Positions 1 to 64,000 of a DNA stretch of 64,000 nucleotides are shown here, one piece after another. Origin of the DNA: Rhabditophanes sp. KR3021 (Eukaryota > Nematoda > Chromadorea > Rhabditida > Alloionematidae); assembly GCA_963281155.1 (NCBI GenBank), contig CAUJLY010000002.1, forward strand, positions 7,502,001-7,566,000, written 5' to 3'. The translations under genes were made by a program, and so were the position numbers. The notes beneath the pieces are model-generated. The model had not been told where the DNA came from. It was given only the letters and a program-made list of their open reading frames with translations, and searched no databases. The number at the start of each line of letters is the position of its first letter. Position 1 is the first letter of the stretch.

Positions 1-427
1 AATTGGTTCGTTTAATTAATAAGGAACCAACATCCAGTCTTTTTATTTCCCATTGCACAATATTTCATTTTAAAAAAAGAAGAATAATGGAGTGTTGCCA
101 TTTTAGATTACAAGCCTTTGAGAAGTAGTTGTTGGAAAGAGACAAACAAAAAGATAACAATGTTTGGGTTGTCAGTTAGTTGTTGCCTGATAACAAGAAG
201 ACAGACATTGAGGGAATGAGTGAGTAAATTTTTAACTAAATGGGAGACACCACAATATTTGTATATAAAAGAGTATATACACACATATATATATCTTTGT
301 TTATCGATCTCAAATAAAAATTGTTCTCCATCAATCTTTAACAATTTGAACAGAAAAAAATATTCATTATCTATTTTTGTATTTTACATCAAAGCCAGAG
401 AAGTTACTTTTTGTTGAATGTTAAAAA
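1..427. other. upstream region of gpb-2
   Basis: AT-rich sequence with no convincing gene. The only open frames are short and low in complexity. It ends at the gpb-2 start codon and probably holds that gene's promoter and 5' leader. Confidence 0.5.
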
Positions 428-2534
428 ATGCCTGATAATATAAGTTCTGATGTGGCTTCTAAGGCAAATGACTTATTGGATTCACTGGCAAAGGAGGCCG
501 AAGATTTGAGGAATAAATTAGATGCGGAAAGACAGAAGTTGAATGATGTACCGAGTAAGATATAAATTACACTTTTTTTGTTAATTAAGTCTTTTTTTAA
601 GTTCAACAGGCGGCGGAGAGATTAGAAAGTTTAAGTCATGTTAATATTAAGCAAAGAAGATTGCTGAAGGGCCATGCTAGCAAGGTTTTGTGCATGGATT
701 GGGCCCAGGACAAAAGACATATTGTTTCCTCTTCACAAGGTAATGTTTATTTGGGTTAATTTAATAATTATTTATAAATCAGATGGAAAGCTAATAATTT
801 GGGAAGCTTTCACTACTAACAAAGAACACGCTCTTACCATGCCTACAACTTGGGTTATGGCGTGTGCTTATGCACCTTCTGGGACAATCGTTGCATGTGG
901 AGGTTTGGATAATAAATGTTCAGTGATCCCTTTATCCTTCGAGGATGATATTCTCCAGAAGAAACGAGTCGTCGCCACTCATACTAGTTATATGTCGTGT
1001 TGCACATTCTTACGCTCAGACAATTTAATATTAACAGGAAGTGGTGATTCGACTTGTGGAATATGGGATGTTGAGTCTGGGACAATGATTCAAAATTTTC
1101 ACGGCCATATTGGAGATGTCTTTTCGGTTGATATTCCAAAATGTGATACAGTAAGTTATTAAGTTTAATTTCTATATTAATTTTATTTGTAGGGTATGTC
1201 TAAAGCAATGTCAAAAAGGAGTTCATGATAAAAGAAATAATTTAAAATACGACTAATTAACAATTGAAAGTTACAAAATGAGAACTTTAATTCCGTAATT
1301 TGTTCCAAATTACCAATTACTTTTGGTAACCTTACACAATCATTTTTAGTCCGGCTTTGAGTACTTGATCCATTCTATTTTCTTTCCCAAAACATTCACC
1401 CTTTTCTTCCTTTGCTAAATACAATGCAATTGACTAACACAAAATGCATAAGAAGTAAATAAGAGTGGACAATTCTTACACTTGAATCTTTTTAAAGATT
1501 TTGATGATAAGGGAGGCACTTTTTTGATTCGGTAGACAATTGGTCGCTTACCAACATTTCATACAAAATAAGGTCCAATTTTTTTTGCCTTTGTACAGTG
1601 AAGGTCTCTTGCAAAGTCAAGCGAGACATGGCCCATATCCAAGTTTAGCAATGAATCGTCAACTCCCATATAGATTTAGTGATCCTTCATATTTATGCAT
1701 TGTTTGGAGTAAATGTTGGTCCTTTTTAACATAAACACCAATGTATCTTTTACCTTCAACAAGCATTTCATAGACTCCCGTGAGTTCAGATAAATGGCAT
1801 TCATCATCTGCTTTCACTTCTGAACTTTCAACTAAAAACAGTTTACTAAATTTGCAAAAGTGAAAAAGCATACCAAACAATGATGTATTCTTGGTAATGT
1901 TGTGATCAAATAAACTTTACCGCTCCTAGATAATAGTTCTTCAAGAGTAGTTTTGTTTTCAAAAACAAACACCACAACTCGACAAACGTATTGAGGTGGG
2001 ATAATTTAATGTACCTTGATTAAAATTGATTTGTATAATTAAAAATAAGTACTTACATTAATTAAATATAATATGGACTAAAACCGTTTGTTTCAGGAAA
2101 TGTTTTTATTTCTGGTGGTGCTGACAGACATGTCCTTGTTTGGGACATTAGGACTGGGCAATGTGTTCAAAGTTTTGAAGGACATGAGGCAGATATTAAT
2201 ACAGTTAGATTTCATCCAAATGGAGATGCTTTTGCCACAGGTTCAGGATGATGCTTCATGCCGTCTTTTTGATCTTAGAGCTGATCGACAAGTAGCTGTC
2301 TACGAAAAAGATTCAATCCTATTTCCAGTTAATGGTGTTGACTTTTCCTCTAGTGGCAGAATTTTATTTGCCGGATATAGTGATTACAGAGTAGGAATTT
2401 GGGACACTCTCAAATGTGTACGTCACAATGTCTTGTATGGGCATGAAAATAGAATTTCATGTGTCAAAACTAGTCCTGACGGAACAGCTGTTTGTACCTC
2501 AAGTTGGGACAATACTCTAAGAATTTGGGCTTAA
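428..2534 (+). CDS. gpb-2: G protein beta-5 subunit (GPB-2/GNB5), WD40 propeller, frame problem in exon 4
   Basis: Gbeta5-type WD40 protein. The family pairs with R7-type RGS proteins and regulates Go/Gq signalling at membranes. Visible exons are 428-554, 602-739, 783-1150 and 2097-2534. The N-terminus MPDNISSD, the KQRRLLKGH segment, [26 protein letters not shown] and the C-terminal [10 protein letters not shown] are typical of GPB-2. The first two introns are about 45 nt, but the third is 946 nt. Splicing 1150 directly to 2097 reads blade 4 out of frame (EMFLFLVV instead of GNVFISGG) until an extra G near 2246 restores the frame. A one-base exon at 1193 would restore blade 4 but would then shift at 2246. 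Either the assembly has an indel or this copy is damaged. Identity is very secure; integrity is not. Confidence 0.9.
1194..2096. other. about 0.9-kb insertion acting as an intron in gpb-2
   Basis: An ordinary 42-nt intron (1151-1192, GTAAGT...TTGTAG) would be followed by a G at 1193. The next bases start a second perfect donor (GTATGT at 1194) and run to TTTCAG at 2096. The coding sequence GNVF needs exactly that single G joined to 2097. The simplest reading is that about 903 bp was inserted one base inside an exon and is now removed as its own intron. I see no terminal inverted repeats. The segment carries antisense coding-like sequence. Confidence 0.45.
1570..1992 (-). pseudogene. antisense coding fragment nested in the gpb-2 intron
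   Basis: On the minus strand a frame with motifs [13 protein letters not shown] and [12 protein letters not shown] runs to about 1887. It is followed by a 43-nt intron-like piece (GTATGC...TTTTAG) and a second frame with [21 protein letters not shown] further frame with [16 protein letters not shown] follows after a frame change near 1675. Intron-like signals and coding-like text suggest a captured gene piece. There is no start codon, the frames do not join cleanly, and I do not recognise the protein. Confidence 0.3.
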
Positions 2535-3099
2535 CTAACCTCAATTAACCCCTTTTTAATTATTTTTTGCAAAGACAGTTCTATATTTTTCGCACACAAT
2601 ATCCTCTTCTGAACAATGCTTTATTGTATATCTTTTTAATATGTAGTTTGTATATACAAAACTCAGTCACCTTTCTAATAAAATAGAAGAATATTATATT
2701 CAGACAAGCTAAACCATAAATGATCTAATTAATTGTTTTAAAATAAATTTTTAATATTATCTTTTGTACTTGTCCTTATTTGAATTTAAGTGATATTAGT
2801 ACCAAATAAATGCAAAAGGATTCTCTTCATTTAAGGTACATAGTGTTGTAGTATCACACATTATTTAGATAATAAAAGTAGCTATTAAGATTCAATCACA
2901 TAAACTAATAAAGTTAAATAATAACAATTGTAATATAACATCGCTGTGCAAAACATATAAATAATATAGTACAAACAATGGTGCTATGAGAAATAAATAG
3001 GATAAATGTTTTTAAAGAGATTTAAAGAGATTTATATAATTAAATATTTAAGAAGTTTATTTTATGTAAAAACTAAAGTATTTAATATTAATTTTACAA
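2535..3099. other. convergent intergenic region
   Basis: 3' region of gpb-2, with AATAAA-like signals near 2680, facing the 3' end of the minus-strand nuclease gene. Very AT-rich; no gene seen. Confidence 0.5.
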
Positions 3100-4631
3100 T
3101 TAATCTTTCTTGTTTTTTTTGCAAATTTTTTCGTGCCTGCAAAGATCAGTTTTATAATTAAACGATTTTCCACACTTTTGGCAAACAAATTTTATGTTAT
3201 TGTGCTTACTATTTATGTGCCTGGTACAATCACTTTTAGTCGTAAATTTGGATGCACACCCTTCAACATCACAATTAAATCGTCTATTATTGTGCTTGCT
3301 GTTTATGTGGACGTTACGGTGGCTTTTAGTATTATATTCAGATAAACACCCTTCAAATTCACATTTGTATTTTATATCAAGATGTTTTTTAAGATGTTCC
3401 ACGAAATTTCCGTTTAAATTTGCAAGATTAAGAGGTTTAATTTGTACAGAACAACTGGTTACTGGACAACGTAACAAATTGTTATTAATTTCAAAAGTTT
3501 CAGGATGTCTGGAATAGAGATGTTCACTAAATTTCCATATTAATAAAGGATCGGAACACAGTGGACATTTTACTTCTTTACAACAGGTATCATTTTCCAC
3601 CCATACATCATGTTTTTTTTTCTGTATCAATGAAATTAGTTCGCTTTGGCACTTTTCACAAGTAATTGCTTTGAATTCTTTCTCTGCTAACTTAAGAGGT
3701 TTATTTTTTCCGTCTGGATATGAATATTTTTTAAAATTTAGTTGGTTTGCGTTTAAGTTTTCTTCAACATTCTTCAAAATTTGATTATAAATTTGCTTTT
3801 TCAATACTGAATCAAATTTCTTAATTTGAATACCTTTCGATTTATTAAGAAGCTGTTTGGAATATTTATCAATCAATGGGCTCTCTAATACAAGTGAGAG
3901 AGTCTCAGAAAGATTCTCCACTATCTTTATGCCAATAAAGCCTTCTCCATTATTTAATAAGTCCAGAATATGCTTCATTTTTTTTTATTTGAACAATAGC
4001 ATTCATAGCGCACATATCTATAATGTGCGCCCATGCGATCTTTTGTTCCCTTGCCTATGTAAAACAAGCGAAGCAGAAATTCTTCAATGGTTTTAGGCAT
4101 TTTCTTTCCAGACAAAAGTGCATACACATAAAATTCTCCTAATTCGTCCTTCTCTTGAAGTGACTTGTACATATTTTCCCTACCATTCGAATCAATCACA
4201 TTGTTCACCATCGTGTTGCAGTTCTTAGTGTGTCTTATGTTACGTCTGCAATGTGGTTTTTTGCCCTCAGAAGGCTTTATTTCTTTATTTTTAGATAAAG
4301 CAGTAGCACTATCATCCTCATCTATGGAATCATTCGACTCTTCAGGAGTTTCCGAACTACGATCTTCTTCTTCGTCAGATAAATAATTATCAATATTGTC
4401 TTCATCTACAAAACTATCTGACTCTTCGGAAACTTCCAAACTAGAATCTTCGACTTGAGTGATTGGAGCATCAACAACTTGCTGTATATTTCGAACAGAA
4501 GACTTTTGATCTATTTAAATAATATGTATAATTAATTTTAATATTTACTACAAACCTTGACCACTATCATCCTGTTTTGTCATGCCAGCAGTTACTTGAT
4601 CTTCGATATTTTCTTCCTCTTGCGATTCCAT
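3100..4631 (-). CDS. GIY-YIG nuclease fused to C2H2 zinc fingers, frame break at a poly-A run
   Basis: Exon 1 is 4556-4631 (starts MESQEEENIED); exon 2 begins at 4510. The order is: an acidic Ser/Glu-rich stretch; a GIY-YIG domain (FYVYALLSG, FYIGKG, DRMGAHY) whose later half (LDLLNNGEGFIGIKIVENL, LESPLIDKY) carries a candidate catalytic Glu; then C2H2-like fingers (CPLC...H...H, CDVEGC...H...H, CQKCGKSF). The layout of the GIY-YIG part resembles the LEM-3/ANKLE1 type. A run of nine A (3979-3987) separates the two halves in different frames, in the middle of the GIY-YIG domain, so the gene is either a sequencing homopolymer error or a recently broken copy. The start lies a few bases after a TTTTTTAAG acceptor. 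It converges on gpb-2. DNA cutting guided by fingers is inferred, not shown. Confidence 0.65.
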
Positions 4632-5090
4632 TATTTCACTTAAAAAATATAATATGTTGGTAAAAATATCTATTATTTCGACTAAATATAATATCAGAAA
4701 CTATATTGTCAATAAAACTTTTTGTATGATAAAATATTTTAAAATGTTGCATATATGGACGTGAACGTCTTATATACTAGTCTAGACCATGATTGTAGCT
4801 TACAATGTATCAAAGAATTTTTTTACTTGCTAAAAAATGAGACACAGAACTGATTACAGGAAACCATTTTATCAATGTTATGTGTTCTCGTACCAGTCGT
4901 TTTTAAAGAACCGATTACACAAAATCACTTTATCAATGTTATGTGTTCCTTTATCATGCAACTATGCATATGCTATATAAAAAATACCTTCGATAACTGT
5001 CAAAAGTATGTTTAAACGTTCGCATAAAATAATAAATTGTTCGAGTGCAAATTGATACATATTAGTTTAGAAAATATATAATTGCACATC
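4632..5090. repeat. shared upstream module, copy 1 (upstream of the GIY-YIG gene)
   Basis: The sequence upstream of the GIY-YIG start is close to that upstream of the nuclease at 7496-7975. Shared blocks include ATATGGACGTGAACGTC, CTAGTCTAGACCATGATTG, repeated TTATCAATGTTATG units and TATGTTTAAACGTTCGC. Together with exon 1 it forms a common 5' head. It probably contains the promoter and the trans-splice acceptor. Confidence 0.75.
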
Positions 5091-5269
5091 ATTAAATTAA
5101 ACGTCTTATGTTTTAATGAATCATAATAACTAAAGAGATTCGTGTATTACTTTACTCATTAAGAATTGTAATTAAATTCATATATAGTACTCAAACATTT
5201 TAAAAGTTACAAAAAATTGTGTATTTAAATATTGAAGAAGTTTATTTCATATAAAAATCAGAGTATTTA

Positions 5270-5830
5270 ATATTAATTTTTCTTGTTTTGTTCACAACTT
5301 TTTTCGTGATTGTTACGAGCATCATTTCGTGAAAACGAATTTCCACACTTTTGGCAAGCAAATTTTATGTCCTTCAACACCACAATTATATGTTATGTTA
5401 TTGGGTTTGTCTATGTGAATTTTTCTTAAATGTTCCGTGAATCTTTTCTTTAACCATGTAGGATCAGAAGGTTCGATTATTATGTGACAATCTTTTACTG
5501 GACAGTTTAACGAATTGTTGTTAGTTTCAAAAATTTCGGGACGTTCATTAAATTCCCATATTAAGAAATTATCGGTACACAATGGACAAGTTACGTCTTC
5601 ACAACAGTTGTTCATCTCCATCGAGAAATCATGTTTTTTTCTGGATCAATGAAGTTAGTTCGCTTTTGCACTTTCCACAAGTAATTGTTTTAAATTCTTT
5701 CTCTGCTAACTTAAGCCGTTTATCTTTTTCGTCTAGAGAATACACTGTATAAAATAATTTGTTTTCTTCAACATTTGATCACATATTTCTGTTGTCAATG
5801 CTTCGTCGAATTGCTCAATCGTCTGGAACT
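5270..5830 (-). pseudogene. truncated GIY-YIG/C2H2 relative, zinc-finger part only
   Basis: The minus strand carries a shortened relative of the finger region of the gene at 3100-4631. MEMNNCCEDVTCPLCTDNF, NSLNCPVKDCH and FTEHLRKIH align with its CPLC, RCPVTSC and FVEHLKKH. The upstream part (5621-5830) still resembles the linker DNA but is in other frames, and the GIY-YIG domain and exon 1 are missing. At least one finger is lost near 5375. Non-functional remnant. Confidence 0.65.
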
Positions 5831-6076
5831 GATTATTTTAACAATAATTCTTTACTTAATAATACTACGGCACTTACTGGACGTAACGTTCCTATTCATC
5901 ACACATCCAATGGATATTTAGATGATGAAGTAAACAATTATGATTACGACCATATCGCCTTGGAAAGGACAAGCAGGTCTAGGCTTTTCCATCACTGCAA
6001 GTTTGTTAACAAAGAAAATATAAATTTTATTTCAAAAGTGGTTAGATTTAAAAGTCTGATTAAGGATATTATTTAG
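5796..6076 (+). other. unassigned plus-strand reading frame
   Basis: A frame starting MLRRIAQSSGTDYF and continuing with NGYLDDEVNNYDYDH and RTSRSRLFHHCKFVNKENI reads like real protein rather than low-complexity sequence. It lies between the truncated finger gene and the nuclease 3' end and overlaps the nuclease stop by about 45 bases. It could be an exon fragment of a host gene carried into the array. I could not assign a family. Confidence 0.2.
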
Positions 6077-7495
6077 GTACTGGCTATTTGTGTATACTTT
6101 CCCATAAAACGTTTCAAATTTTTCGCCATTCTTTAAGTTGTCATAAGCTTTTGTGAATTCCTCGACAATTTCCTCAAGCTTATTGTATTCAGTATAGGCA
6201 ATTCGTACAAATGAAAGCAGCCCATTTTGACGGCAAAAATCATTTTTCATTTTGTCACTAGATTGTGTCTGCTCAAACTTTTCTTTGCTCATACCAAATG
6301 ATGTAGCGTTAAAATGTTGAGCCCCGTCAACTTCGACGAGGAGGCTTGGAGAAATGAAGATGTCGAAGGGCAATCTATTCTTTTTCCCTCTACAATCATC
6401 AAATTTGTGTTCAGGATGAACTCTTTCTCCATATTTGGCTAAAAGAAGTTCCTTTGTTTTGCCATGAAGAACTGAAACTTTGTCGTCACAGTCGTGGCAG
6501 CAAGGGCCCTGGTTTACTATGCTGTATACAACCTGAGAATGGTGTGTTTCGCACTTTGGACATTCCATGCAAACCTTTGAGTGTGATTGACGAGCGATGT
6601 TTTCGTATTCTTTGATTGGCACTACATTTTCTTTCTTTCTGACATGACAGTCTTCAGATTTGCATAGATTTGCGTATGCTTCAGGAGCATGTGTCTTCAT
6701 TGAATTGTAATGACATGTTTTGCAGCTTATGCAAGATAAACAGCCAGTTACACGACCTCTGCTAACAAAACATTTCGTCCGGTCATTGATTGATGAGTTG
6801 AATTCATGTCCTGAAGGACATTCACAAGTAGGTGTACATTTGAAAATGTATATGTCTTTTGAGCCATAAGTAATCAAATTGTTTTCCTCTTCAGTGACCG
6901 TTACACGTTTACCATTTTTGTCCAATTTGGCAATAATTTCAGGCATCAAACTACGAAATGGTCCTATTTTACTAATCTTGTTAGACTTGGCATTTTTCAA
7001 AAACAAAGATCTTTCATCCTCGGTTGACTCTTTTAACATATCGAATTTGTAAATTTGTTCTTAAAAATAATAAATTTAAAAGAAAAATGGAAAATATACC
7101 CTCGAGCAAATGACTGTATTCATTAACATATTCAACTAAGAGATTAAGATTGCCGACAGAACGTTTTGTAGCAACAAATCCTGTTGAAAACAAGCTAAAA
7201 ACCACTTTCTTTGTTAGGATCTGTCTATTCTTATCCACAAGACCATCTTTCCATTTTTTACCTTGAGCAAAAAAGATTGTATCCATTTGATTCTTAATAC
7301 GAGCTCGTGCTTCAGGTGTTGCTTCTTCGATTGTGAGTGGCTTGAATCTTTTCTTTACTTTTGGAGTATCTTCAGAATCTAGAGCTGATGTATAATTACT
7401 TTTAATATTTACTACAAACCTTGACCAATATCATCCTGTTTGGTCATGCCAGCAGTTACTTGATCTTCTATATTTTCTTCCTTTTGCGATTCCAT
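6032..7495 (-). CDS. zinc-ribbon plus VSR/PD-(D/E)XK-like nuclease
   Basis: Three exons: 7420-7495, 7100-7384 and 6032-7059, joining cleanly to about 462 residues. Exon 1 (MESQKEENIED) is nearly that of the GIY-YIG gene. Then come a region of no known fold, Cys-rich zinc-ribbon segments (CECPSGHEF, CLSCISCKTC, CMECPKCETHH, CCHDC) and a C-terminal block RLPFDIFISPSLLVEVDGAQHF followed by DKMKNDFC and LLSFVRIAYTEYNKLEEIV. The Asp...Glu-Val-Asp-Gly...Gln-His pattern is that of VSR-like endonucleases, which occur in phage and large-virus homing enzymes. The acceptor TTTTTTAAG precedes the ATG by seven bases. The frame is intact here but broken in the second copy. Function as a DNA endonuclease is inferred from motifs. 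Confidence 0.7.
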
Positions 7496-7975
7496 TATTT
7501 CACTTAAAAAATTTAAATTATTAGGAGAAAATATTATTGAATCTATAAAATATAATATGTCGGTGAAAATATCTATTATTTCGACTAAATATAATATCAA
7601 AAACTATATTGCCAATAAAACTTTTTGTATGATAAAATATTTTAAAATGTTGCATATATGGACGTGAACGTCTTATATACTAGTCTAGACCATGATTGTA
7701 GCTTACAATGTATCAAGGAATTTTTTTACTTGCTAAAAAATGAGACACAGAACTGATTACAGAAAACCATTTTATCAATGTTATGCGTTCTCGTACCAGT
7801 CATTTTTAAAGAACTGATAGCAGGAAATCATTTTATCAATGTTATGTGTTCCTTTATCATGCAACCATGCATATGCTATATAAAAAATACCTTCGATAAC
7901 TGTCAAAAGTATGTTTAAACGTTCGCATAAAATAATAAATTGTTCGAGTGCAAATTGGTACATATTAGTTTAGAA
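7496..7975. repeat. shared upstream module, copy 2 (upstream of the VSR-like nuclease)
   Basis: Diverged copy of 4632-5090, in the same orientation relative to its gene. It has a small insertion with TTATTAGGAGAAAATATTATTG just upstream of the start. Blocks ATATGGACGTGAACGTC, CTAGTCTAGACC and TATGTTTAAACGTTCGC are conserved. This shows the promoter-exon 1 unit was duplicated with different downstream coding sequence. Confidence 0.75.
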
Positions 7976-8069
7976 AATATATAATTGTACATCATCAAAT
8001 GAAACGTCTTATGTTCTAATAAATTATATAGCTAAAGAGATTTATATATTTCTTTACATATTAAGAATT

Positions 8070-8500
8070 TTCTATTACAGATGATAGTAGGCAAGAAGTT
8101 GGAAAACACTCAATCTTGGACCAAATCGTAATGTTAAGCATGCTTTGGGTTCATCATAGGATTCTTAACAACCAATTTTTTTATTTTTTATTTGATTAAA
8201 TTTTTTGAGGTCTACGGTAGGGGTCACAAAAAAATCTCGCGATATTGATGACAAAACTGCCAGGGCTTTTTACCATCGGAAAGAGCACATACGATTTACT
8301 ATGAAATCACTTTTCAGAAAGTTTTTTCAGACCCATGGTTGTCTCCGAGCCAAACACTATTTTTGAATGCCAAAATTTAAAGTGTCGAAAAAATTCCCTT
8401 AAAAACAGGGGAAATAAAGAGTTACTATTCTCAGCGTTATACTCATTTGAAGAGCATTAAAACTGTAATGAACGGGGCGAAGTCGTGTATTCGTCTAGTT
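8070..8500. other. richer-GC insert between nuclease relatives
   Basis: Between two homologous flanks (5090-5270 matches the flanks at 7975-8070 and 8500-8590) lies about 430 bp that the other repeat unit lacks. It contains GGTCTACGGTAGGGGTCAC, CTCGCGATATTGATGAC and AACGGGGCGAAGTCGTG, less AT-rich than its surroundings. No ORF or inverted repeat is evident. It may be a non-autonomous mobile element. Confidence 0.35.
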
Positions 8501-8557
8501 AATTAAACTTATATATTCAAGCATTTAAAAAATTGTGTATTTAAGTATTAAAGAAGT

Positions 8558-9474
8558 TTATTTCATATAAAAATCAGACCTATTTAATAGTAAAAATAAT
8601 GATTCTTTTTTATGTGCAATTTCCTGGTGTCTGTTACAATTACCTTTTCGAGAAAACGGCTTTTTACAATTTTGACAGTAGTATTTCTTTTTAATGTGTC
8701 TGGTAAGATTGCTTTCAGTCGTAAATTTCGATGTACACCCTTCAACATCACATTTGTATTTTATATTAAGATGTTCCACGAAATTTGCTTTTAATTTTGC
8801 AGGATTAGAAGATTTAATTACTCCGTGACAATTTTTTACTGGACATTTTAACGAATTGTTTTTCGTTTCAAAAATTTTAGGATGGCTGGAATAGAGATGT
8901 TCATTGAATTCCCATATTAAGAAATCATTGAAACATAATGGAGAAGATACTTGTTCATTACACATGCCCTTCTCCACCCAGAAATCATGTCTTTTTTGTT
9001 GCTTTAATGACTTTATTTTGCTATAGCATATGTAACAGGAAATTGGTATGAATTCTTTTTTAGGTAAATTAAGACGTTCATTTTTTTGTCTAGAGAATAC
9101 ACTTTACAAGCTAATCCTTTTGTGCAGAAATTTTTTTCAACATTCTCCCAAATTTGAGCACATCTATAATGTGTGTCCATACGATTTTTTGTCCCCTTGC
9201 CTATGTAAAACACGCGAGTCCAGATTTCTTTCATTTCCAGACAAACGTATATACACATAAAAGTTTCCTGGCTTGTCGTTCTCTTGAAGTGACTTGTACA
9301 TATTTTCCGTACCATTCGAATCATTGTTCGCCATCGTGTTGCAGCTTGTAGAGTGTTTTTTACTACGCCTGCTATTTGACGTTTACTGTTAGAAAACTTT
9401 GCATCTTCTTCTTCAGATGAACTACTATCACTATCTGACTCTATTTTAAAACAGTCAATGCACTTGACAAGCAC
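8558..9474 (-). pseudogene. third GIY-YIG/C2H2 relative, frame-shifted
   Basis: The zinc-finger half (8558-8977) is open and has MCNEQVSSPLCFND, CPVKNCH, CDVEGC...H and CQNCKKPFSRKGNCNRH. The GIY-YIG half (VFYIGKGTKNRMDTHY) is open at 9013-9474, but the part before it fits the family only after a one-base shift near 9225, and the core between the halves is out of frame. The shared exon 1 is absent; the protein would begin in the Ser/Glu-rich stretch. A decayed copy of the same family. Confidence 0.65.
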
Positions 9475-9560
9475 TATTTTGATAGTATAACTTATTTGAA
9501 AGCAGTATTACATGTTAGTCATGCCAAATCTAAGAAAGAATGAATGTTTTAACTCTAATG
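9475..9560. other. short spacer
   Basis: Short AT-rich spacer between the divergent GIY-YIG relative and the LRR-like pseudogene. Nothing recognised. Confidence 0.3.
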
Positions 9561-10779
9561 CTAAATCATTTTCTTGGCCGAGCAACAAGATTAGAAGAAA
9601 TTAAATTTGGAACTATACAAGACACCCCAAACGTAATATTCCAAGATCATTGCTTGGATTTGCTTTTAATCAAAACAATATTTTTTGTTTTCTCTTAAAA
9701 TCAAAAATATAAGAAACATTAAGTTAAGTTATATATGACACAATATAGAATTCAGATTCAATATAATCAAAAACAGTCGATTTTATGAAATAAAACATTA
9801 AGCAAATTCAAATACCTATGTAAATGTGTGTTCGGTTTCAAACTTCCTATGGATAATCTTTGCAGGCTTCAACTTGTAGGAGCATTGGAATCATTTGAAC
9901 CAACTTTTTCTCAATTTCAGTATATCACACATTTATCTATTAAAGATACTGTTTCTCTTGAAACGTATCGATCATTTGAAACTGTAAATTCCAGACAACC
10001 TACAAACTTTAAATATATGACATCCTCAATGCTGAAACTTAAAACTCTGAAGTTTGATATATATTGGTCACCGTCTGTTTTAATGAACGTTCGAGTATAT
10101 CTTTTCCAAAGACAGTCGAATGTTTGACAATAGAAAAGCCAAAAATAAATTTAACTCATTTTAATATTCAATTAAATGAAGCATATCCAAGCTTGGAGTC
10201 TTTTGATTTTCGCTTGATATGGAGATGGTCATATTATCCAAACTGGCTAAAGGAACTTCCAAACACTCAATCTAATTTTTTTATGCTGTTTCAACATTTG
10301 GAAATCCTTTATATAGATTATGTGTAAAAAGACTTTATTCATTTTTCCAAATGAAGTAAGAAAAATTGTTATTGACTGTCAGATTAATGGCCTTGATCGC
10401 TCTACTGATGTAAGCCAGTTATTAGAACAAAATTGTAATGATTACAATAAAAAAGTGGCAACAATATCTCAACCATTGCCAAGTTGAACTCAAAAAGGCA
10501 TGCTTTTATAGAGAATGTTTTTGTTGTAAAAATGAATTATTTTTGCAAAATGTAAAAATCGAACGTTGTGCGTTAGATCAAGTAAATTACACTTATTTTG
10601 CAAATTCTTATGATTGGGATCTTTATGGAGAATATCACAAAAAGTCGTATTTATCTGGCAGACTCAATCCATTTTATTTTCATAAAGCTACCTTATTATT
10701 TGTAACTCCACATACTCTTATGATAAATTGGGAATTTATTTCCACCTGTGCATATATTATATTTCTTAATTATTTATGA
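9561..10779 (+). pseudogene. decayed leucine-rich-repeat-like protein gene
   Basis: Successive plus-strand frames read like one protein with LRR/F-box-associated character: LGRATRLEEIKFG, DNLCRLQLVGALESF, YITHLSIKDT, LKTLKFDIYW, PKTVECLTIEKPK, LESFDFRLIW, HLEILYIDY, then FPNEVRKIVIDC and a Cys-containing tail. At least four frame changes (near 9710, 10080, 10325 and 10480) lack intron signals. The same breaks occur in the second copy, so they are not random read errors. Nematodes have large F-box/LRR families; the assignment is tentative. Confidence 0.4.
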
Positions 10780-11008
10780 AAGATTCTTTTATTTTATGAG
10801 AAATTAAATATTAGCTGATGCAAAAAGAAAATGATTAATAAAGAGACTTGGTCATTTTAAGTAAATAACTAATTTAGTATATTCCCCATTTTTAAAACCA
10901 TTAATTTTTCTAACACAAATAAAATATGCACTTAATTAGACAACATGAATTAAAAATAGATGATTTTGAAATAAAAGAACTTTCCATACAATAATGTTTT
11001 ATTTCAAA

Positions 11009-12315
11009 TTATAACCAAATTTTGGAACTGTAATAATTTGTATGTGGTAATTGTGTATCCATAATACTCCAGGTTCTGTTATCTTTGTTGTATGATTGAA
11101 TTTGGTCACTAAAAACTCCACCTGCAACAATAATAGATGTTTCATTTTCGATAGATCTTGCACCCAAAACAGGATCAGTCAAATTTGTAAGTTTATACCA
11201 TTTTTTATTTCTTATGTCGTAAATTTGGCACAATGATTCAGTTTTTACACCTCCTGTACATGTAATTGTATGTTCAAACACAGACAGAGCAGTAAAATGT
11301 CTTTTATTTGGAATATCAGCCAAAAAACTCCATTTACCCTCACGTGGATCAAATCTAAAGACTTTATTTATTTAATTAGTGTTTTTAATTACCTTTGGAA
11401 CTTGGTAGACTGAGAATCTCCGACAGCATAAATAATTTCATCAACAATAACTGAATCGTGACATCTAATTTGTTGTAATAATTTTGGAGCATCAACCCAT
11501 TTCATTTTTTCAGGTTCGAAACTAAATATAAAATAAGTATAAATATTGCTATACTTACTATTCAACAGTGTCAATTGAATTGCCATTTAATCTTCCACCA
11601 ATAACATAAATTCTATTTGAGTAAACAACGGATGAATAAACATCTTTATTGCAAGTCATTTCAAATGAAAGAACTTCAGATTTGTTACTTTCCAAATTAT
11701 ACCTAAAAATACTTAGTTAGTAATTAAAACTAAGAACATACTTTTCGATTCTTTTGCTGTTATAATCTCCTAATACAAATACATCATTTCCTATTTTTTC
11801 TGAGCAATGACACCATTTTCCAATAGATAAACTCCCAATTGTTTTTACTGAATTTTGTTTCATATCAATTTCAACAACTGATTGATTTGAATGAAGCCCT
11901 CCAACTTAAAAAATATAATTATTTATTAATCCAAGACTTACACAAAATCATTTTTGAGTAACTATTTTTTGAAACTATGCTGCTCACGGAAATATTCTTA
12001 TTTTTTTTCCCGCAAATTTTAAAGACTAGAAATTCCACTAAATCCGGGATCAAATAAATATTTTTATTTTTTTTAACATATTCCTCTAATGTTATACGTC
12101 CAACTTTTGTATAATCAATTTGTAAAATTAAATCGAGCCAATCTGAATTTCTGGTTTTAAGGTCATATTCGACCCAACGTGTAATTATATCCAAAATTAT
12201 TACTTGATCCTTATTCTTGATAAAATCTTTCCTCATAAGTCTTAAGAAATTGTCTCTTGTAAATGAATCAAATGCTTTGATTTCACAGAGAGCTTTAAAA
12301 TTGGTGGTTATCAGC
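11009..12315 (-). CDS. BTB-BACK-kelch protein, 3' part only (cut by the assembly gap)
   Basis: Copy of the complete gene at 19245-21043, lacking the BTB exons because the contig ends at 12315. BACK segment (FKALCEIKAFDS, WVEYDLKTRN) and kelch blades (GGLHSNQS, GGRLNGNS, GGVFSDQ) are visible, with the same intron positions. It is probably the same locus represented twice. Confidence 0.8.
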
Positions 12316-12815
12316 NNNNNNNNNNNNNNNNNNNNNNNNNNNNNNNNNNNNNNNNNNNNNNNNNNNNNNNNNNNNNNNNNNNNNNNNNNNNNNNNNNNNN
12401 NNNNNNNNNNNNNNNNNNNNNNNNNNNNNNNNNNNNNNNNNNNNNNNNNNNNNNNNNNNNNNNNNNNNNNNNNNNNNNNNNNNNNNNNNNNNNNNNNNNN
12501 NNNNNNNNNNNNNNNNNNNNNNNNNNNNNNNNNNNNNNNNNNNNNNNNNNNNNNNNNNNNNNNNNNNNNNNNNNNNNNNNNNNNNNNNNNNNNNNNNNNN
12601 NNNNNNNNNNNNNNNNNNNNNNNNNNNNNNNNNNNNNNNNNNNNNNNNNNNNNNNNNNNNNNNNNNNNNNNNNNNNNNNNNNNNNNNNNNNNNNNNNNNN
12701 NNNNNNNNNNNNNNNNNNNNNNNNNNNNNNNNNNNNNNNNNNNNNNNNNNNNNNNNNNNNNNNNNNNNNNNNNNNNNNNNNNNNNNNNNNNNNNNNNNNN
12801 NNNNNNNNNNNNNNN
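12316..12815. other. assembly gap, exactly 500 N
   Basis: A run of 500 undetermined bases, the round number used for scaffold joins of unknown size. Any reading frame drawn through it is meaningless. Confidence 0.99.
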
Positions 12816-12853
12816 ACTTGATCTTCGATATTTTCTTCCTCTTGCGATTCCAT
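12816..12853 (-). CDS. partial exon 1 of the GIY-YIG gene, second copy
   Basis: The contig opens inside exon 1 (MESQEEENIEDQ), identical to 4594-4631. The rest of the gene is not present on this contig. It marks the left end of the contig overlap. Confidence 0.7.
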
Positions 12854-13493
12854 TATTTCACTTAAAAAATATAATATGTTGGTAAAAATATCTATTATTT
12901 CGACTAAATATAATATCAGAAACTATATTGTCAATAAAACTTTTTGTATGATAAAATATTTTAAAATGTTGCATATATGGACGTGAACGTCTTATATACT
13001 AGTCTAGACCATGATTGTAGCTTACAATGTATCAAAGAATTTTTTTACTTGCTAAAAAATGAAGACACAGAACTGATTACAGGAAACCATTTTATCAATG
13101 TTTATGTGTTCTCGTACCAGTCGTTTTTAAAGAACCGATTACACAAAATCACTTTATCAATGTTATGTGTTCCTTTATCATGCAACTATGCATATGCTAT
13201 ATAAAAAATACCTTCGATAACTGTCAAAAGTATGTTTAAACGTTCGCATAAAATAATAAATTGTTCGAGTGCAAATTGATACATATTAGTTTAGAAAATA
13301 TATAATTGCACATCATTAAATTAAACGTCTTATGTTTTAATGAATCATAATAACTAAAGAGATTCGTGTATTACTTTACTCATTAAGAATTGTAATTAAA
13401 TTCATATATAGTACTCAAACATTTTAAAAGTTACAAAAAATTGTGTATTTAAATATTGAAGAAGTTTATTTCATATAAAAATCAGAGTATTTA

Positions 13494-14055
13494 ATATTAA
13501 TTTTTCTTGTTTTGTTCACAACTTTTTTCGTGATTGTTACGAGCATCATTTCGTGAAAACGAATTTCCACACTTTTGGCAAGCAAATTTTATGTCCTTCA
13601 ACACCACAATTATATGTTATGTTATTGGGTTTGTCTATGTGAATTTTTCTTAAATGTTCCGTGAATCTTTTCTTTAACCATGTAGGATCAGAAGGTTCGA
13701 TTATTATGTGACAATCTTTTACTGGACAGTTTAACGAATTGTTGTTAGTTTCAAAAATTTCGGGACGTTCATTAAATTCCCATATTAAGAAATTATCGGT
13801 ACACAATGGACAAGTTACGTCTTCACAACAGTTGTTCATCTCCATCGAGAAATCATGTTTTTTTCTGGATCAATGAAGTTAGTTCGCTTTTGCACTTTCC
13901 ACAAGTAATTGTTTTAAATTCTTTCTCTGCTAACTTAAGCCGTTTATCTTTTTCGTCTAGAGAATACACTGTATAAAATAATTTGTTTTCTTCAACATTT
14001 GATCACATATTTCTGTTGTCAATGCTTCGTCGAATTGCTCAATCGTCTGGAACTG
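13494..14055 (-). pseudogene. truncated GIY-YIG/C2H2 relative, second copy
   Basis: Same as 5270-5830, with the open finger fragment at 13546-13845. No differences of note. The plus-strand frame described at 5796-6076 recurs at 14020-14300. Confidence 0.6.
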
Positions 14056-14255
14056 ATTATTTTAACAATAATTCTTTACTTAATAATACTACGGCACTTA
14101 CTGGACGTAACGTTCCTATTCATCACACATCCAATGGATATTTAGATGATGAAGTAAACAATTATGATTACGACCATATCGCCTTGGAAAGGACAAGCAG
14201 GTCTAGGCTTTTCCATCACTGCAAGTTTGTTAACAAAGAAAATATAAATTTTATT

Positions 14256-15720
14256 TCAAAAGTGGTTAGATTTAAAAGTCTGATTAAGGATATTATTTAG
14301 GTACTGGCTATTTGTGTATACTTTCCCATAAAACGTTTCAAATTTTTCGCCATTCTTTAAGTTGTCATAAGCTTTTGTGAATTCCTCGACAATTTCCTCA
14401 AGCTTATTGTATTCAGTATAGGCAATTCGTACAAATGAAAGCAGCCCATTTTGACGGCAAAAATCATTTTTCATTTTGTCACTAGATTGTGTCTGCTCAA
14501 ACTTTTCTTTGCTCATACCAAATGATGTAGCGTTAAAATGTTGAGCCCCGTCAACTTCGACGAGGAGGCTTGGAGAAATGAAGATGTCGAAGGGCAATCT
14601 ATTCTTTTTCCCTCTACAATCATCAAATTTGTGTTCAGGATGAACTCTTTCTCCATATTTGGCTAAAAGAAGTTCCTTTGTTTTGCCATGAAGAACTGAA
14701 ACTTTGTCGTCACAGTCGTGGCAGCAAGGGCCCTGGTTTACTATGCTGTATACAACCTGAGAATGGTGTGTTTCGCACTTTGGACATTCCATGCAAACCT
14801 TTGAGTGTGATTGACGAGCGATGTTTTCGTATTCTTTGATTGGCACTACATTTTCTTTCTTTCTGACATGACAGTCTTCAGATTTGCATAGATTTGCGTA
14901 TGCTTCAGGAGCATGTGTCTTCATTGAATTGTAATGACATGTTTTTGCAGCTTATGCAAGATAAACAGCCAGTTACACGACCTCTGCTAACAAAACATTT
15001 CGTCCGGTCATTGATTGATGAGTTGAATTCATGTCCTGAAGGACATTCACAAGTAGGTGTACATTTGAAAATGTATATGTCTTTTGAGCCATAAGTAATC
15101 AAATTGTTTTCCTCTTCAGTGACCGTTACACGTTTACCATTTTTGTCCAATTTGGCAATAATTTCAGGCATCAAACTACGAAATGGTCCTATTTTACTAA
15201 TCTTGTTAGACTTGGCATTTTTCAAAAACAAAGATCTTTCATCCTCGGTTGACTCTTTTAACATATCGAATTTGTAAATTTGTTCTTAAAAATAATAAAT
15301 TTAAAAGAAAAATGGAAAATATACCCTCGAGCAAATGACTGTATTCATTAACATATTCAACTAAGAGATTAAGATTGCCGACAGAACGTTTTGTAGCAAC
15401 AAATCCTGTTGAAAACAAGCTAAAAACCACTTTCTTTGTTAGGATCTGTCTATTCTTATCCACAAGACCATCTTTCCATTTTTTACCTTGAGCAAAAAAG
15501 ATTGTATCCATTTGATTCTTAATACGAGCTCGTGCTTCAGGTGTTGCTTCTTCGATTGTGAGTGGCTTGAATCTTTTCTTTACTTTTGGAGTATCTTCAG
15601 AATCTAGAGCTGATGTATAATTACTTTTAATATTTACTACAAACCTTGACCAATATCATCCTGTTTGGTCATGCCAGCAGTTACTTGATCTTCTATATTT
15701 TCTTCCTTTTGCGATTCCAT
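14256..15720 (-). pseudogene. VSR-like nuclease, second copy, frame broken by one T
   Basis: Identical to the gene at 6032-7495 except for an extra T in a T run (about 14940-14946). This splits the zinc-ribbon region, so the upstream part ends in CKNMSLQFN and the nuclease part restarts at MKTHAPEA. As the other copy is intact and the change is in a homopolymer, a read error or allele is more likely than real decay. Confidence 0.7.
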
Positions 15721-16557
15721 TATTTCACTTAAAAAATTTAAATTATTAGGAGAAAATATTATTGAATCTATAAAATATAATATGTCGGTGAAAATATCTA
15801 TTATTTCGACTAAATATAATATCAAAAACTATATTGCCAATAAAACTTTTTGTATGATAAAATATTTTAAAATGTTGCATATATGGACGTGAACGTCTTA
15901 TATACTAGTCTAGACCATGATTGTAGCTTACAATGTATCAAGGAATTTTTTTACTTGCTAAAAAATGAGACACAGAACTGATTACAGAAAACCATTTTAT
16001 CAATGTTATGCGTTCTCGTACCAGTCATTTTTAAAGAACTGATAGCAGGAAATCATTTTATCAATGTTATGTGTTCCTTTATCATGCAACCATGCATATG
16101 CTATATAAAAAATACCTTCGATAACTGTCAAAAGTATGTTTAAACGTTCGCATAAAATAATAAATTGTTCGAGTGCAAATTGGTACATATTAGTTTAGAA
16201 AATATATAATTGTACATCATCAAATGAAACGTCTTATGTTCTAATAAATTATATAGCTAAAGAGATTTATATATTTCTTTACATATTAAGAATTTTCTAT
16301 TACAGATGATAGTAGGCAAGAAGTTGGAAAACACTCAATCTTGGACCAAATCGTAATGTTAAGCATGCTTTGGGTTCATCATAGGATTCTTAACAACCAA
16401 TTTTTTTATTTTTTATTTGATTAAATTTTTTGAGGTCTACGGTAGGGGTCACAAAAAAATCTCGCGATATTGATGACAAAACTGCCAGGGCTTTTTACCA
16501 TCGGAAAGAGCACATACGATTTACTATGAAATCACTTTTCAGAAAGTTTTTTCAGAC
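15721..16557. other. shared upstream module and spacer, second copy
   Basis: Repeats 7496-8330: the common head module followed by spacer and the start of the richer-GC insert (about 16295-16725). No gene. Confidence 0.6.
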
Positions 16558-16782
16558 CCATGGTTGTCTCCGAGCCAAACACTATTTTTGAATGCCAAAA
16601 TTTAAAGTGTCGAAAAAATTCCCTTAAAAACAGGGGAAATAAAGAGTTACTATTCTCAGCGTTATACTCATTTGAAGAGCATTAAAACTGTAATGAACGG
16701 GGCGAAGTCGTGTATTCGTCTAGTTAATTAAACTTATATATTCAAGCATTTAAAAAATTGTGTATTTAAGTATTAAAGAAGT

Positions 16783-17699
16783 TTATTTCATATAAAAATC
16801 AGACCTATTTAATAGTAAAAATAATGATTCTTTTTTATGTGCAATTTCCTGGTGTCTGTTACAATTACCTTTTCGAGAAAACGGCTTTTTACAATTTTGA
16901 CAGTAGTATTTCTTTTTAATGTGTCTGGTAAGATTGCTTTCAGTCGTAAATTTCGATGTACACCCTTCAACATCACATTTGTATTTTATATTAAGATGTT
17001 CCACGAAATTTGCTTTTAATTTTGCAGGATTAGAAGATTTAATTACTCCGTGACAATTTTTTACTGGACATTTTAACGAATTGTTTTTCGTTTCAAAAAT
17101 TTTAGGATGGCTGGAATAGAGATGTTCATTGAATTCCCATATTAAGAAATCATTGAAACATAATGGAGAAGATACTTGTTCATTACACATGCCCTTCTCC
17201 ACCCAGAAATCATGTCTTTTTTGTTGCTTTAATGACTTTATTTTGCTATAGCATATGTAACAGGAAATTGGTATGAATTCTTTTTTAGGTAAATTAAGAC
17301 GTTCATTTTTTTGTCTAGAGAATACACTTTACAAGCTAATCCTTTTGTGCAGAAATTTTTTTCAACATTCTCCCAAATTTGAGCACATCTATAATGTGTG
17401 TCCATACGATTTTTTGTCCCTTTGCCTATGTAAAACACGCGAGTCCAGATTTCTTTCATTTCCAGACAAACGTATATACACATAAAAGTTTCCTGGCTTG
17501 TCGTTCTCTTGAAGTGACTTGTACATATTTTCCGTACCATTCGAATCATTGTTCGCCATCGTGTTGCAGCTTGTAGAGTGTTTTTTACTACGCCTGCTAT
17601 TTGACGTTTACTGTTAGAAAACTTTGCATCTTCTTCTTCAGATGAACTACTATCACTATCTGACTCTATTTTAAAACAGTCAATGCACTTGACAAGCAC
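16783..17699 (-). pseudogene. third GIY-YIG/C2H2 relative, second copy
   Basis: Same as 8558-9474, including the same frame shifts, with one C/T difference near 17422. It belongs to the duplicated contig overlap. Confidence 0.6.
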
Positions 17700-17785
17700 T
17701 ATTTTGATAGTATAACTTATTTGAAAGCAGTATTACATGTTAGTCATGCCAAATCTAAGAAAGAATGAATGTTTTAACTCTAATG

Positions 17786-19034
17786 CTAAATCATTTTCTT
17801 GGCCGAGCAACAAGATTAGAAGAAATTAAATTTGGAACTATACAAGACACCCCAAACGTAATATTCCAAGATCATTGCTTGGATTTGCTTTTAATCAAAA
17901 CAATATTTTTTGTTTTCTCTTAAAATCAAAAATATAAGAAACATTAAGTTAAGTTATATATGACACAATATAGAATTCAGATTCAATATAATCAAAAACA
18001 GTCGATTTTATGAAATAAAACATTAAGCAAATTCAAATACCTATGTAAATGTGTGTTCGGTTTCAAACTTCCTATGGATAATCTTTGCAGGCTTCAACTT
18101 GTAGGAGCATTGGAATCATTTGAACCAACTTTTTCTCAATTTCAGTATATCACACATTTATCTATTAAAGATACTGTTTCTCTTGAAACGTATCGATCAT
18201 TTGAAACTGTAAATTCCAGACAACCTACAAACTTTAAATATATGACATCCTCAATGCTGAAACTTAAAACTCTGAAGTTTGATATATATTGGTCACCGTC
18301 TGTTTTAATGAACGTTCGAGTATATCTTTTCCAAAGACAGTCGAATGTTTGACAATAGAAAAGCCAAAAATAAATTTAACTCATTTTAATATTCAATTAA
18401 ATGAAGCATATCCAAGCTTGGAGTCTTTTGATTTTCGCTTGATATGGAGATGGTCATATTATCCAAACTGGCTAAAGGAACTTCCAAACACTCAATCTAA
18501 TTTTTTTATGCTGTTTCAACATTTGGAAATCCTTTATATAGATTATGTGTAAAAAGACTTTATTCATTTTTCCAAATGAAGTAAGAAAAATTGTTATTGA
18601 CTGTCAGATTAATGGCCTTGATCGCTCTACTGATGTAAGCCAGTTATTAGAACAAAATTGTAATGATTACAATAAAAAAGTGGCAACAATATCTCAACCA
18701 TTGCCAAGTTGAACTCAAAAAGGCATGCTTTTATAGAGAATGTTTTTGTTGTAAAAATGAATTATTTTTGCAAAATGTAAAAATCGAACGTTGTGCGTTA
18801 GATCAAGTAAATTACACTTATTTTGCAAATTCTTATGATTGGGATCTTTATGGAGAATATCACAAAAAGTCGTATTTATCTGGCAGACTCAATCCATTTT
18901 ATTTTCATAAAGCTACCTTATTATTTGTAACTCCACATACTCTTATGATAAATTGGGAATTTATTTCCACCTGTGCATATATTATATTTCTTAATTATTT
19001 TTACTTATTTATGAAAGATTCTTTTATTTTATGA
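17786..19034 (+). pseudogene. decayed LRR-like gene, second copy
   Basis: Same as 9561-10779 with identical frame breaks. Near 18994 it has about ten extra bases that lengthen the last open frame. Identity is tentative, as for the first copy. Confidence 0.4.
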
Positions 19035-19244
19035 GAAATTAAATATTAGCTGATGCAAAAAGAAAATGATTAATAAAGAGACTTAGGTCATTTTAAGTAA
19101 ATAACTAATTTAGTATATTCCCCATTTTTAAAACCATTAATTTTTCTAACACAAATAAAATATGCACTTAATTAGACAACATGAATTAAAAATAGATGAT
19201 TTTGAAATAAAAGAACTTTCCATACAATAATGTTTTATTTCAAA

Positions 19245-21043
19245 TTATAACCAAATTTTGGAACTGTAATAATTTGTATGTGGTAATTGTGTATCCATAA
19301 TACTCCAGGTTCTGTTATCTTTGTTGTATGATTGAATTTGGTCACTAAAAACTCCACCTGCAACAATAATAGATGTTTCATTTTCGATAGATCTTGCACC
19401 CAAAACAGGATCAGTCAAATTTGTAAGTTTATACCATTTTTTATTTCTTATGTCGTAAATTTGGCACAATGATTCAGTTTTTACACCTCCTGTACATGTA
19501 ATTGTATGTTCAAACACAGACAGAGCAGTAAAATGTCTTTTATTTGGAATATCAGCCAAAAAACTCCATTTACCCTCACGTGGATCAAATCTAAAGACTT
19601 TATTTATTTAATTAGTGTTTTTAATTACCTTTGGAACTTGGTAGACTGAGAATCTCCGACAGCATAAATAATTTCATCAACAATAACTGAATCGTGACAT
19701 CTAATTTGTTGTAATAATTTTGGAGCATCAACCCATTTCATTTTTTCAGGTTCGAAACTAAATATAAAATAAGTATAAATATTGCTATACTTACTATTCA
19801 ACAGTGTCAATTGAATTGCCATTTAATCTTCCACCAATAACATAAATTCTATTTGAGTAAACAACGGATGAATAAACATCTTTATTGCAAGTCATTTCAA
19901 ATGAAAGAACTTCAGATTTGTTACTTTCCAAATTATACCTAAAAATACTTAGTTAGTAATTAAAACTAAGAACATACTTTTCGATTCTTTTGCTGTTATA
20001 ATCTCCTAATACAAATACATCATTTCCTATTTTTTCTGAGCAATGACACCATTTTCCAATAGATAAACTCCCAATTGTTTTTACTGAATTTTGTTTCATA
20101 TCAATTTCAACAACTGATTGATTTGAATGAAGCCCTCCAACTTAAAAAATATAATTATTTATTAATCCAAGACTTACACAAAATCATTTTTGAGTAACTA
20201 TTTTTTGAAACTATGCTGCTCACGGAAATATTCTTATTTTTTTTCCCGCAAATTTTAAAGACTAGAAATTCCACTAAATCCGGGATCAAATAAATATTTT
20301 TATTTTTTTTAACATATTCCTCTAATGTTATACGTCCAACTTTTGTATAATCAATTTGTAAAATTAAATCGAGCCAATCTGAATTTCTGGTTTTAAGGTC
20401 ATATTCGACCCAACGTGTAATTATATCCAAAATTATTACTTGATCCTTATTCTTGATAAAATCTTTCCTCATAAGTCTTAAGAAATTGTCTCTTGTAAAT
20501 GAATCAAATGCTTTGATTTCACAGAGAGCTTTAAAATTGGTGGTTATCAGCTGTTCAGTCAAATTATGATACTCTTCGAGTTCAGATCTACTAGAGTTTT
20601 CATAGAAAATGCCTAGGTAAGTAACAAAATCCTTTTTTTTAATCCATTCGATTAACTTAATCTAAATAAATAATTAAAAGTTACTCAAAATGAACGCACT
20701 CTTATATCAGGCGAGTTTAACTTAATTTGAACTTGCAACAAAGCGACGATCTTATTCCCATCAATTTTAAAGTCATCTCCAAAATAAACGTATTCATAGT
20801 AAACTTTAAAATCAGCCAGCTTCAAACTCTTAATATTAAATTTGGCTGAAACAACCAAGTTTATTAAAAGAATATATTAATAACCTTACTTTTGGTGACA
20901 TCCTTGGTGAACACATCAAAAAAAATTTTGCTATGTCCAGCTAACATCATTCTTGAAACTTTTATAGATCCATCACTGAATACTAATTCAGCATCATTAA
21001 AAAGTCTAGCTCCAAACAAATTGGGAAAATATTGATAGATCAT
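19245..21043 (-). CDS. BTB-BACK-kelch protein (KLHL-like), complete
   Basis: Proteins of this family usually act as substrate adaptors for CUL3 ubiquitin ligases. Start ATG at 21043 (MIYQYFPNLFGARLF); exon 1 ends at 20890. The BTB part has LVFSDGSIKVSRMMLAGHSKIFF and LADFKVYYEYVYFG. The BACK part has LITTNFKALCEIKAFD, FLRLMRKDF and WVEYDLKTRNSDWLDLI. Kelch blades follow, with GGLHSNQS, VLGDYNSKRIEK, YVIGGRLNGNS, YAVGDSQSTKFQRFDP and GGVFSDQIQSYNKDNRTW. About seven exons are separated by short GTAAG...TTTAG introns. The BTB N-terminus is short, so an upstream exon is possible. The reading frame appears intact throughout. Confidence 0.8.
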
Positions 21044-21509
21044 TTCTTAATTTTTAGTGAAGTAAAAGGTATTCTTGAACAAAAATGGAAAATTGCTTAA
21101 TTAAGAGAAGCAAAATGTGGTTATGTAAGGATTGCTATCAATATATTTGGAGATAAGAATGGGATAGAGTTTTCTAATTTCTGAGCACAACTGATAATTC
21201 TACATTAAATGTAAATAATAAATTCAAAAGTATGTGTCATCAATAATATAAAAATCTAGAGACGTATGCAATTATACATTTTCAAAAACTAATTAACACA
21301 TTTTGAATGATTGTAAGTTTTGTCCAAGTATTACAAATAAATAGAACGGGATATATTCTGCATAATTAAATGTCTTTGAAAATAATAAAACAAATTGATT
21401 TAATAAATAGTTTTATTCAACATCAAAAGTAGTTATTAAAAATTAATGACTAATTAATGGTTAACAAAAATAGTTATTAAAAGGATAACAAGCTAATTAA
21501 TTGTTATCC
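21044..21509. other. AT-rich intergenic region
   Basis: No gene recognised. It includes repeated TAGTTATTAAAA/ATTAATGGTTAACAA-like motifs near 21420-21500. Confidence 0.4.
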
Positions 21510-21954
21510 TTAATAGGTCTAATTTTACATAAATGTGTTTGTGGACATAAAAGCATGTCTCCATTACTTAACAAGACTAAGTATCCTTTTTGATCCCATT
21601 GGATATTTTAAAAAATTCCTTTGGTTTTGAAGTGATCTCCAAAAACAAAGCAACACGGTTCATTACGTTTTGGAGGAACAGGTAAGATATTCTCATTATT
21701 ATGTGTTTCAACTGAATGATCATCTTCGAATTGTACTTTTACACAATCTACATCGAAATCTGAAATAAAACCAAGTTTTTGCACTTTTGGTTCTTTACGA
21801 CCAATTTGGTATCAGATATCACTTTCACGTGCATTCCAACCATTGCCCAGCACCCATTGCTCATGTGATTATCAAAGTGAGCTGTTTGTCCTTTGGAACC
21901 TGAAGCTAGATTCGAGGCAGGAGTCATTACATCAGAGGACATTCCTGGTATCAT
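21510..21954 (-). pseudogene. fragment resembling the SPT5 C-terminal KOW region
   Basis: On the minus strand, GCWAMVGMHVKV, then after a small frame change IGRKEPKVQKLGFISDFDV, then CVKVQFEDD, NILPVPPKRNEPCCFVFGDH, and after a stop near 21610 QWDQKGYLVLLSNGDM and LCPQTHLCKI. The pattern W...VKV...GxI...PVPP...V.GD...G resembles the last KOW domains of SPT5, a transcription elongation factor. There is one frame change and one nonsense codon, and the rest of the gene is absent. Assignment by pattern only. Confidence 0.4.
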
Positions 21955-22269
21955 TGGAACTCCCCCACTCTAAGCTGTTGCTACACTCATGAGGCTCCAG
22001 ATGCTTGTAAATTGATTGATCCTAACTGGAAGTCTTCATTGATATTGCAATTGTAACATTTTTAAAGAAAGAAAATGATATACATTTTAACAACAATAAA
22101 TTTGGCTTCTTGCATGTTCATTTATTATTATTGAAACACTAATTAACAGTTACCAAGACAACAAAAACAAGTAATGGAAAATAAGTTGATACTTTTATTC
22201 ATTCTAAGAATGCATACATAAAATGGTAGGATGATACAATAAAAATAAATAGTTATCTTGGAACTACAT

Positions 22270-22640
22270 TGACGCATTAACTATTTTAGGTGGAGTGGCA
22301 ATGTCAGCAATGAATCCAGCGATAACAGTTCCGGGGCATCATTTCCATATTCTTTGAAAATTTGTCCAGCTTTTGGGGATCCAGCAAGAGGAGTGATTTC
22401 GAGTTCAGATGTAGCAACTGGTTCAACTAATCCGAAGTCTTGAGACGCAATTTTTTGTTGTTTGAAGACTTTACTTTGAAGACAATTCTGTTGGACGAGG
22501 GTAGCAAAGTTTGTAGACACTTTACTTCAGTATCGGCTGGGATATCAGTACTAATCAGTAGATAAGACGGACATCCTTGATGTAGTAGTAAAAGATGATG
22601 CTGAGTAAAAAGCACTTGACGTTGATTCTGAAATGAGTCT
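22270..22640 (-). pseudogene. unrecognised gene fragment, frame-shifted
   Basis: After a TTTCAG acceptor near 22635 the minus strand reads STSSAFYSASSFTTTSRMSV, is interrupted by stops, then continues with FATLVQQNCLQSKVF and SELEITPLAGSPKAGQIF. A different frame carries the likely end GTVIAGFIADIATPPKIV. It is coding-like but broken in at least two places. I do not recognise the family. Confidence 0.3.
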
Positions 22641-23137
22641 CTTTATATATATTTCCAAAACCACGCAAATAATACTTTGTCCAAAACGTATTAAACATCA
22701 ATTTTCACTAAATTACCACCAACTCTCTCCCATTCAATCTGACAATTCCGTATGCCCATGTTCGTGATGCTTTTATTGAGACAACAAATATTATTTCAGA
22801 CAAAACTTAATAGTTGATTAATCAAAATAATAGCAACATTCAAAGATAAAATAAACTCAGATCACAAAAAGTTAAGTGGAAATAAATTATGTTGAATTAC
22901 AAATAACAACATATTTCATCTTCAAAATGATCGTATGTTTCTTTAAATATAGTTATATGAATATTGGATATCTTATATTTATAATATTACTTTAATTATT
23001 ATATGTATGTGTTACATTTCTTTAACAAACTGTTTGTCTTTACTTATCTGTGATAACCGTTGCTGTCAAGTTGGCGGAACTCAATAGTATGTTTTAAAAT
23101 AAAATCATTTACAATATCATTATGAATTTCCTTAGTT

Positions 23138-23225
23138 CGCTTGGTAAGATTATTAATAAGGGAAGACCACAAGTTGTAAAAAAGAAGTCTCGAAAAGTGT
23201 ATTCCTATTCTGGTATAAAATATTT
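23138..23225 (+). repeat. dispersed repeat, also at 38101-38320
   Basis: NKGRPQVVKKKSRKVYSYSG-coding DNA (AATAAGGGAAGACCACAAG, AAGTCTCGAAAAGTGTATTC) recurs at 38101-38320. There it is interrupted by about 130 bp after GTGGTAAAAAG. The similarity covers both DNA and implied protein, so it is a transposon or multicopy gene head. The rest of 22640-23620 holds no recognised gene. Confidence 0.5.
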
Positions 23226-23620
23226 TTAAATAAATAAAACAAAGTTGTGGATAAAAAAATTTATTTTGAATATATAAAATGAATGAGTTTTTATAAATAG
23301 ATATAATATTATACGGCATCAAAACCAATTAAAAATAGTACCATATTACATTTTAAAAACCAAAGATAAACACGTCATTTGGTATTCTTTGCATTGTTCT
23401 CCCATTGTAGAAGTTAATTTTAGACTTCTTCTGTTCCATAAACAATAAATTAAATAGGTAAACCCTATTTATGTTGGAACACACATGACAAAGGCATTCA
23501 AAAAATAAAATAAGAATGAGTTGTCACATCTCTTGTCGTCACCTTTAAACATTCATTCCAAACCAAAATTTACATCTTACATAATATTCAAATTGTGTTT
23601 CAATTCCAAAAATATATTTA

Positions 23621-24680
23621 TTACCAAAAAATATTTATTAAAACATAAATAATTATCAAGTTTTCTTTGCCTTTCTTCGAACCAGTTAAATAGCCATGAG
23701 CATTATAAGGTCCATTAACATGCTTACAAATAACATAAGCCACATATTTGCCATGATTTTCAATTGTATGCAAGCCATATTCACTTATGTTCACAACGAA
23801 TTGAGAGTATCTTTGTTCAAAAAATAGAATGGGAGTATGCTCATATTTGAGGGTGTCTAAGGTATGTCCATTAATTTTTATAAGCTCATCGTTGCTTCCA
23901 TCTGCGTCTGCATAAAATTCAAGCACACAATCTTTTGCCAATGTATAAAATGATGATTTTCCTGTTAACCACTCGCGTGTGCTGGGAACGTAATGCATGA
24001 AATGGCCATTGGCAATGATACCGTTTTCATCAAATGCAGAACCCAATCTATTTGTAGACACTTGACCCGCAATTGTAGAAAAACCGGCAACTCCATTATT
24101 TATTAGATCAATTTTAGTAAAACCCGCTTTGTCGACAACTTCTTGATTTCCTCGCATATTATTAATATTGTTATACACAGTAATTTGTGAAATTGCATCG
24201 CAGTTCAAGCCTAAATTTGGCGGGGAGATATGTAAACGTGTTGTATAATCTTTGGCACACATTCTTTGATCTGGTGGGTACAAATATGAATTACATTGTA
24301 ATGGTTGAGAAGCAATTGGCATAAACTGGACAAAAATCTTCATTACATGACGAAGATCCGCATGAATTCTCTAAGTTGTTAGTTGTGGCATGTGGTGATT
24401 CAAATGATAACATTACCGGAACATCAGTTGTAATGGCAATCGAGGTATTGTCATTGTTGTCAGTGACGTAGATGCTTACATGATATTGATTTTGACCAAG
24501 AGCCATATCATATGTAACAGCATCCGTTGAATATAAAGCACCATTTATATATCCAGCAACGTTTATATTAATAGTACCTTGCTTATAAATTGGCAAAATG
24601 CCAACTGTACCTTTGTATGACTTAACAGATGTTGGCCATTGTTTGTTGTATTTTTTGAAAGTATGCTTAAATAATTTATT
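23621..24680 (-). pseudogene. secreted IgGFc-binding-like protein fragment, frame-shifted
   Basis: An acceptor TTATTTAAG at about 24680 opens HTFKKYNKQWPTS, followed by GTININVAGYINGALYSTDAV, ALGQNQYHVSIYVTDNNDN and VPVMLSFESPH. Near 24320 the frame changes into CNSYLYPPDQRMCAKDYTTR, HFMHYVPSTREWLTGKSSFYTL, FFEQRYSQFVVNISEYGLH and VICKHVNGPYNAHGYLTG. The cadence resembles nematode extracellular proteins with an IgGFc-binding N-terminal domain. No signal peptide exon is visible and the frame change has no intron signals, so this is a partial or broken gene. The family call is tentative. Confidence 0.4.
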
Positions 24681-24739
24681 AAGTCAAAACTAAATTACAT
24701 TATTTTTAATATTACAATCATTATTATTAATAAACAAAC

Positions 24740-24960
24740 AAAAAGATACTCCTCAAGCACTGGTTTCTCTAAAATGATGACTTTGTGATCCAAAGGTAGG
24801 TTGATATGATCGTACAGGTTGTGAATACTGAACTTGATGATCCAACTCTATTGCCATCTTTTGTATTTATCATTCGTCTAGTTCCATTTGAGGTAGTAGT
24901 GAAGTGTTGACGTCTAGGTTGATCTACATAGTATTGTTGTTGACTAGGAAATGAAGTTTA
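24740..24960 (-). pseudogene. Gln/Ser-rich C-terminal exon fragment
   Basis: On the minus strand FPSQQQYYVDQPRRQHF, RRMINTKDGNRVGSSSS and, after a one-base shift, QYSQPVRSYQPTFGSQSHHF end in a stop. It is a low-complexity tail of unknown origin upstream of the IgGFc-like fragment. Weak evidence. Confidence 0.2.
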
Positions 24961-25154
24961 GAGTATACTAATAAAAGTTAAGTTGAAGCAGCAAAAAATT
25001 AATTAATTAACAAGCAAGAAAATAATTAAGAAAGGCAGTTTATTAATAGAAAAAAGTAAAAATCAATTTAAAAAGAACAGATCAATCTGAAAAAGTGACA
25101 AAAAAGGAAAAATATCTTTACAATTGAGCATTCATATGAAAAATGCATTTTAAA

Positions 25155-25836
25155 ATATATAAATGACACACGGTAATTTCACAAAATATATAGTGATATT
25201 CAAAAAGCAATCTGTAGCCACGAAAGGAGCAGATAATCCCATTTCGACAATTTTAGTAATTGGTCGCTGCTCAACTGTTTTATCAACTTTTGTCCAAATA
25301 TAGTCTCTTTCAGTTTTAATTCCTAGAAGATATTAATAAAGTAACTACACAATTTTTAACTTACAGCTAGTTTATTCCAAACATATTAGGAATTTGTACG
25401 GCATGTTCAGGAGTGTCAATTCTTCCTTCCTTAAAAGAAGACATTTGAATGTCTCGTTGCCGTCTTGTAAAATCCACTACACTTCGAATATTTAAAATAG
25501 TCCATTTTTCACATTACGCCCAATGTAATGCTTGACATAAAGTCATTGCCTTTCCTGTTCCAAACTTCCCCAAAGAACACATTTTAGAGAGGGAAATGAT
25601 AATCTTGATTTTCCTAAGAAGTTGATAATCTCAATTGTGGAGTCTCTTACCATCCATGAACATTCTCCTAATCATTCATTTGAGCAATATATTTTAAAGG
25701 AACAATTTTTCACATTGTAACTGCTTGCAATTAACTTCCCCTTTTCACTATTAGTCATTTCAGAAGGTTCCTTTACTGATGTCATAAATGAGCGTCTGGG
25801 AATGGGACAAAATATCTTTGTACTTGATCTAAGCAT
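25155..25836 (-). pseudogene. mitochondrial small-subunit ribosomal protein S29 (DAP3) fragment
   Basis: The start MLRSSTKIFCPIPRRSF looks like a mitochondrial presequence. Further on, in shifted frames, come GKFGTGKAMTLCQALHWA (a Walker A-like P-loop of the DAP3 GTPase), NIRSVVDFTRRQRDIQMSSF, GRIDTPEHAVQIPNMFGIN and, after an intron-like stretch ending in TTCTAG, GIKTERDYIWTKVDKTV and VEMGLSAPFVATD. This order and wording fit MRPS29/DAP3 well. Several frame changes and a stop, and loss of most of the C-terminal half, make it a pseudogene. A functional copy must exist elsewhere. Confidence 0.6.
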
Positions 25837-25899
25837 ACTGAAATGGAATAAAATTACTTGGTTAACCAAAATTGTTAAAGATAAATAATGTCTGCTTTA

Positions 25900-27130
25900 C
25901 ATATATCATAGCAAAGTTTTAAAGTATCATCATCTTAACTCAAATTAATCGTGTTTGAATAATGTTTATTAATTCGATTCAAAATTTCAATTTCTTATGT
26001 GCAATATATCAAAAGAGTATGATAAGCCAAGAAGAAATATAACCTTGGAAATAAGATACTCTTTGATTTTAAAACAATTGCCAGCAATAAAGACAAGACA
26101 ATATTTTATACTATAATATTTTTCATTTATAATTATTGATGCTTATTATTTATTTATTCATAAATATTTGTGAATTAAATATGATGATGGTAGTAAATTA
26201 TTTTTAATTGTATCTTTCTTAATATCGCCTTTATTTTCATTAAACGTATATTAATATGAATATTTACTTGTCCTGATCATTTTTACGTTTTTTGATATTA
26301 TAGCAACTCAAAATGGAAGATCTTGCTGGTGCTGTATTACAAAAATGGTATGTTTGGGAGGAGGTATTTGAAAGTGTTGATTAATTCGAACAAGCCGTTC
26401 ATATCAGTTTATGCATGCAAAGGGAAAAGGTTGGTTGGATGATGAAAACGAATTGTTAGATGGGATGAATTTATTAAACATTCAAGAGAATATTTGAAAT
26501 TCTATCCATAAAGTTTGTTCTCCATGTTATCTTTCAATTTATCATTTAACGCAATTTCTCCTTGAATAATTCTTTTAGAGTCAATTGAAGAGCTAATAAG
26601 AGTCACATCAGATATGATTGACACTACAATTATTGGTGAGTAGTTAAGAATTGGAGTTTGATAAGATTAGCCAAACAATACTCAATCAAACATATGAAGT
26701 TGCCAACATTTTAGAAAGCATTCCATCGTCTAATTCTCAAGTAGAATCGAGTCTTTGTCTTTAAAATATAATCATTTTCAAATAAAGGAAATGATTCCTA
26801 TTTTTTATGCGTTTTTCATAGAATCTAATTTTTATTCATCAATTTAATCAATCATCTGAATGACTAATTTTATAAATGTTTAACGGCACTTTCTTCAAAA
26901 ATAATACTTTTTTGTATGTTGGTTTTTATCACTGATAAATGTCACCCCTTTTTTATATTATCAAGTATTGTTTATAGTTAATCTTTTGTTACTTTTCACA
27001 CAATCTAGAGTAGTATGCATCCAACGTTTGATCGTCACTAATTTGGTGATAAGGAAGTTATTGAATGATTTGATTGCGAAACTTATTCATTCAACATTTA
27101 TTAATATTTATCACTTCTAAATATATTATT
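25900..27130. other. intergenic region, no clear gene
   Basis: Very AT-rich. A possible exon MEDLAGAVLQKW follows a TTATAG acceptor at 26304, and nearby frames GWLDDENELLDGMNLL and FEQAVHISLCMQ look coding-like but do not join. Probably gene debris. Confidence 0.3.
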
Positions 27131-27138
27131 TTATAGAA

Positions 27139-28958
27139 TGGCAACTTCAATGCGATGCCCAAATTATGAAAAATTGGCTGAAACAGAATCCCTTCGCAAT
27201 TGTCGAGTTAATACTAACGAATGGAACAATTAAGGTTTCCAGAACCGTGCTCAGTTGTCAAAGCGATTACTTTTATGCTTTATTCAAGAACGATCCGACC
27301 AAAGGTAAGTAAATAAAATATTTATGGTTAAAATATTTGTATAACTTTTCAGACAAATTCGAGATACCACAAATTGAACTGGAGCACCTTAAATGTTATC
27401 TCGAAGTTATGCAGAAAGCTGAAACACTTTCTCTTGATGGGGAGTCTATTTTCAAACTTACTACCATTCAAAAGGAATTGCAATCGCCTTATCTGGAGTC
27501 ACTAATTGTAAATTGGCTAGAAAACAATCTCGAAAAATCTTACCTTCCCATTATTCATGAAGGTGCCTGCAATATTCCAAGTCAATTGCTCCGTCAAAAG
27601 ACGAAGAAGTTAATTCAAGATAATTTTAAGGTTACATCTAAATAAAATCATAATTAATTAATAATTTAGGAACTCTGCACAATCAGTTCATATGCTTCCT
27701 TGTCTTATACCAATTTAAATGAGCTTTTTGATAATGAATTCATCGAAAAACAAAAGCAAGAGGATTTTTTAATTTTATTTACAAAATGGTGTGAGGATGA
27801 TCTGGAAAATCGGAAGTTATCATGGATTGACTTATTGATGAAAATAGACTTTCGTTGGATTGAAAACGACTATATCGTTAAAACATTCATACCAGATCAT
27901 CCATGGGTGTGTGAAATATCTCAAGCTATGGTTATTTTGTTCGATGCAATCAAACAACAAGTTACGCCTGTTATCTATTCTGCCCAAAATTCAAAAGTCT
28001 TTTTATGTAAGTTGAACTTATTTACAAATCATAATTCCTTTAGTTGGAGGTTCATGGGATGATAAATCTGTTGTCTGCTATGACATAGAGAACAAAACAA
28101 TAGGAGTAGTCGCCCAACTGAACAATCCTAAGAAATCCCACACTTCTCAAAGAATCAGAGACACGGCTTTTCTTTTTGGAGGAATTCAAAATACTAAAAT
28201 TGAAACGTAAGTTAATAAAACAAAATATTTGATATTTAATTTAGGTTCAATGTTAATACCAATATTTGTGAAACAATTTCCCCTGAAATGCCTTCACCAA
28301 GATATAGTTTGTCTAGTGCCACTTTGGACAATAAAATATTTGCCATTGGCGGATATCTGAATCATGAAAGGGTAGATAGTGTAGACTAGTAAGTTAAATA
28401 TATATTTATGTTAAAAACATTATCTTTAGCTTCGAGGCTGGAAAAATGTCTTGGATTAAAAATGGGAGTTTATGTAAACCTGTCAATAGGCATGATTCAG
28501 TCGTTGTCGATGGAGTAATCTATGTGACACCCGGACTTGGTTGTTCCAATATGCAAAGGTAACAAATTGAATACTCAACAATTACAAATTTGTATAGATT
28601 CGATGAAAGAGAAGGAAAGTTTACACTGCTAAAAGAATCTCCTACCAAAGCTTATCCATCTGCAGTTTGACTCTTCAACAAAAACATTTTGTGTTGTGGA
28701 GGATTTAATAAGAGATACCTTGATTCATGTTGCTTATATGATATCGTTGCCGATGGTTGGAGAAATATAGAAAAATTGCCAATTAACGTCCAAGGTGGTT
28801 CCTGCGTAGAGAGCATCGATTCAATTATTCATTTCGGTGGTTCTAGTAATATTTATCAAAATCATATTTATGTGTACTCAAAATCTGAAAGAACCTGGTC
28901 AAAATCCAATGTTCTTTTACCAACAGCAAATAGTTTTAGTTCCAAAATCGTTTTTTAA
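27139..28958 (+). pseudogene. second BTB-BACK-kelch gene with an in-frame TGA
   Basis: The first recognisable exon (ATG candidate at 27166) gives MKNWLKQNPFAIVELILTNG and IKVSRTVLSCQSDYFYALF, a BTB core. Following exons carry PQIELEHLKCYLEVM, a BACK region (LQSPYLESLIVNWLENNL, LFTKWCEDDLENRKLSWIDLL) and kelch blades (VGGSWDDKSVVCYD, LFGGIQNTKIE, FAIGGYLNHERVDS, LCCGGFNKRYLDSC, IIHFGGSSNIYQ). Six short introns splice in frame. At about 28667 the frame meets TGA in SPSAV-stop-LFNKN, where a kelch strand should continue. The N-terminal BTB part may be incomplete. The gene could be dead, or the TGA a single-base error. It is a diverged relative of the gene at 19245-21043. Confidence 0.7.
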
Positions 28959-29200
28959 TTGTTTTTTACAATTATGTTTGGCACTTAAACAAAGTAAAGT
29001 TCAATAATCTATTCTTGTAAATTTGCATCAACTTTTATTAATTCCAATTTAATATTTGTTTGTTATGTAAATTTAGCTTTTCTTTTCTTTTAACAATAAA
29101 AATTAATTAGAACATCATCTCCTTTATTTAAATATGTCATTGGTTATCTCTATTTAAGTAACCAGACATCCTAAATAAAATCATTATAAACTTTATCATT

Positions 29201-30188
29201 ATGGATGATAATAAATTTTTGTTTCTACTTTTTCTATTTTTAACCAATATTAAATTGATATCAGGTCAAGTAGTTGGATCAACTGTTCCGTTGGTAGTGA
29301 ATGGAGATCCGAAAACACAATTTCCTGAACTAATCACTGCCGACAACTTCCCACTCTTTCCATTCACAGGTACAATTTCCATTCCTATTATTTCTTTTAA
29401 AAAGTCCCCGAATACTTGTAGATCAACTGAATTGGGGGATCGAACTCAATCCCGCTAACAAAGTCGCTTTTGCCAGTGATTTGAATATTCCAGTTCCAGG
29501 GTGGGGAAACTTTGATTTGGATGGCAATCTTTACACAGTATGTAAACAAGTACTTTTATTTATTTACAACTTTTAGGGCCACATCAACACTGATACCAGA
29601 GTCGGTATGCAAGTCAGGCCCGTAAACAAACTCAAGATCAAGCCAGAAACACTCGTACTACTAGGCCAAAACCCAGCCTTCCGAGCAGCAAGGAAAAAGG
29701 CTAAAGAAGTGTTGATCGGAAAACTTCCCTACAATTACGAACCTCTCAAATGTAAACCGCCATATTGTAATCCATTTGTTCAGCACACAGCTGTAGCCGT
29801 CGAATTCGAGGAAGGAGATGATACCTTCTTTATTGGGGGAATTGATTTTCCAATGCCCATTGGACCTGGGGGTCAGGGAGTTCGTTTTCCATTGTCTGGG
29901 GCTGTTGAAGCAGGTACACTAATCTTTGTAGTTCACTTTCATCTTAATTATTTAGGTACATCGCCATACGCATATGCTCACGGAGAAGGTGGATTATTTA
30001 ATAATATGATCTTCGAATTGGATAAAATAGACAATGTAAGAAAGAAGGCTGCTGCTAGGAGAAAAAGATCCATTTTCCAGAGAAGAATGGAACATCCAAG
30101 GTATAGGAGATCCTTACCACAGCCTTTATTCCTGACAAGAAAACGATCTTACTACCCACCTGTCATAAGAACCATTTACTACGCTTAA
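29201..30188 (+). CDS. secreted nematode protein of unknown function
   Basis: Four exons (29201-29369, 29422-29537, 29577-29913, 29956-30188) join cleanly to 284 residues. The N-terminus MDDNKFLFLLFLFLTNIKL is a signal peptide, probably cleaved near ISGQ. The middle has QLNWGIELNPANKVAFASDL, GHINTDTRVGMQVRPVNKL, a CKPPYCNPF cysteine pair and FFIGGIDFPMPIGPGGQGVRF. The C-terminal tail is very basic, with RRKRS, RRSLPQP and TRKRS, which look like proprotein convertase sites and would release short Pro/Tyr-containing peptides. I do not recognise a named family; the composition suggests an extracellular or cuticle-associated product. Confidence 0.75.
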
Positions 30189-30419
30189 TTAATAATAATA
30201 AAACACTAAGTTAAAAGTACATTTTTATTTTATATCCACTCCAGTAAGCACTTGAAAATTATTAGAAATAGGATTGAAACTTTGTATCATTTCTTTAATT
30301 CGTCCTTATTAACTTGAGCTAATGATACATCGCCTAGGTCATCTTCACATAGGGAAGTAGTTGGTTGAGTTTGTTGGACAATTTCTTTCCTATCAAATCG
30401 TAAATATTAATTAATATAT

Positions 30420-30545
30420 ATTGGTCTTTCAAATTATATTTATACCATAAAATCTGATCCTTAACAAGTCAATCAGATGACAAGGCAGTGTCGCGGCAAA
30501 TCCACCACTGAAACCTGCCAATCAAAATCTCATACCCTTTGGTAC
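30420..30545 (-). pseudogene. mitochondrial carrier (SLC25) fragment
   Basis: A short minus-strand exon reads AGFSGGFAATLPCHLIDLLR followed by IRFYG. This is the helix-and-motif pattern of a mitochondrial carrier repeat (AG..G......HP.D..K.R), with the usual PxD motif altered to LID. Nothing else of the carrier is found beyond a possible acidic tail at 30290-30390. A fragment only. Confidence 0.35.
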
Positions 30546-30821
30546 TCTTTTAGTTCATCAATTAATATGAGGGCATGATTGCTTCATTTAAAATCTTTGT
30601 TACCTTTCAATATACTCACAAAAATGGAGTGGTTCTGGACTTTTGACGCTTTTGTTCTTGTGATTACCGAATAAATGTCTGTGTACGATTAATTTATACA
30701 TCTTTTAAATAAAGTCTATTTATTGGATATTCATCTTTTTTCCTTTCTTGTAAAGTATCACACAAAGTAGATTATTTTTGTGATATTATTTGTAATTAAT
30801 TACGACATGTGTCTTTCAGGA

Positions 30822-30938
30822 ATGTCAAGTAAGAAAGAGCAATTGGCGCTGAATGTGTACTCTAATCTAAACAAAATAATCACAAGGTTCAATGTGCTTA
30901 CAAAAGACAGAAAGAATGTATCGACAAGACGTATTTAG
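30822..30938 (+). CDS. 38-codon ORF after a trans-splice-like acceptor
   Basis: CTTTCAGGA immediately precedes an ATG opening MSSKKEQLALNVYSNLNKI and ending after NVSTRRI. The acceptor context makes a real small gene or a first exon possible. I see no homology and no following exon. Confidence 0.25.
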   Translation: MSSKKEQLALNVYSNLNKIITRFNVLTKDRKNVSTRRI

Positions 30939-31340
30939 AGTAACAGGTTAGAAGTATACTCAAAATGGCTGGCCATAATTTTGTATATTATCTAAGTAAA
31001 ATATAGAAGAATTTCTTAAAATAGATGTAATAACGTGTCTTTTTAATTGCATACTACAAGTTACCTGATTTTGGACAAAAATTTAGCAGGACTCAATCGA
31101 ATAATTATAAAACTACAAAACACAAGTTAAGATCAAATTGAATTTATTAAGAATTTAGGAAATGTTATGTATGATGACTTATTTATATAAATGTTACGTG
31201 GGTATTCGGACAAGACAAAATTTTACCTTAAAATGAACAAAATAAAAATGCTTATATACGTACTTGAATATAAATATCAAAAGGGTAATAGACGTTCAAT
31301 AAACAACCACCACGGCACTTCCACCTACAAGGGACACAGC

Positions 31341-31425
31341 AAAAAGTATCATTATAAAGGTAGTATCATTAAAAAAGGTAGTATCATTAAAAAAAAGTAG
31401 TATCATTAAAAAAGGTAGTATCGTC
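31341..31425. repeat. short tandem repeat, unit about 17-18 bp
   Basis: Four to five imperfect copies of GGTAGTATCATTAAAAAA in a row. The region around it (30940-31686) has no recognised gene. Confidence 0.8.
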
Positions 31426-31686
31426 ATCTCTTAATAATAAGATTGTAATAATTTTTAAACAAAAATTAAGATTATACAAAAAAGGTGATGAATGTTTCAA
31501 TCAAAAAAAGAAAACAAATGGTATTACACATCAAAGAAATCACATGTTTTTATTTAATGGTATATAAATTGAGTTAACATAAAAAATCAAAATAATCAAA
31601 GCAAAGAGATATTGGTTCCAAATACTTCAAAACATTTTTACGAGGATTCAAATCAACACATATCCATGAAATATATTAAAGTATTA

Positions 31687-32595
31687 TCACTTAAAATTCC
31701 AATTAATGGGAGGACATTGATACTTGTTTTTAGTTTTGAATAAATGGTTTCCACTTTCATATTTTCCTAAATAATATTTTCTCGCGCATTTGTCGTGCAT
31801 GACAAAGTCAAAGTTAATCTTTTCTTGTGTTAACTGTTCATTCCTAAACTCAAACAATTCCAACATATTGTCAGTTTTATTCGTAGATAAACCTCGACCC
31901 ACAATCAAATCAACGTTACAACCAACATGTATAACCCTGTCATGATGAATAGGATTATTGTAAACAACTATCTTTACAGCACACCAATTATCACCCTTAT
32001 GTGTAACTAAACAACCAAATGTTTCCAGAAATCTTTGTGTATATTTATTAAAATAATCATTGAATCCAGCTTCTATTTGTTTTTCAGTGTCTTTTTTATT
32101 AACTTTACCAAGATATGAAGTCATTATGTCAACATTGACAATAATCGTTTGTAACGCTACATTTTTTTCAAGAGTCTCTTCCAAAAAAGAAATGTACTTT
32201 TCCGCACCATTCTCAAATGATCCATCATAAGGCAGAAAATAAGGGTCGATGATCTCGACGGCTTTCAACGAATTACCATACTTCTCCAAATGACTCGTAT
32301 GCTTGAACTCACTTATCTCCAACACATTGCTTCCTCTTTTGGTAAAAGCAGCCTTAACAAATTCTCCCTTTTCTCTTAACTTTTCAACACAACAGTAGTG
32401 AATGGGAGGATCGTCCCACAACATCATTGTATCTATGTTGGCCGCTTGTTTTTCTATACAATCAAAACCCAACACAGCTGTATCTTCTGGTTCACCTATT
32501 CCCCTTTTTATTTCAAACAAAAATAAACTTGAAGGCACAACGTAGCTTTTATAATATGGGTAAACTTTAATGTTTTTTATTTCTAATTGACGCAT
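31687..32595 (-). CDS. MITD1 C-terminal (PLD-like) domain protein
   Basis: 302 residues from the ATG at 32595, chosen because a TTTTTTTTAG acceptor lies four bases upstream. The C-terminal part has EIIDPYFLPYDG, FLEETLEKNVALQTIIVNV, PIHHDRVIHVGCN and DLIVGRGLST, matching the MITD1 C-terminal fold (DPY...HDR-I...IGRGLD), a phospholipase-D-like module that binds membranes rather than cutting lipid. The N-terminal 130 residues (KVYPYYKSYVVPSS, EPEDTAVLGFD) are unassigned. There is no MIT domain. A second protein of similar design follows on the same strand. Function unknown. Confidence 0.55.
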   Translation of the reverse strand: MRQLEIKNIKVYPYYKSYVVPSSLFLFEIKRGIGEPEDTAVLGFDCIEKQAANIDTMMLWDDPPIHYCCVEKLREKGEFVKAAFTKRGSNVLEISEFKHTSHLEKYGNSLKAVEIIDPYFLPYDGSFENGAEKYISFLEETLEKNVALQTIIVNVDIMTSYLGKVNKKDTEKQIEAGFNDYFNKYTQRFLETFGCLVTHKGDNWCAVKIVVYNNPIHHDRVIHVGCNVDLIVGRGLSTNKTDNMLELFEFRNEQLTQEKINFDFVMHDKCARKYYLGKYESGNHLFKTKNKYQCPPINWNFK

Positions 32596-32988
32596 TTCTC
32601 TAAAAAAAATATAAATTAGCAAAAAATCAAAAACAAAATGGATAAGAAAAAAGAATGAATTAAAAACACTAATCAAATGTATATATATTTATTACAAATT
32701 ACAATATAAAATATAAATATAATTTACATATTTTGATCAACCAAACAACCCATTAAAATTCATACTATCCACGTCATAATTTTTTGAACAACGACACAAC
32801 ATAATTTGCATATTTTGGTCAATTATACAACTCATTTTAATTTATATCAACCAAACACACATAACAAAATCTTGCTAAACCAGACCCACATAAAAAATTT
32901 TATTCACTCAAACCATTTCACAAAAAACATCACCCAAACCATTTCACAAAAAACATCACCCAAACCATTTCACAAAAAACATCACAAT
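32596..32988. repeat. spacer with a 26-bp tandem repeat (32910-32985)
   Basis: Nearly three perfect copies of AAACCATTTCACAAAAAAC plus ATCACCC lie just downstream of the second PLD-like gene's stop. The rest is AT-rich spacer with ACACAA/CCAAAC-like simple sequence. No gene. Confidence 0.85.
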
Positions 32989-33510
32989 TCACCCTATATC
33001 CCATTTCAATTGAGTATACATCCTAACATATGACTGGGTGCTTTGCATAGCAATCCCACATCCAGAAACCATCAAAAAACCGGAATCAAAATAAATGAAT
33101 CGGTTATGCAAATCATTTTGCATGTAGAATTTGCATAAACCATTTTTTTTTCCATTTAAAAGTTTATTGCAGCTGCTTTTAAACTTGTCATAATTAGCAG
33201 AAGAATCAATTCCTTTACATGAAGCCGTAACTATATGCAAGTTCACCAATTGTCCAAAAGTAGATTTTATTGTTAACAAAAAATCTTTTACTTCGCGCGA
33301 TTCAATTTTTTCCGTCAAATACGGATCTACAATGGTGATGCTTTCACACACATCTTCTGATTCGATAAAAGTTTTGTTATCCATCAACAACTTATTCATC
33401 AAACTAAACTCTTTCATTCCAAAAGGCTTGAAAACCTCATACTCGAATTGAAAATCCTTATCATCAAATGATTTAAATGGCTTCAACCCAGGAACATATG
33501 GTTCTGACAT
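32989..33510 (-). CDS. second MITD1-C/PLD-like protein, short
   Basis: 173 residues from the ATG at 33510. An ATTTCAG acceptor 20 bases upstream supports this start over a longer frame. It has ESITIVDPYLTEKIES, LVNLHIVTASCKG, LHNRFIYFDSGFLMVSGCG, the same DPY...H-x-R...G pattern as the neighbour at 31687-32595, but with HNR instead of HDR and SGCG instead of GRGL. The membrane-binding surface may therefore differ. The two genes are likely tandem relatives. Confidence 0.5.
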   Translation of the reverse strand: MSEPYVPGLKPFKSFDDKDFQFEYEVFKPFGMKEFSLMNKLLMDNKTFIESEDVCESITIVDPYLTEKIESREVKDFLLTIKSTFGQLVNLHIVTASCKGIDSSANYDKFKSSCNKLLNGKKNGLCKFYMQNDLHNRFIYFDSGFLMVSGCGIAMQSTQSYVRMYTQLKWDIG

Positions 33511-33770
33511 GATTCTTGACGAGAGACTTCCTGAAATAATTAAACACAATACAAAATGAAAAATAAGACAAAAACATAACATATTTATAGCACATTTTAT
33601 TGTAAAATTTAAATAAATTACAAAAAATTTGACTATTTACAACAAAAAATTTGGATAAATTGCAAACACCTTTATTCATCAAAAAAAGACAAAGACAATA
33701 CAGTATATATAGTAAATCAAAATCCTTTCTCTTTAATCAACCACATTTCAGAATCCAATTGTAATTACTT

Positions 33771-34562
33771 TCAATTCGTCATTGTTTTTAAACGCATTTC
33801 TAGACATTCAACTGGCGTGTAACCCTTATGACCTTCAAGGGGTATTAAACTTTTGGTGCCGGCTTTTGTGATGATATGCAGCATCACATTACCATTGACA
33901 ACCACAACGCTAATAGCCGGACAAAAATTCTTCCATTCTCTCACACCATGCTTTCTCTTCAAATTTTCTTCAAACTCCCTGAGTCTAGCTACACACTTTG
34001 CCATCGAATTCTTCAATTCTTCGTCTGTCTTAGGATTTCTAATAATAGGAGACTCGTTGCTTGAAAAAAATTTCTTCATTGCACCCTTGTAAACGGGAAC
34101 ATCCAAATCATCAACCACTTTCTCCCACTCCAAATTAGTCTCCCAATCATTTTCATCAAGTATTTGACAAACAATCATTTTCTACAAAAATTAAACATTA
34201 TAGATATATTTGCGACTTACCTCCAGTCGGTAACAACAAAGAGAATCAGCAACGATCATCAAATCACCAACATCATAATCCAAAATATCAAAGGCCTCTG
34301 TATCCTTGGCATAGTCAACATAACATTCTAGCTGTTTAGGTGTCAAGAAATCTATGATGATTTTTGTGCAAACCTCTACCACTACCTTCTCCATCATATA
34401 CCCAGAAGTTGCAAACAAACGCATGCTGGGAACAAAGTGAATCGTCTCATCATCATCCTTTAAAGTAACTTTGATTATTCTTCTAAAATCTATTTTCAAA
34501 AGTGGGGCATATAATTCATTTATAGTATTAATCCTTTCACTGTCCCTACTGTATCTTACCAT
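33771..34562 (-). CDS. BTB-like domain protein A
   Basis: Two exons (34221-34562 and 33771-34181) give 250 residues. A TTTTAG acceptor lies three bases before the ATG. The N-terminal half resembles a BTB/POZ fold: IHFVPSMRLFATSGYMMEKV, then IIIDFLTPKQLECYVDYAK and DVGDLMIVADSLCCYRLEKM. The C-terminal half (WEKVVDDLDVPVYKGAMKKF, CPAISVVVVNGNVMLHI) is unassigned. It is a relative of the gene at 36588-37295, and they share intron position and the sequence DYAKDTEAF. Confidence 0.55.
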
Positions 34563-34778
34563 GATCTAAAATTGATAAACATTAAATATAAATTAAATTG
34601 TCAGCACCATTAAAATGATATATATAACATGCAACGACTATGGTGTCACAATGAGCAAAAAAGATCAATTGCAACATCAAATAGTCAAGCGTGTTAAAAA
34701 CGACTATCCAATCATTATGTAAATTTTAGAAATGTGTAGTGTGTGTATTATAAGCTATTTGAAAAATTATAGGCTAAA

Positions 34779-35945
34779 ATGGAAAACTATGTTATTTTAA
34801 ATGCTTCTCATAATATTGATGAATCAAACTTCAACGTAAGCTGATAAAATTAATTTTCAATTCATTAATTCTATTCTAATTTTAGATAGTCCTCAACCAA
34901 TCAAAAAACAACATGAAAAGCTTTAGAGTTATGGACGATGGAAGGTTGTGATGGTTCTTGTTCCAAAAAGCATTATCAATCAAACAAAGATAGGCTTGAG
35001 AGATGCAAATCCGAACACTGTAGATTCTGGAAATCAACTTACCTCCAGCACCATCCCCTCATCCCTTGATGACACTCAATTTCAAATTGGTGGTTCAATG
35101 ATTATTCGAGTTCATGACAAGAGAATGGGTCACGGTTGCAAAGTTGCAGCTATCAAAAATGGCATTGTGACGGTCAATTTGATGAAAATTTTCAAACTTC
35201 CGGAAGATAGTCGTAGTGGTTGGGTCACTATATCTAAGTATTTCAAATTAAAAAAACATGTACAATGGGTGATGGAAGATGAATCAGTTCAAAGAGGAAA
35301 AGTTGTAGGTCCAAATGACTGTATTGATCGCATTTGTGTGATGATTGAGTCTGGTGAAAACCAAGAAAATTTACATGATATTCTTGCAAACAAATGCATT
35401 ACAGTCAATTTAATTGACCAGAAATTAATTAATATTGATGAAAAACAATGCTTCTGGTTTTTAAATCCATTAATTGATATGACAAAATTCGCTCATCTTC
35501 AAAAGTTAAGCAGAGATATCAAAAGAATGGCATTAAGATTCAATGGAAATGTAAAAGTAACTCATCCTATAAGAGATATTTATTGGCATAAAGAAATTCT
35601 TGATCTAGGAATTCATGGCTTAGTGGACAAAAATACTACAACAATTGATGTTTCGGAATATTCTCGGGAAACTATTATGGCATATGAAGGTTATATTTAT
35701 TCAGCCGAAATAACTGTTAATCCAATTTACATGGAAGATTTGTTGGCCTTGGCACTAAATATGGTCCTGTTGAATTGAAGAATTATCTAGAAAAAGATAA
35801 AGTCGTTACAAATCCCACAGCATTAAATTTGATCTATTCTCGTTCAGAATATCCTATAAAAAAAGATTGTGATGATTCCGGTAGGAAGATTGTTGATAAG
35901 GATATCTCGCTACATCATACTGACTTGGATTACGAAAGTTATTAA
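34779..35945 (+). pseudogene. BTB-like gene with two frame shifts
   Basis: ATAG then GCTAAAATGG gives a trans-splice-like start MENYVILNASHNIDESN. A 50-nt intron leads to NMKSFRVMDDGR, then a one-base shift near 34946 leads to VMVLVPKSIINQTKI. A long open stretch follows (MIIRVHDKRMGHGCKVAAI, SGWVTISKYFKLKKHVQWVM, TTTIDVSEYSRETIMAYEGY). A second shift near 35758 is needed for LALKYGPVELKNYLEKDKV and the end DLDYESY. The last part is a BTB C-terminal half. Two single-base breaks suggest recent decay or read errors. Confidence 0.5.
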
Positions 35946-36587
35946 TACAATGACTAGCTTTTTTTAATAATCATTTAAATAAAGTATAATATATGTGATT
36001 GCCTTTAAACATTTATAAATGTATTTAAATGTGAAGTCTGTTTATCTAAATTAATATGATTTTATATTAAGTTAATTTAATGTTTTTATTAGGCTGATGT
36101 AATATATTTTCATTAATATAGTATTATCTAATGAGTGTTGGGTTGGCTTTATTTGACATTAATCTATTCATTATTTTGTCTCTGTCAACTAAAAATAAAT
36201 TAGTGCTATGAACCACATGTCCATAATTCATACATGTCCTAGAATAATTTAGATTAATTTAAATTTTAAAAATGTTGTGTTGTGTAAATGACCTTGGAAA
36301 AAGTTTGATTATATAACTAAATCATAATCAACAGTATTAAAAAAATGTTTGAAAAAAACAGTTAGTGCCATTAAATAGCCACCGCAAAAATCTTTACAAA
36401 AATTGTATAAATACATTTTTTAAATATCACACATATCCGTCGGAAAAGACGTTACATAAAGTTATGAAAAAAATATTAATAATTAATTTAAGAAATTATA
36501 ACAAAACAGAATGAAAATGCATTTATTATCAAAATTTGAATTTAGCAAAATATGACATCAGAGAAGAAAACAAAATTAATGTTATCT
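35946..36587. other. intergenic region
   Basis: AT-rich 3' flanks of the two neighbouring genes. Nothing else seen. Confidence 0.4.
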
Positions 36588-37295
36588 TTATGTAGACTTG
36601 TTCGAAAGTTCCTCATCCAAAGAATCCATATTTAAAAAGGCACCTGAGTGTTGTTGATTTGAAGTAGATTCCAACATAACTTTAGCTGCTTCAAAACTTG
36701 TATCAGTATGTTCCTTGATCCTCCCAAAATACTTTTCCATTGCATCTTTATAAACAGGAACATCCAATTCATCAACCACTTTCTTCCATTCCAAATTAAC
36801 TTCTAGTCCATTTCCATCAAGTATTTGGCGAACAATAAATTCCTACAAACATAAATACAAATATGTGATATATTTATGACTTACCTCTAGTCGAAAACAA
36901 CAAAGTGAATCAGCAACGATCATCAAATCGGAAATATCGTAGTCCAAATAATTAAACGCCTCTGTATCCTTGGCATAGTCAACATAGCACGCTAGTTGTT
37001 TGTAGGTTAAAAAATGATCCATGTAGATTCTTGAGCTACCACCCGCCGCCATCACCAACTTGTCTATCATATAGCCAGAAGTTGTGAATAGACACTCAGC
37101 AGGTACGATAAAATCATGTCCACCATTCTTCTTCAACTTTCCATTATCCTTTAATATCCCACCATCCTTTAACTTTCCATCATCCTCTCCTTTCAATCTA
37201 ATTCCGATGTCGCAGTTGAGATTTATATTTAAAAGAGTGCCATACATCTTCATTGTGGCATTAATCCTTTCACTGTCCCTAATGTATCTTGACAT
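36588..37295 (-). CDS. BTB-like domain protein B
   Basis: Two exons (36885-37295 and 36588-36842) give 221 residues, starting three bases after TTTTTTTCAG. It is a clear relative of 33771-34562: MSRYIRDSERINATMKM, VPAECLFTTSGYMIDKLV, CYVDYAKDTEAFNYLDYDIS, MIVADSLCCFRLE, then WKKVVDELDVPVYKDAMEKY. It carries a Lys/Gly/Asp-rich insert with repeated GKLK/KDNG motifs and has a shorter, different C-terminal end. Confidence 0.55.
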
Positions 37296-37617
37296 AATCT
37301 GAAAAAAAGATAGACAAATATTAAATATGTGTAGTTGAACATAAATGATTAGTAAAAAGCGCAAAAATTATAGAAATTATCTTGTCAATTTGACACGTGT
37401 GTCTATCCTTACGTGTCTCCACTTACGTGGTAATTGTAACTACGTAACAGGGTATTTAAGTAATGAAAAGTTTATATGAACACAAAAAGGGAATCATATC
37501 AATGTAATAAGGTGAACAATAATCATAAAAAGGTACAAGGAAGGAAGTACGTGACTGAAGATGCTTTCCCAAAACGACTGGGTTATGGAAAGGGATTAGG
37601 ATTAAGGACTAACTTAT

Positions 37618-37720
37618 CATCAGTAATAGAAACGTGTACGGTCCGGTGTGGAAAAAAAATTATGCACCCGGTCCGGTACGGTATTTATGATTACCCAGTA
37701 CGGTACAGTTCGGTGTGGAT
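37618..37720. repeat. CGGT-rich degenerate repeat
   Basis: Repeated GTCCGGTGTGG, GGTCCGGTACGG, AGTACGGTACAGTTCGGTG in an otherwise AT-rich stretch. Such CGGTACGG arrays often mark ends or subterminal sites of DNA transposons. The surrounding 37300-38100 has no convincing gene. Confidence 0.4.
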
Positions 37721-38106
37721 TTTGAAACCTTTTTACAGGGCTGATTTCCTTATAGTTAAACCTGAAATTCCGTAAATTAGTATCTTAGTATCTTAGTCTG
37801 AAAGTTTTTTTTCGTGAAAAATTTAAATGCCTTCCCTACCCAGCAGAAAAGAGATATTAAAGATCTGTTTAATGATTTAGGTATAAAAAAACCGTGGCTT
37901 CCAAACTGCATCAACAGAATTTTTATAAAATATATATTTCCCCGGAGGCATAGAGATAAGTGGTTACAAACCTTGACTTTTCCCAGACTTGCTCCAGGAA
38001 TGAGTCCCAAACTGATATTATGAAAAAACTGTTGTCCCAGTTTGTAGAGCTAGAAAAACTGAGTCTAATGGCATATTTATGAAATCAAGGGCTTAAGGGG
38101 TTCGCT

Positions 38107-38935
38107 CGCTAGAATGACTAATAAGGGGAGATCACAAGTGGTAAAAAGATATTTTTTTGTATTATGCTTATAAGTGTCAAAATAGATTTACATTAATCAA
38201 TGCTTTTATGTAGAAAAATAAAAGCTTATTTAGTTAGGGATAGGCCGCCTGCAAGGCAATGATAAAGAAAAAAAGTCTCGAAAAGGTGTATTCCTAATCT
38301 GGTATTATGATAATACTGAAGTATATGATAATCAATTAGATGTTCTTTAAAATTATGTCTTTTACTTTAGAGCTAACTGTCTAGATAAATATGAATTTCT
38401 TAAAAAGCCATGTGAAGACAAATTTGAATATACTCAGAAAGGTTATAGATTTTTATATCGACAAAGGGGGTTTTTTAATGAAAATGAACAATTATTTCAG
38501 CCGATAATAGAATTAGATGAAGAAGTGGAGGAAGTTATACATGCTTGTATAGATTTTGTTGAACCAACAGGTGCTCAATTTAGTTCAAATGGATATGTTT
38601 AATTTCATATTGTCAAAAACGATATTACAGAAGAGTATCATTATATTATGAATTATCATAGATCATATATTACTGAACAAAAAAATGGATGTTTTTGGTC
38701 TGAAGGTATGAATACTTTTAAATATCATGGTTGCGTTACAGTTCCAAGAAAAATTTATACTTGTCAAGATTATTCAGGAGAAATATTAATGAACTTGGTT
38801 GGACATACAATATTTTCTCTTATTGGTTTGACTGAGCCTACTGATTTTTGTAATGAAGAATATTTTCATTTTGAGCTTGGTCATATTCATCTTCTTACCA
38901 CATCTAAACAATATTATAATTTTTATCGCAAATAA
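38107..38935 (+). pseudogene. unknown repetitive gene, interrupted
   Basis: MTNKGRSQVVK, then after about 130 bp KKSRKGVFLIWYYDNTEVYD; later CLDKYEFLKKPCEDKFEY, GYRFLYRQRGFFNENEQLF, ELDEEVEEVIHACIDFVEP, a stop after SNGYV, and NYHRSYITEQKNGCFW to TTSKQYYNFYRK. Its head is repeated at 23138-23225. Possibly a transposon or multicopy worm gene; the family is not recognised. Confidence 0.3.
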
Positions 38936-39610
38936 AACACAAAAAATCAGCCAACTCAATCAAGCCACACACCTACCAAATATCATATGGAAAGTGGATT
39001 GGCCTCTAAAATCAAGAAAATACTGAATAAAATAAGACATGATTATACTCAAACTGTAGAGAATTAAATTCTGAACAATATTTCAGCTATCTTCAAAAAA
39101 TTTGAACGGATGTGGTACGAGCTAGTAGGGCCGGAAAAATAAAAGTGTATATTTGTTCAAATAATTGTTTTTTTCATTTTTTAATTTCTGTCGTATTTCT
39201 ATGTTTAAAACAATTTTAGTTTAAGAGCTCTAAAATGGAAAATTGCGCACTTTTGATCAAACAAAATTTTTAAATGTATCTCATTTTTATACTTATAAAT
39301 AATGTTGTGTCCATCAAATATAGAATGTTATGCTGTAAATAAACTTGATAGACCATAATAAACAAGTGTAAAAATATCAAGGTATTACATCGAGGAGGAT
39401 TTTAGATTTTAAGGTACTTTTTGGAGAATTGTTTTTTCCCAAAATACAAACTTTTTTCAAATGGGCATTGTACATTATAACAAAATGATATTTCGAAATC
39501 GAGTCCGACAGTCTTGTAGCATTTTTGATGGGCTTTCGAATGGGTATAATAAAGTTTTTGTCAATCTAACAATTACCATGAACCAGCAAAAGTTAAATTT
39601 AATGTTTTAA
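38936..39610. other. intergenic region
   Basis: AT-rich. Nothing recognised apart from the TTTAATTTCAG acceptor just before the next ORF. Confidence 0.3.
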
Positions 39611-39617
39611 TTTCAGA

Positions 39618-41385
39618 ATGGCGCAAACTAAGAAAGCAAAGAACTCCATTGATAAAAGAAAGTCTGCCCTCAATGCGTCTTTCAAGCAAAAGTCGATCGA
39701 GAGGTAAAAAACACTTATTGCCGTATACCCAAGGAATAAACGATCTAAAAAGTAAAAATGGCGAATTACAAGCTGAAAATAGAGATTTAAAATCCCAATT
39801 AGCTCGAGTAACTTCAAGACCGGGGTACAGAGTTAAAACGTTTGTATTACCAACAAAATCATATGAAGAATTAAAATGCAATTCACGTTTTAAAAGAATA
39901 AACTTTTGGTGCAAAACTCTCAAAACTTTCAACAACAACAAACAATTATCCAAAGAAGCTTGTGAACAGTTATCAAGATTGAATGGTTGTGTGGCAGTTA
40001 ATGAAATGCTTAGCGATCAAGAAACTGCTAATTTCTTTCTAACGCTAAATATTTCTCAGGAGAAATTTGAATTATTGTATCAACTTCTAAGATCATACAA
40101 TCTTAAAGTTCCTTTTTCTCCATACTCAAGTTTTCTCAAATTTATCAAACTCAAGCCCTTAGGAAAATATATTACGATTGAAAAGAATGGAATGACTGGA
40201 TCTGTTGCTTCTGATGTAAAAGAAATTCTCCAGAATAGATTGAAAACGTTGTATAAAGCTAAAAATTTGGTCTATTCAAGAATAGACTCATCAACCATTG
40301 AAGTAAAGATATGTCTCATTGGTGACAAAGGAAAAGGAACCACAAATCAATCATGACAATAGTTCGTACAAAACTTTATCTGTGATTGGATGGGGCAGAC
40401 AACCGAACATTCATGGATTACTTTTTAGCCACTAACCATGATGGCATGTCAAATGGTTCGGTGATTAAACAACTTGAAAACTGTACTGTTGTGTCATTTG
40501 ATAATATTAATTGTAATATCAAATATTTCCTTTCAGGTGACTTTATATTCATCTACAACTTTATGGGATTTTCTGGACAAAATTCAGATTTCTTTTGCTA
40601 CTATTGCAAATATTATAGCCGTACTTTAACTAATAATGAAGAAACCATTTATCACAAAAACAAGAAGACAAAGTGGAAAAATTTTGAACCAAATTGGCCT
40701 AAAAGATGTATGAATGATGATGCTGGAACTTCATTAGAAGAGTTACAGAAAGTTGGAATCAAAGATGTTCCCTTAATGCCAATTCAATATGAAAACATCA
40801 TCACGCCTCCTTTGCATATTACAATGGGTCTCAATTTTGATATTAATTCTAAAATCAAGCCTCTTCTAAATGCTGTTTACGAAAAAAGACTTATTACTTT
40901 TTACAAAAAAATTGGAATTCGAATGAGAAACTATTGGGAGCTATTTTCTGGAAATCATGTTAAAAAACTTATGAAAAATGTTGATAAATACATAGCTACA
41001 TTACCTAATAGTTGTGAAAAAATGGTAAGTATGAAAACAATATTAAAATGCTTATCTGTGGTGTATGATTTAGTTCTTAAAGCCGTTCCTGATGACAAGG
41101 ATAAATTAAGAGAAGCTTTGAATGATTTGATAAATGCTTACAAAAATGGCTCGTATAGTAGGGAATTTAGCATCACCCCAAAAGCACACACTTTTTTTGC
41201 CATGCTTTGGAGCAACTTGAGCTACATGGTACTTTAATGCTTTTTTCAGAACAAGGTCAGGAAGCTTTGCATAGCATAATAAATAAAGATTTGTTTAGAC
41301 TTCAATCGTTACCAACTATTGAAAAAAATGATTTAATAATAAGTTTTCACTCAATGCGTGCTACGTTTTTTGATAAGGAATAAAT
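39618..41385 (+). mobile_element. decayed transposon-like protein gene
   Basis: Begins MAQTKKAKNSIDKRKSALNA after a TTTCAG acceptor. A coiled region (GELQAENRDLKSQLARV) follows, then VKICLIGDKGKGTT, NHDNSSYKTLSVIG, MDYFLATNHDG, YFLSGDFIFIYNFMGFSGQ, NSDFFCYYCKYY and PPLHITMGLNFDI, and a helical end. GDKG, GD..F..N..G.SG...FFC.YC and PLH...G resemble a family of transposon-derived proteins common in worms, cnidarians and arthropods. At least four frame changes (about 39700, 40350, 40385, 41225) make it non-functional. Terminal repeats were not identified. Confidence 0.4.
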
Positions 41386-41389
41386 AAAT

Positions 41390-43300
41390 ATATTGTTTTA
41401 ATAGTTTTGTGTAATTTAAATAATCATCACATTGAGAGGTAAAAAAGTTGCATTTTTATTAAAAAGTGTATATTTGCTACATAAAGTGAGCTGAATCTCA
41501 ATATATCCCTTGTGTCAAAACATTGTAATTATAGCCATTCGATAGGCAATTTAATGGTGTATTATTGTGTTGGACCACTTTTTTGATAAAACCTATATAA
41601 CTCATTTTATGGTTTAAATAAACAGTAAAAATGACTATTTATATTTTTTAACATTTCGGTTGTTTGCAATGTATGTCTGATGCTTTTTAGTAAATCTTAT
41701 TGTTTTATATATTACCAAGGACTGGCTTTCTAACAAGTATAATTTTGTAAAATTTGACCAACGTTTGGCTGAGTAATACCGTTTTTTATAAAATGACAGG
41801 AAAAAAAATATTAAAAAAAAGTATAAAAATTGCCAATCCATACATTTGTTAGGTGTGGCCACACAATACAATCACCAAACACGTAATCATGCCAACAAAC
41901 ACTTAAGTCAAATGTATCTTTTACTTGCTTCATTACCCTTTGACTAAGCCAAAAATTTGCATTAATTTTGTTGTGGAGTACACGCATTTTTGCGTAACCA
42001 TAATTAGTCTAGTTAACTTTCCCTCCATCAAGTATACACGATCATGTAAGACAATAGATCACCCCATTCAGGTACCATTGTGTAGATGGCACGGCACTTA
42101 AAAGCACAAATAGATTACTTTTGAAATCAATAAAATATTGATATGTGTATGTTTGTGACACATTAAGTAATAAACGTTACTTCGAAATAGATACGTCTCA
42201 TACTTGTACACTAGGCAACGTCAACTAAGCAAATTTTGGTGCTTTTAATGTATAAGAGTGGTGTGTTGTGTATTACTATTCCAATTTGTTCAATATTCGG
42301 CTTGAGACAACATAAATTTTGCTTAGTATGCATTTATTCATTCCTCCATTCACAACCACTAATCTCCTTTGTGTTTATAATTAATTAAAATTTTCTTCCG
42401 CTAGATGGCTTTCTAAGTGGGTCCAACAAATATTTGTATAATCATTAAAATGATAGTTAATAAAGCTTAATTTATAAAATAACTGTCTATTCATCAATGG
42501 ATTTTTATTTCCCACTAATATTTCATCATTAATTGATCGTAACTCAATACTTAATGGATCAAAGTTTTGATAACACTACGTTGATGATAAATAATAAGTT
42601 GTGTTGTATGTTAAATATATTACACTCCCTTTGATGGCGGCAAAACGTGTTTCTCTTCACAGGTTGTGTATTAATATTTATACATGTAACTATTTACAAT
42701 AATTTATCAAAATATGATCTTAAACAGTATTTACATTTTGGTATTTGTTATGATACAAATTAATAACCTATTAGGATACAATTTCATAATGTGCTGTAAT
42801 AAATCAGATTATTTATGATAAGTGCCAAATCACCAAAAAAGCACCCATATCCCAAATTATTAATTCCCACCAACATCTTGCCCTTCTCAGCTAATGGCCT
42901 TTCGAGCAAATTATACAATAAACGAGCCAAACGTACCACTTATACATTCATTTGGTGTGTAGACTGAATAAGTTAGTTGTGTGTAGACTCCTTCTTTTGG
43001 TCGATTCAAATCGTGCAACAAGGTACCATCTACTGAATATATTTTATTGTGCTGTTTATTTTATATTCCAATTCGATATATTTCCTAACCACAATATACT
43101 CGCTTTTTTGATACTTATTTAGCTACCAATTTGTTATCCTATCATGCCTTTTCAATTATATTCACCACACTTTTATCATCATTATTATCCGTTATCGAAT
43201 GAATTTTGACTGTTTGTGTGGACGTGGAAAATATTTTAAAAATTTTACCATCTTTCGTCTTATACTGACACATTTCATTGACAATACATTAAACGGAATT
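41390..43300. other. 1.9-kb non-coding region upstream of the UBE2Q gene
   Basis: No ORF with coding character. Likely promoter and regulatory DNA of the UBE2Q gene. Contains several runs such as TTAATTAAAATTTTC and TTTGATGGCGGCAAAACG. Confidence 0.4.
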
Positions 43301-43305
43301 TTCAG
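43301..43305 (+). promoter_or_regulatory. probable trans-splice acceptor for the UBE2Q gene
   Basis: TTCAG followed by nine bases and the start codon at 43315, with an AT-rich upstream outron. No donor is needed, which fits spliced-leader addition in nematodes. Confidence 0.5.
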
Positions 43306-43314
43306 GTTGCAAGA

Positions 43315-44546
43315 ATGGCTTGTATCAAGAAATTGAAAGAAGATATTGGTTTGCTGAAGAAACTATTTCCCTCGGGCCATGATCTAGTTCGGGTAAGTGA
43401 ACACCACTAACCAACTCCCCCATTCATTACCAACTTCATTTGTAGGTGACGGAGGCAACAGTTGACGAAATCAACGTAACTTTGATTTTACCCAATGGAG
43501 AAGCTGCCCGTATTTGCGCCAACATTGCTCAAAATTACCCTCGAGTAGCAGCCATTTGGTGCAGTGAGTATGAAGAAGAGGAATTAGGTCATATTTTGCA
43601 GCAATTATCAGATGAAAAAGAGAATGTACATATTTTGATGCAAATCCATCAACTTATCGTTCAATATTTCGCATTCTTGTGCATTCCAATACCGGGTGAA
43701 TTGGAACAATTGATTTCTCCAAGACATATCGTAGAGGAGATGGATGAAGGGCAGGGGAGTGATATTTCGAATGAGGATGAGCGTGAACAGCAGCAACCAT
43801 CCGAAGAGGAAAGTGTGGCAGAGGAGGAAGATGATGAGGAGTACGAGGAGGAGGATGAGGATGAAAATGATGGGATGATTTACGATATTTCCGAATTCGA
43901 CTCCAATAACGAACCTACTACCTCATCTGCAAGAGATGTCTTTCCCGAAGCAGAACAAGAAACTCTGGACAAACTGAACATCCTAGCTAGAGCTGACAGA
44001 GTCGCCAACAGACCTCAATTAGGATCAACATCCGCTTCGGACCGTCTTATGAAAGAACTGAAGGATTGTTACCGCTCAATAGGATACAAGAGTGGCCTTT
44101 ACTCACTTTCAATAATAGACGAAAATCTTTACGAATGGGAAGTCAAAGTTCATGCAGTGGACTCAGACAGTCCTCTTGCCCAAGATCTAATCAAATTAAA
44201 AGAAAGAGACGAAGATGCAGCCCTCATCTTCAGAGCTAGTTTCAAGGAAGATTATCCGATGTCACCTCCATTCGTCCATGTCAAGGCCCCTCACATCGAA
44301 AATGGGTACGTAATGTCGGGAGGTGCCTTATGCATGGAATTACTTACCCCCTCCGGATGGTCGAGTGCTTATTCGATGGATGCAGTCATCACCCAAATCG
44401 GATGTACCTTAGTGAAAGGAAAAGCTCGAATTGGGTTTGACGTGACTCCTTCCTACACTCAAGCCAAAGCCCAATCCTCTTGGAGTGGCCTGGTCAAATT
44501 CCACAACAAATCCGGCTGGTACACACCACCCAAATCAGATGGATAA
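43315..44546 (+). CDS. ubc-25: ubiquitin-conjugating enzyme E2 Q-type (UBE2Q/UBC-25)
   Basis: Two exons (43315-43392, 43446-44546) give 392 residues. It transfers ubiquitin from E1 to substrates or E3s through a thioester. The N-terminus MACIKKLKEDIGLLKKLFP and the following RWD-like part (VTLILPNG, YPRVAAIW) precede a strongly acidic linker at about 126-170. The UBC fold spans about 226-392 with DYPMSPPFVHV and GGALCMELLTPSGWSSAY, where the Cys at about 322 is the active site. The GALCMELL-GWSSAYS context and long N-terminus distinguish UBE2Q from ordinary E2s. The 53-nt intron after VR is conventional. Isolated in a large intergenic space. Confidence 0.9.
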
Positions 44547-47500
44547 CAAAGATCACCCTCTGCCAGAGGTATCTCCACTATAACACCGCTAAATTCCTAA
44601 TACTGGTCAGGTTCCGTTACTTTTGATGCCGAATTTAACCTAACGATAATACATTCCCCCCTTTCTTTAAATTTCCTTTGGACGTAGTCATTTTTTATTA
44701 CCAAATAAATTGTTTGTTAATTAAATGGAAATGATTTTGGTTTCACACACTCAGAATAAATTATTTATTTAGACACGAACTATTTATCCCCATATCCTTA
44801 TTGAATGGCATAAGGCAGGTGTATTTTGTGCACAATTTAGAACAATATTAATATAAAATTCACGGTAAACAGAAGAACACTCTATCTGACTACGACTTAA
44901 TATTTTCCATAACAAATTCTTTTTTATATAATAATAAGCGTATATTAATGCATCACAAATAAAAGTATCTTATTAAGTTTAGCAAATCAACTGTTAGAAG
45001 TAAATTAATAGTACTTTCTTTGCCTATTAATTGATCTATTTAAAAAAGGTTGATCAGATAAAGTAAGGAGTAGAAGGTTTGGTCTTTTTATTAATTATTA
45101 GATATAAATAAACATTCGTATTGATAGGCAATAGTGGTAGTTTATATTATTGTCTTTTTTAGTTAATAAACTTGTTTAGAGAATACATAATTTATGATTA
45201 CCAAATCTAATTTATGGTTATTATAAATCTAATTTTTGCAGAAACAGTTTTGAACCCTTAACTAACCTGATTTCATCTACCTACCTTTTGAATCAACAAT
45301 AGCTAAAAGCTTTTGTTTAGGGGGTAATACTATACATATCAATCTATAATAATAAATATTCCGTTACCACTACTTTTAAAGAAACTTTTCTTTATGCATA
45401 TGTCATATATTGTTGTTGATTAAATGTTTACACGTATTGTAAGTGATCATAATAACAATATAGAGTAGTGGCGAGGTTTGAAGTGAGTGCGAGATGGGGT
45501 GGAATATTCATTATTTATTGTAGTATCTTACATTTACTTGGATTCCTTATTTCACTATTTTTTGGGGCCTTCTGTTTAGAGGAGCATTTGTTGTTGTTAG
45601 GTTGAGTTATTATTTTTTGGTAATTTTATCTCAAATAAAGTCTAAGTATTATCATTATATTTTGCAAAGTACATCTTTTCCTTAATCCCATTAAATATGT
45701 ATGTGTATCAATTTTCAACGACACAAAAAAACTTAATACATATATTTAATTTAATATAAATACACATTAATCAGTTAAAACCTTTCAACAACTGTCCACC
45801 ACTATTTAACCTTTTTGTCGAAAGGCCTCCATCAAAAAAAGAAAGTTTATCCTCTTCACTTTCTTAGATTTATACATTTTGATTGCGACAATAAGAGTCA
45901 TATTAACAAAGCCCTTTTTGACTTCATCTATATCCGTTCTTGCTTATCTATTAAATAACCAACTTACTCAATCAAATAATGGCAGGATCAATTTTATATC
46001 ATATCAACAACTTGAGTGCTTTAAACTTTTAAAAGTAAACTTTAAAACTTATCGTTTAACTACTTTTCCTGTAGTATTTGTGTGGCAAAAGCAAATTACT
46101 AACAATGATGTTGGATAAATGGTAATTAGTAATTGGGTGTGTTACTTCATTTCACATCAGATTCCTTATAGTTTGTGTTAATTATATTAGCAAAGTTGAC
46201 TCTTTTGTCAAGTAATTGAATACGTATTTCTTTTTTGAGACGTGTTGGAATATAAGTAAGTATATGTTACAAATGATTCATTTAACTTATGAGCTAAGCT
46301 TTTTTCCAAATATTAAATAATTTTGAAATTTTTATTAACATAAAAGTCTCTTTTAAGTGACTTTATTAAGAATCGTTTAGACACTCAATTAGATCATTCT
46401 CTCACCACCTTCAAAAGCCCATCAAAAAGCCATTTTCTCAAGGTACATGTCATTAAACTAACAAACCTTTTCATTGTTGCAACTGACAAAAAGACACCAC
46501 AAGTTCCGTTATATACCTTGTTAAATCTAAATTAATACATACAACACATATTCGGATGGATATGTGTCTTTCTAAACATCATCATCATTTATCATTCCTT
46601 TCCAAATTGCATTTTCTATTTATTCAAATTAAATTTTCTATTTATTCAAATTAAATATATATTTATTCAAAAAACATCTATTAATCTCATTCACTTCAAT
46701 GTCAAAAATGGCATCATTTTGATATGTCCTTTTCGGCGGATCGATCATACTTCCTAAATTATTGGGTCATCAAAAAATATCCCAATCATTTATCACTTTT
46801 AATTAGAATGTTATTAAGATAATATGTGGATGAGCTGTGTCAAACTTTAATGCCACAAATATAAAGTTGTACAAGAGAAAGAGTCATTGAGGTCACATAC
46901 CATTTGATTATCAATTTTAAAAAGAAAAACCAAATTATAATAAAAGTGGCACAGCTTAATAATATAAAGGAACCTCTTTCATTGATATGTTCTTGGGGGT
47001 AAAGGGCCTCGTCCAACTAAAACTAGTTAATATGTGGTGGTGTGCCCTCTTAACTTATATTGTCTTCTACTCTTGTTGTTGCCGAAATTTGACAACATTT
47101 TGTCACTCTTCAACTGGACCTTAACATTGCATACTAAAGCTTTTGATTTTACTTATCATTATCATCATAGCTTACCCCCAAAATTATTTGTTTTTAATAT
47201 ATTATAGTGTCTTTGGAATATACCACCAGACGTGTGTATCTCCAAAATTATTCCTTTAACATTTTAACATCTTATTCTCTTCATTAAGATGATCCTTAAT
47301 AAAATGTGACCAACCTGTTGTTAACTTTAAAAAGTGCTTTTTTATCTTTCCCTAACAACACTGCCCTGACCTTTCTTAATTTATTTAAACCAAATGTTCA
47401 GTTTATTTTTAATTCTTAAATTAACTACACTTAGCTTTTACTTTTTGTTCTACTTAATTCCATTTAAATTTATGTACACTATTCTTTATATATACTCAAT

Positions 47501-47784
47501 TTGTGTGTATTTTACCATTTCAGTTATTTTTTATTCAATTATATTTAAATGTATGGATATTTTTTAACAATCCAAACGACCACTAATATTGCACCCTAAT
47601 TGTGCTTTCTATATCCAGTTCAATTCATCCAAACAACACCCAATTGTATGGTTAATCCAATTTAAAACAAAAAAGAAACTGCCAAACTAGCTATTTAAAA
47701 CGACTTTCTTAACAGTTACACTCATATCTTGTCATTTATTGCTATAATCTTTTATGAAACCTTCTCGCATTCAAATACCACACC
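44547..47784. other. 3.2-kb non-coding region
   Basis: AT-rich with only short random frames. It probably contains the promoter of the cyclase gene. The repeated TTTTCTATTTATTCAAATTAAA near 46612-46665 is a small local duplication. Confidence 0.4.
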
Positions 47785-50700
47785 ATGCCTATCTTCTCAA
47801 CGATACGAGCTTTCGGCGATCCTGTCCTTGAAAACACCTTTAAATTGCAACAACTAAAGCGAAACAGAGACCACCTCTTATATTTTCTTTGTGTTTTGAT
47901 AGGTGGTTTGTTAACCTTAGCTATCTCCCACATCCCCAACCTCGACTTCACTCTCTTTTTGGCAGTCCTCTCTACCTGTGGAGGCCTTTCTCTCCAACTA
48001 ACTTTACTCCTCAAAAATGAAACACCAACTTCAACCAACTCCAACCTAACTACCACCACCACCAAAGATTCCCTTGCCTTCGACAAGTCTCCCACCACCA
48101 TTTCCTTCCAAAAACAGCAACAAACTATAACTGTTTTGGTTGCTGTATGGATGGTTTTGACGTTGGTGGGGATGTGGCCTGCTGGGTCCCAATATTCATT
48201 AGTACCTACTGTCATCGTGTACATTTCATTTTACACTATTTTTCCTTTTCAATTGGGGGTGTTAGTGGTGGTGGGTGGATTGTTGGGGGCATGTCAGACT
48301 TTCATATTTATTTGGTCTGTATCAAACCGAAGTACCAGCTTAACTCAATACCTCACCCTGAAGATTCAAAATTCACTAAGTGCTTCGACGCATTTCTCAA
48401 ATCACGAAGATACTTTCTTGTCTGGTCTCTCATTGGAACATGTAAGTTGGGTGTTGTAAATCAAAAGTTAAGATGATGTCTCTTGGGGCAAAGGACTTTC
48501 TTAAAAGGACGTCTTTCTTTATCAAGTCCATCTAAATGTGATTTTTATGTCACATCCCAAACCTCTTCCCCTTTATTACAATAACCTAAAAATAAAGAAA
48601 AGAGTTTATATAATTTGGGGCAATACAAAACATCGAGCAAATAAATGATTAACATTCTTATTATTACTTGCAGATCATCGCAACAGCTCTCATCCATATC
48701 TGGGCCAATTTGATCGGCATCTACATGTACACGGTGAAGATGCGCATAGCCCGAGCCTCCTTCTTAAACGCGCGCTCAGCCCTGGCCACCCAAATCCAAA
48801 GCCAGGAAGAAAACAAACGCATGAACAAACTTCTATCCGGTGCCTTGCCAACTCACATCTTTTCCATTGTCAAGCAATCTCTAGGAGGATCTACCACTCC
48901 CAACATTTACATCCAATCTTACCCCGACGCCACTGTTCTCTTTGGCCGATTTGTTGGGTTGGAGGGTGTTTTGGGTCAGATTAGTGTGCAGGATGCGGGC
49001 AGGTTGTTGAATGAATTAGATGGCAGGATTAATATGTTGGTCCAGAGGAACAATTGTTTTAGGGTGGTTTCCGATGGCATTTTGATTTGTTCCGGAATTC
49101 CACCACCTCATGCCCCTACGGGATGTTCGCCCTTGTTTGAGAAGGCGCCTGCCAGGTGGGCTGCCCGATTCGGGACGGAGCTTTCGATAATGGTACGTTG
49201 TGATTAGTGGCTTGATATATTGCTTTAGGTCAAATCATTTTGTGACAGTACAACAGCTGACTTGTCCTTTCAAATAGGAATAGCAACAGGAAGTGTGAGT
49301 GGTGGCATAAATGGCCTAAAAAAGTGGCATTACGGGGTGATCGGGCCAGCCGTTGACCGAGCCATCGACCTCTCCAAACAAGCTGAATCCGGTTCTATTC
49401 TATTTGCCGAAGAAACAGCCCTCAAAATAGTAGATGAATTTCCGCTGGAAAAAGTAGACCAACTTAAGGCATACCGACTCTTATTGCCCTCAATCATATC
49501 CACTTTAACGACAACAAACAACCTACCTCCAAATGTATTGTTTCCCAATCAAAGAAGACTTAGTCTGGTGACTGTGCCCCAAGCAATAAATCGCCTCCTA
49601 AATTCCTTGCAATCTCCCACCTCTCAAGACACATTCATTGCCAAAGGCCGTGGAGCCATCCAACGAGTCCGGAAGAAGAAAATGGAAACTACTTTAAAGG
49701 ATAAAACAGCTCTCCAACAACCCACCCACCTAACCCTAATCTCCACCCAAAATACCCCCCCAGACACGGACCTGATGTCGCCAATCACGCTCAAATTCGT
49801 AGACCCCACCACCGAATGCCACTACCATGCTGAACTGGACCGATGGTTCATCTCGGCCCTAACCATCTCCATCCTCTTCCTGACCATCTACGGAACCTAC
49901 CACCTACTAACCATCCAAACATTCCTGCCAACCTTGTCCTTGACAGTCCTGGCCTTAGGAGTAATGTTTGTGATGCTATTGATGTTATATGCCAATTACT
50001 TTGCCTCATTCAGTCAATTTATCACCCAAACTTGTCTGGGCCATTCGACGGCCATTTTGTTGGTGTTGGTTGTGGTGTTGACGTGTGGGATGGTGGATGT
50101 GTTTACGTGTCAGGAGGGGGCAACTTGCCCAGACCCTCATTATCAGGCGGGTTCCGTTGTGTTGTGGATGTTGACGGGCAGTGTTTTTGTTAAGTACAGC
50201 AGCTTGATGTTGGTGGGCACGTTGCTGGGCGGGGTGGGGGTGCATGGGGTGCATGGCTTTGTCAAGGGAGTGGACTTCTTTGAAGTCATCCTCGTCCAAA
50301 GTGGAGGGGGACTCAATGTGGACTTAGTCAATGGGCTTAGTGTGCTGGCGTTCATTTTGTACTTGCAAGCTAGGAGAAACGAACGCCTGATCAGGATTGA
50401 TTATTTGTCTGGGATCAGGATTTTGGACGAGAGACAACTGTTGGAACGGTATGAAAATTCAAATGAACAAATAGTGGTCAACTTTTTGCCGGCGCATATC
50501 GCCCAAAATTATTTGGTCAGAAGTGAGCCTTATTGCCATTTGCACCATTCAGTTGGCATAATTTACATCAAAATTAAACCGCATAATGATCAGCAAATAT
50601 GGCATTCAGAGGAAGGTTTTAAGTTGCTGAACCAGATTATTGTTGACATCGACCAAATAAGTGAACACTACCCAGGATTAGAAAAGGTAAAAAGCGCCCA

Positions 50701-52564
50701 TAATGTGTACATTGCCGCAGTCGGTGTTCTCCCTGAAATGAACCAAAACATCCACGATCAACCTTACACAATAGGGGATTTACTCGCTTCCTTAACCGAG
50801 TTCGCCCTCCACATCCGCACACACATCCTCAACGACTACGGCATCCAACTCCGAATTGGAATGGATTGCGGCTCAGCCATAAGTTTGGTCCTCGGTGGTG
50901 AAAGACCCTGTTACGAGGTTGTAGGCAAGCCGATCTTGCACTCAATGTTCTTGGCAAATGAAAGTGAAAAGCACGGTGGTTTGATCGTATCTGAGGAAAT
51001 TTACCTGGCACTAAGGCCAAGGCAGTTTATCTTTGCCGATGACTTCCCCATTGCCGTGACTGTTGTGACAGGGACCAAGCAAAATGGGGAACATGACGTG
51101 TACTATTCGGTGCCTCCTGGCAGTACAATGACTTCCAAGAAACACCCCATCTCCACCCTCATCAATGGTTATGTCTTTGAGGCAGATAGAAAGATGATGG
51201 AGCAATTGAATCAAGTTTTTGCCGATTACGATGAGACGGTGGGAAGTGACTTGATTAAGGAGGAGTTTCTGTATGGACATGAATCACCAGAAGGTGAATT
51301 AAGAAGAATCAGTAGGAATGTAAATCCAATGGACGCTTTAAGTTCAATGAATACCTCCTTTTCGAGTGAAGTTGCCAGCATCGACATTGACGTCGAGTCG
51401 GATTCTGAGTTGGAGTGGTATAGTCCTCTGTATAAGGGTCAAAACCAACTTCACTCCAAACCTAACCTCCCCTCAACTCAAAATGTCCCTTCCCCTGCCC
51501 CAAAAGAAGCCAACTTGTTGAGAAAGGCATCGGAGAGCAACTCGGTGAGGAGCAACCTACCTTTAAATAGACACCTGTCCGTAAACAAAGAAAAAAGTAA
51601 ATCGAACCGTGCCTTAGTCTATAGTGACTTTTCTGAATCTGAAAACTTGCTCCCCTCCATCGGATTGTCTTGTGAAAGAAGAAACAAAAGGATGAGTGTG
51701 TCCCGAAACGGACCTAAATTGCCTGGCTGGTTGATGGCCAGCAAGCATAGCATCAACAATGGGTCGTCTGAATTGTCTTTGAATAGAGGAAATAAATGCC
51801 AAGAAGTGTCAAGAAATGGGTCGATGTCTGCTTTAGATAGATTGAATGCGACGGCAAGGCGTGTCGACAACATGCTGAAAGAATTGGCCGGTGTGGATGA
51901 CTTGGAAATAGGAGACAATTCGAGGTACGAGGATGTGGAAGTTTCGAAATTTCCTCTCAATTATGCGTCGTCTGTTGGGGGAGGTTCAGTGAGGTCAGGT
52001 TTGTATCGAATGGGAAGGGCACTGTCATCAACCTGCCAGACAGATTACGATAACATGGAAAGCGAGAATAATAGTGACCATGACTTGGATCCGGCCACTT
52101 CTTCCAAGTTGGAGGAATTGAAACTGGCTTTGAAGGGTGGTCTGGGAGATAGTCATATCTCATCCACTAATAGAAGAACCAAAAGATCCAAACGTGGTTT
52201 ATTCGGATTTGGGTCATTTGGAAAGAGGTGCGGTGATACTGGGGATGAGGCCGATGGTGAGGAAAGCAATTGTTCCTCTTTAGCTGCCTCCCAAATCTTC
52301 GATTCAGTTCGTTGGAAATCCGTTCATTCAATTGGTTATGAGAATGAATACGAATTCTCCAACAATAAATATAATTACTTCGACGATCGGTTTGAGTATA
52401 TTGACGATGAAGCAGACCAATCCCTTTCCCACTTGCCAACAACTAACGAACCCCCGAAGAACAATTTCGATGCCTTAAAAGAAATGTCAAAACTAGCAAA
52501 AGATATTCAACAAAACTTCGGAGATTACCAACTAGCCTCTTTTGAAGACAACAAAAAGGCATAA
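47785..52564 (+). CDS. class III adenylate-cyclase-like membrane protein with degenerate catalytic sites
   Basis: Three exons (47785-48441, 48674-49192, 49229-52564) give about 1503 residues. The order is: N-terminal membrane cluster; cyclase domain C1 (LLSGALPTHIFSIV, ATVLFGRFVGLEG, LLNELDGRINML, FQIGIATGSVSGG, LKKWHYGVIGP); second membrane cluster; cyclase C2 (VNFLPAHIAQNYL, LLNQIIVDIDQI, NVYIAAVGVLPE, LRIGMDCGSAISLVLGG); and a long Ser-rich tail. Compared with active enzymes, the first metal Asp of C1 (LFADIVG) is Gly (LFGRFVG), and the C2 transition-state Asn/Arg (NTVNVASRM) are replaced (KPILHSMFL). So it is probably a pseudo-cyclase. The architecture is metazoan transmembrane cyclase; a worm ACY-3-like divergent member is possible but unproven. 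Confidence 0.8.
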
Positions 52565-52811
52565 TATTTATCTAAATAATATTAATAATTTACAGCAATC
52601 GGTGTGCTTTAAAAATAGTTTTATATTTAACGATATGGGTAGATACTAATAAAGGTATTAATCAACATTTACTTGAAACACAACAAAGTTAAATAAAAGA
52701 GTTTATTTAAGGTTCATATTAAGAAGGCATAGATGTAGTTGTTTTAAAAAATTGTACAATATTAAGTACATAAATAAGGTAATGAAATAGATTTAATGAT
52801 TAGTCCAATGT

Positions 52812-55142
52812 TTAGTGATTGGTTCCGTTTGCATTTGGAGATTCATGATGTAGTCGTTCGATGTCTGTGAACTGGACATGTGTGCCACCTCCGGCCGTTG
52901 GGATGCACTCTCCTTTGAAGACATTTGTAGAGATGTTCCCATGCTGATCGACTTCTTGGTGAGTCAGGATGTAGTCGGAGCTCTTCTTCAGATCCTGTCT
53001 TGTAGGGTTCGCCGTAGACTTGATGTTTTGCCCTTTCCCAACCCCAGGCTTCAGGATTGTCCCGGTTGGGACGGCACGTACATTCTGGTGGTCCAAGACC
53101 CTGCCATTAGCACTTTGAGATCTGCGGTGGTATTTTGGATTGACATAGCCGTTTCGGGCACTTGCATGGGGTGATTTGACACTTGGATGGAAGGTCGTCG
53201 TTTTAGTTGCCACTTCCTTTCTGCCCGAACGAGGTGAAGCGAAAGGTGGTTCTTCGGATGGGGCGTCGAATCTGTTTCTTAACACCGCCACTGACGGTCC
53301 ATTCTTCTTGTTTCCATCCAACCCAAGATTAGTACAGATCTCGTTCGCAAACCTTAGGGCTCTTTTTCGTTGCTCCAGCTCCCTAAGCGCCTCTTCCTTT
53401 GCCTTCCGACCAGACTCTTCCCGGCTTAGTCTTTCATTGTCCTCGACCTCGTAAAGGGCGAGACGTTTCTTCAAAGCCCCGATCTCGCGCTGGCAGTGGT
53501 GTACTCTGCCGTTGAGAACCGCATTAGCTTGGTGCACTTCTCCGTTTTCTCCCACCAGCTTTTCGTTCGCCGCTTTCAAAAGGTCTCTCTCACAGCACAC
53601 TGCCTTCACCAACTCAACGAAGTTGCTCGTCTTTTCAGAGTAAACGGCAGCCATTTGGAGTCTCTTCAAAGACATGGCCCTGTAATACTGGACGTTTTCC
53701 TCAGCTATGGCCAATGACTCCTCGATGTCTGCTTGGCCAAAATACATTTTCTTAGCAGGAGGAGGGCCATACAGGTTCATTGTCCCACACGGACTCTTCA
53801 CCTCCTTCTCCATTTCCCGATGCCACGTCTGGATGTCTCTTCTCGAGAAATTGCACCCAAATTCAAACCGACAACTACTCTCCTCCTTCTCTGCCACTTT
53901 GATGACAACGTCCTGGGCTTGCTCGGCAAATAGGAGAGTTTGGGCGTTTTCTTCAAAGTCGTCTGGCTTCGGATCACAACAAATGATCATCCTGATCTTT
54001 CCGCGTCCTTCGAAGAATTGCTTGAATAGAAGGGTAAGCTTCGAATCGCGATAGGGAATTAGCTGGGGTGGTCCTGCTTTCTTTTGGTTTTCACGCATCT
54101 TTTGGAAGCACTGGCGCAGTGAAAACAAGCTCTTGTTGATACCACCGGCATCAACGAGTGTCTGGCCTCTATTTTCGGTCCTCTTGGCCCTCTCACTTCC
54201 AGCAAGATCGACCAACACCAAAGCAGAGGTAACAACCTTGTTGAAATCACACTCAGGATACCCAAGAACGGGATCAAGAGGAGCCATGACGAGTCTGATT
54301 TGGAAAATTGAGTGGGCCCTAGAACTGGTGCGATTCAACTTTGTTTCAGAAACTTTTCTCCGCTCCTGAGCACTCTCGTACAGGGCCATAACCTCATCCG
54401 TGCTACACACCTCAACTTCAATGAGGTTCTCGACGTAGGCTGTGCACCCATCTCCCATCTTAATCCCCTTCGTCATGTTCAGTCGGTCACTGGAAGTGAC
54501 GTTCTCATCCAACAGATCGTAACAGTAATCGTTCCAAATTTCAACGTAACTCACAAAGACAGAGACCCCAACGTTAGTTGGAACCTTCTGGACCTTCCGG
54601 CTTTCGAAACACCTCGTGTTCAGCTTCAAGTCGGGCTGAGATTGTTGGCGCCGACATTCCCTCGCTTCCAATTCCGTCCTCACCCCAAACTTGTTCCGAC
54701 CCATCGGGTACAGGACCCCCTTGTCGAGTGGGTTGGCGATGGAGTTGAAGATGACATCGACGGATCTGGGCAAAATGCCAGTATCGTCTCCACGGCCCGT
54801 CATTGTATGAGTCTTACCCCCGCCAGTAACTCCATACGTAAATAGCAACCCAGACTGCCCCCTCAAAACATCCCCAATAAAATCCATCCCACACTTCTCA
54901 AACACCTCGCCCTGCTTGTCCCATTCGTCAAACACCTGCCCGAATTTGAACCAGGAATCCTCGAAACAGCCACCATTTGATTTGATGTACCCCTCAGGTG
55001 CTTGAAGCTTCACGAGGCCACCTCCGCATGCTGTGATGCATGGAGTCTCGCCAGAACAGGGCTTGATGCGGCAGACAACTTCCAAAGTTTGACTGAAATT
55101 AAAAGGGCATTTGTCTTTGATACTCGTTCTAACTTACGACAT
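52812..55142 (-). CDS. zen-4: kinesin-6 motor (ZEN-4/MKLP1/KIF23)
   Basis: Exon 1 is only five bases (ATGTC, 55138-55142), joined to 52812-55092 by a 45-nt intron. The protein is 761 residues, near the usual size for ZEN-4. The family bundles antiparallel microtubules in the central spindle with a RhoGAP (centralspindlin) and is needed for cytokinesis. Motor motifs: Walker A GVTGGGKTHT (about 89-96), switch I NRTSSRAHS (255-263), switch II LVDLAGSERAKRT (297-302). A long charged insertion between motor strands is typical of kinesin-6. The neck and coiled coil lie at about 470-590, and a basic Ser-rich tail follows. It converges on the cyclase gene, 247 bp away. Confidence 0.85.
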
Positions 55143-56116
55143 GGCGGCTAATTTGTCCTTAATAATTAGTTGGCCCCAGTAATAATGTTGGCCTGGGTAT
55201 TTGTTAGCTGAAACAAGGCAAGTTTAAGAAAGGCATGGCATGAGGGGAGGCGAGTTTAAGGGTAGTGGCGTAACGACAAGACACAATCACGACACTAGAT
55301 CATCAATTGTATGGAGTTTTAAATATGAAACACTTTTCTCAAATTAAGGAACTTTTATATGGCAAGGACAACTTTTAAAAGCGTAAACAAATTTTAATGG
55401 TGACAAGGTGTCGTGATTTGGTGTGGGAAATGTGTAATAGTGGAGAGACGAACAATGTCTACTTACATACAAAGCAACATAATATGGCATCAATTTGTAT
55501 TTAGCTTTAAAATATATTAGATGTAAAGGCATTTGGCAAGTGTATAGAGGAGTCACATAAAATTGGACGGAATTGGCAAGTGTGCCAATCAAAAAATTAC
55601 CAAACTAGTTTCTTGCAATGCATGGTGTAGTGATGTGTTCAAAAGGTACAACTAGCTTTTTATTTTAGCACCAAGGTAAAGTCATGCTTTAATAGACTGT
55701 CAATTTGACGTAGGTAGGATAAAAACAAATTAAACAACAGTTTAAAAATAGTTATTTAAGGGAGTTGCACTTCAATAAACGGTACAATGTATAGAGTCAG
55801 CGTTTAAATAAAAGTGGGATCAGAGAGATGTGTTGTGTATTGGATATGAACCAAATACACTAGATGGGTGTAGTAGTTGGCGCATTTATCTTGCGTGGAT
55901 TTTTTGGAAAGTAGAGTATGAGACACTTTGGCTGTTTGTTTAGCAACATTATGTCAATTTTTAATCACAGATCAAAGGAGTTACGCTAAATTGAAATCGC
56001 GTTTTGATTAATTAAAATTAATTAAATGCAAGATAATTTATATTGAAGCCCACTACCCTCCATCTCTGACACGTCACCATGTCACCCCACACGAAACTAA
56101 AAAATTGAATACCTCG
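55143..56116. other. non-coding region upstream of zen-4
   Basis: About 1 kb without coding character. It contains the probable zen-4 promoter. Nothing else recognised. Confidence 0.4.
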
Positions 56117-56548
56117 AAATTCGTCATTGACTTACTTTCAGGAGGAGCATCAGCTGCCATCTCAAAGACAGCAGTAGCTCCAATCAAAGAGTCAGACTTC
56201 AAGCACAAGACCCCTCATCTGCTATCACCAAAGACACGAGATACAAAAGTAATCATACTTGACATTCAATAAACTACCATAAAATTTGAGGCATTTTGAT
56301 ATATTAATCTGAATTCCTAAGAAACAGGAGTCGCTGCTTTGTGGAGAGGAAATCTTGCCAATCTCATCCACATACTTCCCAACCCAACCTTTAAACTTCG
56401 CCTTCAAGGACACCTGCTGTGGTGTATTTACGGCTGGTTACGACAAGAAGAAAGATTCCTGAAAATGTTTGGTTGGAAAGTTGGCTTCCGGTGGGGTGGA
56501 GGAGCATTGTGTTTGTGCCTCGTTTATCCATTTGAGTTTGCCAAATAG
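56117..56548 (+). pseudogene. ADP/ATP translocase (ANT) fragment
   Basis: FVIDLLSGGASAAISKTAVAPI is followed in another frame by QRVRLQAQDPSSAITKDTRYK, then after an intron-like stretch GVAALWRGNLANLIH, and finally GGGALCLCLVYPFEFAK. This follows the order of the mitochondrial ADP/ATP carrier N-terminal half and second repeat (SKTAVAPIERVK, WRGNLANV, CFVYPLDFAR). Multiple shifts and missing parts make it a pseudogene. The retained intron suggests a DNA-level duplicate rather than a retrocopy. Confidence 0.6.
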
Positions 56549-56714
56549 TTACGGCGGAACAGGAGGTGCCCTTGTCCTTGCTTTCTACCAAGAAATTCAA
56601 AAGTATCTCCAAACGGTATTGAGGATAAAATACAGCATTTGATTTGACCCTATCAGAGTCACCTCATTATTTATGATGAATAAAGATATATATAGTAATT
56701 TTTTATTTTATTTT

Positions 56715-57404
56715 TTAATATATTGGGTAAATGGTAGGCTTTTCGTCGATCTGAATTTGATAAATATTATGTAGTGTTGGTGTTTGTTTGTCTTCGTTTG
56801 ATTGGAGTAAATGCTTTTGGTATGATTTGTCGAGGTAGTGTAGAAATATGAATTCCCCAATCAAGGATAATGTCCAAACGACAGACCCCCACCAAAGGGA
56901 GCAGTTTACAAAATTGTAAATATCCTTGTCTACTTGAATGACATATGACTTCAGAAAGTGAATTTCGGCAATGACAACAATGAAGACCGAAAATAAAACT
57001 GCGAATGAAAGGTGTTTGATATATTTTGCCATCATTTTGAATCTAGCCATAAGGACTAGTAAAAGAATGGCATGGATGAGTGTGATGGTGATAGCACCAA
57101 ACATCAGCCACATACTAAAATATCGCTGCGGTGATTCCTCCAGAACATTAAGCAGAACCTCATCAAATGCATCCTTCTTCATGGAATTGATGATATGAAC
57201 TAAAACAAATATGAATTAGTTATCGAAAGTCATTATACCTCCAAAGGCATGGCAAACTATATTCTGTACAGTGAGTGCATAGAAGAACACCAACAAATAG
57301 CCGCAAACTTTGCGTCCCTTTTCATCCCATGTTTGGTATAAAATGTTATTACTAGAAGAATATTGTTCAGACTTAATCATATTATAAAAAATAGTTGTTT
57401 TCAT
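56715..57404 (-). CDS. four-helix membrane protein, worm-type, unknown function
   Basis: Two exons (57239-57404 and 56715-57199) join to 216 residues. Hydrophobic helices: VCGYLLVFFYALTVQNIV, WLMFGAITITLIHAILLLVL, HLSFAVLFSVFIVVIAEI, SLWWGSVVWTLSLIGEFIFL. The C-terminal 40 residues are polar, with KQTPTLHNIYQIQIDE. No signal peptide or known motif is seen. It resembles small tetraspan worm proteins of unknown function. Confidence 0.6.
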
Positions 57405-57866
57405 TGTAATCCAACTTTATATAGAATTCAAAAACTGTTTACTCTACTACTTCTTATCAGGTAATAATAGTAATAAAAGAGTAAAGATTAAAAAATAGCT
57501 TTTTTGTTTAATAACAAAATACTAAAAAGCTTTGTACAATTTATATAGATTTAAAGAGACTAAATTTGGGCTGTGTAATCAACTAAAAAATGTTTAAATG
57601 AGTTCAAATTGTGGTGTTTGCATTTGAGACTGTTTAAAATAGTTTTGATTAAATAAATCAAATACTGGGCTAATATACAATTTTGTTAGAATAGTTTTTT
57701 CCTGCATCTGTTCCAAAATGTATTTTGCGATTTATTTATATTATGCGATCAGATTAAAAGAGGAAAAACCAGAAACAGTGCAATAATTTAAAATTATTTA
57801 TTAAATAGGCAGATTAGGGTTAAATATTACTAATATATTTTAATGATTAATTCAAAATAACAAACA
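57405..57866. other. intergenic region
   Basis: AT-rich spacer with no recognised gene. Confidence 0.4.
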
Positions 57867-60116
57867 TCATTTCTGAACAACAAACATTTTTTTAATATTT
57901 TCCGGTTTGATAATTGCTTTTCGCACTTTGAAGTGATGTACAATATACTTCCACTCCGAGCTGTTTTCGAGATAAGTGATGTCTCCGAATATGAATAATC
58001 CGGAACGAGCTCGAGAAAGAGCAACATTTATTCGTTTTGGGTTTTTGATAAAGTCTGAGCATATTTGATCACCGTATTTAGCTGTTTTGGTGGTGCACAG
58101 TAAAATGACATCTTTCTCATCTCCTTGAATTCCGTCAACTGTATTGATACTAATTCTACTATTTTTCATCATTTTCCTGAGACATCCAACTTGCCCACGG
58201 TACATGCAAATAATGCCGATTTGATGAGGCGCAAAGCCTCTTTCCAACAACTGATGCACGAAATCTCTAGCATAAACAGCTTCCTGTACATTGGCAAAGG
58301 AAGTTCCTAAAGAAGAAGTCATTTCACTTCCATCGGTTTCGATCCATGCAAAGGGATACTTAGATGATGGCAGATTTAAATTAGTCAAAACTAAGTCACG
58401 TTCTCCTCTTCTGACTCCACATATTAATTGTTTATTATAAAAGGATGTGGAAACAATATCTAAAATCTTGCTATGCATTCGATACGAAACTCTTAAATTC
58501 TTGAAAGGGACGGATCTTTGGATGAAATGCAGAACCGATTGATTGAAGAAGTTGCTTATTCCCGTTTCTTCGCATTCTTTGTTAATAAAAGGAGGTAATT
58601 GGTTTGTGTCTCCGATTATGAGGAAGCTGGTGGCATTGGGAAAAGTTGAGGCCATGTAAAGAAATTTACACAACGTCATTTGGGATCCTTCATCAACAAT
58701 GACGCGACTTATCGTGCTTTTCTTCATTTTTCCTTCCAATGTGCCTACTCCGTAGTTTGAGGTGGCAGCAATCATTTGTGGGCTGTGATATTTGATTAAA
58801 ATCCTATTCTTGATCACCTCCAACTCCTTGAGAATCGACCTAAATTTTCGCATCGTCTTATCACCTAATTGGACTCGAATGTCATACTCTTCCAAAGCTT
58901 GGGTCCCTTCGTACAAATCCGTTAACGACACCTTTTCTTTTTCACTTAATTTATCGAAGTACCTGCTTAGCAGACTCTTTGAGATGTTTGCTTCAGAGAC
59001 CTGCAGTGTTTCTTTCAAGGTCATTTCATGTCCAGGAGAATAGTATCTAATCACATTCCGTGAACCTAAACTCTGTTTGTGCGCAGATTCGGCCAGATTG
59101 TCCACCGATTTATTTGTTTCGGCAGTTAAAAACACTATTTGATCTACTGAATTAGCGATTACTCCGGCCACAACTGTTTTTCCTGTCCCACAAGGAGCCT
59201 GGATGTATGTTACTGGAAACCCGGCTAAGGACATGTGGAAAGCATCTGATTGTTCTTTATTTAATTGGAGACCTTCAAGTACAGGAGGCGGCAAATGGCT
59301 GTAATCAACTTCTGGAACGTCCCCCTTTTTGTCTTGGTTCAAGATTAGAGATAAGAATTGCTGGCCGACACAGTTCTTCCAGAAAGCACTCATATGTTTA
59401 GTGAATGACCTTAGTTCGTTTGATCTGCAAAAAGGTTTCAAAAAGACTTCCAAGGACTGATCAAAGAGCTTCTCTATCCCCACATCTAACGTCTCAGTAA
59501 TGAAATTTAACTTCAGTTGCAAGGATCCAATAGTTGGATGTTCTTCTTTGAGGGTCATTTTACAAATAATAGCTTGAAGGCATTTTTGTTTATTCTGACT
59601 TCCATCTTTTTTCAACTGTGAATTGAATAGAACTTCAGCCTTTGCCCCAATTTTGTAGCCAAGACTTTCAAGTTCCCCAACTTCGACTGGTTCATCGAAC
59701 TTGATGATGCATCGTACTTGGAACGACCCCGAAACAGATGTATCTTTGACGACTCCATACTTCACTACCCGCCTACCAATACCGTCAAGATTTTTTCGCT
59801 CCGCTTCTTCACACATCTTCAGGCACTTGAAACACTCCTCCGTGACTTGCGTATCATCTCTAAACTCAATCTTTTCCGTCCTTTCATCTCTTTTCCCCAG
59901 ATTCCTTTCGATCCTCTTGAAAATATTGAGAACGTCTTCGATCCCCCAATCGGCAATCCTATCAGTGTCGGTATCTGTATGGAGGTCATCTCCTAACTCA
60001 CATCTCACATTCTTGGCAGTATCTTCCCCGACCTCCGTATCCACCATCCTAGAATTGATGTCTGCAAAGATACTTGGTTTGTTAGTGAAGTGATTCTCGT
60101 ACCCTTCCTTCGTCAT
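57867..60116 (-). CDS. UPF1-like superfamily 1 helicase, single exon
   Basis: 749 residues in one uninterrupted frame. SF1B helicase motifs in order: Walker A QAPCGTGKTVVA (307-314), motif II VDEGSQ (474-479), motif III GDTNQLPP (502-509), SYRMHSKI (544), motif V TVDGIQGDEKDVI (659-671), motif VI NVALSRARSGLFIFGD (697-712). Such enzymes unwind RNA or DNA in the 5'-3' direction; worms have many paralogues of unknown role. The N-terminal 280 residues have a Cys cluster (CFKCLKMCEEAE) but no clear CH domain. The lack of introns is unusual for a gene this long here. Functional target unknown. Confidence 0.8.
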   Translation of the reverse strand: MTKEGYENHFTNKPSIFADINSRMVDTEVGEDTAKNVRCELGDDLHTDTDTDRIADWGIEDVLNIFKRIERNLGKRDERTEKIEFRDDTQVTEECFKCLKMCEEAERKNLDGIGRRVVKYGVVKDTSVSGSFQVRCIIKFDEPVEVGELESLGYKIGAKAEVLFNSQLKKDGSQNKQKCLQAIICKMTLKEEHPTIGSLQLKLNFITETLDVGIEKLFDQSLEVFLKPFCRSNELRSFTKHMSAFWKNCVGQQFLSLILNQDKKGDVPEVDYSHLPPPVLEGLQLNKEQSDAFHMSLAGFPVTYIQAPCGTGKTVVAGVIANSVDQIVFLTAETNKSVDNLAESAHKQSLGSRNVIRYYSPGHEMTLKETLQVSEANISKSLLSRYFDKLSEKEKVSLTDLYEGTQALEEYDIRVQLGDKTMRKFRSILKELEVIKNRILIKYHSPQMIAATSNYGVGTLEGKMKKSTISRVIVDEGSQMTLCKFLYMASTFPNATSFLIIGDTNQLPPFINKECEETGISNFFNQSVLHFIQRSVPFKNLRVSYRMHSKILDIVSTSFYNKQLICGVRRGERDLVLTNLNLPSSKYPFAWIETDGSEMTSSLGTSFANVQEAVYARDFVHQLLERGFAPHQIGIICMYRGQVGCLRKMMKNSRISINTVDGIQGDEKDVILLCTTKTAKYGDQICSDFIKNPKRINVALSRARSGLFIFGDITYLENSSEWKYIVHHFKVRKAIIKPENIKKMFVVQK

Positions 60117-60375
60117 TCCAACGAGTCCCTTAGTCTATGAGTCTCTCTCAAAGTAGGAGCAAATTCCAAAGTTCCTTTAAGATTTGAAAAGACAAAGTTA
60201 TGGTTTGGTATCTAAAAGCCACCATTAAAAAGACGTCAAAAGTCAACACAAAAGTTATTTAAGGATAAAGACCAATTCAATCTCATTAAAGTTCTTTATT
60301 TTTATCTTAACAATTATTACAGCTATAACATATAAATTTCTATATTTTTTAATAATCACATTAAACTGCCAACAT

Positions 60376-62784
60376 TCAGACTTGTTCCAGTAACTCCGAC
60401 CGAAGATTTGGAGTCAACAGAAGCATTGCGGATCTTGCGAGCCTTGCTTTTCTTTTGGGGGGGCTGTTGTCGCCGACGGTAGCTTTCAATTGACGGTTCA
60501 CCAGGTTTCTGTACATGCCTTCGTCTTCCATGAGAGAGGAGTGAGTTCCGGATTGGACGATTTCCCCATTATCGAACACAAGGATCCGGTCAGCCTTTTC
60601 GATGGTAGAGAGACGATGGGCAATGATGATGGTTGTTCTTCCGTCAGAAGATTTCTCCAAAGCTTCTTGGACGATCGCTTCACTTTCCCCATCCAGGGCA
60701 CTGGTACTTTCATCCAGCAACAAGATCTTAGGGTCTCTGGTCATAGAGCGGGAGATTGAGATTCGCTGGATTTGTCCGCCACTCCACATGCATCCCTTCT
60801 CTCCACACATGGCATCATAGTTGTTGTCCTTGGCCATGATGAAGTCGTGGCAATTAGCCATCTTGGAAGCTTTCAACATGTCGTCAGTGGTAGCCCATTC
60901 GCAAGCGTAGAGGATGTTGTCGCGCACCGTTCCTGAATACAGAATTGGATTTTGGGCAACTAAAGAAACTCGGTTGTGGAGCCACTTGTGTTGGATGTCC
61001 TCGATTTTGATGTCGTCAATCAAGATTTCTCCACTTTGAGCCGTGTAGAAGCGTTCCAGCAAACTAACGATACTTGACTTCCCTGCCCCACTAGGTCCGA
61101 CTAGGGCAACTGTCTCACCTGGGTGAACGGTGAAGCTCACGTTCTTGAGGACGACTTGATTAGGACGGGTAGGGTAACTGAGTTGGACGTTCTTGAATTC
61201 GATTTTGCCCTTGATGTCTGGAGTCAGAGTGCCGTCGTACTTGATCTTTGGTTCACGGAGGATATATTCAAATACTTTTCTGGAAGCACCCACAGACTGC
61301 ATCAGGCCCGAGAAGACCCACGAAATTTGGAGCATGTTTTCGCCAAGTTGAATTTGATACAGTAGGAACTTCAGCAATTGGTCAGAAGTCATGCGGTTCG
61401 AGATGACGAGATGGCCGCCATAGAACAAGACGGTGACAAGGATGGCGTTGTCGCAAAATTCATTCAACCAAGTGTAAGCCATGTAAGCTAGTGACTCCTT
61501 TTTCCTGACATCCAACGTCTTTCCTAGGTACTCTTCAAACTTGTCAGCTTCTCCTTTCTCGGCGGCAAAAGATCTAATAGTACGCATGGTACTCAACACC
61601 TCATCCGCTTTCTTGTTGGCGTCGGCAATGGTCAGTTGAGTTCTTTCTCCGAGGATATCGTAGTAGGTTCCGAAGATTTTGGAGATGAATCCAAGTAGCG
61701 GCACAACAATCAGGGTAACCAGGGCAAGTCTCCAACTCATGGCAAACATAAAGGCCATCGCCCCACACAACATAACACTGTTTCTCATAAACACATTCAA
61801 GTTAGTTGAAATCAAACTAGACATCTTCTCGCAATCAGAGGTCAGTCTTGAACTAATGGCCCCAGTTTCGGCTTCATCGAAAAACCCGATCTCCTGCTTC
61901 GTCAAAGACCGGAACAAGTCATTTCTCATTCTCTTGTGGATCAATGATGTGGCGTACAGGAAAGTCCCCCCTCTAAGTCCAGAAAAGGATGTGGCAAGCA
62001 TGGTGAGGCAAGCCATCAAGATAACAGAATTGACCAAAGAATCATAAGCAGCATCTTTGCTTCCACCTTTGACGATGTTGGCAAGGACTGTTCCGGTGAT
62101 GTAAGGGATGAAGATGCGAGCAGTAGAGTAGATGGTCAGGAAAAAGAACCCTCCGCAGAACCAGTTGATGTGGTGCTTGCAGTAGACAACAATCTTGATG
62201 ACGTGAGACAGGGTGGTCAGTTTCTCCTCCAAATCGGCAGCCTCTTCAATGTCTTCCTCTTCAATGAGGGGTTCGGATTGACTTTTGTTGCCGATTGTAA
62301 CGATGTTGCGGAGGTATTTGTGGCAGACTCGGAGCCAGGTTGGAGTGGTCTTGGTGTGGAGGTAGAGACACCAAAACACGGTCAGGAACAAATTAGAAAG
62401 CATATTCCAGCCGATTGAGATGTAGAGTCCGGGGTAGGTGTGGCATTCCGTTCTCTCAGACAAAGCCAATATCTTGACGAGGCAGTAAGACCAGGAGACG
62501 AAGTTCATCGAAATGACACCAACATTCCAATTCAAAACACACTTATTTCCAAAGCACACCAATCCAAACCCAACCAATGTGGCTCTCAACAAAGCCATCC
62601 CAGCAAAATCAAACGGCGAATCCATCCAACTATACCCATCCTGCAGCAGGGCGTACTCCTTGATCCTGGTCAAATTAAAAGACCAGGTAGCATTATAGAA
62701 TCCATAGGAAAGAGAGGTGATGACTAAGTCACAAATAATATACGTGATGGCGATCAAAGGAACCAGTATCCTTGAAACACCCAT
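60376..62784 (-). CDS. half ABC transporter, TAPL/ABCB9-type (worm HAF family)
   Basis: 802 residues from the ATG at 62784 (MGVSRILVPL), chosen because a TTTCAG acceptor lies eight bases upstream. TAPL-type proteins are lysosomal peptide pumps; worm HAF-4/HAF-9 act in gut granules. The order is: an N-terminal TMD0 of about four helices (LIAITYIICDLVITSLSYGF, FVSWSYCLVKILAL), an acidic linker (LIEEEDIEEAADLEEKL), a six-helix core, then one ATPase domain. Walker A GPSGAGKSS 563-571, Q-loop AQNPILYSG, signature WSGGQIQRI at about 667, Walker B ILLLDESTSALD 687-698, H-loop IIIAHRLST at 723. The signature begins Trp rather than Leu. As a half transporter it must dimerise. No introns in the coding region. 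Confidence 0.85.
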   Translation of the reverse strand: MGVSRILVPLIAITYIICDLVITSLSYGFYNATWSFNLTRIKEYALLQDGYSWMDSPFDFAGMALLRATLVGFGLVCFGNKCVLNWNVGVISMNFVSWSYCLVKILALSERTECHTYPGLYISIGWNMLSNLFLTVFWCLYLHTKTTPTWLRVCHKYLRNIVTIGNKSQSEPLIEEEDIEEAADLEEKLTTLSHVIKIVVYCKHHINWFCGGFFFLTIYSTARIFIPYITGTVLANIVKGGSKDAAYDSLVNSVILMACLTMLATSFSGLRGGTFLYATSLIHKRMRNDLFRSLTKQEIGFFDEAETGAISSRLTSDCEKMSSLISTNLNVFMRNSVMLCGAMAFMFAMSWRLALVTLIVVPLLGFISKIFGTYYDILGERTQLTIADANKKADEVLSTMRTIRSFAAEKGEADKFEEYLGKTLDVRKKESLAYMAYTWLNEFCDNAILVTVLFYGGHLVISNRMTSDQLLKFLLYQIQLGENMLQISWVFSGLMQSVGASRKVFEYILREPKIKYDGTLTPDIKGKIEFKNVQLSYPTRPNQVVLKNVSFTVHPGETVALVGPSGAGKSSIVSLLERFYTAQSGEILIDDIKIEDIQHKWLHNRVSLVAQNPILYSGTVRDNILYACEWATTDDMLKASKMANCHDFIMAKDNNYDAMCGEKGCMWSGGQIQRISISRSMTRDPKILLLDESTSALDGESEAIVQEALEKSSDGRTTIIIAHRLSTIEKADRILVFDNGEIVQSGTHSSLMEDEGMYRNLVNRQLKATVGDNSPPKRKARLARSAMLLLTPNLRSELLEQV

Positions 62785-62792
62785 AGTTGAAG

Positions 62793-62799
62793 CTGAAAG
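62793..62799 (-). promoter_or_regulatory. probable trans-splice acceptor for the ABC transporter
   Basis: CTTTCAG followed by CTTCAACT and the ATG. It makes the in-frame upstream methionine (62892) part of an outron rather than the protein. Similar acceptors precede the nuclease, PLD-like and BTB-like genes. Confidence 0.45.
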
Positions 62800-62892
62800 T
62801 AAAGCAAACTTAGTTAAGGAACAATAGGTTTGGGCAAAGAAAGTGGTGACGTCAAAAGGATGAAAGTTAAAAAAAGTTGTAACCACAGACAT

Positions 62893-64000
62893 GTGGGGTG
62901 GTGGAGGAATGGTAAAGTGGTAAGAATGGGTGCGTTTGGTTAGATGACTTCTTTTATGTTGGTCGTTGTTGTACGCTAAAGATCACCTTATGGACTCTGA
63001 CAAAAGCAAAATCATCTAATGTGGTGGTGATTTGGCAATGTACATTGACCGACGTACTTAATAAGATGATTTTTTAGATATGTCATTAGTTTGGTGGTTA
63101 ACAAGGATCGAAGAGTCATCTAAAAATGTTCGATTTGGCTTTAGTGGTACACCTTTTTGGATCATATTTGAGAGTCATCATTTTTAGGTAAAGCACGCAA
63201 TTTTGGTGCATGTTAATATACCGCGCCGATCCTTCTAGAAGGCTATGTATTGACTTCGATGATGATGGTCTAAAATAAAAAGTTGCTAATGATGATTTAA
63301 ATCAACAGAGATCAAGCTTTTTTATAATTTATGAATTGAAAATTAAAAGACAAATGTTAAAAAGTATTTGATATGAGATAAAAAATATTTAATGCAATTA
63401 AAATTATCCTGTATAAAATTAATCCACATAAAAACAAAGTTTCGTCTAACTGACTGGATGTATGACACTTTCAAATATTTAAGAGTAGAGACACTATTGG
63501 GAGGCATCAAAAAATTTATTTTGTAGTTCACAATAATATTGATACTTTCCCATAATTAGAAAACATAGTAGGAAATAAGAAACGCACTTAAACTCTTACA
63601 TTTATCTGAAAGGATTGGGGCTTGATATGACCATTATTGTTTAATATTGACAAAATTAACTAATATTTTACAGATTTTTATTGAATTTTATTTCAAATAA
63701 ATAAGTTATTCTAAGTGAAAACCTAAAAATGATGAATTATTTGTAAAGTGATTGTATCAGTAAAAACAATACCATCTTTCAGTCTACAAGAAATCACTTT
63801 GTCTGAATCTGATTTCATACCTGAAAGTATCTTTAACCAAATATTTGAAAGTCCTTTGAATCTTCAGTTTCACAAGTACATTCAAGCATAACGCCAATAC
63901 GTTCTACCGATTCGGCATTTCTCAAGTAAATTCTTAATACTGCTTTGATATAATTTATATTTGGAAATAATTAGAAATATAATTAGCTGTAAAAATTAAA
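62893..64000. other. intergenic region to window end
   Basis: No coding region recognised. It holds the probable promoter of the ABC transporter gene. Confidence 0.4.

Follow-up and report, generated by a model that had tools for sequence, protein, structure and literature searches.

The mirusvirus shintron, a spliceosomal homing intron reported in 2025 (PMC12768974), is the closest known kind of element to the introns considered here. In the part of that report drawn on here, a shintron is a spliceosomal intron that harbours the gene of a homing-type nuclease, two of the four nuclease classes listed are VSR-like and GIY-YIG, and the authors note an apparent lack of shintron equivalents in eukaryote genomes; within the portion of the literature covered, the intron-nested nuclease arrangement has otherwise been found only for large viruses of protists. 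The introns of Rhabditophanes sp. KR3021 likewise are spliceosomal and carry nuclease genes of these two classes, but differ from shintrons, as described in the same part, in that they reside in nuclear genes of the animal itself, the copies examined have decayed, and relatives stand free under a common 'head' of promoter and first exon. Their nucleases are also antisense to the host gene, whereas the main text of PMC12768974 uses none of the terms antisense, opposite strand and orientation. As with introners, in the parts of the two reports considered (PMC9169325, PMC12768974), similar introns occur in unrelated genes and the similarity stops before the exons, but, unlike introners, the Rhabditophanes introns carry nuclease genes. 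Both nucleases meet in the window, the whole 64,000-nucleotide stretch of DNA analysed, as genes A (GIY-YIG/C2H2) and V (zinc-binding/VSR-type), both on the minus strand.

Each of the two genes also has described counterparts. LEM-3/ANKLE1 nucleases carry ankyrin repeats and a LEM motif. Gene A has the GIY-YIG domain (PF22945) in common with them, but a C2H2-like region stands in place of ankyrin and LEM, and some of its relatives are found within introns in antisense orientation. Chimeric genes arise by segmental duplication and exon capture, whereby a promoter and first exon become fused via an intron to another body; gene V is like such chimeras, but both of its partners are nucleases with intron-borne relatives. 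The VSR body of gene V shares its sequence family and, as predicted, its Vsr-like fold with the homing endonuclease I-Bth0305I (PDB 3r3p) and PHROGs 9084 and 7140. The phage VSR homing endonucleases, however, are phage genes, whereas Rhabditophanes VSR sequences are housed by spliceosomal introns or led by a captured head, and gene V has an additional N-terminal exon.

In gene A, exon 1 (4631-4556) is followed by intron 1 (4555-4511) and by exon 2, from 4510; the body (3100..4510) encodes a LEM-3-like GIY-YIG domain and then the C2H2-like region. The assembly presents this body as two overlapping frames (3975-4510 and 3100-3984), the GIY domain being broken between them at nine consecutive A (3986-3978); since the UniRef model P0002 crosses this point without interruption, the split is likely an assembly indel. 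Gene V consists of exon 1 (7495-7420), exon 2 (7384-7100; acceptor CAG/CT in this analysis or TAG/AT in UniRef P0001) and exon 3 (7059-6032), the last encoding the zinc-binding region and the VSR-type nuclease. Opposite gene V, on the plus strand, a dlg-1 fragment (5823..6055), an exon in which the first PDZ begins, reaches a breakpoint at 5823/5822. The minus-strand GIY gene B (about 5822-5270) is a 5'-truncated remnant between genes A and V. A sequence-only reading of this DNA had placed truncated GIY relatives in that interval, which holds for B but not for the decayed minus-strand gene C (9435-8527), which lies outside it and at which no head was found. Across a 500-N scaffold gap (12316..12815), 4594-12315 recurs as 12816-20551 at 99.8% identity, the two copies differing by one substitution, four single-base indels and one 10-base indel. 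They are probably one sequence assembled twice, and because the second copy is most simply an assembly overlap, its gene set was left out of the counts. Elsewhere in the window, a G-beta intron (1152-2093) was considered as a VSR or GIY family copy and rejected, with only three short matches elsewhere.

Structure modelling of the nuclease part of gene V alone (A2) gave a usable model with the predicted fold, which is like that of Vsr itself; in the model of the whole exon 3 (A1) the nuclease part was left unmodelled (pLDDT 58.8). Foldseek returned no match below E 0.001 in the PDB, the best row being an R2 retrotransposon entry (E 0.11), and a PDB sequence search with A1 yielded one row only (E 0.068). 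An EVDGxQH stretch, a candidate for the catalytic residues, is also seen. In a protein database, by a method that needs shared words, the VSR query matched solely its own UniRef entry and the GIY query solely its own gene; a VSR profile retrieved one additional metagenome protein from the database, and a scan of viral contigs with P0003 found no relative. PF22945 scores over its cut-off in P0002 (47.1 bits versus 27), in the GIY frame of a second locus (C5, discussed below) and in the GIY relatives L074 and L075, and places with PF22945 number 23 in all; Pfam scans of the gene A pieces and P0002 gave no ankyrin or LEM match, and the L074 GIY frame had no PHROG match.

Outside the window, 17 dispersed VSR loci, out of 49 places with VSR-like sequence, were examined, and at 14 of them the copy takes up an entire intron of an unrelated gene, in antisense orientation, hosts including Nramp, FIT, aldehyde dehydrogenase, ATP synthase and PDZ genes. 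Three of the five GIY relatives examined (L053, L064 and L074) also lie in antisense introns; a fourth, L075, was not placed. As read from the DNA, these 14 VSR and three GIY loci have spliceosomal donor and acceptor borders and an in-frame host join after removal of the intron, and the nuclease is antisense to the host in every intron case placed. The other three VSR loci (L033, L070 and L071) were not assigned to any intron; L033 could be joined only with a forced donor, the joined peptide had no Pfam match, and the locus was left out of the count. Common intron sequence links 43 of the 45 locus pairs formed by ten exact introns, and none of the 45 has common exon flanks. Rfam contains models of group I and group II introns. 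A search of 16 loci (97,917 bases) gave no Rfam match at the gathering score, and thus no group I or II signature; inspection of the intron ends by eye showed no terminal inverted repeats.

The identity of the hosts is established to different degrees. The joined peptide at L072 falls below every Pfam and NCBIfam cut-off, so that SNAP-29-like is a presumptive name based on a motif; the L034 host, whose peptide has no Pfam match, we take to be PTB, and for the calponin host of L060 the best matching stretch shown stops short of the join. At L064, the join falls within a GHMP kinase C-terminal domain and the best NCBIfam model is mevalonate kinase, below cut-off for the short piece. The L053 host, presumably AFG3, matches AAA over the cut-off, with FtsH as the best NCBIfam model, below cut-off for the piece; its insert is a remnant without the GIY motif, identified because its DNA resembles that of the L064 copy. 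L074, which has a WD40 match only, we assume to be CIAO1. A GIY nuclease gene is present in the introns of L074 and L064, the copies being broken or partial. Two PDZ genes were struck at the same codon, with 16 exon bases common to both, one GIY-family insertion lies inside a Walker A motif, and a single insertion interrupts the motif GAGGGGC in a mevalonate kinase-like gene; by analogy, these positions resemble the site choice of homing elements.

An ordinary origin of this distribution, in which VSR and GIY are mobile genes that landed in pre-existing introns, would make the intron something other than the mobile unit and the nuclease no driver of intron gain, while leaving the head chimera as described below. 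Such an origin appears rather unlikely. It would suit the age and breakage of most copies, the fifth GIY relative (L055), which is outside any intron, and the two introns in which similarity stops well inside on one side (L060, where it ends 433 nt short of the acceptor and 41 nt short of the donor, and L058, 88 nt short of the acceptor). At L034, too, the similarity ends 20 nt from the donor. It sits poorly, however, with similarity that reaches to 2 nt or less from both splice sites in four unrelated genes, with a GC donor common to three hosts and with the single orientation of all matched introns (0 opposite-strand matches). In addition, for the VSR-bearing introns, to which the comparison is confined, the intron is missing at the VSR site in 1/1 other NRAMP place and in 11/11 other aldehyde dehydrogenase places. 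We favour nuclease-assisted spread of the intron itself, whereby splicing in vivo would hide the insertion from the host and the antisense nuclease, presumably by cleavage, would help the intron to be copied to new sites in coding sequence in a homing-like manner. Stops occur in 45 of the 69 VSR matches and the longest antisense frame spans 91-160 aa in the 13 VSR introns measured, versus 342 aa in exon 3 of gene V, so that present mobility of the VSR introns is not indicated.

Gene V is probably a chimera, its body drawn from the family of antisense intron-borne VSR nucleases, with heads exchanged later and a homing-like mode of working in the past. At both head-bearing loci, C2 (that of the window) and C5, dlg-1 exons flank the VSR body, and native dlg-1 (C4) harbours a broken VSR copy antisense in an intron, which together point to a segmental duplication as the source of the head-VSR gene. 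The kinship of C4, C5 and C2 is judged on sequence grounds, and we infer the following order of events. A VSR copy resident in the dlg-1 intron would be the source kin of the gene V body; a segment with VSR and dlg-1 exons would have been duplicated beside a free-standing GIY-YIG gene, itself related to the family with intron-borne members; the VSR body would have been fused, once, inside intron 1 of the head-GIY unit, so that the GIY promoter and exon 1 came to lead the VSR frame and its putative expression; and the C2 and C5 versions would afterwards have swapped heads and body tracts. Given this history, the head would be a trapped promoter and the two nucleases escapees from intron life. 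The C5 copy lacks exon 2, and the dN/dS of 0.73 between the C2 and C5 bodies is a weak indication of function. Local events only, in which gene conversion or a deletion inside one cluster brought the GIY head onto the VSR gene next to it and the intron copies play no part, would account for the visible conversion-like tracts and for the adjoining GIY and VSR genes at both loci, but seem improbable in view of the dlg-1 exons at both, the VSR copy kept by native dlg-1 and the lack, at the C2 and C5 VSR genes, of the native VSR upstream region known at dispersed loci. The sequence-only reading had named local conversion as what would undo its proposal; the chimera reading comes close to that, the head having been joined to VSR once and then exchanged, but involves two loci.

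The head comprises ~540 bp of DNA upstream of the start codon together with exon 1 and the first ~30 bases of intron 1. The first 25 residues of genes A and V read MESQ[E/K]EENIEDQVTAGMTKQDD[S/I]GQ and intron 1 is in phase 1 in both, bearing out the earlier claim of about 25 shared residues and a shared first-intron position and phase; the common upstream DNA is also real, and longer than the ~450 bp claimed. Aligned over 683 columns, 4524-5167 and 7388-8069 are 89% identical. The gene A head (4524..5167, minus strand) is of a type with a 39-bp leader deletion and 97% identical to the C5 VSR head, and that of gene V (7388..8069, minus strand) has the longer leader also seen in the C5 GIY gene. 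When the entire assembly was searched with both DNA and peptide, in the way the earlier reading had proposed, four head copies were recovered, at C2 and C5 only, always followed by one of the same two bodies, GIY or VSR. One head on two unrelated nuclease bodies is thus confirmed, and on two scaffolds, and the suspicion that the bodies are selfish gains from both belonging to multi-copy families that look so; the notion of a portable expression head does not survive. The idea that promoter and exon 1 form a fixed mobile module, joined to varied DNA-cutting domains, is hardly credible, since, although it is common to two unrelated bodies at two loci and its leader types cross-assort with them, the whole assembly holds no third body or third locus, and GIY sequence precedes each head, as GIY tandem units predict. 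Dispersal belongs to the bodies, largely as antisense introns, rather than to the head, VSR-like sequence being found in 49 places of the assembly versus two loci for the head.

Taken together, we see an even prospect that an animal nuclear genome holds spliceosomal homing introns. Two nuclease families, VSR-like and GIY-YIG, would on this view have entered conserved coding motifs as entire antisense introns, with the nuclease assisting the insertion, and the free-standing nuclease genes that share one captured promoter would be escapees from these families. The origin of new spliceosomal introns is an old question. Rhabditophanes sp. KR3021 is, according to the portion of the source consulted, a free-living nematode that is maintained on OP50 plates (PMC10676810), and a nematode on plates with dozens of such places makes the question of intron gain testable.

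The window covers C2:7502001-7566000. Its GIY-YIG/C2H2 gene (gene A) and VSR-like gene (gene V, whose body is a nuclease related to Vsr/I-Bth0305I) are both real genes by the window sequence, as a sequence-only reading had proposed, and UniRef entries are identical to both across the compared stretches. They share a head of upstream DNA, exon 1 and the start of intron 1 (4524-5167 versus 7388-8069, aligned over 683 columns at 89% identity). In each gene intron 1 is phase 1 and starts with GTTTGTAGTAAATATTAAAA; after about thirty bases of it the genes part, with no kinship downstream, in agreement with that reading. Its further suggestion of a modular family built on this head holds in part: a search of the whole 44.8-Mb nematode assembly (six contigs) with head DNA and head peptide, in which only the best candidates were scored, found a second locus (C5:449069-451379) and nothing beyond the window, its second copy and C5. 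For R. diutinus KR3021, PMC10676810 describes an assembly made from Nanopore reads with Pilon and 3D-DNA, whose six Hi-C scaffolds measure 6.5-11.2 Mb in five cases and about 2 Mb in the sixth.

The second copy in the window arises where 4594-12315 is repeated as 12816-20551, with exactly 500 N between; the differences between the two amount to a single substitution, four indels of one base and one of 10 bases, and one indel breaks the VSR frame of the second. We take them for a single sequence that was assembled twice, once at each of two contig ends, although the second may be a recent tandem duplication. Within the repeat lies a gene (11009-12315 and 19245-20551) that we take, from its motif, to be kelch-like, its first copy interrupted by the scaffold gap. 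A direct repeat is also found at 34065-34411 and 36726-37084 (78% over 361 columns).

The C5 locus (L057) carries a head-GIY gene and, after it, a head-VSR gene. Leader comparison sorts the four heads into two types, a longer leader being common to the C5-GIY and C2-VSR heads and a 39-bp leader deletion to the C5-VSR and gene A heads. Because the types cross-assort, and because the C5-VSR head is nearer to that of gene A (97% identity over a stretch that takes in the 3' end of the GIY sequence before it) than to the C2-VSR head (88%), we infer that heads and bodies have been re-paired after their first joining. By the C5 cluster lies an inverted repeat (L057 378-851 and 3117-3591; 475 bases, 97.5% identical) with reading frames between, a unit that looks like a DNA transposon.

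Searching the assembly with the VSR exon yielded 69 matches, 45 of them with stops; we group them into 49 places, distributed over five contigs and with the copies in the window among them. We examined 17 dispersed loci, mostly the best-scoring ones (L027, L028, L030, L031, L033, L034, L036, L058-L063 and L070-L073). At 14 of these a host gene has an intron filled by the copy, which runs antisense to it, and joining the exons in the sequence restores the host frame; L033, L070 and L071 were not placed. The introns span 450-1544 bases (13 measured; 933 in L073), and the intron-borne VSR and GIY copies examined are decayed. The joined host exons matched the Pfam families PDZ (two genes), Nramp, FIT, GMPPB C-terminal, proprotein convertase P-domain, calponin, aldehyde dehydrogenase, ATP synthase alpha/beta N-terminal, calpain III and NGP1NT; the match crosses the join in 10 of 11 hosts, the calponin stretch shown stopping short of it, and no Pfam family exceeded the cut-off for the joined peptides of L031, L034 and L072.

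Comparison of ten such introns (E 1e-5) revealed common sequence in 43 of 45 locus pairs, versus none of 45 for the 300-base exon flanks of the same loci and none in each of five shuffles; no opposite-strand matches were found between VSR introns. In L028, L059, L031 and L062 no more than 2 nt separate the similar stretch from either splice site; in L063, L027 and L061 this holds for the acceptor, and in L060, L058 and L034 the similarity stops short at one or both ends. Paralogs at the single NRAMP place and at all 11 other aldehyde dehydrogenase places match uninterrupted, the intron being absent at the site. A GC donor is common to three hosts (L028, L058, L059), and the PDZ genes L058 and L063 are split at the same codon in the same phase, with 16 exon bases in common. 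Acceptor-side DNA of L028 gave 25 matches at 23 places, of which 11 are VSR places, so derivatives in which no VSR sequence is recognised are probable. The intron itself thus looks like the mobile unit; no Rfam family matched at gathering score across 16 loci. Nine further matches all fall on one stretch of L031 (2904-3163) that resembles VSR-intron sequence and lies outside the counted intron, possibly a second, deleted copy. In the window, a G-beta-like gene has a 942-base intron (1152-2093) with broken antisense frames, possibly another intron-borne relic; these frames gave no Pfam family, and the intron DNA just three short matches elsewhere.

The LEM-3-like GIY-YIG model PF22945 matches the genome 23 times, 16 of these above its cut-off. 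We examined five dispersed GIY relatives: L064 and L053, which came from a protein search, and L055, L074 and L075, which are PF22945 places. Three of the five are antisense within an intron: that of a mevalonate kinase-like gene (L064, at GAGGGGC/LYAFL, GHMP_kinases_C crossing the join), that of an AAA/FtsH-like gene (L053, where it splits Walker A precisely between GPP and GCGKT) and that of a WD40 gene (L074). L064 and L053 are 82% alike over 365 bases, with no GIY motif detectable in the L053 remnant. L055 lies downstream of a presumably exchanger-like gene rather than in an intron, and L075 was not placed. Both head-joined bodies thus have intron-borne relatives. Of the three strongest PF22945 matches, two (C1:2498294, C6:4280) have VSR-intron end sequence at a distance of 3-4 kb (C1:2494899 and C6:7855, respectively).

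The VSR body under the head was probably acquired from dlg-1. Native dlg-1 on C4 (L058) runs on either side of an intron holding an antisense, broken, 5'-truncated VSR copy, and a reversed dlg-1 piece follows the VSR stop at both C2 and C5. L057 6765-8433 matches L058 4501-6125 at 89%; the C2 piece is shorter and joined at 5823/5822 to a GIY gene remnant, and the dlg parts of the C2, C4 and C5 loci are near-equally distant (94.3-96.4%). Both head-VSR genes have the junction ATACA[T/C]CAGCT, where the 5' portion of intron 1 of the GIY gene gives way to VSR sequence, and both are missing the upstream region that dispersed VSR copies possess and several conserve. The acceptor of gene V intron 1 has two candidates, CAG/CT (this analysis) versus TAG/AT (UniRef model P0001). 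The C5 copy lacks exon 2, yet its frame is kept, both introns being phase 1. Scanned in 60-base windows (the last, a gap, excluded), the C2 and C5 VSR bodies are mosaic, with seven consecutive windows at 95-100% flanked by windows at 70-93%; their dN/dS is 0.73 (322 codons), so that constraint on them would be weak at best. We suggest that a dlg-1 segment plus its VSR intron was duplicated next to a head-GIY unit and fused inside intron 1 of that unit. The whole account, in which intron-borne nucleases of homing type gave rise to the head-VSR chimera, seems to us likely; it is slightly weakened by the Pfam match crossing the join in 10 hosts rather than 11, and by three introns in which the similarity stops short of an end.

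Among the matches listed in the introner and homing-endonuclease literature (nematode, metazoan nuclear), as far as its text was available, no animal homing nuclease in a spliceosomal intron appears; the main text of a nematode intron gain/loss study names neither Rhabditophanes nor Strongyloides (PMC9169325), and the accessible literature on 'shintron', the mirusvirus spliceosomal homing intron, gave no related use beyond the mirusvirus paper (PMC12768974). Where the introns sit may reflect homing into conserved motifs. By structure rather than by demonstrated mobility, the intron-borne copies may be filed as a variant of the shintron and of the introner, the intron-generating element.
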